A DNA stretch of 64,000 bases from Glossina fuscipes (lineage: Eukaryota > Arthropoda > Insecta > Diptera > Glossinidae), in NCBI RefSeq assembly GCF_014805625.2, contig NW_023998433.1, forward strand, positions 3,609,647 through 3,673,646, given 5' to 3'. The position numbers and the translations under genes are program-made. Below, in pieces: positions 1-64,000 of the stretch. How positions within the stretch are numbered: position 1 is the stretch's first letter; each line of letters begins with the position of its first letter. Under the pieces are notes generated by a model, which saw nothing but the letters and a program-made list of their open reading frames with translations, did no database searches and was not told the origin of the DNA.

Positions 1-3000
1 GTCAATTTTTGCGTGTGCGTGTGTGCGGTTTGCCGCAATAGCTGTCAGTATTAAAGTTTAATTTCTTAAGTAGTTTCACCATCGTTAATCAGTTTATTTT
101 TCTTTTCGGGTATTTGTCAGTGGTGAGTGATTTATTGCAGTTATTTTTCTGCGTTTTTTTTTTATTTTTTTTACTTTCCTTCTTGTTTTTTGATTTAGGA
201 GCATAAGCCAAAAAGTACAGGAATAAGTAAGTTATAACCGCGGGAACAACTTCGTGAAATGATCAAATAAAAATGATAGTAAATGCATAGCTGTAACACA
301 TGTTCAACCCTAATCATTAATTTTATTGTTAAAGCATTCGATCCATTGGCTGCAATGTCTGTTCGTCCGCTGTGATGATAGATAACAAACATAAAGTGAA
401 TCATGAGCATCTAGCAGCTTGAGAAAATATTTACAAAAAGGCACGTTAGTGCGCCATTGGAGCACAATTTTGTATCGAAATTTTCAATGGCTCCTTAATG
501 CACATACGGGCGTATTTAGTTTGTAAACGCCAAGTGACTTTTGAAGTCGATCGGCGTCTTTTTTTTACTTTTAATCCACATCCAAGTTGATTACATCGAA
601 TAGACGCGAAATCTCAATAACGAAATTATAGAAATCTATGAAAAATTTTAGATTACCACTTGCTGTAGCTCGCAATTTATTTGTAGCAAGATTTTGAGAT
701 TGTCGCTAACTTTACTTGCTTTCAGGCTTTATTTGTAGGTCGAAATTAAAAGTACATGTTTTAAGCAAAATTTTACAAATCTCCAAATTTTCGATTACAG
801 CGATTAGGTTTCAAATCTTATGCAGAAAAGGATTTAACACTTTTTGAGGATTTATTTTTCCACATACAAACAAAATGATTTCATTTTTTTTCTGAGGGCT
901 GGATAAAACTTTAGAAGCGGTTTAAAATAGATTAATACATCATATCGTTTGGACTATTGTATGAGTTTGTCTCAAAGCTTGATTCCATTTGCAAATATTA
1001 TACTTGTTTAATTCGAATCTCATAGAAATAAGTTAGATATATAATATATGTCAATACTTACATTTTCACAAGACGTTCTACATGAGCCAAACACTTCATT
1101 GCAACAAGCATAGAAATCTATAACAAATGGGGGAAAAAAATGTATTAAAAAAAACCGGCATTTATAAAAAAAAAAAAAAACAAAAAAAAATGTTTCGGTT
1201 GTTAACTGTCAACAGCTTATTAAGAAATATTAGAATACAATAATAAGAAGCATGTGTAACTCGTCATAAGCAACATCTCTGTTACAGTTTTTAAAGTGCA
1301 AGTGATAAAAACAAATCTGAATACCCCCGCTGTGGCGATATGATACAATTACCAATTATTGTACGTATATGATACATGCATGTGTGACCGTATGTGTATT
1401 TTGATATGTATAATATATGATTAAATTTTTCCTCTCGTTATAACGGGCAATGATCTTCATTTCACTACAAGCCTACTACAAGCTCTCTTGTCGCGCACAT
1501 ATGTCTATGCAGGCTTTTACTGTTTTACTGTTCACTACAATCTGTTGACTACATATTGCATAAATATATCTATGCTTTAAATGCATATATATATATTCAT
1601 GTTCATTATATGATTAATATGTCTGTGGTACCGTTTATGCTGTTATTTATTAATGCATTTTAAAGCTCCTCCTTAATTCTGCTCAGTCGGTTGCTCGCTG
1701 AGTGTGTTCTGTTTGTCTTTAAGTTTTTTTTTTTTTGTGTATAGATTGGAATTCATGCAAATATTGTTTTACTTTATGCGTTACAAGTGTCACAAGTTAT
1801 CAAGAGCAGCTAAACAAATGCCTTTACACATACATTAGTACACAAATGCATGTACATGTGGTATGTAAATTTGAACAAGGCACTCGCCTCTCTTGATAGT
1901 GAGACATTGCTTGTTTTTTTTTTTTTATTGCGCTACTATACACACGTTTATAACATTTTAAATGTGGAAAAGGGCAGTGAGGCAAAGCTTCATTGACTTG
2001 TTCGAAGGGGTTAGCAGTTAGCATTTTTTCCTCTTATTTTTATAAGCTTACAAATGATGTATTATGCGGTAAATTTCGATTCAGTTGATGATCGCGGTAT
2101 ATATGACTTTCTTTTACCAGAATTAACGGGCTCTGCTGTCCATTTTATATACCATATGCATGCATACATACATATGTAATTCATTATGCATCATCAAAGC
2201 AGATAATGTTAGAAACAAAGAGAGAGAACAGAAAAAAAATAGTGCGAGAGATTGAAGAATGGAGTCATCGAGTATAAATTTCTATATCAATTTACTGACG
2301 ATGTATTCAAGTGCAGCTTACTACCTGTTCAGTAGTAATACATTTGCAATTTATTTATTTATGTATTTAATGTAATTAATTTATTCAATAAGAAAAAGCA
2401 CTTTATAATTCACGTAAACATGTGCTGTCTTGCGGGTTTCGCACATAGAAAATTTTGAAAAAATTTTTAAAATACACAAGATATTAGTTATTTAATTAAT
2501 ATTTTGGTTATATGAACTTATTAGCAACGAATACAGATTACATTTAGAACTGAAAGTATCTATAAAGCCCGATCATTACAGCCTAAACGATGTTTCAATT
2601 TGTTTAAAATTTGGATTTGATTGATATCAGAACTCATCGCTGACCAGATGATAGAATATTCTGGGGATGAAAATTTTTTCAAAGAATATTTCACTTCTTC
2701 AAAATTCCTTCTGACGTATTCACGGTAATGTTACACATACGTAAAACATGGCGAGCGAACACATATATCATATGGAATACCATTTAATGTAATACAGATT
2801 AAGAGCGAATATTATGCAAAGGTTATTTTATGAAAAAAATTCGAAGGGATAAACTTATTATTTGCAAACTTTTGTTCATTCCGGGCAAACGTCGATATGC
2901 TTGCATTGTGATCTTAAGGTAGGAAGCCACTGCATAAACCATCTTTTTGACAATTTTAATTTTTTTGAAGTGAAGAAATATATGTTTAAATATGAGAAAA

Positions 3001-3250
3001 AAAATTCGAATATTTGAAAAATATCAGCAATGGCTACAATGGAGCCACGAATATTAATCAAGTTTGGCAACTCTGCATGCGTCTTGTGGTCGCATTTTAA
3101 TTCTGTGCAAAAAATATTTCAATTTCTTAGTGTATTTCTTAGCTTTTTGGCTTTATTCGTGTCTAAATTATAAAAATTCATTTTGGTTTTGTGCAATCAA
3201 CAATTAGAGCTCTTGGTAAAAGTCTCTTATTTTTTCTGTTAATCTTTGTT
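1..3250. other. AT-rich non-coding stretch, no gene seen
   Basis: No ORF in this stretch shows a recognisable motif. It contains poly(A)/poly(T) runs (for example near 1152-1190 and 1910-1927) and short alternating AT tracts. It is probably intron or intergenic DNA. I see no repeat shared with the rest of the window. Confidence 0.6.
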
Positions 3251-3397
3251 TACAGTTTCTTTTGCTTTCGCTCTATATTTACAACGGGAACGAAAGTGAG
3301 AAGTTTTCTTTAATTTGCTGAAAGTTTGTGCCGTGGAATCTTTTAGTTTTTTTTCTTTTTTTTTCTTCATAAGCTCCTTTTGTTGTTTTAACTGGGC

Positions 3398-4365
3398 ATG
3401 GATTGTTCATTTACACCATGTCGTGCAAAAACAGGTTTTGAATCTGAACGATTTATCCCATGTTAGCTGTGTGATCGTTTTTGCCATGCAAAGTGTGCTG
3501 GTATTATCGGCTGTGCTGCTGACGGAATCCTTGACTCCTCAAAAGGCTTACGGTGGTCATGTCCTGACTGTAGAAAGAGGTATGTAGATTTCTACAAACT
3601 CTTCACCGACACCAGAAATTGTTTCTCAAACTTCAGCAAAAATCTGGGAAGAATTTGAAGTCATTAAGACTAGGCTTGATGAGTGTCGTTATATTGCGCA
3701 CTCATATTCTTCCCCACCTAGCGAATGTGTAACTCGTAGCGTAGCGTGTGGTTCGTTACCTCTTAGTTCTGCTAAGTCCGATTCGTTGGTGCAAGTTAGC
3801 GATTCCTCAAAGTATACAACAAACGTTAGCGTTTCTGCTATTGTTGAGTCGGTCGGTAACAAAACAGTTACAAATGAGCTGGGAAGTCCTTCTGGTTTGA
3901 ATTATGCTGAAGTTTAAAGGGTATCTTCTCCTCTTCTACCGTGCCCAAACTCGGCACGTCGCACAAGCTGCTCGCGCGAGTGTGGTTACCCCTTCCATAT
4001 TCTCCCCAACTCAAAACTCCCCATCCGCGAACCCTGCTACTCCTAGTACAGATGACATTTGTTTGAAGGCAATTCCTCCCAGAAAGGCAATATTTTTGTC
4101 AAGACTGGCACCTAATACATCTGTGGATAACATAGAAAGTTATCTAGCGGCGAGAATCCTATCTGTCAATTTAAAGCGTGTTAGCATTTTCAAATTGACG
4201 CCTTCTCAACCTAGAGCAATTTCGTCTTTTAAAATTCTAGTTCCGACTGAAAACATGGATAGGCTGTTAAATAAACCATTGTAGCCGATGGATTCTTAAT
4301 TAAGGAATTTATCTCTCGTGATCGACCTCGTAATACTAATGCACTCCTGTCCCCTTCAAAAAACT
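3398..4365 (+). pseudogene. CR1-like LINE ORF1 remnant (PHD finger plus C-terminal domain)
   Basis: Reading from the ATG at 3398, the translation gives a cysteine/histidine pattern of a PHD finger within the first 60 codons, with a TAG replacing one residue. A Ser/Thr-rich linker follows. After a frameshift near 3904 comes a conserved-looking block (RKAIFLSRLAPNTSVDNIES around 4080-4139), typical of the C-terminal nucleic-acid-binding part of insect LINE ORF1 proteins. The frame shifts again near 4284, with continuation to about 4365. The protein would bind element RNA during retrotransposition; this copy cannot make it intact. Confidence 0.75.
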
Positions 4366-4379
4366 AAATATTTCTTCAG

Positions 4380-6480
4380 GCTCATTATCTCTCATTTATC
4401 AAAATGTTAGGGGCCCAAATTTAAAAATTCGTTCTACTTTGCTAAATTCAGTGAGCACGGAGTTTTCCTTTTTGGCCTTCACTGAAACTTGGTTAAAGCT
4501 TGATCTACATTGAATGTCCCAATGCTCCGGACGTTGAATTTATCGCCATTCAAGAGAAATTTCCTGATAAACACTTATATATCAAGCTATTTCTGCAGCC
4601 GTTCCGAGCAAGCAGTACTGTTCTCGAAGCAGGTGCCCCTTTGGTTTAATAAGACAACTAAATATTACAAGAATAGGAAAAACAAGCTTTTCAAAACATT
4701 TTCGTAAAGTTATTTTTCTTTCAACTATTAGGCTTACTCAGTGGCAAGGCATAGATTTAATTCTCTCAACCATCAATATTATTGCAGATACCTGTAGATT
4801 GTTAAATCCTCTCTGTTTGCTAATCCTAAATACTTTTTTAAGTTCGTTAATTACCAAAGGAAAATCTCCATAAATCCCTCACATGATTCTTTCAATGGCT
4901 CTGAGTGCTCGATTGATATTGAAACTGACTGCTAATTTCGATTTATCAGCGAACTATCCATTTCCGATTACTAATTTGGTTTCAATTTCTAATTTTGTCA
5001 TATCTGAAAATAACGTTTTTAAAGGATTGAGCTCTCTAAACTATAATTGTGCGCCTGGACCTGACGGAATTCCATCATGTGTACTTATATCTTGTACTGG
5101 GGAGCTATGTGGTGTTATCTCAAAGATTTTTAACAAATCCTTGAATTTAGGTGCTTTATCTTTGTGTTGGAAGACTTGTTTCTTTATTCCTATTCGCAAA
5201 AGTGGAAGTAGACAATTTGCAGAGAACTACAGAGATATTGCCAAGTTGAGTGTCTTCCCTAAACTGTTCGAGCGAATTGGGACTTAGCATGAACCCTTGC
5301 CATCAAATCATATATTTCTCCTCTCCAATATGGCTTTCAAAAAGGAAGATCTACGGTCACCAATCTGTTAGAGTTTACTTCTCATGTTTTCAAGGCTTTT
5401 ACTAGTTTTCTTTTCCCACTGATATCATATACATTGATTTTAACAAAGCGTTTGGTTTGGTTAACCATAAACTACTCATCTTTACACTCCAAGCCTCTGG
5501 CTTCCCTTTCTATTTATTGAAATGGTGAGGCTCTTATCTGCACAATAGATCATTCAGGGTTTTGTTTAACTTCATTATTTCGGATGAATTCCCCGTGACG
5601 TCCGGCGTATCTTAAGTCAGCCACTTAGGACACATTTTATTTAATTGATACATTAATGATTTGCCCTCGGTGATTACACCTAACGAGATCTTAATGTATG
5701 CTGATAATGTGAAAGTGTTCTTCTTTTTCTGTAGAATCGCAATTACATTAGCTTCAAGTTGACTTGAATAATTTGGCTGCGTGGTGTTTGTTAAATCCTC
5801 TGAAACTGAATCTAAATAAATGTAGAATGATTTCTTTCTCAAGAAGAAAATAATCCATTACTTAGTATTTCATTGATTCGCACAAGATTCGTCGATTCGT
5901 TCGCAGATTTAGGCGTTCTATTTGACCATAGGTTACGTTTTAACTTGCATATTGAGGTCTCGTTAAGCAAAGCTAGGTCCGCGCTTGGTTTTATAAAGAG
6001 GTGGTCCAAAGAGCTTGATGATCCTTATATTACGAAAAGGTTGTAAATGTGTTTGGTTCGACCTATACTCGACTATGCCTCTGTTATGTGGTCTAGTTCA
6101 TATAGGTGCTATGTAGATTTAATTGAATCTATTCAAAAGCAGTTCTTGTTGTTTGCCCTTAGTAATTTGGGTTGGGACCCGATTGTCTCTCTTCCACCCA
6201 ATGGAAATAGGTTGATTCTATTATCCTTACCGTCAGTTGAGAAATGTGTTCTTGTGCTTTCCTTCTTAATCAAAGTAATAAATGGTACTATTAACTCGCC
6301 TGCATTACTTGGCGAGGTAAGCTTTAATATCCCTAATCGCTCCTCTAGGCACTTTATTTTGATTAAGCTTAGTCAATGTAAATATAATTATGAGCTGTTT
6401 AACCCGCTCAGAGTTGTTTGCAGAAACCTAAATGATGTCTGTCACTTATTCTCATTATCAGACTCTTTAAAGTCTATTTA
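4380..6480 (+). pseudogene. CR1-like LINE ORF2 remnant (endonuclease-reverse transcriptase)
   Basis: The endonuclease N-terminus is visible as a degraded YQNVRG segment followed by a TETW-like motif near 4480. Most of the endonuclease core is deleted or unreadable. The RT region is clearer: an APGPDGIP block in an open stretch at 4883-5287, then a broken palm with D-F-N-K-A-F, then a YADN box where active enzymes have YADD, so a catalytic Asp is lost. The last open part, 6047-6481, is the post-RT region (RPILDYASVMWSS). Frameshifts separate every block. Confidence 0.8.
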
Positions 6481-6899
6481 AGCGACTTTGCTTAATATAC
6501 GCCATTTAGCTATGTCGTACTTAAACTACCATTTCATTCTTAATATCTTATTTTTTATTTAAAATAATATTGTGTTAACGTGTCGGTTGCCAAGCTTGTG
6601 CATGTTTGCAATGGTTTAGGAGTTCACTTGCTGCCTGGATCTGTTTTTGTTGCGGGTGTGATTCTGTGCTTAGTGTGTACATGCTTTTCTTTCTCCTTTT
6701 TTTTTCTCTCTTTTTATTATACATGAATTTATATTTTTAACTTTTTAATTTATTTTTAAACTTACTTTGTTATTATTATTCTTCTTTTTTTCTTTCTTTT
6801 TATTGTTTACTAGTTTTAAAGCAATTAGTATAAAATTTTCTCTTAAGATGCACTGAATTCGACTGTAATTTTCTTTACTTGAATTTCATTTATAATTAG

Positions 6900-9800
6900 G
6901 CAAAATAAAAAAAAAAATGCGAGATTTATTAATTTAAGAAACCCTGCGAGACATAGTATAACTGGTGGTAGAGTATTTCGAAAATATTAATTTCGGTGTG
7001 ATTGGCGTATATTTGCACCGTTACTCTTTCATTCCAGGGTCATGTAGATGTCCTTCGATACTCAAGTATTTTTTCTCTGCCTTCTGTTTGCACTGCAAAT
7101 ATTGGAAGTATTTATTAGATGGCGTCACGCAAACAGATGCGCACATGTCTATTACGTGCATGAATATGAAACTCAAACCGAAATTGTCCATTGATGGCTA
7201 TAACACTACGTATAAAAGACACACATGTCTAAAGTTTTGTTTCTTTTTATAGCATAGACATCTTGCAACGAAAAGAAGTCGTAATATTAGCGTATATCTT
7301 AACGCAAAAATACATTTTCTAACACCGAAATTTGGATCAAATAAAGCGTATTCGCCGACATTGTTTTTTCTTTATTCGAATGATACATATCATCTTATGC
7401 GTAGTAACATTTGCATTGCAACTAAAGAGGAGAAGATGATCGATCTGTTTTGAGAATACCAGGTGTGAAAATTCGTCGGTAGATCCAAACGTAGTATTTA
7501 CACCAACTACGAGACTAAGCCGCTTGGGCAGGAAGACAATGTTTTGGGCTTGATGGAACCGGAAAAGTGTAGTCTCTTATTAGCTGTTATAGCCATTACC
7601 GAAACCGTTAGTACTAAGGCCTGTAAACAAGAATTCGTCAATTTGAACCTTTCACTGTTTAGGAAATGAATGAAATATCTAAAACAGCAACATAACGTCA
7701 TTACTGCATGGGTCAACCTTCATCCATTGATAGAGCAAAATCGGTTCACGATATGAACGTTGGAACTGATCGATCGGTAGGCACTACTTGTTGGTATCAT
7801 TTTACCACGAACTTGCTGAGTAGCGCTTCATATTTTACAAAAGTGTACGGAAACGGCTCAGCTCCTGGTTTGCCTCAAAAGAGCAAACATTTTTTATAAG
7901 TTGTCAGATAAGCGAAAGGAATGTATAGGTTTTGATGGGCAATGCTTCGAAACAAATATTTTTTGTTAGTTTCTTTATAAAAAAATTTCGCCTTCATACA
8001 TATCGACCTAGTATGACATTATATACAAATTAACACACATATATATATGTATGTATATATTATACATATGTATATAAAACTAAGAATTGCATATATAGAT
8101 AAATATGAGCTGTATTAGATGGATAAAGCATTAGCATAACATATTTGAGATGCAATATATTAAGCATAATAATACATTTTCTTAAAGTACGCAAAAAAAA
8201 AAGAAAACTATGGTTGCACTGATGAACTGGCTAACTAACTTTGTGACTTTGGTTTAACGAAGGGTGAAAAGCGACAATTTCAAGCAAGCATATTTTCGAT
8301 GATCACATTCTTCAGGCAGATCGACTGGGCGTACATGAGTATACTTTTCAAGTTAACTGGATACAAGTTTGACGTGATGATGTTTATTTTTTTGGAGATA
8401 CTATTGACTTTCTTACCGAATTGAGATATAATTGTAAAAGACTTCTAAAAGAAAATGTTAACTGTGGGAGTCTGTGCAAACCAGTCATTAGTATTTTACT
8501 TAAGAAACAGAACACACTGTTGGCATTATTTAGCTTTATTTTAATTAATATAAAAACCATTCGCAACAACGACTATTAAATTATAAATGTATGTAGAGCA
8601 GCAGAAGAAGTATTTGCCTTAAACTCAAGTAATATCATATGCAGGCGCCAGCAGAGTATCAAGTGATTAGGAAAGTGAACAACAGACATCTAGAAAACAT
8701 AACAAGGAAATTTTTCAACAACGCGATATATGATCACATAGTTGTTGTTCTGGTTGTTGCTAATGCTGCTGAAGGAAAACGATATTTATATAATTAAGTG
8801 GTGTGCTTTTATCAAAGACAAGGTGAAGATAATAATAAATATTAAAGTGAAGTGTTTCAATCAACGTCACCTCACAAATAATAAAAAATGAAGAAAAAAC
8901 TTATTGTTAAACAGAATGAAATATTTTTCAAATTTTAATTTTTTTTTTTTATTTTGTTATTAGTAAAGAAATGGTGAGAATGTTGTCTAAGTAAAGACAA
9001 AATTTACTGCTAAATTAAATTTGGTTTGAGCACTAAATAGATAAAAATAAATTTTTTTGAATACAGAGACTGTAGCACACATATTACGTGAGAGACGATA
9101 TAAAAACACTTACACGTACACTCAGAAGCTTTTGGTGATGAATGTATTTTCCTGGTCAGGAAAAATTTAAAATTAGAATTTTATCTTTAAATAGATACAC
9201 GCATAAATGTTTTTTCCTGACCCTAACAGAAAAAAATACAAAAGCAAAGACAATGCGGAATGAAATTCTTTTGAAATTTCAAACAAATAATTTGTTTTTT
9301 TTTTTGATCAAAGAAATGTTATAATGCAATTACTATGTACTTTTCTTTCCTTCGCTAGTTGTAATTTGCATTCAGATATTGAGTCAACGTGGTCATGTCT
9401 ATCATGGCGGGTGTCTATCTGTCGGTTTGCCTGCTCATTTATTACCCGATTCGTTCCTCTGTCCATATTAGTTATTATCGGACCTCTTTTCACTTTCAAA
9501 AACAATCCATAAAGGTGGCAATATATAGTTCTTGTTCATAGGGCTGACTCCCTACACAAAAAGTCAAGTAAAAATTTCAATAGAAAATGGACAGTCTGAT
9601 CAACATATTTAAATCAACTTAGAATCGCCCAATAATAATTTAATAAGGAATTGATTTTACCTGGTCTTCGGTTCATATTTCTCGCTGTGACAAGAAGAAA
9701 ACACGAATTAGTATGCTCAAGGTGATTTAATCCATTCGTTCGTCTCAAGATTTGTCTTAATAATCTTAATTTGATTCGATGAAACATGTCCGCAAATAAA

Positions 9801-10860
9801 CTAAAATAGAAACTAACCTCAACCTTAGTTAAGAAATAAACAAATCTTTAATTATTTTTGCCAATAGCTTCAATAATTTATAAATTCTGACAAATATCGG
9901 TTTTGTAATATATTGCATTTATAAAAAAAAAAAATGAGTAGCATTAATAACAATTATATGGCTCGATGGCACGCCCATAATTAAAAATGAGAGCGATGTT
10001 CTTATAGTCATTTTGGAGTGAAGGGTATTCTCAAAGTAACATCCAAAGCGAACATTATCTTTCTTCTGTGAGTTTTAATATTCATTGGTATTCCTGGGAC
10101 CAATTTATTGAAAACGTTGAACATATTGGAAAACTTTGCCAATAACGTGTATTGAAATAATTATTAAATCATTATAAAAAGGCTTAAAAACTGTCGACGC
10201 AAGTGTATTTATATTACAAAAATGTCGATATATGTACGTCTGTTTTTATATTTCTCTTTTCTTTTTTTTAACGGGATTTAACTTTGCCAATGGAAACATT
10301 TTTGGAATTTAAATGAAGTGAATATTGTATGACATTTTTTTCTATAAACTGAAAAGAAGACGAGAAAAATTAAACGCAATAGTCCGTCATGTGAACGCTT
10401 GCCATACATGTGCATTAATGAGTTTTCGGAGACCATATTATTTTCGCTTGCATATCGCAGTTTTTACAGGCAGCTTTTAGTATATATTTATATATTTATA
10501 TAATTATATTCTCTCTGATCTTGACTCGATTAATATCTTGATAAGTATGAACATCAAATTTCGTAGACTCTTGCTGGGGCTGAGGGCCGTTATAGGCGGC
10601 CTTTTTGGTTATAATTTAAAATCCAATTTGTCCCAAAGTTAACCTAAGTGTTTTCCCATGCAAAAATAAATGTGTAATATGTATCGAAACCGTACTCCAC
10701 TTTCTTCCCCTCAGTGTGATTTATTCTGTAAGGCATCCATCCATATTTCTTGACATGGATAAATTGAATCTAAAGCGAGAAAAATCATTATATGTCCTAC
10801 GCAGCTTCGCTTTTTCAAAGTAAGGTATCTATGTACTCGAATTCAATTGATTCTTAGAAG
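6900..10860. other. Non-coding stretch between two inverted CR1-like LINE copies
   Basis: No recognisable gene. ORFs such as those at 7507-7716 and 9308-9512 have no known motif. There is an alternating TA/TATG microsatellite near 8035-8076. A segment at 9370-9490 resembles the CTGTC/GACAG-rich stretches of the dispersed family A/B repeats. Confidence 0.5.
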
Positions 10861-10869
10861 TAAATCTTA

Positions 10870-12095
10870 CATTAATTATTATTAATTAATAATAAATAAA
10901 TAGGAAAGAAAAGAAGCACGTACGCAACGAAACGAGCGCAGAGGCACACCCACAACCATTATATATCCAAGTTGCAAGTGAACCCCTAAAACATTGCAAA
11001 CATGCAAAAGCTTGATAATTGATAAAAGTAAACAACGCCAGTTAATTTTCGAATCATAGCAAGATGTTAAGATTGCAAGTTAGTTTACATATGACATACG
11101 CAAATCGCGAGTATTAAACATAGTTGTTTTGATAGATTTTAAAGAGTGTGGTATTGAAATTAAGTGATAGATATCACTTAGGTTTCTGCAAACAACTATA
11201 AACGAGCCCATAGTTATGTTTACATTGACTAAACTTAATGAAAATAAAGTGCCTAGAGAAGCGATTAGGGGCCCGAGTAACGCGGGCGAGTCGATAGCAC
11301 AATTAATTAATTTAATTAAGAAGGAAACAACAAGAATAAGTCCACGTTTCTTAAGTGACGGTAAGGATAATAAAAGCAACCTATTTTCTTTAGGAGGCAG
11401 AGAGATATAACCTGTCCCAATCCAGATTCCTAAGGGCAAGCAGCAAAAAATTGATCGGATTCAATTGCATCTACATAACACCTATAGGAAGGAGACCACA
11501 CAAGGAAGGCATACTCAAGTATTGGTCTAACTAAGCACATGTACAGCTTTTTTATAATATAAGGATTCCTCAGCTCTTTGAACCATCTCTTAATAAAATA
11601 AAGCGCGGACGTAGCTTTACTTACAAAGAGCTCAATGTGTAATTTGAAACGTAATCTTTGATTGAAAAGAACTCCTAAATTGATGAATGAATTAAGGGTT
11701 TCAGACTTGTACGAGTCAATGAAATACTCCGTAATGAATGACTTCCTTGTTAAGAAAAAAAAACTTCTTGTATTTTTTTAGGTTTAATTTCGTAAAATTT
11801 AACGAAAAATTTCGTAAAATTTAAATTAACCAAATTATTTAAGCCAGTTTGAAGCTGATGCGATTGCGATTCCAAGGAGAAGGAATTAACATTAAGATAT
11901 GACTAAATTTAATCGCCGAGCGGAAACCATTAATATATAAAGTAAATAAAAGGGATCCTAAGCGGCTGCCTTGAGAGACGCCAGACAAATTTATCCAAGG
12001 TGATGAAGTTAAATAAAACCCTAAATGAACAGTTATGCAGATATGAGCTTATCCATTCCACTAAGTCGAAAGGAAAGCCAGAGGCAACAAGTAGT
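10870..12095 (-). mobile_element. 5'-truncated CR1-like LINE, inverted relative to the 3.4-6.9 kb copy
   Basis: The minus strand matches the last third of the plus-strand copy. Its 5' end (about 12095) corresponds to position 5481 of that copy (the GCCTCTGGCTTCCCTTTC block). It carries the same C-terminal protein (NRLLLLSLPSLKKR, SPALLGP, VCRNLSD in the frame at 11080-11439) and the same 3' UTR (GCATGTTTGCAATG is identical in both). Stops and frameshifts are present, so it is inactive. I did not identify a clear target-site duplication. Confidence 0.85.
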
Positions 12096-12099
12096 TACA

Positions 12100-12410
12100 C
12101 GGGCTGTGATTGAAAAAATTATCCGATTCGGACAAATTATGATAATGTTCGCCCTCTGGCCGGACTATGTCCGTGCGCCACATTTCATAGCACCATCTCA
12201 AAACTGACACCGTAAGTTGAAAAGAAGAATCCGCGGACAGACACACAGACAACTGAACGGACAGACAAAACTTGGGTCAATTCAAAAAATGTTTCCGAAA
12301 CGATCGGTATAAAATTAGGCGGGTCGATTTCAAGTTCTTGTGGTCATGGTACACATCCTCTTGCTTAATATACTCTTGTACCACAAGTGGCGTAGGGCAT
12401 AATTAAAGTA
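12100..12410 (+). repeat. Fragment of family B inverted-repeat element
   Basis: Contains the family B right-hand signature: a GACAGACA-rich stretch, a CGATCGGTATAA block and the terminal motif TACCACAAGTGGCGTAGGGC at 12380-12399. The rest of the element is missing. Compare the fuller copies at 43672-44610 and 48830-50195. Confidence 0.6.
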
Positions 12411-12449
12411 AATTAAGAAGCGATGTGATCTTCCGCAATTCCATATGGA

Positions 12450-12960
12450 GTTATTTATTATTAATTACGTGGGCAAGATGTAGCGCGATCTAGAAGATCT
12501 ATTGAAGGTCTCGCCCATGCCCCTAGCCCTCCAGTCTTAGGACTTTTATGAATCCCGCCGACTTCTTTCGATGGAAGCAACATACCGTGTCCAGCGTAGG
12601 AAAATGCTAGCCAAGCACTTGATGTCTGATTGTGCAGATGGCCTCACATTCACATCGAATATGATAGGAGGTTTCTCTCGTTCCTTGGCACAATCTGCAT
12701 CAATCGGTATCAAACATATTCATGTCTTTCAGATGTTGCCTGAGGAAATTATAACCCGTGTAGAAGCTGGTGGCTAAACGTAGGTCGTTTCTTTTTAGCT
12801 TCAGTCCGCATTATTCTGTACCTATTACGATACCAGTCTATTAATGTGGCTTCTTGGCACGTCACAGAACGATTCAGGATCTATCAAGGCCGCTCGGTCT
12901 CCCTTGTTAGCTAGACAGTCAGTCCTTTCCCGTACGGAGTTAGAGGGTTTTTTCGGGGCT
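12450..12960 (-). mobile_element. LINE tail with RNase H remnant (LOA or I-type)
   Basis: On the minus strand the translation shows the end of an RNase H domain (RTDCLANKGD near 12910, matching the family pattern AD-x-LA-x-x-G). A spacer follows, then a cysteine/histidine module reading SFYTGYNFLRQHL and CRLCQGTRETSYHI, then CECEAICTIRHQ. This C-x-x-C...H....C tail is common at the end of insect LINE ORF2 proteins that carry RNase H (LOA and I types). The frame has several stops. The clade cannot be settled without the RT region, which is absent. Confidence 0.65.
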
Positions 12961-12969
12961 AGGACATAT

Positions 12970-13910
12970 AAAGTTTAAGATTATCGGTAAAGTTTCACAT
13001 ACACATGTCGTTTATTGTAAAAATCAATAAGAATTACATTGTTCAATGCTTCAGAGATTCTTAATAACATACAAGCAGTCACATATTCTATTGCTTTAAA
13101 TCTCGGTTTTTTTTCAAAGTGTTTTCTACTAAGGTTATGGCGTCGCCATTGTTTCGATTTCTAAGCAAAGAATTAAATATCGTGTAAAAAACACGTATCG
13201 GCATGAGGACATTAAGTTGTTCCCGTGTCAATGAGTTAGTTGTATCGTATGTCTACGAAATATTGCTAGTTTATGACATATTTTCGCCGTAAACTGGAAC
13301 TGGAACAATGAAACGTTTTAAATAGAACATTTCAAAGAGACATCTCAACCACTTCAACGGATCAATCGTATTGTGGGAAAGGGAATTTCGTGAGAGGCGC
13401 TCCCAATGAAAGGCTCTTCAATGTAGTTCACAAATGTTAATATTTTTATGTCAATCACATGATCAGGTTGCAAACGTCCAATGAAGACTGCCTAAAGTAT
13501 AAACTTTTTTAGTTCGCGTGAAATTTTGACCGATTTACTAATATATATCTTTTTCGTCAACAGTCTATTGTTTGCAATGTCGGATTTATAAAGAATCCGG
13601 TAAGTATTTGTGAATATAAAAACAGAAAGTGTCGCGGAGAAATATTGAAAATTCAAAATTATTTTATTCAATAATTTATCACCTTTAGCAAATGTTCATG
13701 GTCAAAATTTAGCACCAAATTGTTATCAGATAAAAAAGTATAACAAAAATGTAATAAGAAAATTTTCAGGCTGTCCATCAATATATGGAATATTAGTAAG
13801 AAAATTAAAATTTTATGGTTATGTGCGACGATTTTCTAAAATTTTCAAAAAGACAAATATGCCATTTCTATCACTAAACACATCAAATCCAAGCCGAACC
13901 TCATAAATTA
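12970..13910. other. Non-coding stretch, no gene seen
   Basis: AT-rich sequence with no ORF of interest and no repeat I can match elsewhere in the window. Confidence 0.5.
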
Positions 13911-13922
13911 TAAATTATGTGA

Positions 13923-14075
13923 TCCGCCTGAGTAGCCGAAGGGGAGGAATCTCGACTAGCAAGTCAATGGTCGTGGGCTCGAATCTCAAGTGCGGTAGAG
14001 TTTTTAATAAAAGCCAATAGCCTTAGATGCTAGTGCTTTTAAGAGTTTAGTCTTAGAATTTATTTCTGTGGCGAA

Positions 14076-14121
<46 letters not shown>
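13923..14121 (+). mobile_element. tRNA-derived SINE, copy 1, with LINE-like 3' tail
   Basis: The 5' half is tRNA-like: an A-box-like segment at 13933-13944 (TAGCCGAAGGGG) and a B-box at 13976-13985 (GGCTCGAATC), spaced as in a tRNA promoter for RNA polymerase III. The head most resembles a Ser/Leu-type tRNA (inference). The 3' half (14012 onward) matches the 3' end of the I-clade LINE at 54620-57771: AGCCAATAGCCTT, three bases, TGCTAGTGCT, then a (TAA)n tail. A 12-bp target-site duplication, TAAATTATGTGA, flanks it at 13911-13922 and 14122-14133. SINEs have no protein and rely on a LINE reverse transcriptase. Confidence 0.88.
14060..14120 (+). repeat. (TAA)n microsatellite, SINE tail
   Basis: Pure (TAA)n from about 14079 to 14120, preceded by the SINE 3' end. 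I-clade LINEs are known to end in TAA repeats, so this is interpreted as a transposition tail rather than an independent microsatellite. Confidence 0.85.
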
Positions 14122-14134
14122 TAAATTATGTGAA

Positions 14135-16600
14135 CATATTTGAGCAAAAACGACCTTAGGCTTTTACGGCTTAAGTGTTAATTGAAGTGTGACCCTTTGA
14201 CTCGGCTTATACGCACGTTGTGAAATGCATATGGCAAGTTTTAAAATAAGAAAATCTCGGAAAATAATAGAAAATAATAATTAGTTTTCATTATGATCTT
14301 TTCAAAATTGCTTGAATAAAACTTTTGAGTTTACATAACGTAAATTTCTATTGCTTTCTAATTTTAGTGCTTGCTAGTTTTTTGTATGTTGCATACATTC
14401 ATTGATTCCGATAATTGAAACATTTTCCGGTCGTTTTCGAAAATAGTTTTCATTTATGTCTCATAAATCCACTTCTCATCACTTGCAATTAAGTGTTGTT
14501 GTTAAAAAAAAGCCAAACACTTTCCATAAATTTTCTGAGGCATAATCTCTTAAAAACTTTTACTGGCCAATAAGCATAAGAGTGTAACTCGCTATATGTG
14601 AAATTTTAAACTTTAAGATGCCAAAAATTGTAAACTTAATGCGTATAGAAGAAAATTTATTTTAAATTTTATATACAATTATAGCTTGAATAAAAGAATA
14701 CACAATCTCTTTAGGATATTCATTCACCACAGAAATGAAAATTGCGCTCAGAAAAGAAAGAAGAACGAACACACTTAGGTTATTATGCATTTTGCCCAAA
14801 GATTTCTTCGTTATTGTTGTTATGCTTTGCAATTATGAACGAATGAGTTTCTGGTATTTTTTTTTTTTTTTATTACCCTTGTATTTTTTTCATTAGCTGC
14901 TATGTTTGTGCATATTTTGACTGCTTGTGACAACAACGGCAACAAAAGTTACAAAAGCAACAAGAGCAATTAGATGCATATGCTGCAGTAATTTTAATCT
15001 AATATTTGATCTTTATTGCAGATGAAGGAAAATGGAAAAGATGCTCCACAAACGCTAATGGTTTTCAAATTGTCTGGCGTGATATACTGTTGCTGTTATG
15101 ATTTTTTTCTTTCTCTCAAAGAAATATGCAATGAGAGTATGTGACAAATCTAGTAACAAGAACAGTAACAACGTGAACAAAGCAGGATATTATTGCACAG
15201 AGAACAGAAATTGCATAAGCATTACTTTGCGGATAGAAACAGATATCGTATACACACAGATACAAATATGAAAGAAAGCTGTCATCAGCACTCTGGTGAT
15301 TTATCATAACAACATAAGTAGAAATGTACAAAGCAAAGTTGAAAGCACTCATTATTCAAAGTCATATATTCCATCAGCGTCACAAACAGATACATTGTGC
15401 GAATCAATTCAAGCACGGTATCATCAAAATTATATGAATGCCAATGAAAATTTAAAACTTTTGTAAATAGTATGCCAATTTTCATATTCGTCATAGAATG
15501 ATCGCTTATTTTATCTTAAATAATAGCTAAGACAACTATCGCGGATCCATTCCAATAATAACAATGTTTTCTACTTTCTCTCCAATTTAAAAATATTAGA
15601 TTTCGTCTACGCGATTAAGATTAAGCCTTCGAGCAATGCTCAGAATCAAATAAAACTATTTTCACTTAATAAAATGTGACGGTTATTCATCAAACATTAC
15701 ATATGCCATTTCGATCGATGACTTGTATGGCATTACTGCACAGCTTTGTGAGATTTCCGATCGACGAACTAACCCAAGTAATTTTCATAGACTTCTTTTA
15801 ATGTCAGACAGAGCATCCCACAGTTAATCACTTGTAAATGGATTTTTTAAAGCTCAATGGCCCAGTTTTATGGCGTTCGATCAATTCATTGTGCGTAATT
15901 CTTTCCCCATCCTGTAAACATTATTATGACCCACTTTGAATCGCTTTCTGTCACGCTCTTCAAAAATGGCTCGATTTTGTTAGGTTGCTCTAAACTTATT
16001 ACCCTTGGGCACCGCCCCTTTTAAATGTCGAAATTTCCATAGCGGAAGCGAGCAAAACAGTTGCGTTAACAAAGTTACAGCATCACGCCTTAAAGCCATC
16101 TATTAAGAAAAGCGGCACAAACTTTTTCCTTTATCCAATTCGATGTCTTTTCATGCCGACTTTTATTTCGCTTTTGGCCTCACTTCTTGTCATTTGTTCT
16201 AGTTTCTTGTTACTTTTTCTTCTTACGATCTCATCTACATTTGAATGAGGGGACACATATGTATATTTCAATAAGGTCTGCGCATGGTCATAGCAACCTC
16301 ACATGCGCGAATGATTACGTTCTCGTTTGAAACTCTTTTGTAAAAAATTCAAACCTATATTTAAGTTTCCTAATATTTGTACGCTCGAGCGTTAATAACG
16401 ATGTGAATTTATTGTGTATTAATGTTGTATCATTGACAAGAATTAGAAAATTTACTAATCGGTTGATGGTATATTTTTGATAAGAAATGAAAGAATTGAA
16501 TGTTTCTGTAAGTCGGCATAAGCGTTCAGCCGGAGACAGATGTTATTACTTGAAACCGAAGTCTTGTGAAAGAAACCCTTACCGAAGAATTCTACATTTA
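14135..16600. other. Non-coding stretch, no gene seen
   Basis: No supported coding sequence. The ORFs at 15116-15494 have no recognisable motif. Confidence 0.5.
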
Positions 16601-16859
16601 TCTCCGATATTCACTTCGTAGCAAATGTAGCGTTCTTACGCATCCATAGAAACTATCGAATTATGGGATTTAACTTACGTTTACCAGATATTGCTATAAA
16701 GTTGCGCAAACAAACACATGAACAAACGAATAGGTGCACATGTTTAGGTGCAGTCCAAATTTTTGGTATTTTGATGAAATGTGGTATACTGACGTCTTTT
16801 GGGTCAACCGCGAATCCTCATTGTATGAAAAAATTTATAATTTTTAAAATTTTTTCCTG

Positions 16860-17230
16860 TACATTTATTTGTTATAGTTTATGAGGAATAAGCAAAAAAA
16901 AAACATTTTTTCTTCTCTTTGAAAAACGGAGGTATTCTCATTTTATGTGATGCTATGCGCGTGTCCTTTGACCGATTTGTCCCATTTTCAATACCAATCT
17001 GTGTGCAAGAAGTTCCAGTGTTTCTGCCAAAATTGAAATCGATAGCTTCATTTTTGTGGCCAGGTGAATGTTAACAGCAGACATTACGCAGACGGTCAGG
17101 CGGACAGATGGACATGCTTACTTCAATTTAGAATTTGATGCTGATCGAGAATATATTGCGGGCGTTGCAAACGTTCTGACAAAATGAATATAATCCTCAT
17201 ACTTCGGTGATAGGCATAAAAAGAAAATGT
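16860..17230 (+). repeat. Family A inverted-repeat element, partial copy 1
   Basis: Shares a long block with 36090-36460 and 39250-39600. The shared parts include GAAAAACGGAGGT, a GTGTCCTTTGACCGATTT segment, a GGCGGACAGATGGACATG segment, GAATTTGATGCTGATC and GGGCGTTGCAAACG. No coding capacity. Both termini are missing, so this is a decayed internal fragment. Confidence 0.7.
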
Positions 17231-17239
17231 CTTACTATA

Positions 17240-20200
17240 CGATGAAAAGTAAGTGGTTGTTATTATCGCATTGTTTGAAATTATGCATAGCAGAATAATA
17301 TAGCAGAAACTGATTGCGTTTATTTTGAAAGTAATTGAAATTTCACACGTTTTCTCGTTGCTTAGAGTCATTAAAAATTGAACAATTATTCATATATGTG
17401 GGCACAAAAAGTGTACAAACAAAAATATTTTAAGTATAATACATACATATTGCGCACTTAACTAAACTTTCAGTTAGTCTTGGAAATTACCAATTTAACG
17501 AAAACCCACTTGAGTTAAGTTAAAAAATTTGATATAAAGTTCTTTTTAAAGGTCACGCATTTAGCGACATGAAAGAAAAATTAAATAAACTTTAGCCTCG
17601 ATAAATGGTCTAGAAATTTGGTTAAAACCTCGTTAAAAGTTACTTTTCTCTAGGCAAGTTTTTTATCTCGCCTTCCTCCTTTTTTACAATCAGACGCGTG
17701 CGCCTTTTTTATTCATTTATCTTCGTAGTACCTGAACGAGTTTGTCTGTATTATCTTCATCTAAATCTGAAGCCATTTCTATGCTTTAATTCCTTGTGCC
17801 ATCTATTGTGCTGCTATGTATTTCTTTCTTTCTTTCTTTCTTTCTTTCTCTATCTCTCTCTCTCTCTCTTTGGTTTCGCTCAAACTTTCTGTGCTCCCTT
17901 GTTGCATTTTTTCTTTTTTCTATGGTTCTTTATTAATCCCTGCTTATCTATGGATATTATTAATTAAAATAAAAAAAATAAAAATTCACATAGGCTACCA
18001 TTAATTAATTAAAATCCTCTTTACGTCAAAGAAACCGAAATGTTCCACCTAGTTGACTATAACACCACTACGCTCCGATCAACTCGAACGAGTAAAATGT
18101 GTAAAAATATCCCACCCTTCTCGCAAACAAGCACTAAACAAATAAATTATGAAGACAAACTTCTCAAGAAATGTACAAAAGTCATGTTATCGTTTACTAC
18201 GACTGCACGCACAGCGCACAAATATGCTGTCAAAATAACGCCCTCATCTGATTTCGCATACGCATGAGTCCACGCAGTCACATGTGTCCAAAAACCAGAA
18301 AACGAAAAAACACAACAAACAGAAAACAAAAAACAAACAAAACATGTGTGACATGTGTCTAATCCAACACAGATCTCCCTGTGCTTTTTCCCAGCTCAAG
18401 TGAAAAAATGTAAAAAGATTTTAAGATAAAAAAATTTTTCAACAATTTTGATTGTATGATGGTTAAGCTATTCATGCATATTTAAATGGCTGTGTGCATA
18501 TTCTTCCAGAACTGTTTCTCTAAAAGATCAAAAACCCACTCATTAATTAGGTGTGTAATTTCTATGCCTGTCTCTATCGAGCACATAAAATACGTATATA
18601 AAGCTGTTCATCATTGAGATATTTTTAGCTTATAGAAGAAGAGATTTTGTTGCGACATTTTCCGTTGTATGTTGAAATTTTACATAATTAAATATGATTT
18701 AATACGTATTAAATTTACAATTTTTCCACTGTGCCTTCGGCAAGAAAAAAAGCAAAAAAATATAGATCATCTACATAATTAAAAATATAAATTAAAATGA
18801 TTAGATACATTTTTAAAGACAAGGAGGGGACTCTCTAAGGATTAAAGGCATGAAGGGAAGCGAAAAAATAAAAAGGTATTTTATGGAAATCGATTAAGGA
18901 TGTGTGCGGTACAATGCAATTTTGAATGTTTCCTTTAGATATTATGATGACTAGCTTCTCCGAATTGCGCATTCGAAAAACGCAATATTTGAACGATGAC
19001 ATAGCAGCTTTGTTTGATATAGAAAGTAAAAAAAAAGGCGAAAAATATATTTATTCGTTTGTTTTTCCCAATATTCGCCTTGATATGCTCAATCTACTGA
19101 AACTAATGCAATTTTCAGTAGCGAACCAGTTGTATCTGTATTTTTGAGGTGCACTCGATTTTGTCAAGCGAAGCCCAAGATAGGCAGAAATGTAGATTGT
19201 TTGCTTTATAAGTCCAGTGCGTATCTTTCTGACAGCAAAAAAAGGAGAAGCTTACCGAAAAAGACGCCGTAGAATAGATAGTGGGGCCAGGTTTCAACAA
19301 GTGGGAGGCTACAAAATACTGTTTGCGTTACAAAATCCATTTACAGTAATATATTCACATGTATTAAATATTGACAACATAGTCTTTTTTAAGAGTAAAG
19401 TCGATTAGTCGAATACCTCTCTAATATTTCAATTGTTTTTTTGTAGAATGATTTATGAAGATTTTTAAACTAAGCTCGAATTTTATTTTAGTAACAGCTC
19501 GACATGTTTTCGTGTGATTTCGATTCTTTTAGAGTATCAACTAATATCTTCTAATATAACTTCTCGGCTGTTGAGAATAGTTTTTCGAACTTTTTCGATG
19601 TTTTTTGTTGTAACCACCATTGCGTTCCATATCATCGGCCCATCCTCGTTTTAAAAAAAAAAAAAACATTGTATAATCAACAGAATTCGGAATTTTCCAT
19701 TGTTTTGAAAATAAGAAACGTAGTGCCAGTGAAACCATAAACGGTCACTACTAAGTCGCAGACAAATGATTGAATTGCCATAATATTTCGACAAGCGTCA
19801 TTTGAGGGTTGGCACTTTCTAAGCATAATATTGCAATTTTTGACGATATCTACTATATGTCCGTCCATTCCCATTGCTTATTTGTTTGTTATGCCTTTCA
19901 CAAAATTAATTCTCATGTGAAATTCTGATAACAAAGAATTTTCATTGACGAAAACTTTAAAAGCAACTTTTATGTCTCCATTGGGCGACGCTCGTATTTC
20001 ACATACATTTGTCATTTCTTTGGTTTTTTTTTCTCAACTATGCGATAACCTCGAATGATAACTTTTTTACAAAGATCAATGAACGTAGCGGTTCATACAT
20101 TGATCGACAGTGAATTTGTAAATAAATATATTGTGAAATCCTATCAAATTTAGGAAAGAAACTTGTTTAATATATTGGTTTACTCTCAAGAGCGCGATGA

Positions 20201-21240
20201 TTTCCTTTTTGATAACTGCTATCGAAGGATATAAGCGCATTCAGTTTCCCATTCCTTTTACAACATTGGAAACATGGCATTAAATTATAAATTATTCTCG
20301 ATTAGTTGAATATTCTGCCATTGCAAGCGGGAAAAGACCATAGGCAGCGATGATAAAACTATCCTTGTCACAAGTATATTTTAAATTAAATTTTAACAGA
20401 GGACTTATTTGCTTCACTAATATTTACGAACAAAAATAGAGTGTTTGCGCAAAATTTCATGATTTGTGATAAACGCCTTTCATCCACATTTTTCCTCGCT
20501 CTAGTCGTTCAATAACTAGTTATGTCGATCAAGTTAACATTGCAAACGATTTGGTGGCGTAAGACGTGGGATAAGCTCGCGTAAGAAAATTCATTTGCGA
20601 ACGTATGTGAAAACCAAACACGTAACAATTTTATTTTTGGTACAAACACTTATCCTTGTTATGCATTGTACAGTAGAATGATTGAGGTTCCTTTTTCGAC
20701 TCTTTCGCAGTAAAAAATGAAATCTTTGTATATGTATTTGATTTAGATGGAATTTGTCATCATTTGTCTCGAATCTGTTTTTTTTTTTATTGATTTATTT
20801 TCTTATTTATAACTTTTTTTTGGGAAACTTTGCCTTTTAAAAATCTATTAGCAAAAGGTTTAGAGTTGCATTTTTCTGTTCATCAAGGAGTTTTACGATG
20901 TGCAGTAATTGCTTAGGTTGCTTGCCTTTTTATTTTAAACATAGAATGGATTAAACTGCATGTAATTAGTTTCAAGGAAATTTGAAAAGAGAGAAAGTTT
21001 CTTGAGAAAATTGTGGAAAGTAAGAAAGTTGATTTCAATTCCATCATTATGAGTTTTTGGGTGTGAGGAAGTAAAAATAACGTTATAATTATGAAAGGAC
21101 CATTGAATGCATCTAAACGATCTAAACGATAATTAATTGTTTTAATTAGAAACACGTTCCTTATGCCTTATTTGTTTTTCACATATAATTCCCCTACGTT
21201 TAAATTGTTGATATTATGATAGATTGAAAGGATTTTGAAT
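17240..21240. other. Non-coding stretch, presumed first intron of the gene at 21332-21851
   Basis: If the exon at 21332-21851 splices downstream on the minus strand, this is intron. No later exon of that gene is recognisable here. The stretch holds a pyrimidine microsatellite (17821-17871) and several AT-rich tracts. Confidence 0.45.
17821..17871 (+). repeat. (CTTT)n/(CT)n microsatellite
   Basis: About seven CTTT units run into a CT-dinucleotide run, forming a pure pyrimidine tract. The overlapping ORFs at 17698-18004 are low-complexity artefacts of it. Confidence 0.9.
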
Positions 21241-21244
21241 TGTC

Positions 21245-21245
<1 letters not shown>

Positions 21246-21271
<26 letters not shown>
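21246..21271 (+). repeat. Poly(A) run
   Basis: An uninterrupted run of about 26 A residues lying some 60 bp downstream (minus-strand sense) of the splice donor of the exon at 21332-21851. It may be the tail of an unrecognised insertion or simple slippage. Confidence 0.8.
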
Positions 21272-21275
<4 letters not shown>

Positions 21276-21331
21276 ATGCCAAAACATCTTAATATAAATA
21301 ACAAATTTTTCTGGTTTTTACTTTTACTTAC

Positions 21332-21851
21332 CATACGGTGGATGAATGTGTTCTTTAGTATTTGTAGACGTCATGGAATCTGCTGGCTCTTGATCTGCAT
21401 CATCGGTTGATTCAGATTCATCTTCCATTGAATGATAATTATTATCGTTCACATCAATTTCTTCCTCATCATCGGCGTACACGGCTTCAGCGCTGTATAA
21501 TTTTGTTAAAGACATTGATAATTTCTTGTTATAATTATTATTGTTGTTTTTATGTTGATATTGCTGTTGCTGGTGCTGCTGCTTAGCACGCCTTTGTGGT
21601 GATTCATTAGTTTCTTGTTGCCGTTGATTACGGTACTGTCGACGATAATGGTGCTGATGATAATTTGTGTTGGTATTACGTCTTAGCTGTTGTTGTGGCA
21701 ATGTCGGCTGCTGTTCTTGCTCCTCATCATTGTGATTGTATTCATAGTCAATGTGGCGAACGGAAGTCACCAAAGGCATTAACCATATAAAAGCGATTAG
21801 TAGCGTCGCCAACCGATAATTTAAATGGCAACAAACGTTTAAATTTCTCAT
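21332..21851 (-). CDS. First coding exon of an unidentified secreted or membrane protein
   Basis: A 173-codon exon that I do not recognise. It starts at an ATG with a good fly context (AACAAAAATGAG). Residues 1-31 look like a signal peptide: a short basic/polar head, a hydrophobic core (LATLLIAFIWLMPLV), and a small-residue cleavage region (TSVRH). Residues 35-115 are rich in Gln, Asn, His and Arg, with long Q and N tracts. Residues 120-160 are strongly acidic and Ser-rich. The frame reaches a strong splice donor, TATG|GTAAGT, at 21332/21331 and leaves in phase 1, after residues HPPYG. The rest of the protein must lie at lower coordinates or beyond the window. The composition suggests an extracellular or secretory-pathway protein (inference). 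Confidence 0.72.
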
Positions 21852-22659
21852 TTTTGTTTAATTTTATTAAAATTCATTCCTTGTTTTTAAATTTCTTATA
21901 AATCAGTTGCAATTTCCTTCCTGTTGTGAATTTTTTTTTTTTTTTTATTTTATGCACAACTCTTTCTCTTTGAGTTTCACTGGATTTTTTGGGATTAAAA
22001 CTATTTTTTTTAAAGATGTGTCGCTCTTATCACTTGTTGATTTTTTGTTGTTCTTTTTCTGTTTACTCTCCTGCATTCTCCTCGCACTTATTATTCGCAA
22101 CAAAGCGATATAAATACATACACAAAAAAACTGTCGTTTAATTAATCTTTATTGCTTTTAATTGTTCCATTCACATATGTATTTGCATTTACATATATGC
22201 TACATTACTCGCTTTTTAATTTCATATGACGCAATATTTTTGCTGTTGTTGTTTTTTTTTTTTTTGGAATTTCTTTCACTCTGTTTGTCAGTTATATTTT
22301 TTTTAAGAACTATGTTGCTTTGAAAAAAATTATTCTTAAAAAATTTTTTAAACAAATTTTTTCTAATAATGACGCCTTTCGTATTTGATTAAAAGTATAG
22401 CGACGAAGACATGAAACGATCTTATTGTCAATTATTTTAAGGTGGATCGACAATACTAATTTTCGTAGCGAATTATTATTGTGAATTGAATGAGATCCAT
22501 TATAAATAAGGAGTCTAAATTCTTTTCTTGAGCACAAATTAAATATCGAAATATCTTTAAACGCTTTATCGCAAAGAGCGCAAAAAGGAAAGTTGTTGCG
22601 GGCAGTTTGAAATGGGCTCAATAGCGTAAAGGCTTAGAACTAGAACATAACATATAATA

Positions 22660-22683
22660 GATATATATATATATATATATATA
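22660..22683 (+). repeat. (AT)n microsatellite
   Basis: About twelve alternating AT units. Confidence 0.9.
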
Positions 22684-23538
22684 GGCTAGAGTGTGGCATC
22701 AAGTGAGAACGCATTTGTTTTCAACACTAAAAATACTGCGTTTTTATTAATTTTAGAGAATATCGATGCAGTGATCTAACTGACAGTTGTAAATTAATCT
22801 TAAGCAAATTAAAGAACTAGAGAAAATTCGCATAGATCGGCATGACTTTGCTGTTTGCACAAATTTATTATTATTATATTACTTTTGTGTATAAGCAGTA
22901 AGATCTCCATAGAATGAAAATCATAAAATCCTTGAAGTATTTGTTAAGACCGAAGGGCTATGAGAGAAGAAGATGAAGAAATTTAACGAAGAATTAAAGG
23001 ATTGAAGGCTTTGACATAAGGGCATACTTTTAGCTTAATTTCCTCCATTAAGGTTAACATATGATAAGAGAATTCTCGTAGAATGGAATTTCTTTTACTT
23101 TAAAGATAAAGCTCTTCAGATATTTTTAATGTTTATTCGGTGGTGTTTCACTTTCTTTTCAAAATTCGAAAAAGTCCTTATCCTTAGAAGTTTTTCTTTT
23201 GACGTCACTGCAAATATTTTTGATCTTTTCGTGTATTGTATTTCGGTGTTGGGTTTTTTTTTTTCATTTCAATATTGTTGTTGCTTCGATATTGTGGTTA
23301 GACGTCGTAAAGTGTTTTCATATATGAGCTGGTTTTTGTGTTTTTGCTCTTTTTGTGATTCCCGCCACATTAATTGAAACCAATTGACCTGCACTTTACT
23401 AAGGATCAAACATTAAAGGCTGTTTGTGTTTCTTGTTTTCCATCTCGTTCTCGTTTTTTGTGAATAATGCTATTAGTGTCTTTTTGACAACACCAACTTA
23501 TACATGAATACATACGTGCATTTATATATATAGTACAT

Positions 23539-23539
<1 letters not shown>

Positions 23540-23571
<32 letters not shown>
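23540..23571 (+). repeat. (CA)n microsatellite
   Basis: About sixteen CA units followed by a GA-rich stretch (AAACAGAGAGATAGAGAG). Confidence 0.92.
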
Positions 23572-23576
<5 letters not shown>

Positions 23577-23710
23577 AGAGATAGAGAGTGAGTAAGAGGC
23601 AGGAGAGGTACACGCTAGGCAAGATACATTAATTTGTTTGCTGAAGTGAAAGACAAGTACAACGACAACAGGACGATAGCTTTGAATACAAGGACAAATT
23701 TAGCCTGAGT

Positions 23711-23732
23711 AATATATATATATATATATATA
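23711..23732 (+). repeat. (TA)n microsatellite
   Basis: About eleven alternating AT units. Confidence 0.9.
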
Positions 23733-26070
23733 AAATGAAAATAAAAATAGAGTAAGAAAACGAGGAACCAGAAGAACATGAGGAAAACAAGTGGGTGAAG
23801 ATTTGCATTTGAAGGAGACTACTTTCTGTGTGAACAGAAAAAAATAAAAACCCAAGTAGTAAAACAACAAATGAGATGCTGATGATGATGTGAATATCTA
23901 ATATCTAAAGAGAACATCAAAAGGAATATTTTAGCGTTGATACATATACACTAACACACAAACACGCGCATAAGCACAAAATCCGAAGAATACACACGCA
24001 TACACAGAGAGACATACTCGTTTGTGCATATTCACAGATTTGTTTTGTGAAAATTCTTTGATGTTGTAGTTTAATTGCACTTTTAAAAGCATATTTTCCG
24101 CGCGCGCCTTCAAAACATTTTATTCTCGGGGATATGTTTGAAATAGGAAGGGAAGCGTGTGAATGAGTTAGCAAGCAACGAAGCAAATAAGTAGGGAAGG
24201 GAGTAAGTTAACCAGGTGCTTTACTATTATGCTACGGTTAACTGCTATGATTCTATGATTGAATACCAAGCACTAGCAGAGTTATTTAACTGCAGTAACT
24301 GTCTGTCAGTCCATACGACCGTCAATTTATTTTTGAATTCTGAGAGAAAGAGAGAGATAGAGAGTAAGAGAAGGCTAGAGAGAGAAAGAGTAGGAAAGAA
24401 ACGACGACGTTTACTTTTTCGGCTAGCTAACGTTGGCGCTCCAGTTTTCATTATGACAACTTAGTTGTACCTATAGATAGGGCATATGATGACAGAAGAT
24501 CTTAAAAAACATTACACTTTGTCACACACGAAACTCCATATATAAACATACATGCACGATTCTGCTGTAGAAAATACGTATGCTTTTGTGCAGGGTTTTT
24601 CCTCTCAAAGGATAACAAGAGCAAACGAAGACAAAAAAATCAACATCAAACGTAAGCGCCCGCACACCAACACAAAAAAATTACAGCAACAACAATAATA
24701 AAAGTCTGACTCTGTAAAACGATAACTTTTGTACAGAGAGCCTAACACGAACAATCTATACAAACACAATTTATATATACACCTGTATTGTATATGAACA
24801 TACATCTATACATACGTAGTTATGTGTACGAATAAGGCGAGGGGAGAATCCTTTTTGTGTTTGCATTTAATTTTTCGTTTTTTTACTTTTTTTTTCGTTT
24901 ATTATTATTATTTTTTTTTTTGTTTTTATATTCTAGACGTCTTGCTGCTACCCGTATATGTTTGTGTTGAATGAAGCTGCAGCGCCCATGTTTTGTTTTG
25001 TGTACTTTTCCTACCGACACGAGTATTTAACTTTTGCCATCCGTTTTGTTTGTTGGTTGTATAAAATATATGTATGAAAAGAAATACCGTAAGGATAGCA
25101 TATCCGGTGCATAAAATGTACATAATGCCGCGCTTTCTGCCGTGCCTCTGTTCTGCTCTCTTTTTCTCTCTTATAATCGCTTTCCCACTCTCTTCCCGTG
25201 TTTTCTTTAACGGTTTAAAATGAAATGGAGCGTATTAATTATAAACGTACATAAACGATGTAAAGGCAAGAAAATCCCTTGTAACAAAGAACAAAAAGCA
25301 AAATACCGCAATACTCAAAACCACAATCAAACTTTCATCACATATGTTTTAGATAAACCAGTTTTTCAGATGAAATTTGTAAACTACATTATGTTGTTAA
25401 TTTTTAATTTTAGGCTAAAACGAGTATTATTAGTTTTTTTTCGACAATTTCCTTTACCAAGATTTTTAATTTTTTGCTTTGGTTTTTTGCAGTTAATGCC
25501 TCTTGACAGACGTTTTCGTTGTATACTCGTCCGCTATCAGCCAGCGAAATACTGAACTTACAACAAAGCAAAACATTTCAAAAAATTTAAAATTAAAAAT
25601 ATTTGCTGAGTTTACTTTTGGAAATGCATTGAGGGCAATTATTATGATATCGAGTGACAGCCAAATCTAAAATGATTTAAAAGATGCAGGGGGAATCAAA
25701 TTCCATGGGCAACGGCACTTGATAGTCCTAAGTCAAAATTATCTTGATGCTTACTTAAATACCAAAATCTGTCCGATTTACTTATTTATATTAATTCACA
25801 CATATATAGATCCATAATTCGTTATAATATAAAATTTTTTTCGAAAAGCTCTGTATCTGACTTTAATTTTATTTTGTTATATCTACTTTTTAATTTGCCT
25901 GTAGGAAGCCTTACCGGTTTTTAAAGCAGTTGGCGCGAAATATTTTATTTTTTTCAGGTCATAAAGAAGAGTAATTTCGTAATAGCTGATCAAGTTTTAG
26001 CAAATTTCTCGGAGCTTGGCTAAAATGGTTTCTATCGTTCAACTAATATCCGCGTATAAAAAAAATTATT

Positions 26071-26088
26071 TATATATATATATATATA
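26071..26088 (+). repeat. (TA)n microsatellite
   Basis: A short alternating TA tract in AT-rich DNA. Confidence 0.8.
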
Positions 26089-27017
26089 AAGGGCTTATTA
26101 AGCATTTGCTAAGCTCATGACGACACCTAAAAAACAACCATTATCTTTGCGACTTTGCCTTTTATTCTTATCAATCGACAAATTCTCAATAAAAATATTT
26201 AAAATTAATGATGTATCTTTCCGTATCCGTTAATATTGTGTTTTTTTCAGGTATTTTATGTTAATTACATTTGTTACATTTCTTACTTTTTATAATTTTA
26301 ATGTTAATAATATTAAATATACATTAATTAATTAATCAAATGAAAAAAGTAATTATTACGTTTTAACAGCTTTCTTTTCAGTATTATTTATATTTACATA
26401 TATTCTTTCGCGTAAGGTCTCGCGATAAGAAATTTACAGACCCTTATCGTTCAAAATTTAAGAAATATTAAATATATTAAATATATTTTAATGAATTAAC
26501 CATATCTAAAAGTATTTATTATTTATTATCATAAAGAAAAGACTTACGATAAGGATAAGAAATTCACGCTATAACTCAAGTAGAAAATGCTCAAACACAC
26601 TACTTTAACTTTTGCCAACACATGTGAACTGAAAACCATTTATGAATATATAAAACGAACAAAAAGTCGAATTGAATCAACACTTGTGAAAAGACTTTTA
26701 AAAAGACGTTTTCCCAATAACACTTAAAAAAATAATTTTAGTTTTATTATTACCGTGTGTTTATTTTTCCTTTTTTTATTTGCCGCTATGCGTATGTTTA
26801 ACTATTTTATGTCATGTTATGTATGTTATGTTTTAAAATATTTGTGAGTTAACAGTTTGGTTTTGGTTTTTTTGATATGTACGTATATGTATTTACGTAT
26901 ATTTTCACACCAATTCTCCCGCGACAAAAAATTTACAAATTTTACGTTTGAAAGTTAAAAAAAAATGCAACAACAAAGCAGACACGGTACTACTTTTATA
27001 GCAACATAATTCATTTC

Positions 27018-27141
27018 TCAGTAAATTTCACTCTGAGAAGTAGAATTTTATTCTCAGCATTTTTGCGGGGCATCCATAAGAAATGTGTAATAAAGGCACC
27101 AACGTAAATTTTACTCTGAGAAATAGAATTTTACTCTCAGC
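27018..27141. repeat. Two tandem copies of a CTGAGAA...TTCTCAG motif (family C)
   Basis: The motif CTCTGAGAARTAGAATTTTA followed by YTCTCAGC occurs at about 27031-27058 and 27114-27141. Each copy is itself an imperfect palindrome (CTGAGAA against TTCTCAG). A diverged copy lies near 27690-27727, next to the inverted repeat described in the next entry. This suggests one family of small palindromic elements. Confidence 0.6.
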
Positions 27142-27689
27142 CTGTAGAACCAATAACAACATTTAATTAAACAGATCTGATGTTGAGTCGCTTCTTGTTG
27201 CTTATGTTTCATAATTTTTTACGTTGAGTCTGCATAAGCAACCAAATCAACTGATTTGAGTTTGTATAAGCAATATATATTTTGTACTAATAATTTTTCT
27301 TTAGTAATTATTATAGAAAAGATAAAGATAGAAAAACGAATCGTTTTATTTGTAATTTCAACACTATTAATCAGAATATTATTGGAATTAGCTTAATCTT
27401 TTCGATTAGTTTTTTAGTAACATTTTTTTTTTTACATTATTTAAGATTGAAAAGAATGATAGGATTAACGTTAATTGAATAATTTTTCATAGCTCTTTAA
27501 TAATATTCTACTATATATACTTAAAACCTTGGAATTATAAATTTTATTCGTTTGTATTTTACGGGGAATTGATAGGTTGTATTGTTTCTAAAGCAATTGC
27601 GTGAATTTGCGTGAATGCGTTTATGAAAATAATAAAAAAAAAAAAAATTTGCTTACAAAAAAATTAGTAATAAATAATATGTGAAGAGA

Positions 27690-28610
27690 AAAAATTTTAT
27701 TTTTAGAAAGTAGATTTTGTTCTCAGCAAAGTCAAAAAGGGCATTCATAATAATAATCTCTGAAATAAACAAAATTTTACAAAAACAATGCCAATAATAA
27801 CAAATGATGTCATATAAGACTATGGTTAAACATCTGAGCATTCTTTTGCGCTCTGATAACATTTCGTAAGTAATAATGCTATTACTATCCAGTGATCTCC
27901 CATGAATGTTTCCTACGAATTAAAAATTCATCTCAATAAAATTTCGCTTTGGCTGAACAATTGCAATATGAACAATCTTTGTATATAAAGGACAATAATA
28001 TCCTTAAAAAGACCAGTCTACAATATCTGGACTTGTATATTGATCGAAGACTAACATGGAAAATTGATATAAAAGTTGAATGTGAGCAACTTGGCTTAAA
28101 GACGACTTTATTGGCTTAATCGTCGAGAATTTCAACTTAATCTAATAAATAAGTGCATTCTCAAGTAAGTAAGTCATCAATTAATATATCAACTATAGTA
28201 TTCATAGCTTTTTCTTGACGTTCGAATCGCATCGAGCAAGACATGTTCGAATTGTTTGTTTGTGTTTGAGTGCTTTGTATGATGTCTGTTTGGTAAACAA
28301 CATGCACACTTGTTGTTATGACAATTTCCAATTGAGAGACGAAATGTTATCAGAGCGCAAACGAACATTCAGATTTTTGAACGTACTCTTATTATCAGGC
28401 ATTATTTATTCGACCACTATTATTGTAATGTTATTAAAAAAATTTTATTAACCCTGGCGGGAGATTTTTTACAGGGCGTTTATTTGACCACTACTGGCAT
28501 TGTTATTTCTTCACATCATTCGCACAACATTCATGCAAGCGTTGTTTTTGTAAGATTTTGTTTATATTAGAGATTATCATTATGAATGCGTTTTTTGATA
28601 TTAATTAGCT
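27690..28610. repeat. Inverted repeat flanking a Jockey-type LINE fragment
   Basis: The minus strand of 27745-27865 and the plus strand of 28341-28600 share an anchor, CGAAATGTTATCAGAGCGCA, and a downstream block, TTTTTGTAARATTTTGTTTA then GAGATTATYATTATGAATGC. The right arm has about 120 extra bases. The ORFs reading MLSERKR in each arm are products of this repeat, not independent genes. Between the arms lies the LINE fragment at 27866-28330. Confidence 0.75.
27866..28330 (+). mobile_element. Jockey-type LINE fragment (post-YADD RT region and 3' end)
   Basis: The plus strand reads SSDLPMNVSYELKIHLNKIS, then YLDLYIDRRLTW, matching by alignment the segment at about 30640-30830 on the minus strand (NPKYLGLQIDRKLL). 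The 3' stretch TTTGTATGATGTC (28270-28282) is also shared with the minus-strand copy. Stops and frame changes show it is dead. Confidence 0.75.
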
Positions 28611-29123
28611 TAGATTTAAAACAAAACATATACAATGTTTTTACTATATTTTTTTTTTTTTTCTTCGAAGCAAATATCGTATTAAAGAAGCATTTCGCTA
28701 TATAAAAAGCAAAGAATAAAAATAAATTATATCGCATATTTATGTTTATTTTAAAATAATTTGTAAATAAATTGAAAAATCTGACAATTTTATATCTTCA
28801 TTGATTATTGTTAAACTCTAGGTGTACTTTTAAGTATTTGAAAGGATAAGTGTAAATTTAATATATATTGATTAATTAATAACATGATTTATGTAAATTT
28901 TCATCTTTATCTATAATAAAGCAGTCACTTCAAATAATGTCTTAATGAATGTCTTAATTGAATTAATCTATATCAATGCGATTGCAAGGAGAAAGCTTGT
29001 CCGTTAAAAAACACTCATTTTTACCGCTTCTCAAGCTATTAGACAGAAAGTTATTTCTTAAAAAAATAAAGGAAGTTTTAACTACCTGTATAATTATACT
29101 TAATAATATACAAAATTAATTAC

Positions 29124-29203
29124 CTGTGTAATTATGTCCATGCCCATACGGATTGTTACATTAACCATAAATTTCAGCATTTTCTTCATCACTTAAATGT
29201 TTG
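29124..29203 (-). pseudogene. 6-pyruvoyl-tetrahydropterin synthase exon with in-frame stop
   Basis: Minus-strand translation gives SKHLSDEENAEIYG, a TAA stop, then CNNPYGHGHNYT. Known PTPS enzymes read xSK-x-LSDEEN...FGKCNNPNGHGHNY here, so the TAA (29161-29163) replaces the conserved Lys before the catalytic Cys. The Cys and the two zinc-binding His of GHGH are intact. The block is bounded by a plausible acceptor (TTTGCTAG|C) and a good donor (ACAG|GTAATT), and its 80 nt keep the phases expected for splitting Ser and Val codons. PTPS makes the precursor of tetrahydrobiopterin and eye pteridines and is encoded by purple in Drosophila. No other PTPS exon is recognised nearby. It could be a relic exon of a duplicated gene, or a live exon with a sequencing error. 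Confidence 0.72.
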
Positions 29204-29386
29204 CTAGCAAACATTTTCGCAAATTGACACCAAATCAGAAATGAAACAAATGCAATAGAAAATGATATGAGTAATAAAAATGAAACAAAAATATTAACTA
29301 AACGAAAGTGAAAGGAGAAATTAAGAGAGAAAGTACCTACGTAAACGATGACTTGTTTGATCAAACTTGCTCGTCTCTTGTTATAT

Positions 29387-29461
29387 TGTGGAATCTGGAC
29401 GGCGAACTTGTGGAATTTGTGGGAACTGGGTGGCGAACTTGTGGGAACTGGGCGGTCAACT
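29387..29461 (+). repeat. 22-bp minisatellite, three units
   Basis: Units at 29387-29408, 29418-29439 and 29440-29461 follow the consensus TGTGGGAACTGGGYGGCGAACT. There is a 9-bp partial unit between the first and second. The array is GC-rich compared with its surroundings. Confidence 0.85.
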
Positions 29462-29969
29462 TGTGATATGAGTATCTAAACAAAAGCTGCAACTTGTTTT
29501 ATGAATATAAACAACGGCTTAGAAAAATTCTCCTCGCAACATTTTTATTTTGTTTATGTTTCTAGGGCGCGTGTTTCATCCTGCTGTAAGGGATTTTTTT
29601 ATTAAAAATTCAGATTGATATGCGAATTGATGCATATTTAATTATTCACTTTATTAATGAAATTTAAAAATAAATATAATTTTGCAAATTTTCATATTGT
29701 TTGCTATTTGTAAAGAATTTGTTATTTTCTATGTCCAATTATTAAGTTAATTGATTTTACATTTGAAATGTATAAATATGCAAGCTACGAAAAAAGGAGA
29801 GTAACAAAATTTCCTCGTAAGCAGAGAGAGTTGCACAAGGTCGTTTATCTCATATTCGTGACAAGGTTAAAAAAAAGAGTTTGGAGGGGGAAAAGACCTA
29901 AGCATGTTTATTCAAAGATTTTGATATGAAACGAATTTTTGTTTGTGTTGTCTTTATTTTGATTTAGTT

Positions 29970-30295
29970 TCACTTTGAACACTAGACCTGAACTGGCCGT
30001 GTTCAATTTCTTATACCATTTTCTTTATTTATTCATATCGCCGTGTTCCAGGGCGCATTCACGTAACCTAATTGCAGGGTTTAAAAGTCTCAATAGAATT
30101 ATGGCTTTTCAGCCTTTTCAAATTCAAAAAACTTCTTCCAATTCCTATCAAATGCATAAAGAATTGAAGATGGGGAAGTGTTTTAAGTGCAATATTTTCA
30201 AAATTTTTGCTTTAGATTTTCCGATCAATGACAACATTTTAACTGTCACATGCATTGATGACACAATAATGTAAAATTTCTCAATTATTTCCCAA
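29970..30295 (+). mobile_element. Jockey-type LINE fragment, plus strand
   Basis: Contains a GTTCCAGGGCGCATTCAC block (30046-30063) that also appears inverted at about 31523-31540. It then carries an RT piece reading IFALDFPINDNILTVTCIDD at about 30199-30258. The last motif corresponds to the YADD box of the RT with a Tyr-to-Cys and Ala-to-Ile change. It abuts the minus-strand copy near 30295, tail to tail. Confidence 0.7.
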
Positions 30296-31630
30296 AACAA
30301 CAAGTGTGTAGTTCGATATTGGTTATCCAACCGACATCATACAAAGAACTCAAACTCAAACAAGTTACAACGTTTCTTTTACCAGAGATGCCAGATTTAT
30401 TTGCTGTACAAAATATTTTGTTGATTTAGTTTATATTGAAAATCTAGGGCATCACGAATAGGCATTTTTACTAAAGAGCCACGCTGCATAGGCAATAAGA
30501 CGGGGAGTCTTAGATTCATATTTTTGGAGTTTTCAATATTGAAGTTAATGGCTATTCCCCGCAGTTATATGAAGGATGCTTTTGTATAAAACCAGTAGAA
30601 TCCTTTGGTTTTTAAATTAAGTTGCTGGCATTCAGCTTTCATATGAATTTTACATAATAATTTTCGGTCAATTTGTAAGCCAAGATATTTTGGATTGTTC
30701 TTGCTAGGGATATTATTGTCATTTATTTGCGAAGATTTTTCAGCATTTATTTTCCAATTATTCCAATTGTTCAGCCCAAGTGAAGTTTCTTAAGACGAAA
30801 TTTTAATTCATTGGAAATATTTATGGGATCACTAGATGAGAATAGTATTGCTGTGTCACCAATGTATGTCGTAGTTAAAATACTGTCATCGACCGGAATA
30901 TCTGAAGCGAAAATTGTGAATGGTATCGGAATTAGAACATTTCTCCAGCGCCCCAGGTCACTACACCTCCAATTTTATATATATTGTGTCTATCATTTTC
31001 AACTTTAACATCATGCCACACTTTATTGAAGATCTTTTCCATATCTAGGAATAGAACACCCCAATAACTTTTACTTTCCATGGCTTCTCTGATGTACGAA
31101 ACAACGTGACGACATTCCTCGACAGGACCGTGCTTGTTACTGAAATCAAACTGATGATTAGGAATAAAATGATTTTTTTCTATTTCTCAACTATTTCTAT
31201 TCTACCTCCTCAAATATTTTAGCAAAAGTAAACTAATTGGTCTAAATGAACTTACGACATTTTCCGGTTTATTAGCTTTACCCACCATAATTGTTTCTGT
31301 ACATTTGCATTGAGTTGGAAAGTGATTCAACCTTGTTTCACTTATCTAATCACAACAAGGAGATTTCTTAATATATTTTCTATTGGCTTGTAAGCCATGT
31401 GGTAATACTTACTTCTTTACGTTGCGTGTTTTATAATGCAATTCTTAAATGTACATACTGTTCTCAGCAAATTGTAAATAATGCCTTGATATTTTTAAAC
31501 TCTACAACTTGATTATGTGAATGCGCCCTGGGACATGGTCACATAAACAAATAAAGAAAATCGTCCAAGAAATGAAAGATTGCAACTCCAGGGCGAAGTT
31601 AAATTAAAGCACTCAAAATGGCAATTCTCT
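30296..31630 (-). mobile_element. Jockey-type LINE fragment, minus strand
   Basis: Reading down the minus strand: VGKANKPENVVSSFRPISLL near 31270, the conserved RT start motif KP-x-KPE...RPISLL; then NHQFDFSNKHGPVEECRHVV near 31100; then LFLDMEKIFNKVWHD near 31030, where F-D-K-V-W is expected; then TTTYIGDTAILFSSSDP near 30860, the YADD box mutated to YIGD; then the post-RT region (NPKYLGLQIDRKLL). Stops interrupt it. The order and wording of the motifs are those of Jockey-clade insect LINEs. Confidence 0.82.
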
Positions 31631-31639
31631 GGAAAATAG

Positions 31640-33495
31640 GACAGGGAAAGTTCTGGGTAAAAAAAAAGAAAGCAAGAACAAGCACAAACATACACTTTAG
31701 TCGAATTTTCTAATATCTAAAGTTCTAATCTCTAATACGTATTCCCTTGTATATCGCACGCTTAATATGAGATATATATTTTACATTATTACTTTTTCGA
31801 ATGTTTTCGAACATTTCTGAGATCACAGTACAAATATAGCCCATTTCAGTTTCGTAAAGGGCTTAATAAGGTAATTGTTTGCAGGATAATCTAACTATTT
31901 AGGGATGAGATTGAATTGTTTCGTAAAAAGTAAATAAATTTTATTTTACAGAATTATATTTTGATTCGTGGATTGAATATAGTATAAAAAGTAAGAAAGA
32001 ATTATGAACTTAAAAGGAAATAAAAACATTATAGATGGTCACGATCGACCTTTAAGTATCCGACATCACTAATGCCTAATGTAACGCTTCATTTCTTTTT
32101 GTGATAAAATACCAAAAATTATAGCTTGTCCCATCCTGATGATATACTTTCCATGGGACTCCTTTTACGAACAGCGGCCTCAAATTTGAACTGAACCAAA
32201 TTTAGCAAAATTAATTTTTTTATCAAAGATCTTATAATTTTTCATTTATTTTCGTCATAAGGTATTGCGAATTAAAAAGTTTGTTGACTTACGTAGGCTT
32301 ACATACGAAACAAAAAGACCAGCGTCAATTTTTATATCAAATTACTATTATGGGCTAATTGTCATAATAAAATATTAAAAACTTGATCTTCTAGTTGTAT
32401 AAAATGACAATTTTCCACATCATTTAGCATGCCCAAGCGCTAGTGCCCAGCCATTTTCGTTGAGAAGTTTTGAGGATAGCAAATTTTTTTCGTATAACGA
32501 CTTTCCCAATGGAAAGTTTTATGTGACCAATGATCTAGAAAACAGTCTGATTCTGCTCTATTTTTAATAGGGATTGTCTTCAGATGTTTGCAATCAGGAA
32601 AATTAGATTCGTCGCTTTTGTAGTTTTGGCAAAGTAAAGATTTTCGTATAAATATTTTTGTGTATGATAACTTATGAATAGAGATTAAATTACTACAATT
32701 TAGAGCAACATGACAGATAAAAAGTGAATATTCCACTCACATTATTGCGAAATTTATATAAGCTTCAATAGTTAATTTAGAATTTTGAATCCGAGATTTG
32801 ACAAAACATTGACTAACTCGATTTCAGCGGAAGCCAATAATGATCCCTTTTATACATAATTCGTATTACAATTATATGTTCATTCCCATCGGCAAATATG
32901 AAGCAATCGACTTCAAATTTAGCAGCAAGATCGAAAGTTCTTTCGAGCAGGTTGATATTGAAAACGGACCAACACGGTCGAAGGACGCGCCTATAATAAC
33001 CTGACAACATCTCTGTTTTTCAAAAGGAATAAAGAATTGGCTTTTCGCTCAGTACTCATAAATTAATAAAAAATTTTATAAATTATAAATAAAAAAAATT
33101 TTGAATGAACAAACTGACCACACCTAGCGAATATTATAAAGTATCAAAATTTAATATTTCTTATAATACGTTTATAACGCGCAGAAGCAAGCTTCAAAAA
33201 CTCCATAAAGTATGTAAATTCTTGGCCATTGTCAAATTCGAACTGCACCTAAACATGTCCGCTTGCCCGTCTATTCCTCTATTTATTTGTTAATCCGTCC
33301 ATCTACCCGTATAAACAATTGTGACGTATTTGTAGTGCACATTTTCCCGTTCGCGAAAAAGAAAATTTTGCCTGCAGATGTGAGAAAGACTTTGAACACG
33401 CCTACAACGCCCACACGCCTATAAAATCAAAACTGAGAACATCTTTGCTTTCCATCTTTTTGCTCGTTGCTTACGAGCTACAACAGATACACGAC
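31640..33495. other. Non-coding stretch, no gene seen
   Basis: No supported coding sequence. The ORF at 32440-32736 has no recognisable motif. 33250-33420 contains CCGTCYAT-rich and CACGCCTA-rich segments typical of dispersed fly repeats, but I could not match them to another copy here. Confidence 0.45.
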
Positions 33496-33510
33496 ATAAA
33501 CGTCCACAAT

Positions 33511-33540
33511 ATTATTATTATTATTATTATTATTATTTTA
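33511..33540 (-). repeat. (TAA)n 3' tail of I-clade LINE copy 1
   Basis: About nine ATT units on the plus strand (TAA on the element strand), overlapping the left target-site duplication. Confidence 0.88.
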
Positions 33541-35591
33541 ATTTTAGACTAATGAAATTAATTCTTAGACTTAAAAAAAAGACATTGAGCACTAGCAACA
33601 CAGGCTGTCGGCTCTAATTATAAAAAAGAATAATAAAATGTGCATTAGATAATGAGCTTAGTAGTATTAATAAAGTAATGTATAGAATTGATATTCTGTT
33701 CTGAAGTGGATTGTAGAATGTTCAAAGGGTTAATCGTTCCAAATGCAATACTTCTAGCCAAGGAAAAGTTGAGGCAGTCGCAGAGAATGTGCTTTATAGT
33801 AAGAGTTTGTCCACAACAGCAGATTGGGGAAGAAGACTTCTTCAGGATCCATTGGTGATTTGCAATTGTATGACCAAGGCGAATTCTCGAGAATGTTTGG
33901 ATCTTGGTTTTCTCAACATTTGTTGGATATAGAGGTGGAGTTAATTGAGGGTTAATGCAAGAGTAGTTTTGATGATGGTATTGTAAATTTCCTTCTGCAA
34001 TTTTCTCTTTAACTTTTCTTCCAATGTATCTTTGAAGATCCAACTTTTCCATGACATCATCCATAATTAGAGGAGCAGAAGCAGCATACTTTGCCAGTAA
34101 GCCGATGTGACTTGGTACCCATAACATTTTAATTTTTCCGTCGGGTGTAGTAATTATATTCCTTAATTTGTTGATGGTGCTCCATCTCGAAGTCGAAGGC
34201 TTCCGAACAGCTTGTAATACAGACAAACTGTCGGTAACAATGACGGTTTTGAGTTTGTTTTTATGGGCAAGGTTGGCAGCGTGAAGGATAGCTCTGGCTT
34301 CGGTTATGAAAGTTGAAGTACTTTCGTGAAATATATGGTTGAGAAGAACCCGTCCTTTAGTATCTACCACCGCACAAGCAGGAGGCAGACCAGGAGATTT
34401 TGAGCCGTCTGTGTACAAAAGATTCCAACCAGTACTCTCCAATACTTGGGTTTTTTCAGCTATTAGATTCCTGAAGACGTAATTTGGAGTATCTTCTTTC
34501 TTGTGCATAGACAGTGAGATGTCAAAAGAGCAGTCTTTCAAAATCCAGGAAGGTTTAACATCAAAAGAGCGGGAAATTTTTAATGGAATGTTCAATTCCT
34601 TTGCGATGCACAAACAATGGTCAATTGCAGATGGTGACTTTGGAATTTTCTTCGCAATAATAATCTTTCTTACGTCATCACCGAGAATGGATTTGTTTGA
34701 ATTAAGAAGCTTAGGGACTATTTTGGCTTTTAGCTCATACGGTCTATTTTCTAAAGTTGGGAGACCAGTTTCAATTATAATATTATTTATGGGCGTCGTC
34801 CGAAAAGCATAACAACTTGCTCTGACGGCTTGGTGACAGACCGGTTTAAGGATGTTGATATTAGCTTTGCAGCTATTGCCATAAATTATCAAAGCAAAGT
34901 CAATCTTGCTTAACACAAGCATTTTGGTAAGATAAGCAATAGTGTTAATATGCGCATGGCTTCTGCAAGCAACGTACTGTATGAAATTTACCCTTGTTAA
35001 AAGGGAGTTTTTTAACCGAAGACAGTGTGCTTTCCAACGATAATTGTTGGAAAACGTGAGCCCGAGAACATGGAGCGTCTGCACATTTAGTACTGGTAAG
35101 TCGTTAATATGCATCAGTAGGTTTCCTGCATTGTTTTGATTTTTGTATAGAAATTTTAGCTCCTGACGAGTTTGCTCATGTGGAGATATCACATGCAATA
35201 GATTCGAGGATGTTGATTGCTTTCGTGTTGTCTTTTTCTTTTGTAAAAATGTATACTTCGTCCGCGTAGGGACAATGTTCCACTCTTGGTACACGGCAAA
35301 GAATTTTGCTAATTTCGTTGAAAGCGATCTGGAAAAGCGTGACAGAGAGAGGAGATCCTTGCGGAATGCCATTCTTTAGCGGAAAGGAATCAGAAAGATG
35401 ATTGTTGATTCTAACTTTGAACCGGCGATGCGACATGAATGATTTGATGTAGTTGAAGAATTTGGGTCCAACATTCCATGATTTCAAGAGTCTTAAGATA
35501 ACATGAAGACCAACTCTGTCAAATGCTTTTTCGAAATCAATTGAGAGAATTTTTACGTGATTTCGTTCGGGAATTGCTTTGCTTGTGAACT
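33514..35591 (-). mobile_element. I-clade LINE copy 1, 5'-truncated, with TSD
   Basis: A 2.1-kb minus-strand insertion flanked by an 11-bp duplication, TCCACAATATT, at 33503-33513 and 35592-35602. It ends in a TAA-repeat tail (ATT repeats on the plus strand at 33511-33536), a known hallmark of the I-factor clade. It carries the RT palm, RNase H and a C-terminal CCHC-like motif. The 5' end is lost inside the RT domain, which is the usual outcome of incomplete target-primed reverse transcription. Confidence 0.93.
33645..35591 (-). pseudogene. I-clade LINE ORF2 remnant: reverse transcriptase and RNase H
   Basis: Two overlapping frames make up the remnant. The upstream frame (35591-35176) holds RT motifs DFEKAFD, NGIPQGSP and YADE, the last normally YADD. 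A frameshift near 35180 leads into the long frame ending at 33645. In that 575-residue frame, roughly the first 62 codons are out-of-frame sequence. RNase H follows: YTDGS at 320-324, TEAR at 357-360, TDS at 380-382 and WVPSH at 418-422. The usual GNE-x-AD segment after WVPSH is missing, removing the fourth acidic catalytic residue. The C-terminus shows PICCCGQ...KHILCDC, a Cys/His motif found at this position in I elements. The enzyme would copy element RNA at the target site; this copy is inactive. Confidence 0.9.
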
Positions 35592-35608
35592 TCCACAATA
35601 TTGTTCTA

Positions 35609-36727
35609 CAACAAGTAGGAAATTTATATTCGGTCGTGACCGAATTTTTTATACCGATTACTGTAATCCTAAAACAATATTGGATGGGCTCGACTGATTT
35701 TTTCTATTTTCAGAATAAAAGGAGAAATTTTTATAGTGTATGTGTTGTACTTTATCGGTACGAAGCAAAAACCACGCAAAGTAAAAGCATGTTGGAAATG
35801 TGTTCTTTGAAAGTTTGGTCATTTTCAAGTTCTCTTGCGAGTTTGTAGGCGATATCTTCATTTTTGGCGAACGGCGGGTTGTTTATCATATATACCACAG
35901 GAATTTATAGACGGACAGATGAACAGGTGGATATGATTAGGGGCATTTCGAATTGGAAACTGCCCTAGAATCTATGTATTTTATGTTTGCTTCTGTGCGC
36001 AGTTAAAGTTTCGACAAAAAATGAGATCATGACACACTATAAAGTTAAGTTGGTGTAGCGGAATTTTTCATTTTTTGTATATTTATCTGTGGTAGTTTAT
36101 GCGCAAAGAGCGAAAGACCAATTTTTTATTCCTTTCGAAAAACGTAGGTGTCCCCATTTTACGTAATACTGTACGGATGTACTTTGACTGATTTGGTTCA
36201 TTTTCACTACCAACCTGCATGTCAGAGCTTCTAACGATTCTGCCAAATTTGAATTTGATAGCTTTATTTTTGGGGTCGGGAGAATGTTTACAATACACCT
36301 TGTACAGGCGGACAGACAGCCAGATGGATATGATTAACTCGATTCAAAATTTGATGCTGATCAAGAATATGTATATTTTGTGGGGTCTCTTAAGCTTCCT
36401 TCTGGTCGCTACAAACGTATTGATAAACTGTACATACCCCTCATCCTTCGGGGTGTGGAGAGATAGACCACCTTTTATTATGCCGATCAATTCAGAACAA
36501 TTTTCTGCTTGTCTGTCCGTCTGACTATCTTGTTTTCTTGTGTTCAAATTGAACGCTGTTAATAATGGTTTGGTTTGGACGACTTTCAATGTAACGCCTT
36601 ATCCTGAAATCGTATATAAATCTATTATCTTGAATCGTACAATAAATATCGTCGTATATATAACTGTGGATTGGTGTAGGGTATTTAATAGTGGCCTATG
36701 GCTCTTTATAGGAATCTTACTTGTTTT
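35609..36727 (+). mobile_element. Family A inverted-repeat non-autonomous element
   Basis: About 1.1 kb with similar inverted ends: AACAAGTAGGAAATTTATAT on the left, and AACAAGTAAGATTCCTATAA as the reverse complement of the right. A subterminal palindrome, TTCGGTCGTGACCGAA (35629-35644), and the stretch GGTGTAGGGTATTT (36673-36686) are shared with other copies. The interior has no meaningful ORF and contains two GGACAGA-rich segments. The superfamily is not assigned. The left end lies a few bases from the 5' edge of I-clade LINE copy 1. Confidence 0.7.
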
Positions 36728-37054
36728 ATTATGTGTTCTTTTATTTGATTTAGAATTTTGATAGCGAAAACTAATAGGATTCTTTTTGATTTTGCTAATG
36801 GATTGGAATTTATGTTTAGGATATGCTTTGATATTTTAATTGATCTCACTTAACATTGGAATTTTAATGGTAAAAATTTAACTATTAGGTGCTCTCATTA
36901 ATTTTGAGAAGCGACTTCTACTGGTAAAAACGATAAAGAAATGTAAAATACCAGTATACATAACGATTAAATTCGATGATTTTGAATTTTCGCTACCTAA
37001 AATAACGATTTTCTATTTAGTATTAATGAGGTATATTGAGCGTAAGCCGATGCT

Positions 37055-37064
37055 NNNNNNNNNN
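37055..37064. other. Assembly gap (10 N)
   Basis: Ten Ns. The number is probably a placeholder. Sequence on the two sides should not be assumed contiguous. Confidence 0.99.
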
Positions 37065-37065
37065 G

Positions 37066-37227
37066 GAGTGCCATCCACATCGACAGCGAAGCAGAATGTT
37101 CATGGCTCCCACCGTATGCACACGGTGGGAGCAGCAAAGTGCAGGGTTTTACGAACTGCTAAATTCAACTGAAACTGTTACTGCAGATGTCTGCCAACGT
37201 CAATTGAAAAAATTTGGCTTTTTTTAA
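37066..37227 (+). pseudogene. Mariner-type transposase fragment
   Basis: The plus-strand frame reads RWEQQSAGFYELLNSTETVT, followed by ADVCQRQLKKFG. Mauritiana-type mariner transposases have WWDQSGVIYYELL-x-x-GETV...YQQQL in the catalytic DDE/D domain, so this is a short remnant of that domain. The upstream part is scrambled and cut by the assembly gap, and the reading frame stops at 37225. No terminal inverted repeats are visible. Confidence 0.72.
37105..37132 (+). other. Perfect 11-bp hairpin beside the gap
   Basis: GCTCCCACCGT, a 6-base loop, then ACGGTGGGAGC. It lies inside the mariner relic, 41 bases from the N run. It could be an assembly or cloning artefact, or a local inverted duplication; it also explains why the upstream mariner frame is lost. 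Confidence 0.8.
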
Positions 37228-37229
37228 AT

Positions 37230-39090
37230 ATGGTTTTTAAACTTGATTAGAATGACAAGAAATAACTTAATGTCAAGTTAATTTTTTGTTATACGATGCT
37301 GAAATATTCCTACAAAAATCGCAGGTTTGATGAATTGAGTTTGCATGAAGAGTAGTTGACTTTCTAAGAAGGCAAATTTTGAAAAAATTAGTAATACCAA
37401 ATACACATTTATTGCACATTGCCTGGCTGCAGCTGGTGTTTACGGAAAAGATGAGCAACAATTCGCAGAACATTAAGCGGTTAAAAATTTATAATATAAT
37501 AATAACCATAACAACAGTAATAAGAATAATAATAATATAAAAATATAAAAAATAATAATAATAATAATTGTAAATAAAGGCTACGCTAACCTTCAAAATC
37601 GCAATGCAGTGGTACGAAGTTAATCTAAAAAGTGGTCGGATAAATGCTTACAATCGTAATCGCCATTTGACGTAATAATATTAAGAAGGAGTACAACAGA
37701 TGAGAGAAATAAAACTAAATTTTTTACTAAGATAATACATATAGTACATAAAGTCTCATATTTAGTCTATAAACACACTACAAGCATTAGACAAATTTTA
37801 TAAATTATTACCAATTGTTTTGGCTGAAAAAACGAAATTTCTTTCTGAATTACCCAATAAGAATGTAAATCTAATGCAATCTGTAGTTGAAATTTGTTGT
37901 AATATTATTTATTTATTTATTTATTACAATATACAATAATTCGATACACACGTATACATTACAAGAATTACATTTACAAGGTGTTTTACTATTTTTTTTT
38001 TTTAAATATAATTATCTATTTATTTGTTCATTTTCACATGACGAATTGTTGTTTAAAAAACTTTAGAAGTATTTTTCAATTTAAGCTTTTTCGAAACCTT
38101 TTTTGACATCTGATTTTTAGGTAAAGCTTCATTTCATTTTACTTCCCAGCAAAGATGAAATAAATTGTTATTGTATTTATGTTTTAGCATAGCTTATGGT
38201 TCGAAGTTTTATTCAGATTAATTCCTTGGAATTCAAAATTAGTTTTTTTTTTTTATTTTTTTTGCATAAATTAAGTTTTAGTTTATTTAATAATTAATAA
38301 TTTGGTATAAATATTTTTATTTTTGAATTTATCTTTGTTACATATATTTTATATAAAACGTATATTTTTATAATAAATAATTACATAATTATTTCGCTAA
38401 ATTCGTTTTCCTTAGGGTTAACGATTTTATTTTCATCCAAGAGTGATGGTGAAATGAACGGCTGCTATAAATGATGATCTAAACTAAATTCAATCACCTT
38501 AGCGTGCACTCAGTCAGAAATAGCGTCAGAGACTCCGTAAAGTGACTACACTCGTTATTAATGTAGGTTTCAAAGTCAGTATAGTCTGCCTGTTTGTGTG
38601 TATTTCTACCTGTCATTTGTTATTGCATCGCATACGATTGGAAAATTTGAGATAGAAATTCAAAACATGACATGCATGTCATAACATATTGATTTACAAA
38701 TAATAAGAAAAAAAAATTTTATAGCCGAGCAAAGCCGATCATTAAATATATTACACCGTTTCGTTTAGTGCAATTCCTTAGTTCTTTTCGAGACGGTTTC
38801 CGTGTGACGGTATACTTTTCACGTAAGTTCTTACGTTTACAGGGGATTCAAAACATGAGCTGAATCAAATGAAGAAAAAAATAATATAAAAATTAATATA
38901 ATTAATTAATTTAACAAATTAATAATATTAATAATTAGACTTTGCTGTTATAGAAAAATCTTACTTTGCATGAGAACCCTTAAATATCTATGTGATCCAA
39001 AGTAGTTGCTATTAATTTTTATGTCTAATTATTAATATGCATTAAATTTCCTCAGAAAATATTGAAAATTCGTTTTTTTATATGAATGGC
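37230..39090. other. Very AT-rich non-coding stretch
   Basis: Includes an imperfect TAA-type microsatellite at about 37490-37570 and short ATTT repeats near 37900-37925. No supported gene. Confidence 0.5.
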
Positions 39091-39605
39091 TGACTATATG
39101 GGTGAGTAAGAAAATTGTATTCGGTCGTGACCCATCACCGTTGTGCTGAAAAAGATTAAAAAAAAGAAAATAACTGAATTTTCGTACCCTATAATATCAG
39201 ACGGATATGCTCAGACCCCATCCGAATATGAAATTGATTAAGAATTTATATACTTTATAGGGTTATGAGTAATGAGCAAAGGACCAATTTGTTATTCCTT
39301 TTGAAAAACAGAAGTGTTCTTAGTTTACGTGGTGCTGTGCGCGTGTCCTTCGACCGATTTGGCTCGGTTTCAATACCGATGGGTTTGCATATGCTCTCAA
39401 TATTTGTGCCAGGTTTAAAGTTGATAATGCTTACAAGAGATATTACACAGATGGGCGAATAATCGGACAGGCAAATACACGGACATGCTTAAATCGCGTA
39501 GGAGCCTTTGTGGCATCTCCGAACCTTCTGGGCGTTGCAAACGTTTTTACAGAATGAGCTGTTCATCCTTTGATGATGGGCATAAAAATGTTCGCCTTTT
39601 TAAAG
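39090..39605 (+). repeat. Family A element, partial copy
   Basis: The left end reads GAGTAAGAAAATTGTATTCGG, continuing into a damaged version of the TTCGGTCGTGACC palindrome. It continues through the family A core (GACCAATTTGTTATTCCTTT, GTGTCCTTCGACCGATTTGG, CTTCTGGGCGTTGCAAACG). The right terminus is lost. Confidence 0.72.
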
Positions 39606-39609
39606 GTTG

Positions 39610-42600
39610 TGTTACAAACTTTGGTTTCTTTGGTTTGGTTTCTTTTTAATCGGTTTATGAAATTTGTGTCAAGTTTAGATACTGTCCTTCCAGTTTTGCA
39701 AATTTAATAAACCAATATTTGCGATAAGATTTTGTTATTTCTTCTATAAAGAGAGTTTATGGTCGAACTCCAAAATTTATATAATCATTTACTATGGCTG
39801 TGATCTAGTGACGATGAATAAAAATAAGTAAATTTCGGTTCCAAGCACTGGCCGCCGCATATTTGTAAATGAGATGATTAATAGAACGTTTTCTTTTAAG
39901 TACAGTATCAAAAAGAATGCAGAACGATGAAGCAACGTTTAGATGCAAATTTTAGTGATTTTGTTTTTCTTTTTTTTTTCGTTTTTTTACAAATTTTTGA
40001 TCGCCATTGACAATATATACCTTATAATTATTATTTTAGGAATCAATAAAATAAACTAACGATAAAGTAAGGATGTTATAATGAACACTCGGGCAACTAG
40101 GCAAACATCAACTTTTTTTTCTGCGGTATTTGTCTGCCTCGAAGCCGGGCTTTCGTATCATTTCTTAAACTAACTTATATTTTGTTAATATTTATTTTCT
40201 GAATTTAATTAATTGATTTATTTTTTTTAATTTTAAAAACATTTACATACAATACAAAGTTGGAAAAAATATATTAAGCAACAATTTGCCTTTTTGCGTG
40301 GTTTTGCATTTTTTGCAAACAAGCTTCACATTGAAACTTTCTATGTATAAAAGTAAAAAGAAAAAATATATTATATTTGAGCAGAACATTTATTTAAAAA
40401 AAAATTTAATATTTTGAATTATTTTTCTGTTAACTATGTTGCAAGATTTTGCTTTCGATTCGATTGATCGATTTTTATGTAAATAGCGATAAAATAATAA
40501 GGAATATATTTTTCAGTTTCATTTTATTAGTTTATTTCATTTTACATGTGGTAAGTAAATGAATGGTTTCCTACTCTTCGTTACTAATATTAATTAATAC
40601 GCTATTGAAATAGTAAATTATGCTTTAAATATTTTGATATGCCTCAGTTTTCGATTTAGGACTTCTTTCTGAGAGCCTTCTTATAGTGAAATATATAAAA
40701 AACAAAAAAAAAAAAAAAAATTACATTTGCCCACTGGTGATCGCCGCTATATCATCGCAATATTAATTACCAGCATTAGTGCAAATGATAAATGCCTTTG
40801 CACTAAATATAATATTAAGTCTATTACTATTGCACATTGTAACTAATTGATGTATATTTTAAGATATTGTGTAGGGAAAGTAGCGTTGGTTTTGATTTTC
40901 TTAAAGCAAAAGCTATAGTCCGGCATTTTGAAAATAATTTCAAGAGTAGGCTTCTTATCATAAATCTTCATTCGTCAGTTAAATTAAAAAAAAAAAAAAA
41001 AAACAATACCGTTGTAATTGATAGTTAACGATTTTACTATTGGTTTTGGTGTCTTGTATATGTATATATATTGCTTGTTATCTGAAGCAAACTTATTTGA
41101 TTTTCGGTAATTTATTATATTTTTTTCTTTTATTCTGAATTCAGGTCCAGTTTATCTTAAGATTATTTACTGTTAAATCGTATATATATTTATATATATA
41201 TTTATTTATTTATCTTTTTTACTCTTTTCTAATCCAAAAAAGAAATTTTATTTTTGTTTTACGAAAAGAGACAAAAAATTTCTATTTATGTTCATAAACA
41301 TAAGTGGAGTTAATTCTTATGGTTATGTTAAGTGAAGATATCTGGAATACCTTTGAAAATGCCATTTTGCTTGCTATTAGTTAGTTGCATTGTATTTCAT
41401 AATTTACTTCTCTTTACACACATTCCAATTGTCATTATTATTGTAGTATTATTCCAGTTAGAAGTGTTAAACACATCGTAATTAATTTATTTTCACTTTT
41501 TCTTGTTTTGGTTGCGTGGCACGGTTTTGGTTTCTGTCTTAGCTTACAAAAATGCCATCATTTTTTTTTTATCCATACAAAAAAAGTTTCTATTATAATA
41601 AACAAATTAAAAATTCCCTATATTCTCATTTCCTTACTATAGAAAATATGTTGTAATTAAATATTTTTGTTTTGTTTCTTATTAGCCGAGATGGACAGAA
41701 TGCCAAATAAACGTTAATAGGTTTACCAGATATCTAATATGAAACTCTATCTACCGAGCTTGTATGTGTTCAAGTACGTTTTTGAACGGATTTTTATTTA
41801 ATTAAGGAAAAAATTGAAATTACAATTTTTGACCTTTGGATGAATGGATTTAATGATAAAATATGTTTCTTGAGTTGCAAAGTATCAGCTGATATTTCTA
41901 TGTACACTACCATATTCTCTTTCAATTATATGCAATTTAAATATTTTATATATGTAGTTGATAAATCAAGGGAAACGTTGTGAAATTATTATGCTCTTCA
42001 GAATATTAGAGATTGATTCAGGATGATCCTTTGATGGAAAGCATATCTCATTTTTAATTCCATTTTGATATCCACCACTAACGCTTGGCGTATACTTGGC
42101 TTGTCTTTCCGTTCATAACGTTTAGAATTAATCTTCAGAGACTTTTTCTGAATATTCTCGACTCTAATTGTTCATTGTGTCTCAATAAAAAATGATATAG
42201 AAGGCAAAAGCGAACGGAAGGCGTACTCTATACAATTTCGAAAATAGAAATATGATCCTATTAACAAAACTTTTTAATTTATAGCTAACAACAGATACTT
42301 ATCCGAATCTTCTCAAAGCAATATATAATGGTAAAGAAATTTAATAAATTGTTCTTCATCGCCCATATGATACATCCACCGTTAACAAAATACTGCTATT
42401 TTCTTTAATATACGCGGGCATGTGCCATCTCGAATATAACTTTTTCATTCTTTCGATCTCTTCACCGTCTTGTTTTCTTTCTACTTTCAAAGTGAATTAT
42501 ATTAAATTGCTTAAGTAGGGGAATAAAGTAAACATACGCACCAGAGAGAATCTATAAAATTACTTTTATCCACTGTTCATCAGCAGTCTATGCTAAATTT

Positions 42601-43255
42601 TACCTTTACGAATGACGTAAATCAGTCGCTATTAACAGACACCTAGAAATTGATATCGTTTTCGTAGAAATATTTTCCGTATATTATTCGCTATCTGTCC
42701 ATTCACGTCTGACTTTTACTTAGCATTCCATAGTCAAGCTAAGTGATATATCAATAGAATTTTCTTCTTTTTGATGAACATTTCGGTCCGTTTTAGTCCC
42801 ATTAGTTGAGCTAAGAGTATCCTACAAGGCGGACTGTGTCGGTAATTTGTGTTACGTTGTGGAAATGATGTATGTAAAAACGAAGTACATTATGGGGCTT
42901 TATGATGCCTTAAATATCATCCGCCTCAGTTTCAGCCGTGTACTGACAGACAGGTGCACCTTTTCGGGAGTGTCCTTGGTTCTGATTATTCTAAACTCGC
43001 GGAAACATTATATATTTGACGTGGTAAATAGGTCTCGCCTGACCCTAAAGGGAGGCAATTGTCCACATCTATGGCCCATATACAGAAGTAAATAATTAAA
43101 GATTATTCCTTAGCGACAATTAGGGACCATTATTCTTGTGATGCCATGATTACCCTTTCAAATTACCCCATATATCATCAACAGTGCCGTAGAATTTGGC
43201 ATTTTCAATGCAACCGTTCACGTCAAACTCTAGAAACAATCCTGTTCAGGGTACG
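39610..43255. other. AT-rich non-coding stretch, no gene seen
   Basis: Long A and T tracts and TATATTTA-rich segments (41180-41215). The 82-residue ORF at 42847-43095 has no recognised motif and no splice context. Confidence 0.5.
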
Positions 43256-43262
43256 TTTTTTA

Positions 43263-43440
43263 TCCGCCTGGATGGCCGGGTAGGCAAGAGTCTCGACTAG
43301 CAACTCAATGGTCGTGGGTTCAAATCTCAATGCGGTAGAGTTTTTAATAAAGCCGAAAGCCTTAGATGCTAGTGCTTTAAGGCTTAGAATTTATTTTTTG
43401 GCTAAATTTATAATAATAATAATGATAATAATAGTAATAG
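43263..43440 (+). mobile_element. tRNA-derived SINE, copy 2
   Basis: Same family as 13923-14121. Both bodies start at TCCGCCTG, have a B-box (here GGGTTCAAATC) and share the 3' block TTAGATGCTAGTGCT ahead of a degenerate (TAA)n tail. The flanks suggest an eroded duplication (GGGTACGTTTT before, GGATACGTTGT after). It is more diverged and shorter than copy 1. Confidence 0.85.
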
Positions 43441-43671
43441 GATACGTTGTAATGGCGTATTTAAAAGATTACGGTTTATACTTTGCTGGGTTGCAGCCAC
43501 TATGAACGCTATTTATGTTTCTCAAATCCCTCTCTCTTTTCAACACATAGACACATACAATGATCGTTCCGTAAAGTACATGACTTTTGTTCGTCTGCCT
43601 GTATTGATATTTAAGTCGCTATTTTAAAACCTTATATGAAAGGACGTTCTTATTATCTCTTCCTCTTATAT

Positions 43672-44610
43672 ATATGCCCTACACCACTTGTGGTCCAGGG
43701 TATATTAAGTTTGTGCGGACATATCTAACACGCAGAAGCATTTAAGATAGATTCACTTTTTATTATCGATCTAGTTCTGTCTGTTCGTCAGCCCGCCTGT
43801 CCGTCTGATGCCTGCCCATGTAAATCTGTTTTCTAGCTACGCGTAATTTTTGAGATATTTTGATAAAATTTACTATACTATAGTGTTTTGGCCCAAGGAC
43901 GAACGCTATTGGAAATGGTTTGGGTGGGTCCGCTTTTTCGAAGACTGGCCATATAACGACTTATTTGGAAAAATCGTTGTATGGAAAAATTTCAATTTTT
44001 AAAATTGCTCAACAAAAGTGGTTAAATAAGAGTATTTCGGCTTTCTAAATTGGTATAAGTACTTTGGACTTGCTGTGACAGATTTTGATCCCGCTCTTAT
44101 ATAACGGAAACTGAAGTTCATGCGACAAAAAGGTACAACTTGCAATGCTTTATGATAAAAATCAGATCATAATAAATTAAGCTAAAAAAATTAGCTGTGT
44201 TCAATTTGGACCATCTCAGTCTATTTTTAGACACTTATCCTATATATCGATTTTTTCGAAAATTTATCCTTTATAGAGCAGAAAAATTGAAATTTTAATA
44301 TTTGATGATGAAAACTAACCCTTAATAGTAATTTAAGATAAAAAAATTCACCATACTGAATTCTGAATACGTATCACAGATTTTTGAACGTTTCCTTCTT
44401 GGGCACCACGACTTTTTACTTCTTACGGAAAGTAAGCCCTTATTTGCAAAGAGCTCTAATTTTTAATATACAGTTCCATAATAGCAAGTTCCTATAAAAA
44501 GAGGACATAATTTTTGTGTTCTATGGCAAAAATAAGTAATTCGGTTAGACAATGTGGTGTAGGGTATTTATATGTCGGTCTAGCGCGACTATAATACTTT
44601 CCCTTGTTTT
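43672..44610 (+). mobile_element. Family B inverted-repeat non-autonomous element, fullest copy
   Basis: The left end contains GCCCTACACCACTTGTGG and the right end contains AATGTGGTGTAGGGTATTTA, an inverted pair built on (T/G)ACCCTACACCAC-like sequence. About 0.9 kb long. The interior has a CTGTCCGTCTG-rich segment, a TGGCCATATAACGACTTATT block, and no coding capacity. The distal right end CGACTATAATACTTTCCCTTG is also shared, inverted, with the copy starting at 48830, so the true terminus lies at or beyond 44605. Confidence 0.72.
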
Positions 44611-44614
44611 TATT

Positions 44615-47570
44615 GAAAATGTTACTTGTTTGTTGTATTAACACATTGAAGCCCGAGAACGCGATTTCATTTGATGCTGGTATCCGGAAACGAGATTTCT
44701 CGTTGTCATTTGGTATTTACTGGTGACAGGAATCGAAGGATCTCTTTTTGGTGAGAAGCATGATTTATTGATTGCTTCTGAGATAACGATATTTTGTAAA
44801 CATTGCATGTCTCATAATAAACTTCTGCAAAACATTAGCGGGTGGCAATCTGTTAAGTATATGATATTCTTCAGTTGTGGTATGTTAAGCACGTTGTATG
44901 ACCACAGCTTACACAAATCGAACTATTTAAGTGAGAGCCTTGCCGCCCGTAAATATATTTCCGAATGTATAGTGCTTATTGCATGCATGTCGCAAGTACC
45001 GCATGCTATTGTTTAATATTTTTGGAAAGCATTGCGCTTTACTGTTGTATTTATTGTACTAAAAAAAAAAAAAAGAAAACAAGTAATAATAATAGTACAA
45101 TAAAAGTAAGTAAGCAAGCAAGAAAGTAGTGAACACGAAAAGGTTTCAATCAAAAAATAATACAAGTTTTAGTAAAAAAAAAAGAACGTAGTACTTGACA
45201 ATGTCAAATAAAGGTACGTGTCATAATTAACGACGAAAAGCAAATTTATTAAATTTGTTGCTATAAGTATTTCCTTTATGTGCGCGCATACTGTAATTGT
45301 CAACTCGGTAGTAAAGATGCTAATGTGCGAAGAATGTATAATGGAATTCTTTTTATTAATATGCAACGTAATGCCGTTTCGCTCGTAATTACTGGAAAAG
45401 AGCTCTTAATCATTTTAAAAACTTTTGCTTGACTTGACTTCGTCAATCATATATATATTTTATTTAATTTTTTTCAAGTTAAAGAAGAAAACACCCTTTC
45501 CTGAAAGTCTTTTGCAGTTGACATTTTTTTCTCTTTGTTCCCAATTTCAAAGGGAGTAAAAATAAGCAAACTGGCTACGGTTATGGTTTCTTAAAAGTGC
45601 CGCTTAGAAAAGTCGAGTGAGTCTGAGTTAAATGTATCTTTCTCGTCGATGTGTGCCAAGAAATTTGTAAAACTACCTTAAATTATGTAATTATGCATTA
45701 ATCTGGTAAACTTATTAAGATCGCTTTTTGGCGTTTATTAAATACTTTGTATATAAGTAGTAAATATTTTTAAAAAATATATATAAAAGAAATATTTTTT
45801 TTTTTATTATTATTAGTTTACAATATATAGGTGGCAATAACTACAGTTGACGGTCGGTTCGCGGGAATAGTGAAAAATATAAGTAAGAGTTAATTACTTT
45901 CCTTTTCATATATTTTCAATTTTACATATTTATTTTATTTTGTTTTTCCTTAAAGTGTAGCTTAATTAGTCTTAATACTTACGCATTTTTATATTATTTT
46001 ACGGCATATCAGATATACAATAGCAAAAGTAAATAAATTATCACATTATCTTATTAAACCGATACGATACAATTGCGCTTGAAAGTGTTTACAAGTGTAC
46101 AGCATATGTTTAGTACATTTATTAACTTAAACGTATTGATTTCATCCATTTTTCAAGGATTTTATTTACTTTTGCAAAAAGTGCGACAGTGTGGGCGCAT
46201 TCGGCCAATTCACAAGCAAAGTTTTACTTTTTTAATTACTATCGTGCCTTGACGCAGAGAATGAATAAAGACTTATGAGATGAACCGCGTAATGAAATCA
46301 TTGGCTTATGATACCATTGACTTTAGATACCTTTACGTCTCTAGAAAATTGTTCAAGATAATGTTATTAAGAAATGAAAGGAACGGATTATCATCCGGTA
46401 GTGAATACATTGGCAGAGTATTGCGTAACTATACGTTAGTGGAAGAATCCAAAATGATAATCTAACGGAAACAGTCAGTTCAGCCCTTTTATGGAAACTT
46501 TAAACTGTTTTTTTTGGGAATCATGTTTTTGAGCTGGCTTTCGACGTTTACTGGGCCGCCTGTCAACATCGGTCAATTTTTTCGATAAAGTAAAACTTGT
46601 TGATTCTAAGGTCGCTTTTCGAGGGATTTGTTTCACAAAATGTAAATAGGAAAAAACTTCAAAATAGCTTTATACATTTTTTTAAACAATCGGTCCGATT
46701 TTCACTAGATATCGTATCAGATATTCAGAAAATTGTTTTTTGGCGTTCTAGGCGCAAAATTTTCACTTAAAATTAAAAAAAAGAATTAAAAGAGTTGTTT
46801 TGCTAGAGCCGGAACGTAATCGATTTTGTGCTTTAAAAATCTGAAAAAACTCCATTTCAATAACTGATCATTAGACTTTAAATCCTATGAAATTACGCGC
46901 ATACAGCCTGTCCTGTCTTTTTGTCTTTTTTACCTAAGTGCCATCACTGCTCTTTATGAATTGTATTAGTATTATTAATATGTAAAAATTATATTACATT
47001 TGCACGCGAGAGCGCTGGTGATAATTCGGACTTATCGTTTTCTAGAGGGTGACCATTTCGTATCGTTTCTTTAAGAAAAATTTAAAAGAAATTGAAGTCG
47101 AGCGCATGTAGATTGCAACAAGACTTAATAACTTGCCTAATTCTCGAGTGATTGAAAATGTTGTTGTTGTTCTTTGAATAGGACCTTTATAAGGAGAAAT
47201 TGGTGCAAAGGGAACGCATTCACTTTCCTCTTTTCCTTAATGAAAATTGTTTTGCTATTGGACCAAATACTAATTACTCCAATTAGTTTAATTGAATTTA
47301 AAAAAAAAAACGACACTAAATTTTTAGTCTGATTTCCCAAACTGTAAGGGTGTGTAAAGGAATGCCTAATAGAAATTTGCAGCCGATTTATAAATGAATT
47401 CTTCTTTTCATATATTTTCAAAATATATCATATATATTACTTTTTTTTAACTTTTTAATTAAGCTCTTATGATCTAAATTAGTGAAGTTAAAAAGTAATT
47501 ATATATGTTTAATATTATTGAGTTTTTGCTTAACTTTTTCTTTTCGGTCATTGATGTATATATGTATATA
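44615..47570. other. Non-coding stretch, no gene seen
   Basis: No ORF with a recognisable motif. The 97-residue ORF at 44723-45016 is unsupported. 46540-46750 has phrases of a repeat-like kind (CGGTCCGATTTTCACTAGAT) without another copy found in the window. Confidence 0.45.
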
Positions 47571-47574
47571 TACC

Positions 47575-47758
47575 CATATTCTGTAAAGTATTTGTTTATA
47601 TATATATATATATATGTATATATTGTTGTATGTGTCCATGCATATATACCCACATTTTGTAAAGTATTTGTATATATATATTGTTGTATGTATGTATGCA
47701 TATATATATTAACATTCTGTAGAGTATTTGTATATATATATATATATATATTGTTGGT
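47575..47758 (+). repeat. AT-rich minisatellite, about three units of 60-70 bp
   Basis: Units begin CATATTCTGTAAAGTATTTG (47576), CATTTTGTAAAGTATTTG (47652) and CATTCTGTAGAGTATTTG (47713). Each is followed by an alternating TA tract and TATTGTTG. Overlapping long ORFs on both strands (rich in Tyr, Ile, Thr) are artefacts of it. Confidence 0.82.
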
Positions 47759-47764
47759 GTATTT

Positions 47765-48825
47765 TTCATCATTTAACGTATAAAATGCCACATGGCTGTC
47801 GGTTTGCGTGCATTGTTAATCATATCATGCCAATGTTGACAACCCGTGCCAAACTCTTGAGGACCCAACCCAATGCTGCCAATCTCCTGGTTTTCACTCC
47901 CGGTGTTGACCACATAGATCTGAAAATAGAATAGAGAATACAAAATAAAAAAACGATTAAAATATGAAAAACGACCTTTTTTCTAGCTCTCATTATATTA
48001 TAATATAAAAAGTTGTTAATCTCGTATGCGAAGGACGGATTATCAAATTACAATTAATTTCCTTTCTCCATATTATCTGTATATGTTCTAGAGAGTCAAA
48101 CAACTCTGAGGATTATCGACAAGCACGAACTATCGCATATAATACCTTCGCTCCTCCATCTGAGTAATTTCCTTCTTCATCCATTCCTTTCTCTGATATA
48201 TACATATATATAAGTGGTTAAGTAGAGTTGGCACATAAACTCTTTTCCAACCAAATATTAACGAAAAAATCAATTCATTTCATTTGTAAATTGTAAATAA
48301 ACGCTGTAAAAATAAGAGAGCGAAGAAAATAAAAAGTAAAATGGGCGTAATTACTGATTCTTGTTCGATTAGTATGTTTAAAGGCCTCGCACTAGAAATA
48401 TATATATGTTTAAATGAATGGGGTAGAATGAGTAGAACTAGAGCCAACTAAATAATAAAATGTCTCAACATATTGTTTAAAATTGGAACTATGAAAATTT
48501 CAGGGATATTTGACGGTTCTTTCTTATCAATAAGAACGGTAGCGTTATTGATTGGTAGTCTTCTGACTGCTTGCTCTTTAATTTACGTTACTTGCATGGG
48601 CAAGAATTCCGCTAAAGGTCTCTTGACATGACGTCACACTGTATCAAACCTTAACAAGCAAAAGTAATGTACTTTGCTGATCCTGTGTTCTTAAGTGAGT
48701 GTGCGCTATGGTAGGACGCAGAGGAGGTGGAGTAAGAGAAAAATTAACAAGCAATGCGAATTGCGTAAATTAGTATCTTAAAAAACTGAAAGGGAATGAA
48801 AAGAAATCTTGTAAGCAATGCCAAT
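47765..48825. other. Non-coding stretch, no gene seen
   Basis: No supported gene or repeat match. A short AT tract lies near 48197-48212. Confidence 0.45.
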
Positions 48826-48829
48826 AAAG

Positions 48830-50195
48830 AAACAAGTGAAAATATTATAGTCGGGCTAGGCCTACTTTTAAATACCCTACACCACATTCCTTATTTTTAC
48901 CATAAAACCCAAAATTATATCTTGGTTTTATAAGAACTTACTAAATATACTAATATATATAATAAAGGCTTACTCTCCGTAAGAAGAAAAGTTTGTGCCT
49001 AAGAAGAAAACGTTCAAAAATTTGTGGTACTTATTCAAAATTTAGTATAGTGAATTTTTTTATGTTAAACTACTATTATGGGTCAATTTTTATCATAACA
49101 TGAGATGGTCCAAATTTGGTGTGGTTAACTATTTTTATGTTAAATTACTATTATGATATAATGAAGAATTAATTATATCTTTTTGTCGCATGAACTTCAG
49201 TTTTCATTATATGAGAGCGGGTTCAAAGAATTACCTCAGCTCAGGTCCAAAGTTTTCATACCAATTTAGAATGCTGAAATAATATTACAGAGCGAGTTTT
49301 GCCAAAAAATTTTAAAAATTGCAATTTCTTTCATGTGATGGGTTTTCAAAATAGGCCGTTATATGGCGAATACTCGGAAAAGTGGACCGATCCGCATCAA
49401 TTTTAATGGCGTTCGTCCTTGGATTAAAACATGGCAGTGTACCAAATTTCATCAAAATATCGCAAATATTGCGACCTCTAGCTTGAGTCAAAGATTACAT
49501 GAACAGATATTAGACAACCATAGGGCAGACAAGGCAGACAAGCTTAGATCTGTTCGGAAAATGATTCTGAAATGATCAGTACAATAAACGGTGGATTTAT
49601 CTTAACCGTTTCTGGGTGTTATATATATACCCTGTATATGACAGCAACGATGGGAAGACGATTCAGAAGGAAGGTGGACATACACACTTATCATACAATA
49701 ATGGATGCGGAGTAAACACGGACAAGTTAGTTTTTTTCTAATGTAAATTTTGAAGTTATCTGTGTCGTTTCAACTTACTAGCAGATAATGCATGCCATAT
49801 ATGCCAAGGTATAAACAATGACACGCAGCACACTGTTTTCGTCTGTCCGGTTTAGGCATATTTGAGAAACATGCTGTTCAGATCTCTGCGAGTAAACTTG
49901 CGCCAAGTAGCATTCTAGCGGGCATGTTAATAAATAGCGAAAAATTGAGGATATGGACCGATGTTGTGCAAGACATGCTTTGATCTAAACCTCCACGAAG
50001 GCGATATCTGAACCCATAATCTTAGGTGAGAACGGGATGTAGGATGACATAGGGAAGATCAAGAATCCATAAGGGCCCATGTCGAGGTAATGCGAAAACT
50101 GTTTCGGGATGGCTTTGGCTAGTTGCCAGGGCGATTCCACTACGTTTAAAAAAAAATATATATACCGTGTACCGCAAGTGGTGTAGGGCACAATA
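48830..50195 (-). mobile_element. Family B element interrupted by an R1-type LINE tail
   Basis: Inverted relative to 43672-44610. The end TACCCTACACCACATT lies at 48872-48887, followed by the same interior blocks in reverse order (ACTTCAG, ATATGAGAGCGGG, GTGGACCGATCCGCATC). The other end, CCGCAAGTGGTGTAGGGC, is at 50172-50189. The element is split by an insertion at 49637-50158. Confidence 0.75.
49637..50158 (+). mobile_element. R1-type LINE 3' tail inserted in a family B element
   Basis: The plus strand encodes, with frameshifts, the C-terminal Cys/His region of an R1/LOA-like LINE ORF2: a W-x-R-SKHGEVN-like start (clearer in the second copy), CRFNLLADNACHICQG, NDTQHTVFVCPV, then ILAGMLINSEKLRIWTDVV and QDML with a terminal TGA near 49983. 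A 3' UTR and a short A-rich tail end at about 50158. A near-perfect 13-bp target duplication flanks it: TATATACCCTGTA (49624-49636) and TATATACCGTGTA (50159-50171). Confidence 0.8.
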
Positions 50196-50279
50196 ATAAA
50201 AAAAATTCATTTCCTATATTACGGTGGAGAAAAAGTAAAAAAGGGCTTTCTATTTATTCTCCTTGTGTAAGATTATTTG

Positions 50280-50430
50280 CATTAGACGGACAGATAGGCT
50301 CATAACGATTTAAAAAATAATTTTGAATCGATCGGCATAAGAAAAGATGGGTCTATCTTAAGCCCTTCTGGGTGTTACATATGTCCGTACAAGCTTAATA
50401 TACCCTATACAACAAGTGTTGATGGGGTAA
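50280..50430 (+). repeat. Family B fragment
   Basis: Contains GACGGACAGATAGG, TTTTGAATCGATCGGCATAA, CTTCTGGGTGTTACATATGT and a right-end-like TATACAACAAGTGTTG. It is an end fragment without an interior. Confidence 0.65.
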
Positions 50431-50689
50431 GCAAGATATTATCGTATTTAACTCTTTTTCGAGTGTTTCATTAAAGCACGAGGCGGTTTTGAATCTCCTC
50501 TCATATAACCATTCCTACGGAAATTGTCCAGGAATATTAAGTTGACATATATATCTACCTTACCGAATTTGCACCACGTAGGTGTATTCTTTGGATAACA
50601 CCGTTCCATCACATGGGAACCCTTATATGCCAAAACACTTTGATTGTTAACCTTTTTGTGATAAAAATTTGTTCATGATAGTAATTAAA

Positions 50690-50900
50690 TAAAAAAATTA
50701 TGTGGACCCAATTGGAACCACATGGCGCTATTTCTTGGCCCCACTCCATATAAGATATCTATTGAGTAGTAAGACCTCCGAGAAAAGGCTTGATTTTTAA
50801 TGAAAATTAATTCATAGTAGGGTTTTAGCGAAAAAATTAACATCAAGAATTTTGGATCGCCTTTTGGATTTCCTTTCCAAGCCGAAGATATTACTGTGCC
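50690..50900 (-). repeat. Family B internal fragment, inverted
   Basis: The minus strand (TTATATGGAGTGGGG, then CCAATTGGGTCC) parallels 59550-59590, and ACTATGAATTAATTTTCATTA parallels 59468-59490. The 73-residue ORF here, whose end resembles a synaptotagmin C-terminus (NSAMWFQL), comes from this repeat. Confidence 0.55.
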
Positions 50901-50904
50901 TAGC

Positions 50905-51199
50905 AAGCAAAATTGGCATTCAAGACATCATGGAATTGGCATATTTTGGATCAATGTAAATATATTAATTTTATTAATATTATTTTGATATTTGGTGACG
51001 TAGATTATTTAATAGACGCTTTTGTCCAATTGCAGCGCTGTAACTTGCATTTTTTTCAGATCTTAACAAACAATACCTTGCATATAGGTGGTGAGAATTA
51101 AATATTGCGTTTTAAGGTGAACACATAGCATCATTTCAGTTTTCTCCTACACTTTTTTTCCTAAAAGTTTAAACGGATAAATTTGATTTACTACTCTAC
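50905..51199 (-). other. Intron of the synaptotagmin-like gene (start of a long last intron)
   Basis: It begins at the donor GAG|GTAGAG (51200/51199). No further C2B-coding exon is recognisable down to the repeats at 50.9 kb, so the intron extends beyond them. Confidence 0.6.
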
Positions 51200-54106
51200 C
51201 TCGATAGCTGCATGCGTTAGAAGGGATGACTGCAAATTAAAAGTAAATGCTTCATTCCATATTGGATTAGCGGCGTCATCGGAACGACTGATAGTGGTTT
51301 TTTTCTTTTTCACTCGCTTGCCATTTTGTATTAAATAAATCTAAAAAAAAGATATTCCGTGTTCTCAATACATAACTCTTAACATATTTAAGAAATCTGT
51401 GTGTTTGTTTACCTTAATATAAGTTTCCTGTACAGTATCCAAATTTTTGGCTTTCATTATAACTATTGTTAAGCGTTCAGCTTGCGGTAAATAGTTTAAG
51501 GAACATAAAAGCTCTGGACGATCTTCTGGAGGCTTTTTAGTACGCAATAAATCACCCCAGATCTAAATTGAATCGAAGTATATGACTATTTCTTATCTTC
51601 CGATATTTTAAACAAAAAAAAAAATTATTTACCTCTATTGATTTTGTTACATCCAATTCATCAATGCATATTCTCACTTCGCCTATGACATCATTGTGCG
51701 AATAGCGATCGTAGTCCAATAGTTGCAAAGTTAATTCTTTGCCATGCAATTGATCTCGTGAGACGGGGAATTTGAAATGCTGATCAAAATAGGGGTTACT
51801 TTGGCCGCGATGTATTATTGTTTGGCGTTTACGTTTGTCTACTTCAGGCTCTAGAAATAAACGAACATAAGGATCGCGAAAACCTCCTTCCTCAATGGGA
51901 CACAAATTGTGCGCTAATAATCGATAATAAAATTACTTCACAAAAATTTTCGAAATTTGCTTAGGTCTTGCCTTCAATCAAATGCACGGTTAGATCAAAT
52001 AGATGATAATCATATTTAATGCGCAAATGGAGTCTGCCCAATGCTGGATTGGTTTCGGGCGCATTTAGATATATTGGGCCGTCGGGGCCTTTGTACAGGT
52101 CGGGTTGTATAGCTCCCAGAGGTGAAGCTGGCCCTAAAGCGGGATCAACGTTGGCTGGCAAACGAGGTGGTATTAAGAGAGGTGAAATGCAACGTCCTCC
52201 TGCTATTTTCGAACAATAAGGAGGACTTGTATTGTTAATGGAGCAGCTTGGCAAATTATTTTGAGATGTACTCGAGTTACGCATATCATTTATTTCTGTA
52301 ACCACTTGGTTAGAAGTACGGGCATCTAAAGATATTGTACGCATAGGACTGGAAGTACGTGATAACTATAAAAGAGGAGAAAAAAAAACGTGGATTTTTA
52401 TTCATTTTTGAAATGGAACATAATGTCGTCTTACGTAATAGGGGAATGCCGGTTCTGTAGGTAAGGAAATACGCCCATCGGGACCGAAAGTGCGTATCTG
52501 TGGAGAAGAGCCCCGATGGCACTGAGAATTTATATAAACAGTAGGATAAAACATTATTTATCAGTTAGGTCAGTGAGAGGCAAAACTTACCGATTGCCTA
52601 GATGGAGCGCTATCAACACTACTTTGGCTGGAAATGGATGGTGTTCGTTTAAGCCTAGGGGTAAACGAACGATTTTGATGATGTAAATGCAAAGGACTAT
52701 TCAAAACCTCCGAATGTCCTCGTAAAACATCAGCGTTTGCGGTATGCGTTGCGTTTGCTTGGGAAGCTGGTTGTACCGGCTGCGATTCTTTTGCGAAATT
52801 AATTTCCTGTAAGTATATCATAAGAGAAAATGTGAAATTGAAAAGTATTGATATAATGAGAAACCTTTTAAAAAAATATTTTATATAATTTAACCACCTG
52901 TTTCATATCGGCTTGTAAATCGCAACTATCATTTGCGCTATCAATATCGCTAGTAGTCGACATTATGAACGAGGCCGATGGTGGTGGTGTCATGGGTAGA
53001 GCTGGTTGTTTAGTTAAGATCGCCGCCGCACTACTTGCCATTGTGTCGTCATCATTGACGATAGCCGATGTTGAAGGTAATTCTTCCGAGTTGCGATCTA
53101 AAGTAACACGTCTAACAGCGCCGACGCGTTCTTTGGCCATGCGTGACCATGATTCAAGGCGTTTATGCGCCAGCCAGCATGCCGCCGGACCGAGACCGCT
53201 CATTATTTGTATAAATACTTTACTTATTACTGATCTATCGCTATCTACATTAGAAGAGTAATTCTCTAAGCATTCATTATATTTTATGCTTAACAAGTAA
53301 GAAGTGAAATAATACAAATTCTCGATGGCTGATGGAAAGGGATGAGAATTTTTCAATTGTAATAGCTCTCAATTCGCAAACCAAAGAATTAACGAAATCT
53401 CCGCTATAAAGCATACATAGTGTAATGCGTTACTTTAGCTCCTCTCTATACCCGTTTTTCCCTCTTCTCTACGTTTTTTATGATCCCTGACTAATTCGCT
53501 GTGAAATAGACAATTTATTTATCATATTAAATGCTGTACAATACTGTTTTAATATCGAAATATGTGTGTGTTGTACACCCTTCCAATGCACGCATGCATG
53601 CGTATATGTATGTAGACATTACAGCCCTCTCCTGACTGAATACTTATTTTCTATTTCGTTTAATTCGGGCTCTTTCAGTTTGCCTGTGATACCGACTATG
53701 ATGTGTTTCTATATGGATGACAATTTGTCATACGTGCTTGATTTAATTTAATTTATTTATAGTAACACTCCGATATCACGACAAAACCAGCAACAACAAC
53801 AACAACCAGAACATATGGTTAGGTATTTTGTTAAATTGTTATATTGCAATCAGATGTAACGGTTATTTAATAGAGTGGTATTGCGTGCTCTGGCTATTGT
53901 TGTTGTTATTGCTCTTCAAACGAAGAACGTTGAATTTCTTTAGCTGCATAGAAACCCTGGAAAATGGATCTGTCTACTAAATAGATTTTCATAAAACATA
54001 TACGTATACCTCTCGTCCGTTGGTCTATGAGTAAAGACACAGACGGTTCTGTTTCTTCTTTGTCTTTTTGTTCTTCGTAAAACTTAGGGGTTGTTCCTAG
54101 ACGCAT
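51200..54106 (-). CDS. Syt12: Synaptotagmin-12-like protein (tandem C2 domains), 3' end missing
   Basis: Eight minus-strand exons join in phase: 54010-54106, 52898-53244, 52591-52806, 52435-52497, 51972-52365, 51633-51913, 51413-51562, 51200-51340. They total 563 codons. The first exon and its junction are inferred; exons two to eight are firm. The N-terminal 300 or so residues are Ser/Pro/Asn-rich linker with no obvious membrane segment. C2A starts at GRLHLRIKYDYHL and includes GGFRDPYVRLFLEPE and LLDYDRYSHNDVIGE. C2B starts at LLCSLNYLPQAERLTIVIMK and includes YLIQNGKRVKKKKT, a polybasic strand. Synaptotagmins are vesicle or membrane trafficking proteins that bind phospholipids and SNAREs. 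In C2A most acidic Ca2+ ligands remain, one changed to Glu. In C2B loop 1 (KNLDTVQETYIK) the usual Asp pair is absent. The best match is Syt12; the rest of C2B (about 90-100 residues) is missing. The start codon at 54104-54106 is tentative. Confidence 0.8.
51914..51971 (-). other. GC-AG intron, 58 nt
   Basis: Within the synaptotagmin gene the reading frame and C2A homology (HLIE|AHNLCPIEEGG) require splicing at GAAG|GCAAGA...ATTAG|CGCAC. The donor is GC, not GT, with the otherwise strong consensus AAG|GCAAG seen in GC-AG introns. No GT donor nearby keeps the frame. 58 nt is a normal small fly intron. Confidence 0.8.
54010..54106 (-). other. Candidate first coding exon of the synaptotagmin gene
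   Basis: The frame MRLGTTPKFYEEQKDKEE... through LLIDQRTR ends at a donor AGAG|GTATAC in phase 1. The only pyrimidine-preceded acceptor just above the next exon (CTTCTAATGTAG|ATAGC at 53244) is also phase 1, giving QRTR-DSDRSVISK across the junction. This is a prediction from phase and composition, not from a recognised domain. Confidence 0.45.
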
Positions 54107-54619
54107 TACTTTAATTTCGAAATCTTGTGAAATGATAATTTTTGCACAAAAATGGCGAACTTTTCCAAATTTATATAAATTCACACGTAACAGTTCAAGA
54201 TTTCAAATCAATTCAGTATTATCCGTTTGCTCTTGCGACCATAAATCTTTCTGCTGCTTAAACTCTAACAAATTTAAACAAAAAAAAAAAAAAAAATTGG
54301 AGAATATGTTTTTGCTTGAACCTAAACCCTTCAAGTTTAAGGTGGGTATTATCTGTTTACAAACCTATTTACTTTAAAATACTTTTGTCAATAGTTCGCG
54401 ACATACGGTATAAAATAGGTTGATATTTGGTGCAATGAAATTCCTGCAAAAATCGAACCGCTAGAAATGTTTACAGTCATCTAAAAAAGAGTGATAAGTA
54501 TTCTAACGCCTTGAGAAGCATATATTTAGGAAATACTTAGCACTTATCCGACTGGGAGTCAATATAATCGATCAATATATATTCACGTAAAGTTTCGAAC
54601 CTGTTATAATTTGAAAGTA

Positions 54620-54650
54620 TTATTATTATTATTATTATAATTTTAGACTA
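54620..54650 (-). repeat. (TAA)n 3' tail of I-clade LINE copy 2
   Basis: About seven ATT units on the plus strand directly next to the left target-site duplication. Confidence 0.85.
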
Positions 54651-54789
54651 ATGAAATAATTTCTTAGACGAAAAAAAAAGACATTGAGCACTAGCAGCAA
54701 AGGCTATTGGCTCTAATTATAAAAAAGAATAATAAAATGTAGATTAGATAATGAGATTAGTAGTATTAATAAAGTAATATATAGAATTG

Positions 54790-56228
54790 ATATTCGGTTC
54801 TGAAGCTGATTTTAGAATGTCCAAAGGGTTAGTCGTTTCAAATGCAATACTTCTAGCCAAGGAAAATTTAAGGCAGTCGCAGAGAATGTGCTTCATAGTG
54901 AGAGTTTGTATGTACTATATGAAATTCACTCTTGTTAAAATAGAATTTTTCCAGGAAGGTGGCGCATCTGTCAATACAATTTGAAAGAGAAATTGGAGTC
55001 TCTTTATTTTCGATGAAAGCACTGAAAAAGTTGCTGTCGGGGGTATTCGCACCACACTTTTCCAAAGTAATTAGAAATCTCATCTGCGTCAGTTAAAGTT
55101 CCATTGGAAGTACAGATGGCAGAAATTTCGTTCACATTTGAAGTCCCATTGATTTTATTCCAGACAACTTTCTTTGATGTATTTCTGTGAATTCTTTTTG
55201 AAAAAAGTTCGAAACTAAGTGCCTTTGATTTTCGTAGTTCCTTCCTGAATAGAGCATTGGCCTTTTTGTAGAATAACAAATGATCATGATCAGGACATCT
55301 CTTAAAGCGTTCCCATAGATCCATTTTATTTTTCCTCAAAAACCAACGAGCGTGTTGTTCCACCAAGGAACCATAGCTCGTTTAAAAGAGCTGTTGGATT
55401 AAGGAATAGAAAAATAAGCAGCCATGCGAATCGCTTTAGACATAATAGCAGCATCATGGTTGCAGTTCCCGTTAAATGGCTTCGAATTCAGAAATGACTC
55501 GGCCTGTTTGGAATAACTGATCCAATCCGCTTTATCTAGGAGGAATTACAGAGGACTTTGAAAGGTTAAGATCGATTATGATTGGATAGTGATCACTATT
55601 ATGTAGATCATCAGAAATAGACCAGGAAAACAAAGGAAGAAGTGACAGAGAGCAACATGTTAAATCAATATTTCGAAAAAGTATGATGAGTTGAAAAGTG
55701 CGTTGGTTTTCAATCATTTAAAATACAGAGATTGCTTTGAATGAAGGCCTTTTCTAAAACACGACTGTCGTTTACTGTTGAGCCCCAAATGGTATTCTAG
55801 CTATTAAATTCGCCGCATATAACTAATGGACGGGAAAGAACGGAGAATAAGTTGTTGAGTTCTTGTTGAGAAAACGATTGTGAAGGTGGGATATAAAGCG
55901 AAATCACTGTAAATTTTATTTTTAAGGTTATTTGTATCGGTACGTCTTGTATGTTTGAGCTGAAATTTATGCGTTTGTGAGGTATACTTGATTTTATAAA
56001 GACACCAACTCCTTGTTTAGAATATAAATTTTGATCAGCATTGGTGAAATATCCAGTAAATGATTTGGGTGGAATAGGATTAAAAGAGCTTCTACAATGG
56101 GTTTCTTGAAGCGATATAAAGGTTGGACTGAAATCACTTACGAGTGTACGGAGTTCATCGAAATTATTAAGAAGTCCCTTAATGTTCCATTGTAGAATTT
56201 TAAAAACACTATTCAATTGTAGTGACAT
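54790..56228 (-). pseudogene. I-clade LINE ORF2 remnant: endonuclease and pre-RT region, deleted
   Basis: It starts at an ATG (56228). The APE-type endonuclease begins FKILQWNIKGLLNNFDELRT, with the catalytic QETHC motif near residue 41. The later GDFN motif reads GEFN, a change at a catalytic Asp. After a stop at 55797 the endonuclease end is visible as SDHYPIIIDL in the frame 55717-55532. The linker before RT lies at 55366-55004. RT and RNase H are mostly deleted, and only the last C-terminal residues before the 3' UTR remain (54790-54908). The nuclease would nick the target DNA to prime reverse transcription. Confidence 0.88.
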
Positions 56229-56626
56229 GGAAACGGAATGGTAGGTGGGTTAGTTGACATATCAGCGTTTCCGTCGAAACGGTCGCAATAGGAAGTGCAA
56301 CGAGTCGGCGCACGTGAATTATTTGAAGGTTGGTTAAGGGATGATAGATTGGATTCATTACAGCTTGTAATTTGTTGAGTAAAGTTGAGAGCTGTTGATT
56401 CTGAGCAATGTAGTTTGTCAGACCTTAGGATAGGTATTGTTGTTTTAATTTTTTCAATATTTGCTGTTGTTTTGGTTTTTTTAATATTATCTTTGGCGGG
56501 TGATGGAACTGGTTTTGCAATGTAATTTTTGATTGATGGTAGAACAGGTTTTTCATTGGAAGGAGTTGGAGTTAAGGCTTATTAGGCTCGATTTGCGAGG
56601 CGACAGCGGCGTAGGTATTACATTTG

Positions 56627-57494
56627 TTAATTCATTGGGTTCCAGATGGATTCCTGGTATTTGCATCGCGCTTCGCCCATGCTACATTAATTTTCTGTTT
56701 ACATATCTAGAATTTCACGCATTTGTATAAAACGTGGGCATTGTTCGTCTAACGCCGAGTGCTGATCATTGCAATTTAAGTAAAAATTACGGGTACAGCA
56801 TTCAGCATGTGGAGAGAGACCACAGTTAGCATAATATGGAGCACTGGTGCACCTATTTGCGGTGTGACCGTTGGCAGTTTTTGAACCTCATGGGATTTGG
56901 AGTGAAGAGTTTTACTTTATATTTATACCAAGCCACATCAACAGTTTGCGGTAACCGGTGCCGATCAAAGGTCATAATAATCCTTCCTGTAGGAGAGCGG
57001 GTTTTTCCGTCGCCATTTAATTTAGTGAACTTATGGACTTCAGTCACTCCTTGATTGCCCGTTTCGCGAACTATTTCATCTTCCGGCACATGCTTTAAGT
57101 ATGGGGCATAAATTGCGCCTCTAACCGAGTTCAGGTTGGGATGAAGTTTGGCAAAAATAGCACATAAATTAGCTAATGATTTCGACTTCAGGAGGTTTCC
57201 AGTTGCGCGCGGGTTCTCAGCGCGGACAAGTAAATTCCCATTACGTAGAATCGAGATAGGGTCTATATATGTTGTAATGCTATCTAGGGCTTTGTTTACA
57301 GCAAAAGGACTGATTTGTGAAATTGTTATGCTAGTATCAATTGAAGAAATAACAACATATTTTTTGTCAACAGGAGTGATTTTACTCATTGGCAACACCG
57401 AAAAGTCCGAATATTTATTTTTTTTTCCTTGGGGGGATATGTCCGCTAATAGATAAAATCTGTTTGAGTTTTTATCTGGCGGCCACGAGGTCAT
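56627..57494 (-). pseudogene. I-clade LINE ORF1 (gag-like) with frameshifted zinc knuckles
   Basis: The ATG at 57494 opens a 213-codon frame containing the RNA-binding core (TPVDKKYVVISSID, KFTKLNGDGKTRSPTGRIIM). The frame breaks near 56855. In the next frame three Cys/His knuckles follow: GHTANRC, YANCGLSPHAEC, and LNCNDQHSALDEQCP. Three knuckles after an RRM-like region is the known layout of I-factor ORF1. Later stops at about 56699 and 56627 show decay. The protein would package element RNA. Confidence 0.87.
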
Positions 57495-57783
57495 TATGCC
57501 TTATGTCTATTATTTAGTAATTTGAGAAAAGACTATTCACTCGGAACTAGTAAAGAAAACGTCAATTGTTTTCAATTTTTTATTTTTTTGTTTTTTGTTT
57601 TTCTATTTTTTTATTATATGTAAAAAAGCACATACGGTATCCGCGATATCTAGTTTTTGCAAAAACACTGGAAAGACACGAGTTAAATACACAAAATCGC
57701 CGAAACAATTAAAAAATCGCAGACAAAAAAGAAAACACGCACTACTCAGAACACAGGTCGACTACAAATTGAATTTGAAAGTA

Positions 57784-59265
57784 ATTAATAGAAATATGTT
57801 AAAATATTGCTTTTACAATATCCCAATTTCCCACAAACTTTTGATATTACATTGTGACATTCACGTCAGCATTCGTAAGAGAAAACAAAGTATTTTCTTG
57901 TTATAGTTTTTGTAACTTTGCATCACATGTGGCACTCCGGAGTAATAGTAATAAACCCCGTCAATAATATTGTTACTGGTAGTATAGTTAAAAAGCTGGT
58001 TTAGCCAAAAAAACTTTAGGAGGAAAACACGCTTTGACTTGTAAGGTCTCTCTGATATCGGTTAGAGTACGACTGTTATAACAGTATCTCAAGTTTTCAT
58101 AACTCATCCTATAAGAAAGGATAAATGCATTTGTCAATAACAATTAATAACGCCTGCAATTAGAAAAATCCTGATTACTGTTTAATAGCACATATTGAGT
58201 CGGCGTAGGTTTCTTCTAATATTTTCGTGCCAAGAACATGAGCCTTAAAAAATGACAAGGATAACTGTAGGGAGTATAGTTCAGACACAAATTTATCGAT
58301 TACATTCCTTTAACAAACATATGCAAGTTCTCAAAATCATTTTGATGTATATATCACGCAAAGACTCGAGTCTGAGCCTTACTTGAATACGTATTCACTT
58401 AGGGATTAAAGTGGATTATCAAGTTTCGCGACTTTCATTTTAAAATCATTCGTGTGGGTAAAGTTCGGTTTTGAGTCCATATCTCGATTAATAAGCATGG
58501 GCGTTGCATTTGATAATGCTGTTCCAGGTGTTTCTAAGTAGAATTCCTCTTATTCTCTGTTTCCACCAGCTTCTATTGGTAATTCTTCCTGGCCACTGGC
58601 AATATCCATCGGGTGCCAAGTGAGTCTGGTTCTAGCTGATGTGCATTTATATTAGCAAAAGTCGGATGTTAGATGCGAAACTCATTCTGTTGGCGCCACA
58701 GTGCGATGAAGCTAGACCTTCAAAGTCAATGGAAACTTGACTTGAGCTCAAGCTTAACTTGTCTTATGGAAGAAGTTCCGTTCATTTCGATGAAGTCATT
58801 AGTAGACCATGTGTGGCAAGGTTTTCATCTAAAAGTGAATAATAAATGACTAACAATTCTAATATCAAGCAAATAAAATCGCCTTAAAAGATATAGCTCT
58901 AAAGATAAAATATATCACAGTTGAGGGAAATTTTGGACGGGAGTAAAAATATATATTTTTCTCTTTGTCGTTTATTTTAGAAATTGCATACCTCCAGTTT
59001 CTAATTCCTATTTTCATATTTACGATCGTAGGAATTCTTTAAATTTCAGCTTAAATAAGTTTTGTAAATCAAAATTAATTTAGCTGTAAATATGCATGGT
59101 CGATCTTGAGTTCTTGTATTATGTTTCTATACAAGAACCATGTAAGAACATTGCAGTCGGGCAAAGCAATTAGGTAACGTATAACCTTGCTTAACACAGT
59201 TGTTTACTCGTTTTGGTAATAAGACATCAAGAATTACATATTATTTATATGCAAAGGCCTCATTT
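57784..59265. other. Non-coding stretch, no gene seen
   Basis: No supported coding sequence and no repeat that I could match to another place in the window. Confidence 0.45.
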
Positions 59266-59269
59266 AATA

Positions 59270-60465
59270 AAAGCCCACATATTGGAAACCATGATATGAC
59301 ATGATCCAAATTTAGCAAATTTAATTTAATTCCTGAAAATTTTATTATCTTTCAGTTTCCGTCATTGAAAAATAGAGTGTATACTTTCTCTCCATATAAG
59401 AGCTTGTCGTTCATAATAGTCTTTATAGATGTTAAGGTCCGAATTCCCTATAGTTAATTTTTTTGATTAATTTTTTTACTATGGACCAGTTTTCATGATC
59501 AAATATGAAAAATTAAATCCTTTTCTGTAAGGTTTACTATTCATGAGAACTTTTATATGGAGTGGGGTTCAAAAATAGACCCACTTGGTTTAAATTTGAC
59601 ATTTAGACCTTCTTATCATATAAAGATTTAAATTTCGTAGGTACGATTATATGGGGGCGTGTTCAAAATATTACACCAAATTTTAGAAGGTCGAAATACT
59701 TTAAGACAGCCAGTTTCCCAAAAAATGTTGTAAATTGCATCATTTTTTAAAATAAGGCGAAAAGTGGACCGAGCGCAATCACTTTCAATACCGATCGCTT
59801 TTCGTTCAAAACACGTCAATGTAACAAATTTCATCGAAAGATCGCAAAAATTTGGAACTTTAGTTTGAACCAAACAATACGTGGACAGACATCCGACGGA
59901 CAGATAAGCAGACACGCTTAGCTCTGTTCAGAAAATGATTCTAAAACGATCAGTACAATAAACGGTGGGTTTCTCTTAAGCGCTTTGCGGGTTATGTATA
60001 TACCCTGTATATGACAGCAACGGTGGGAAGACGATTCAGAAGGAAGGTGGACATACACACTTATCCCAAACATACACAACAATGGGTGCGGAGTAAACAC
60101 GGAGAAGTTAATTTTTTTCAACGTAATTTTTCCCGAGTCATCGAAATTTTTGGAGTTATCTGTGCCGTTTCAATTTACTAGCAGATAACGCATGCGCTCC
60201 AGGGTATAAGCAATGACACGCGGAACATTGTTTTCGTCTGTCCGGTTTAGGCATATTTGAGAAACACGCTGATCGAAGGATGGAGGAAATGGGCCGGTGT
60301 TATGCAACGCACGGTTTGATATAAAGCCCCAAGAAAGCGATATCTAAGCCCGTAATCTTAGGCGAGGACGGGATGTAGGATGATATAGGGAAGATTAAGA
60401 ATCAATAAGGGCCCATGTCGAGGTAATGCGAAAACTATTTCGGGATGGCTTTGACTAACTAGAAC
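59270..60465 (+). mobile_element. Second copy of the composite: family B plus R1-type LINE tail
   Basis: The left part (59270-59990) matches family B as at 49080-49620 (TGGACCGA, CATCGAAAGATCGCAAAAAT, AAACGATCAGTACAATAAAC). The right part (from about 59992) matches the R1-type tail at 49637-50110 with the same left junction, TATATACCCTGTA. In this copy RSKHGEVNFF and CRFNLLADNAC are readable, but a deletion removes part of the end. Homology stops near 60465, before the poly(A). Confidence 0.78.
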
Positions 60466-60839
60466 TAAAGCAAAGCTAATCAATGCAGAGGCATACGCTA
60501 CGGTGATGTACGTTCTACTCTGTGAATATCTGCGTACATTGAATATGCTGTTTTGCTCGTTCAATCTGCTTGTCGTTTCTAAGAAGCCTGCCATCTATTG
60601 CAAGTTCAATGTTTTACAATTAATACAAGTCGTAAGAAAAAAAATTCTTCGTCATAGTAAAAAAAATTTCTCACCTAAAAAGTGTATAAATGAAAGTATT
60701 CCAAAGTAATATGAACAAGCAAAATTAATGAATTTATGGACTTGTGTCATAAGTTTTACATAAAATGCGATAGGTTTGCAAAAGTAAACATAAATAAAAC
60801 CATTATAGTGAGCCGGTGTCAACGATTAAATATCATACA

Positions 60840-61100
60840 ACACCCCACGATTATTTATATAAAAAGTCGTTATACGGAAAGTTCTTTGGCCAAACACATT
60901 ATTGTACCAAATTTCATCAAAATATCTCATAAATTGCGACTTGCAGGTTGAACAAAAGGATACAAGAGGATCAGCGAGATAAATGGACGGGCAGAAAATT
61001 ATTCTGAATCGATCCGAATAATAAAAGATGGGTCTTTCTTCTGGACGGTCTATACATCTGGACAAACTTAATGTACCCTTGTATCAAAAATGGTGTAGAG
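60840..61100 (+). repeat. Family B fragment
   Basis: Contains AAATTTCATCAAAATATC, GGACGGGCAGA, CTGAATCGATCC and the end-like GTATCAAAAATGGTGTAGAG (61080-61099). Confidence 0.65.
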
Positions 61101-61109
61101 TATAAAAAC

Positions 61110-62740
61110 TATAATTATAACTGAACTATATATTTAATTTAATATCTGTTAAAACATTTCACAGTGATTCTATTTTCAAAAGCGGATAAACGTTGTTATA
61201 ATTTTAATAGGTTAAGATTACTAGTTGGGAATATATTTATAATCTTCCTTATTTCTCTATGGGACCATATGTGAGTATATTACCGGATTAAATACAATAA
61301 ACTCTCAATTAGTGAATGTATATCTAATATATGTTCACAAGTCTCCAGAGTTCTATAGCATGTCTCATGAACCCTTTTCATTATACATCGCCGTTAACTG
61401 TTTGACTATATTGCAGTTATTTTCTGTTTTCTTTACATAGTATATTCTGGTGTATTTAAATTAATTTCATTGAGTTAAATGTTTTATAGTTTCATTTATA
61501 TAAATGATAAAGAAAAACATTATTATTATGCATGTATTCACATGCATTTATGCATGTACGGCTACAAGTAGCTCGAAACCATTTTGCGCCATTTCCGATG
61601 TACAAGCCAAAGTAATGACCATGAGTCGATAACACTTGCAATGGGTTTGTAAATTCGATAGAAGAAGTGAAGTCAATAATTTGTAAAATTTTAATTTGTA
61701 GAAAATTTAATTAAAATATGGCTTTCACAATATAAATCTAATATTAGTAAATTCATTCTTTCGCCTCTCTATGGGAAAACAATATGAAAACACATGCAAT
61801 TGATTGCGTTGGTTGCGTTGTCGAAGAGATACATAAATTATAATGATATAGAAGAAAACTTTAAAAACACACTCTCGTACCTTCAAATACAGCTGTGTTT
61901 AGGTGTATTTAGATATCCAGGAAAATAACGGACTTATAAAGATTTTTTAATTTGATACAAATAAAATACGTAATTTATGTATGTTCGTTCACCCAAATAA
62001 GTGGAAAATTCTGTTTCGTTTATGCCATATATTTCATCTTTCATTATATAGACATTTATTTTTGCTTTACTATTACGTCTGAACAAAAACACTTCTTGTC
62101 GACTTCGTACCTAGTTTGGTGAAAAAAATTTTTAAAGTTAACTTAAGCACTTCTTCAATATTTTTATAGCGATAAGCATACGTCGCACTATAAGATTGCG
62201 GTAGAAGCGTGTAAATGTAAAGATTTTCAGCTAATGGAGAGTGCTGTGATACAGTTATAGCTTCGACGGCTTTGAATTGGCTTAGAGTTGGCGTAACTCA
62301 ATAAACAACAGGTGGACTGTGCAAAGCCGATCTTCGTTGCATACACTTTATCAATTCTTTAATGCACATTTGCGGATCGAGTAAACCCACTGAACGGGAT
62401 TCTTTGATAAAAATTTAATTGCGAATTGTATCGCTGCATAACACGAGGAATAATTGAAAAATTCTTTATTATCCTAAGAAGGGTGTTCGATGTTCATAGC
62501 TAGGCCGTTATCCCATGGGAAAGCTAACGCGCGTTGATAGATATTCGTGCAACTTTTAGATTGTTGTTCGATTATGTTTTTAAATGATTGACCCTCCATA
62601 TATTGTTTGAAGTTTTCATTTTTTACACGCTGTAACTCTTGCCGTAAACGTATATTGAATTTGTGCGAATGTATGCACCACGCAAAAGGACTTAAAATGG
62701 ATCTGCCTTTTCTTATATAATATGAATGAGAAAATGCCTT
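61110..62740. other. AT-rich non-coding stretch, no gene seen
   Basis: No supported coding sequence. I see no shared repeat. Confidence 0.45.
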
Positions 62741-62744
62741 TGAA

Positions 62745-62890
62745 TCGACTTATATACGTCTGCCCGGTTCCCTGCCCGTCCCTCTGTCTGTTTGATGTCT
62801 GGCCAGGAATTTTCTTATTCAACGAAATTTGATAGACCGATATGATTTGATCAACGGGCGAACACTATTGGATTGGACCAAAAATTCTTC
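62745..62890 (+). repeat. Family B internal fragment
   Basis: Resembles 43765-43925: CTGCCCGGTTCCCTGCCCGT, GATGTCTGGCCAGG, AACGAAATTTGATAG and GGGCGAACACTATTGGA (CCCAAGGACGAACGCTATTGGAAA in the fuller copy). Confidence 0.6.
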
Positions 62891-62899
62891 TTCTTTTGA

Positions 62900-64000
62900 T
62901 TTTAGGCTTTTTAGATATTATGAGAGATTAACACTCATTGTTAGGATTGATTGATGAAACGGAACTATTTTTGTAATAACACGATTATTTTGCGATTATG
63001 TGCTATTTGAGCACGATTTTGCTCAAATTAGTTGCAATTGATGCAAAAGTCTTCCAATTTGTTTCCGTATCAGTCGACCAGCACGGCATTATTGATTGTC
63101 GCTGACTGGTACGATTGAAAACGCTTCCATTGAAAACAAATGTAAATCGCTCTCAATAGCTCTGTTAACATAAATTGTGAGCCAATCAGTCAATTTTAGT
63201 ATGCCTAACTACGTATGTTCTACGATTTTGAACAGCCGACTTAACCACGGCATTAAAACTAAGCCTTACTCAACGGTATATTCAAGCATTGATGTAATAG
63301 TCATGTAAATTCACTTCTTGTGATCATATTTAGTCTGGTAGGTTCACAAATTTAGGTTTTTGCATCACGTTTGCTTCAGGAATTGGTTACAATTTTTATG
63401 TTGAACCAGAATGTCCTTGCCCTTGCTCTTTGTCAATAGCATAATTGAAGCATTATGAAGGATATCGAATTTTTGTTCTATATGTTATTGGATTATCGAT
63501 AACTTTAAAAAGCCCACTTTGATTAAAGAATTTGCATAAGCAGCGCGTATTATTGATGCGTTGGCACGTCCTATACACTACATTATAATCTAATATATCT
63601 AATATATTTAAATAAATTGAGTTTATTAGCGAACGCGAAAAACCCCAATGTTTTGAATTCTATATGTTAATTTTTGGATTATAACTGTTTAACTGTAACT
63701 ACATTTAAGAGGTATCGTTCTTCTTTTCGAGTCTAAGGCAAAAAATTAATTATTGGTTTTAGATTTTCCATTATCCCTAAGTATTGTATTCATTTCTGAG
63801 CATTTCACATTCATTTAAATCCCACTCACACAGTTTGCCATTATTTTTATACCAAAAATAGTGCTAGAGGATGAGAATTAATGCATTTTACCATTGAAGC
63901 ACGCTGCAATATAATGCAGTGCATGATTATAGTCAACCGTGTATTTATGTTATTAAATAAAAGAGCCTGAAATTATTGGTTATTATAACAAAAAATGATA
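62900..64000. other. Non-coding stretch at the window edge
   Basis: No supported gene, RNA or repeat. Confidence 0.45.

Follow-up and report, generated by a model that had tools for sequence, protein, structure and literature searches.

What mobilizes the SINE at 13923-14119 of this stretch, and does the LINE lineage found in the same stretch provide the machinery? The DNA analyzed here is a 64-kb stretch of tsetse sequence (the window, which means the whole of that stretch). From its letters, the original prediction proposed that a SINE and an I-clade LINE in the window share their 3′ end and TAA tail, and that the LINE mobilizes the SINE. In our analysis, the SINE very probably consists of a tRNA-like head joined to the 3′ UTR of a co-resident I-type LINE, whose lineage very probably mobilizes the SINE in trans.

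A shared 3′ module in the window

The window contains a pair of SINEs on the plus strand and a pair of LINEs on the minus strand. All four copies carry a common 3′ module and end in (TAA)n. The order of the module is the same in all four, with AGCCnAnAGCCTk-nnn-TGCTAGTGCT followed by a GTCTwAGAA...TTATTT-like stretch and then by (TAA)n. The features of the four copies are as follows.

13911-13922 (+): left target-site duplication TAAATTATGTGA of SINE copy 1
13923-14119 (+): SINE copy 1 as a whole, consisting of head, LINE-related tail and (TAA)14
13923-13998 (+): tRNA-like head of SINE copy 1, with an A-box-like stretch at 13927-13944 and a B-box-like stretch at 13973-13987, both read by eye
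13999-14077 (+): LINE-related tail body of SINE copy 1, based on alignments compared with shuffles
14012-14037 (+): shared block AGCCAATAGCCTT-AGA-TGCTAGTGCT, corresponding to both arms of predicted hairpin 1 and its apical loop
14046-14066 (+): second shared block TTTAGTCTTAGAATTTATTTC, identical to LINE copy L092 at 20/21 positions and to the LINE majority at 18/21
14078-14119 (+): (TAA)14 end of SINE copy 1
14122-14133 (+): right target-site duplication TAAATTATGTGA of SINE copy 1
43263-43439 (+): SINE copy 2, more diverged, whose head and tail are of the same type and whose shared block lies at 43351-43376
35589-33519 (-): LINE copy 1, 5′-truncated, with the end of the reverse transcriptase (RT), RNase H, 3′ UTR, block at 33613-33588 and (TAA)n
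57771-54620 (-): LINE copy 2, with 5′ end, an ORF1-like frame and part of ORF2, the RT/RNase H region missing
54712-54687, 54669-54653 (-): block and second block of the 3′ module of LINE copy 2, which has a (TAA)n end
57772-57783 (-): 5′ target-site duplication TACTTTCAAATT of LINE copy 2
54608-54619 (-): 3′ target-site duplication TACTTTCAAATT of LINE copy 2

The two blocks that had been reported for one SINE and one LINE with the same 3-base spacing are present, as AGCCAATAGCCTT-AGA-TGCTAGTGCT in SINE copy 1 (14012-14037, plus strand) and as AGCCAATAGCCTT-TGC-TGCTAGTGCT in LINE copy 2 (54712-54687, minus strand). The further motifs named there, GTCTTAGAA/GTCTAAGAA, TTATTTC and the (TAA)n ends, were all found in SINE copy 1/LINE copy 2. 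The span of 13923-14121 proposed for the first SINE is also correct, since a perfect 12-bp duplication, TAAATTATGTGA, lies on either side of it (13911-13922 and 14122-14133). The module also occurs in two places absent from the original prediction, at 43351-43376 in SINE copy 2 with 2 mismatches and at 33613-33588 in the 3′ end of LINE copy 1 with 3 mismatches. A 6-bp match, TACGTT, flanks SINE copy 2 (43252-43257 and 43443-43448) and is a possible decayed duplication.

Other repeats occupy parts of the window. The segments 49377-50121 and 59759-60457 are collinear direct-repeat copies, ~74-95% identical depending on the segment, and represent a different dispersed repeat with no apparent relation to the SINE or the LINE. 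Inverted-repeat arms, 72-89% complementary and ~4-6.5 kb apart, form a run at 43666-44609 and 48830-50199 and contain GTGGTGTAGGG-like stretches.

Likeness of the tails compared with chance

Two AT-rich tails that terminate in a common simple repeat might resemble one another by chance. Within the window, the SINE-LINE local alignment scores of 36, 49, 39 and 37 were equalled by 0, 0, 0 and 1 of 2,000 dinucleotide-preserving shuffles, respectively. The same comparison on samples from the genome, a test named in the original prediction, did not refute that prediction, with majority tails aligning far better than shuffled sequence. The SINE majority tail scored 42 against the LINE majority (0/5,000 shuffles as good, shuffle maximum 35) and 56 against LINE copy L092 (0/5,000, shuffle maximum 32). 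The half of the tail downstream of the two blocks still scored 37 against L092 (0/5,000 shuffles) and, more weakly, 27 against the LINE majority (8/5,000). Aligned end to end, with gapped positions left out, the SINE majority was identical to L092 at 61/73 positions and to the LINE majority at 59/73, and SINE copy 2 at 57/70 and 55/70, with alignment scores reached in each case by 0/2,000 shuffles. When the window was cut into 2,556 pieces of 100 bases, both strands included, the best-scoring pieces outside the SINEs were the two LINE 3′ ends (44 and 41; the next piece scored 27). Chance likeness was rejected on these two grounds, the shuffle tests, where the full-tail scores were met by 0/5,000 and 0/2,000 shuffles, and the ranking of the two LINE ends among the window pieces, and we give it next to no probability.

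The second shared block is closer to L092 (20/21) than to the LINE majority (18/21), which suggests that the SINE tail may have been captured from an L092-like LINE subfamily.

Identity of the LINE

LINE copy 1 is 93% identical to genome copy L091. A Glossina fuscipes fuscipes protein matches LINE copy 1 with 93% identity over 87% of the query, and matches elsewhere in the genome with 100% identity. A protein search of the genome returned stop-free LINE frames of 1,241-1,246 aa among the matches listed. The ORF2 of L091, read as it stands, contains endonuclease, RT and RNase H domains above the Pfam cut-offs. In the frame upstream, one zinc knuckle was detected below the cut-off (E 0.0045; 17.5 vs 20.8 bits), with more CCHC-like motifs visible by eye, and the ORF1-like frame of LINE copy 2 gave no Pfam match. 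Taken together, the element has the architecture of an I-type LINE, with a CCHC-type ORF1 and an ORF2 that comprises an AP endonuclease, an RT and an RNase H, and the TAA-repeat 3′ end expected of an I-clade LINE was present in 30/30 loci chosen by protein query P0001. PMC3747384 describes TAA repeats at the end of the I element. The RNase H, the CCHC-type ORF1 and the TAA repeats fit an I-type element, an assignment made by architecture and tail. Jockey-type elements are not known to have RNase H. Among the database matches listed for ORF2, the named minority of relatives carry the automatic names 'jockey' or 'X-element' or are called uncharacterized. Four relatives on short contigs (P0111-P0114) are closer, with 45-52% identity across 98% of the length, compared with 35-42% for the named tephritid relatives.

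Identity of the SINE

The SINE is a dispersed family, with many copies flanked by target-site duplications, and its 3′ tail shows homology to a LINE from its own genome except for the last 12 nt in the young SINE. The A- and B-box-like stretches of the head, recognized by eye, are kept across 40 aligned copies. No tRNA was called in the head by ARAGORN, run on the window, or by Rfam, run with L001-L003 included and at E values up to 5, so the head is termed tRNA-like on account of these two visually identified boxes. From the sequence of the head, the SINE would be transcribed by RNA polymerase III (pol III).

At least 40 copies have a head that is 100% identical to the family majority. In contrast, SINEs are described as very scarce in all tsetse genomes in a passage of the six-genome tsetse paper (PMC6721284). 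Taken together, these two observations suggest that a young SINE family was probably overlooked in tsetse annotation and left unclassified. Insertions of this SINE could serve as population markers in a disease vector.

Occurrence of the block among copies in the genome

The genome searched comprises 366 Mb in 709 contigs, and the window corresponds to positions 3609647-3673646 of one of these, C441. A search with the whole SINE yielded 1,899 loose candidates, from which the best 40 full-length matches (97-100% identity, window copy included) were taken; the block is present in 40/40, with no more than one mismatch, in a sample possibly biased because the query contained the tail. These 40 copies lie 0-7 alignment columns away from their 155-nt majority. 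A second search used the 76-nt head of the SINE and gave 1,488 candidates, of which 40 matches were listed, all 100% identical, and 20 fetched. The figures of 1,899 and 1,488 are first-look candidates and not copy numbers. In the head-only sample, the block was found, again with no more than one mismatch, in 19/20 copies and TAA repeats at the end in 20/20. Most SINE copies in these same-genome samples carry the block, the opposite of the outcome named as refuting in the original prediction, and this includes the 19/20 that were picked without the tail. The exception, L116, is a SINE with its own duplication that has a deletion inside the block, with part of hairpin 1 missing and the flanking tail and TAA array present; the deletion may have arisen after insertion. 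Copies were sampled by best score and are mostly young, the sole old SINE included being SINE copy 2 of the window.

Protein query P0001 was used to choose LINE loci, and 30 were taken from the 85 matches listed. The block (at most one mismatch) is present in 28/30 and a TAA array of at least three units in 30/30. The two loci without the full block are L036 and L038; L036 has a short deletion inside hairpin 1, and its flanking tail and TAA array are kept. With a Haematobia protein, P0007, as the query, 20 loci were fetched out of further matches, a set that overlaps in part with the P0001 loci. TGCTAGTGCT was found with at most one mismatch in 19/20 of these, L109 being the exception, and a TAA array of at least four units in 17/20. 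Thus, no second tail type appeared among the fetched LINE loci. As an exact pattern, the shared block had no match in the viral_contigs or genome_contigs collections.

Target-site duplications and insertion sites

Target-site duplications of at least 8 nt were found in 54/60 SINE copies, compared with 121/3,540 mismatched flank pairs, and most were 11-13 nt long (32/54). Of these duplications, 49/54 have a TA among their first three bases, with the caveat that a leading A or AA may belong to the TAA array. TA makes up 9.2% of the dinucleotides in the window, from which we estimate that about a quarter of duplications would have it over three positions. The duplication of L128 falls within a TAA repeat and is unsafe.

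For the LINE, 20 copies were analyzed, each over a 1.2-kb stretch spanning the place where its 5′ end was expected. Duplications of at least 11 nt were found in 10/20 copies, compared with 4/380 mismatched flanks, and the other 10/20 gave none. The LINE 5′ end motif is present in the fetched stretch of 10/20 copies. TA lies within the first three bases of 8/10 LINE duplications, and in the strictest set, in which the match lies at most 25 nt from the 5′ end motif, 5/7 have a TA start. Two copies, L012 and L027, have a duplication match and no 5′ motif, the match in L036 is 90 nt from the motif, and a 10-nt match in L024 sits 301 nt inside the element. LINE copy 2 of the window has TACTTTCAAATT on both flanks. 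In seven copies (L010, L011, L013, L014, L015, L033 and L038, with 5′ flanks L071, L072, L074, L075, L076, L087 and L090) there are 4-24 bases between the 5′ duplication and the common LINE 5′ motif GAGTCGACTTGTGTT.

Duplications that start with TA fit a primer that would end in TA or TTA and pair with UAA repeats. Found in both the SINE and its presumed partner LINE, the two families that this comparison covers, they tie the pair to one type of endonuclease and RT independently of the tail sequence.

The last bases of the young SINE

One part of the tail does not follow the LINE. In the young SINE, the 12 nt that immediately precede the array (CTGTGGCGAAAT) are unlike the LINE end, with scores equalled by 1,052 and 1,047 of 2,000 shuffles, and the corresponding terminal part of SINE copy 2 is weakly LINE-like (44 and 45 of 2,000 shuffles). 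Either recognition does not depend on these bases, or there is a LINE that fits better; such a LINE, with a tail closer to that of the young SINE, may be present somewhere in the genome. If so, the tail could have been taken long ago from this LINE lineage, and the current mobilizer would be a different, closer I-type LINE family that ends like the young SINE. The mismatch of the terminal 12 nt with both the LINE majority and the L092 tail speaks for such a change of partner. On the other hand, the loci fetched with both protein queries, which overlap in part, mostly show one tail type (28/30 for P0001 and 19/20 for P0007), and the TA-start duplications fit the LINE described here; we therefore consider a change of partner unlikely, and mobilization by the co-resident LINE is the reading followed below.

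Predicted RNA hairpins

Folded as RNA, both tails are predicted to form two hairpins ahead of (UAA)n. Predicted hairpin 1 is alike in SINE and LINE, with AGC/GCU and UAGC/GCUA stems and a CGA/GU internal loop. In this model, the two blocks of the original prediction would be the arms of hairpin 1, and the variable bases between them would be part of the apical loop. This loop has 7 nt, CUUAGAU in most SINE blocks and CUGUGUU in most LINE blocks. The pair just outside it, which closes the loop, is A-U in 59/59 SINE blocks and G-C in 46/49 LINE blocks, where the LINE counts are not independent since loci overlap (L009-L038 and L092-L111). This difference is suggestive only, a single compensated change fixed between the families and not recurrent covariation. 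For the whole tails, folding surpasses that of shuffles by a modest margin (SINE z -1.74, 13/200 shuffles as good; LINE z -2.51, 2/200), and hairpin 1 alone gives z-scores of -1.44 and -1.52. The stem pairs of hairpin 1 are kept in nearly all counted blocks of both families, a retention that says little for young copies whose blocks were selected by sequence pattern.

These observations bear on what the RT would recognize. It is possible, if somewhat doubtful in our judgment, that the same LINE mobilizes the SINE by recognizing (UAA)n only, the upstream likeness being a passive relic of the origin of the SINE. Such recognition agrees with the TAA repeats at the end of the I element (PMC3747384, in the passage cited above), with L116, which lacks part of the hairpin and yet has a duplication, and with the modest folding z-scores. 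Retention of the hairpin 1 stems and compensation of the closing pair point the other way, with little weight given the young copies and the pattern-picked blocks. Recognition of (UAA)n only is at odds with just the hairpin step of mobilization by the co-resident LINE and leaves the rest of that explanation in place.

Probable mobilization of the SINE by the LINE

Nearly all examined copies share the tail, the duplications mostly start with TA, the sampled SINE copies are near-identical, and LINEs with an open ORF2 are present. From the shared tail, the similar duplications and the open ORF2, we infer that the SINE is mobilized by this LINE, in support of the original prediction. After pol III transcription, the SINE RNA would end, like the LINE RNA, in two predicted hairpins and (UAA)n. 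The LINE ORF2 protein, with its endonuclease, RT and RNase H, would bind this end, presumably by recognition of the hairpin, and would nick the target to leave a primer with TA or TTA at its end. The primer could then pair with the UAA of the SINE RNA, and the SINE would be copied in trans by target-primed reverse transcription. The tail that makes this possible may itself have been captured from a LINE subfamily like L092.

A broader proposal, which we put forward tentatively, is that the young, numerous and probably mobile SINE family was missed by annotation and that its hairpin 1 is a specific docking signal for the I-type RT. If this is true, I-type LINEs recognize a structure and not UAA repeats alone. 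The comparison of SINE and LINE isolates a small candidate RNA signal, together with a natural variant of it, that can be used for testing recognition by an I-type RT.

Comparison with known systems

The original prediction also suggested that a SINE paired with a TAA-tailed I-type LINE in a fly may be undescribed. As a kind, such pairs are already on record. Gecko, a tRNA-SINE of Aedes aegypti, is listed in Table 1 of PMC3747384 with a tail of the I-clade LINEs I-74_AAe, MosquI and others. Like the tsetse SINE, Gecko has a dipteran host, a tRNA head and the tail of I-type LINEs; it differs in that the host is a mosquito, and the two are likened by description and not by sequence. SINE3 families have a 5S rRNA head. 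One element listed among them, not tRNA-like in contrast to the tsetse SINE, is SINE3-1_TC of the beetle Tribolium castaneum, which seems to be mobilized by the I clade according to a passage of PMC7245038. Gecko and SINE3-1_TC indicate that an I-type LINE serving a SINE was already known in insects, dipterans included. HaSE1 of Helicoverpa armigera matches the end of the LINE HaRTE1.1 over its 3′ end (43 bp, 82%), as given in part of PMC3272025. HaSE1 is also an insect tRNA-SINE with a partner LINE that terminates in trinucleotide repeats, and differs from the tsetse SINE in that HaRTE1.1 is RTE-type and has TGA repeats at its end.

The part of the suggestion that stands concerns the tsetse pair itself, for which no published description appeared among the open-licence papers listed; this is weak evidence, and a record may exist. 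The tsetse SINE and LINE are a well-supported new example of a kind of partnership that is already known from Gecko.
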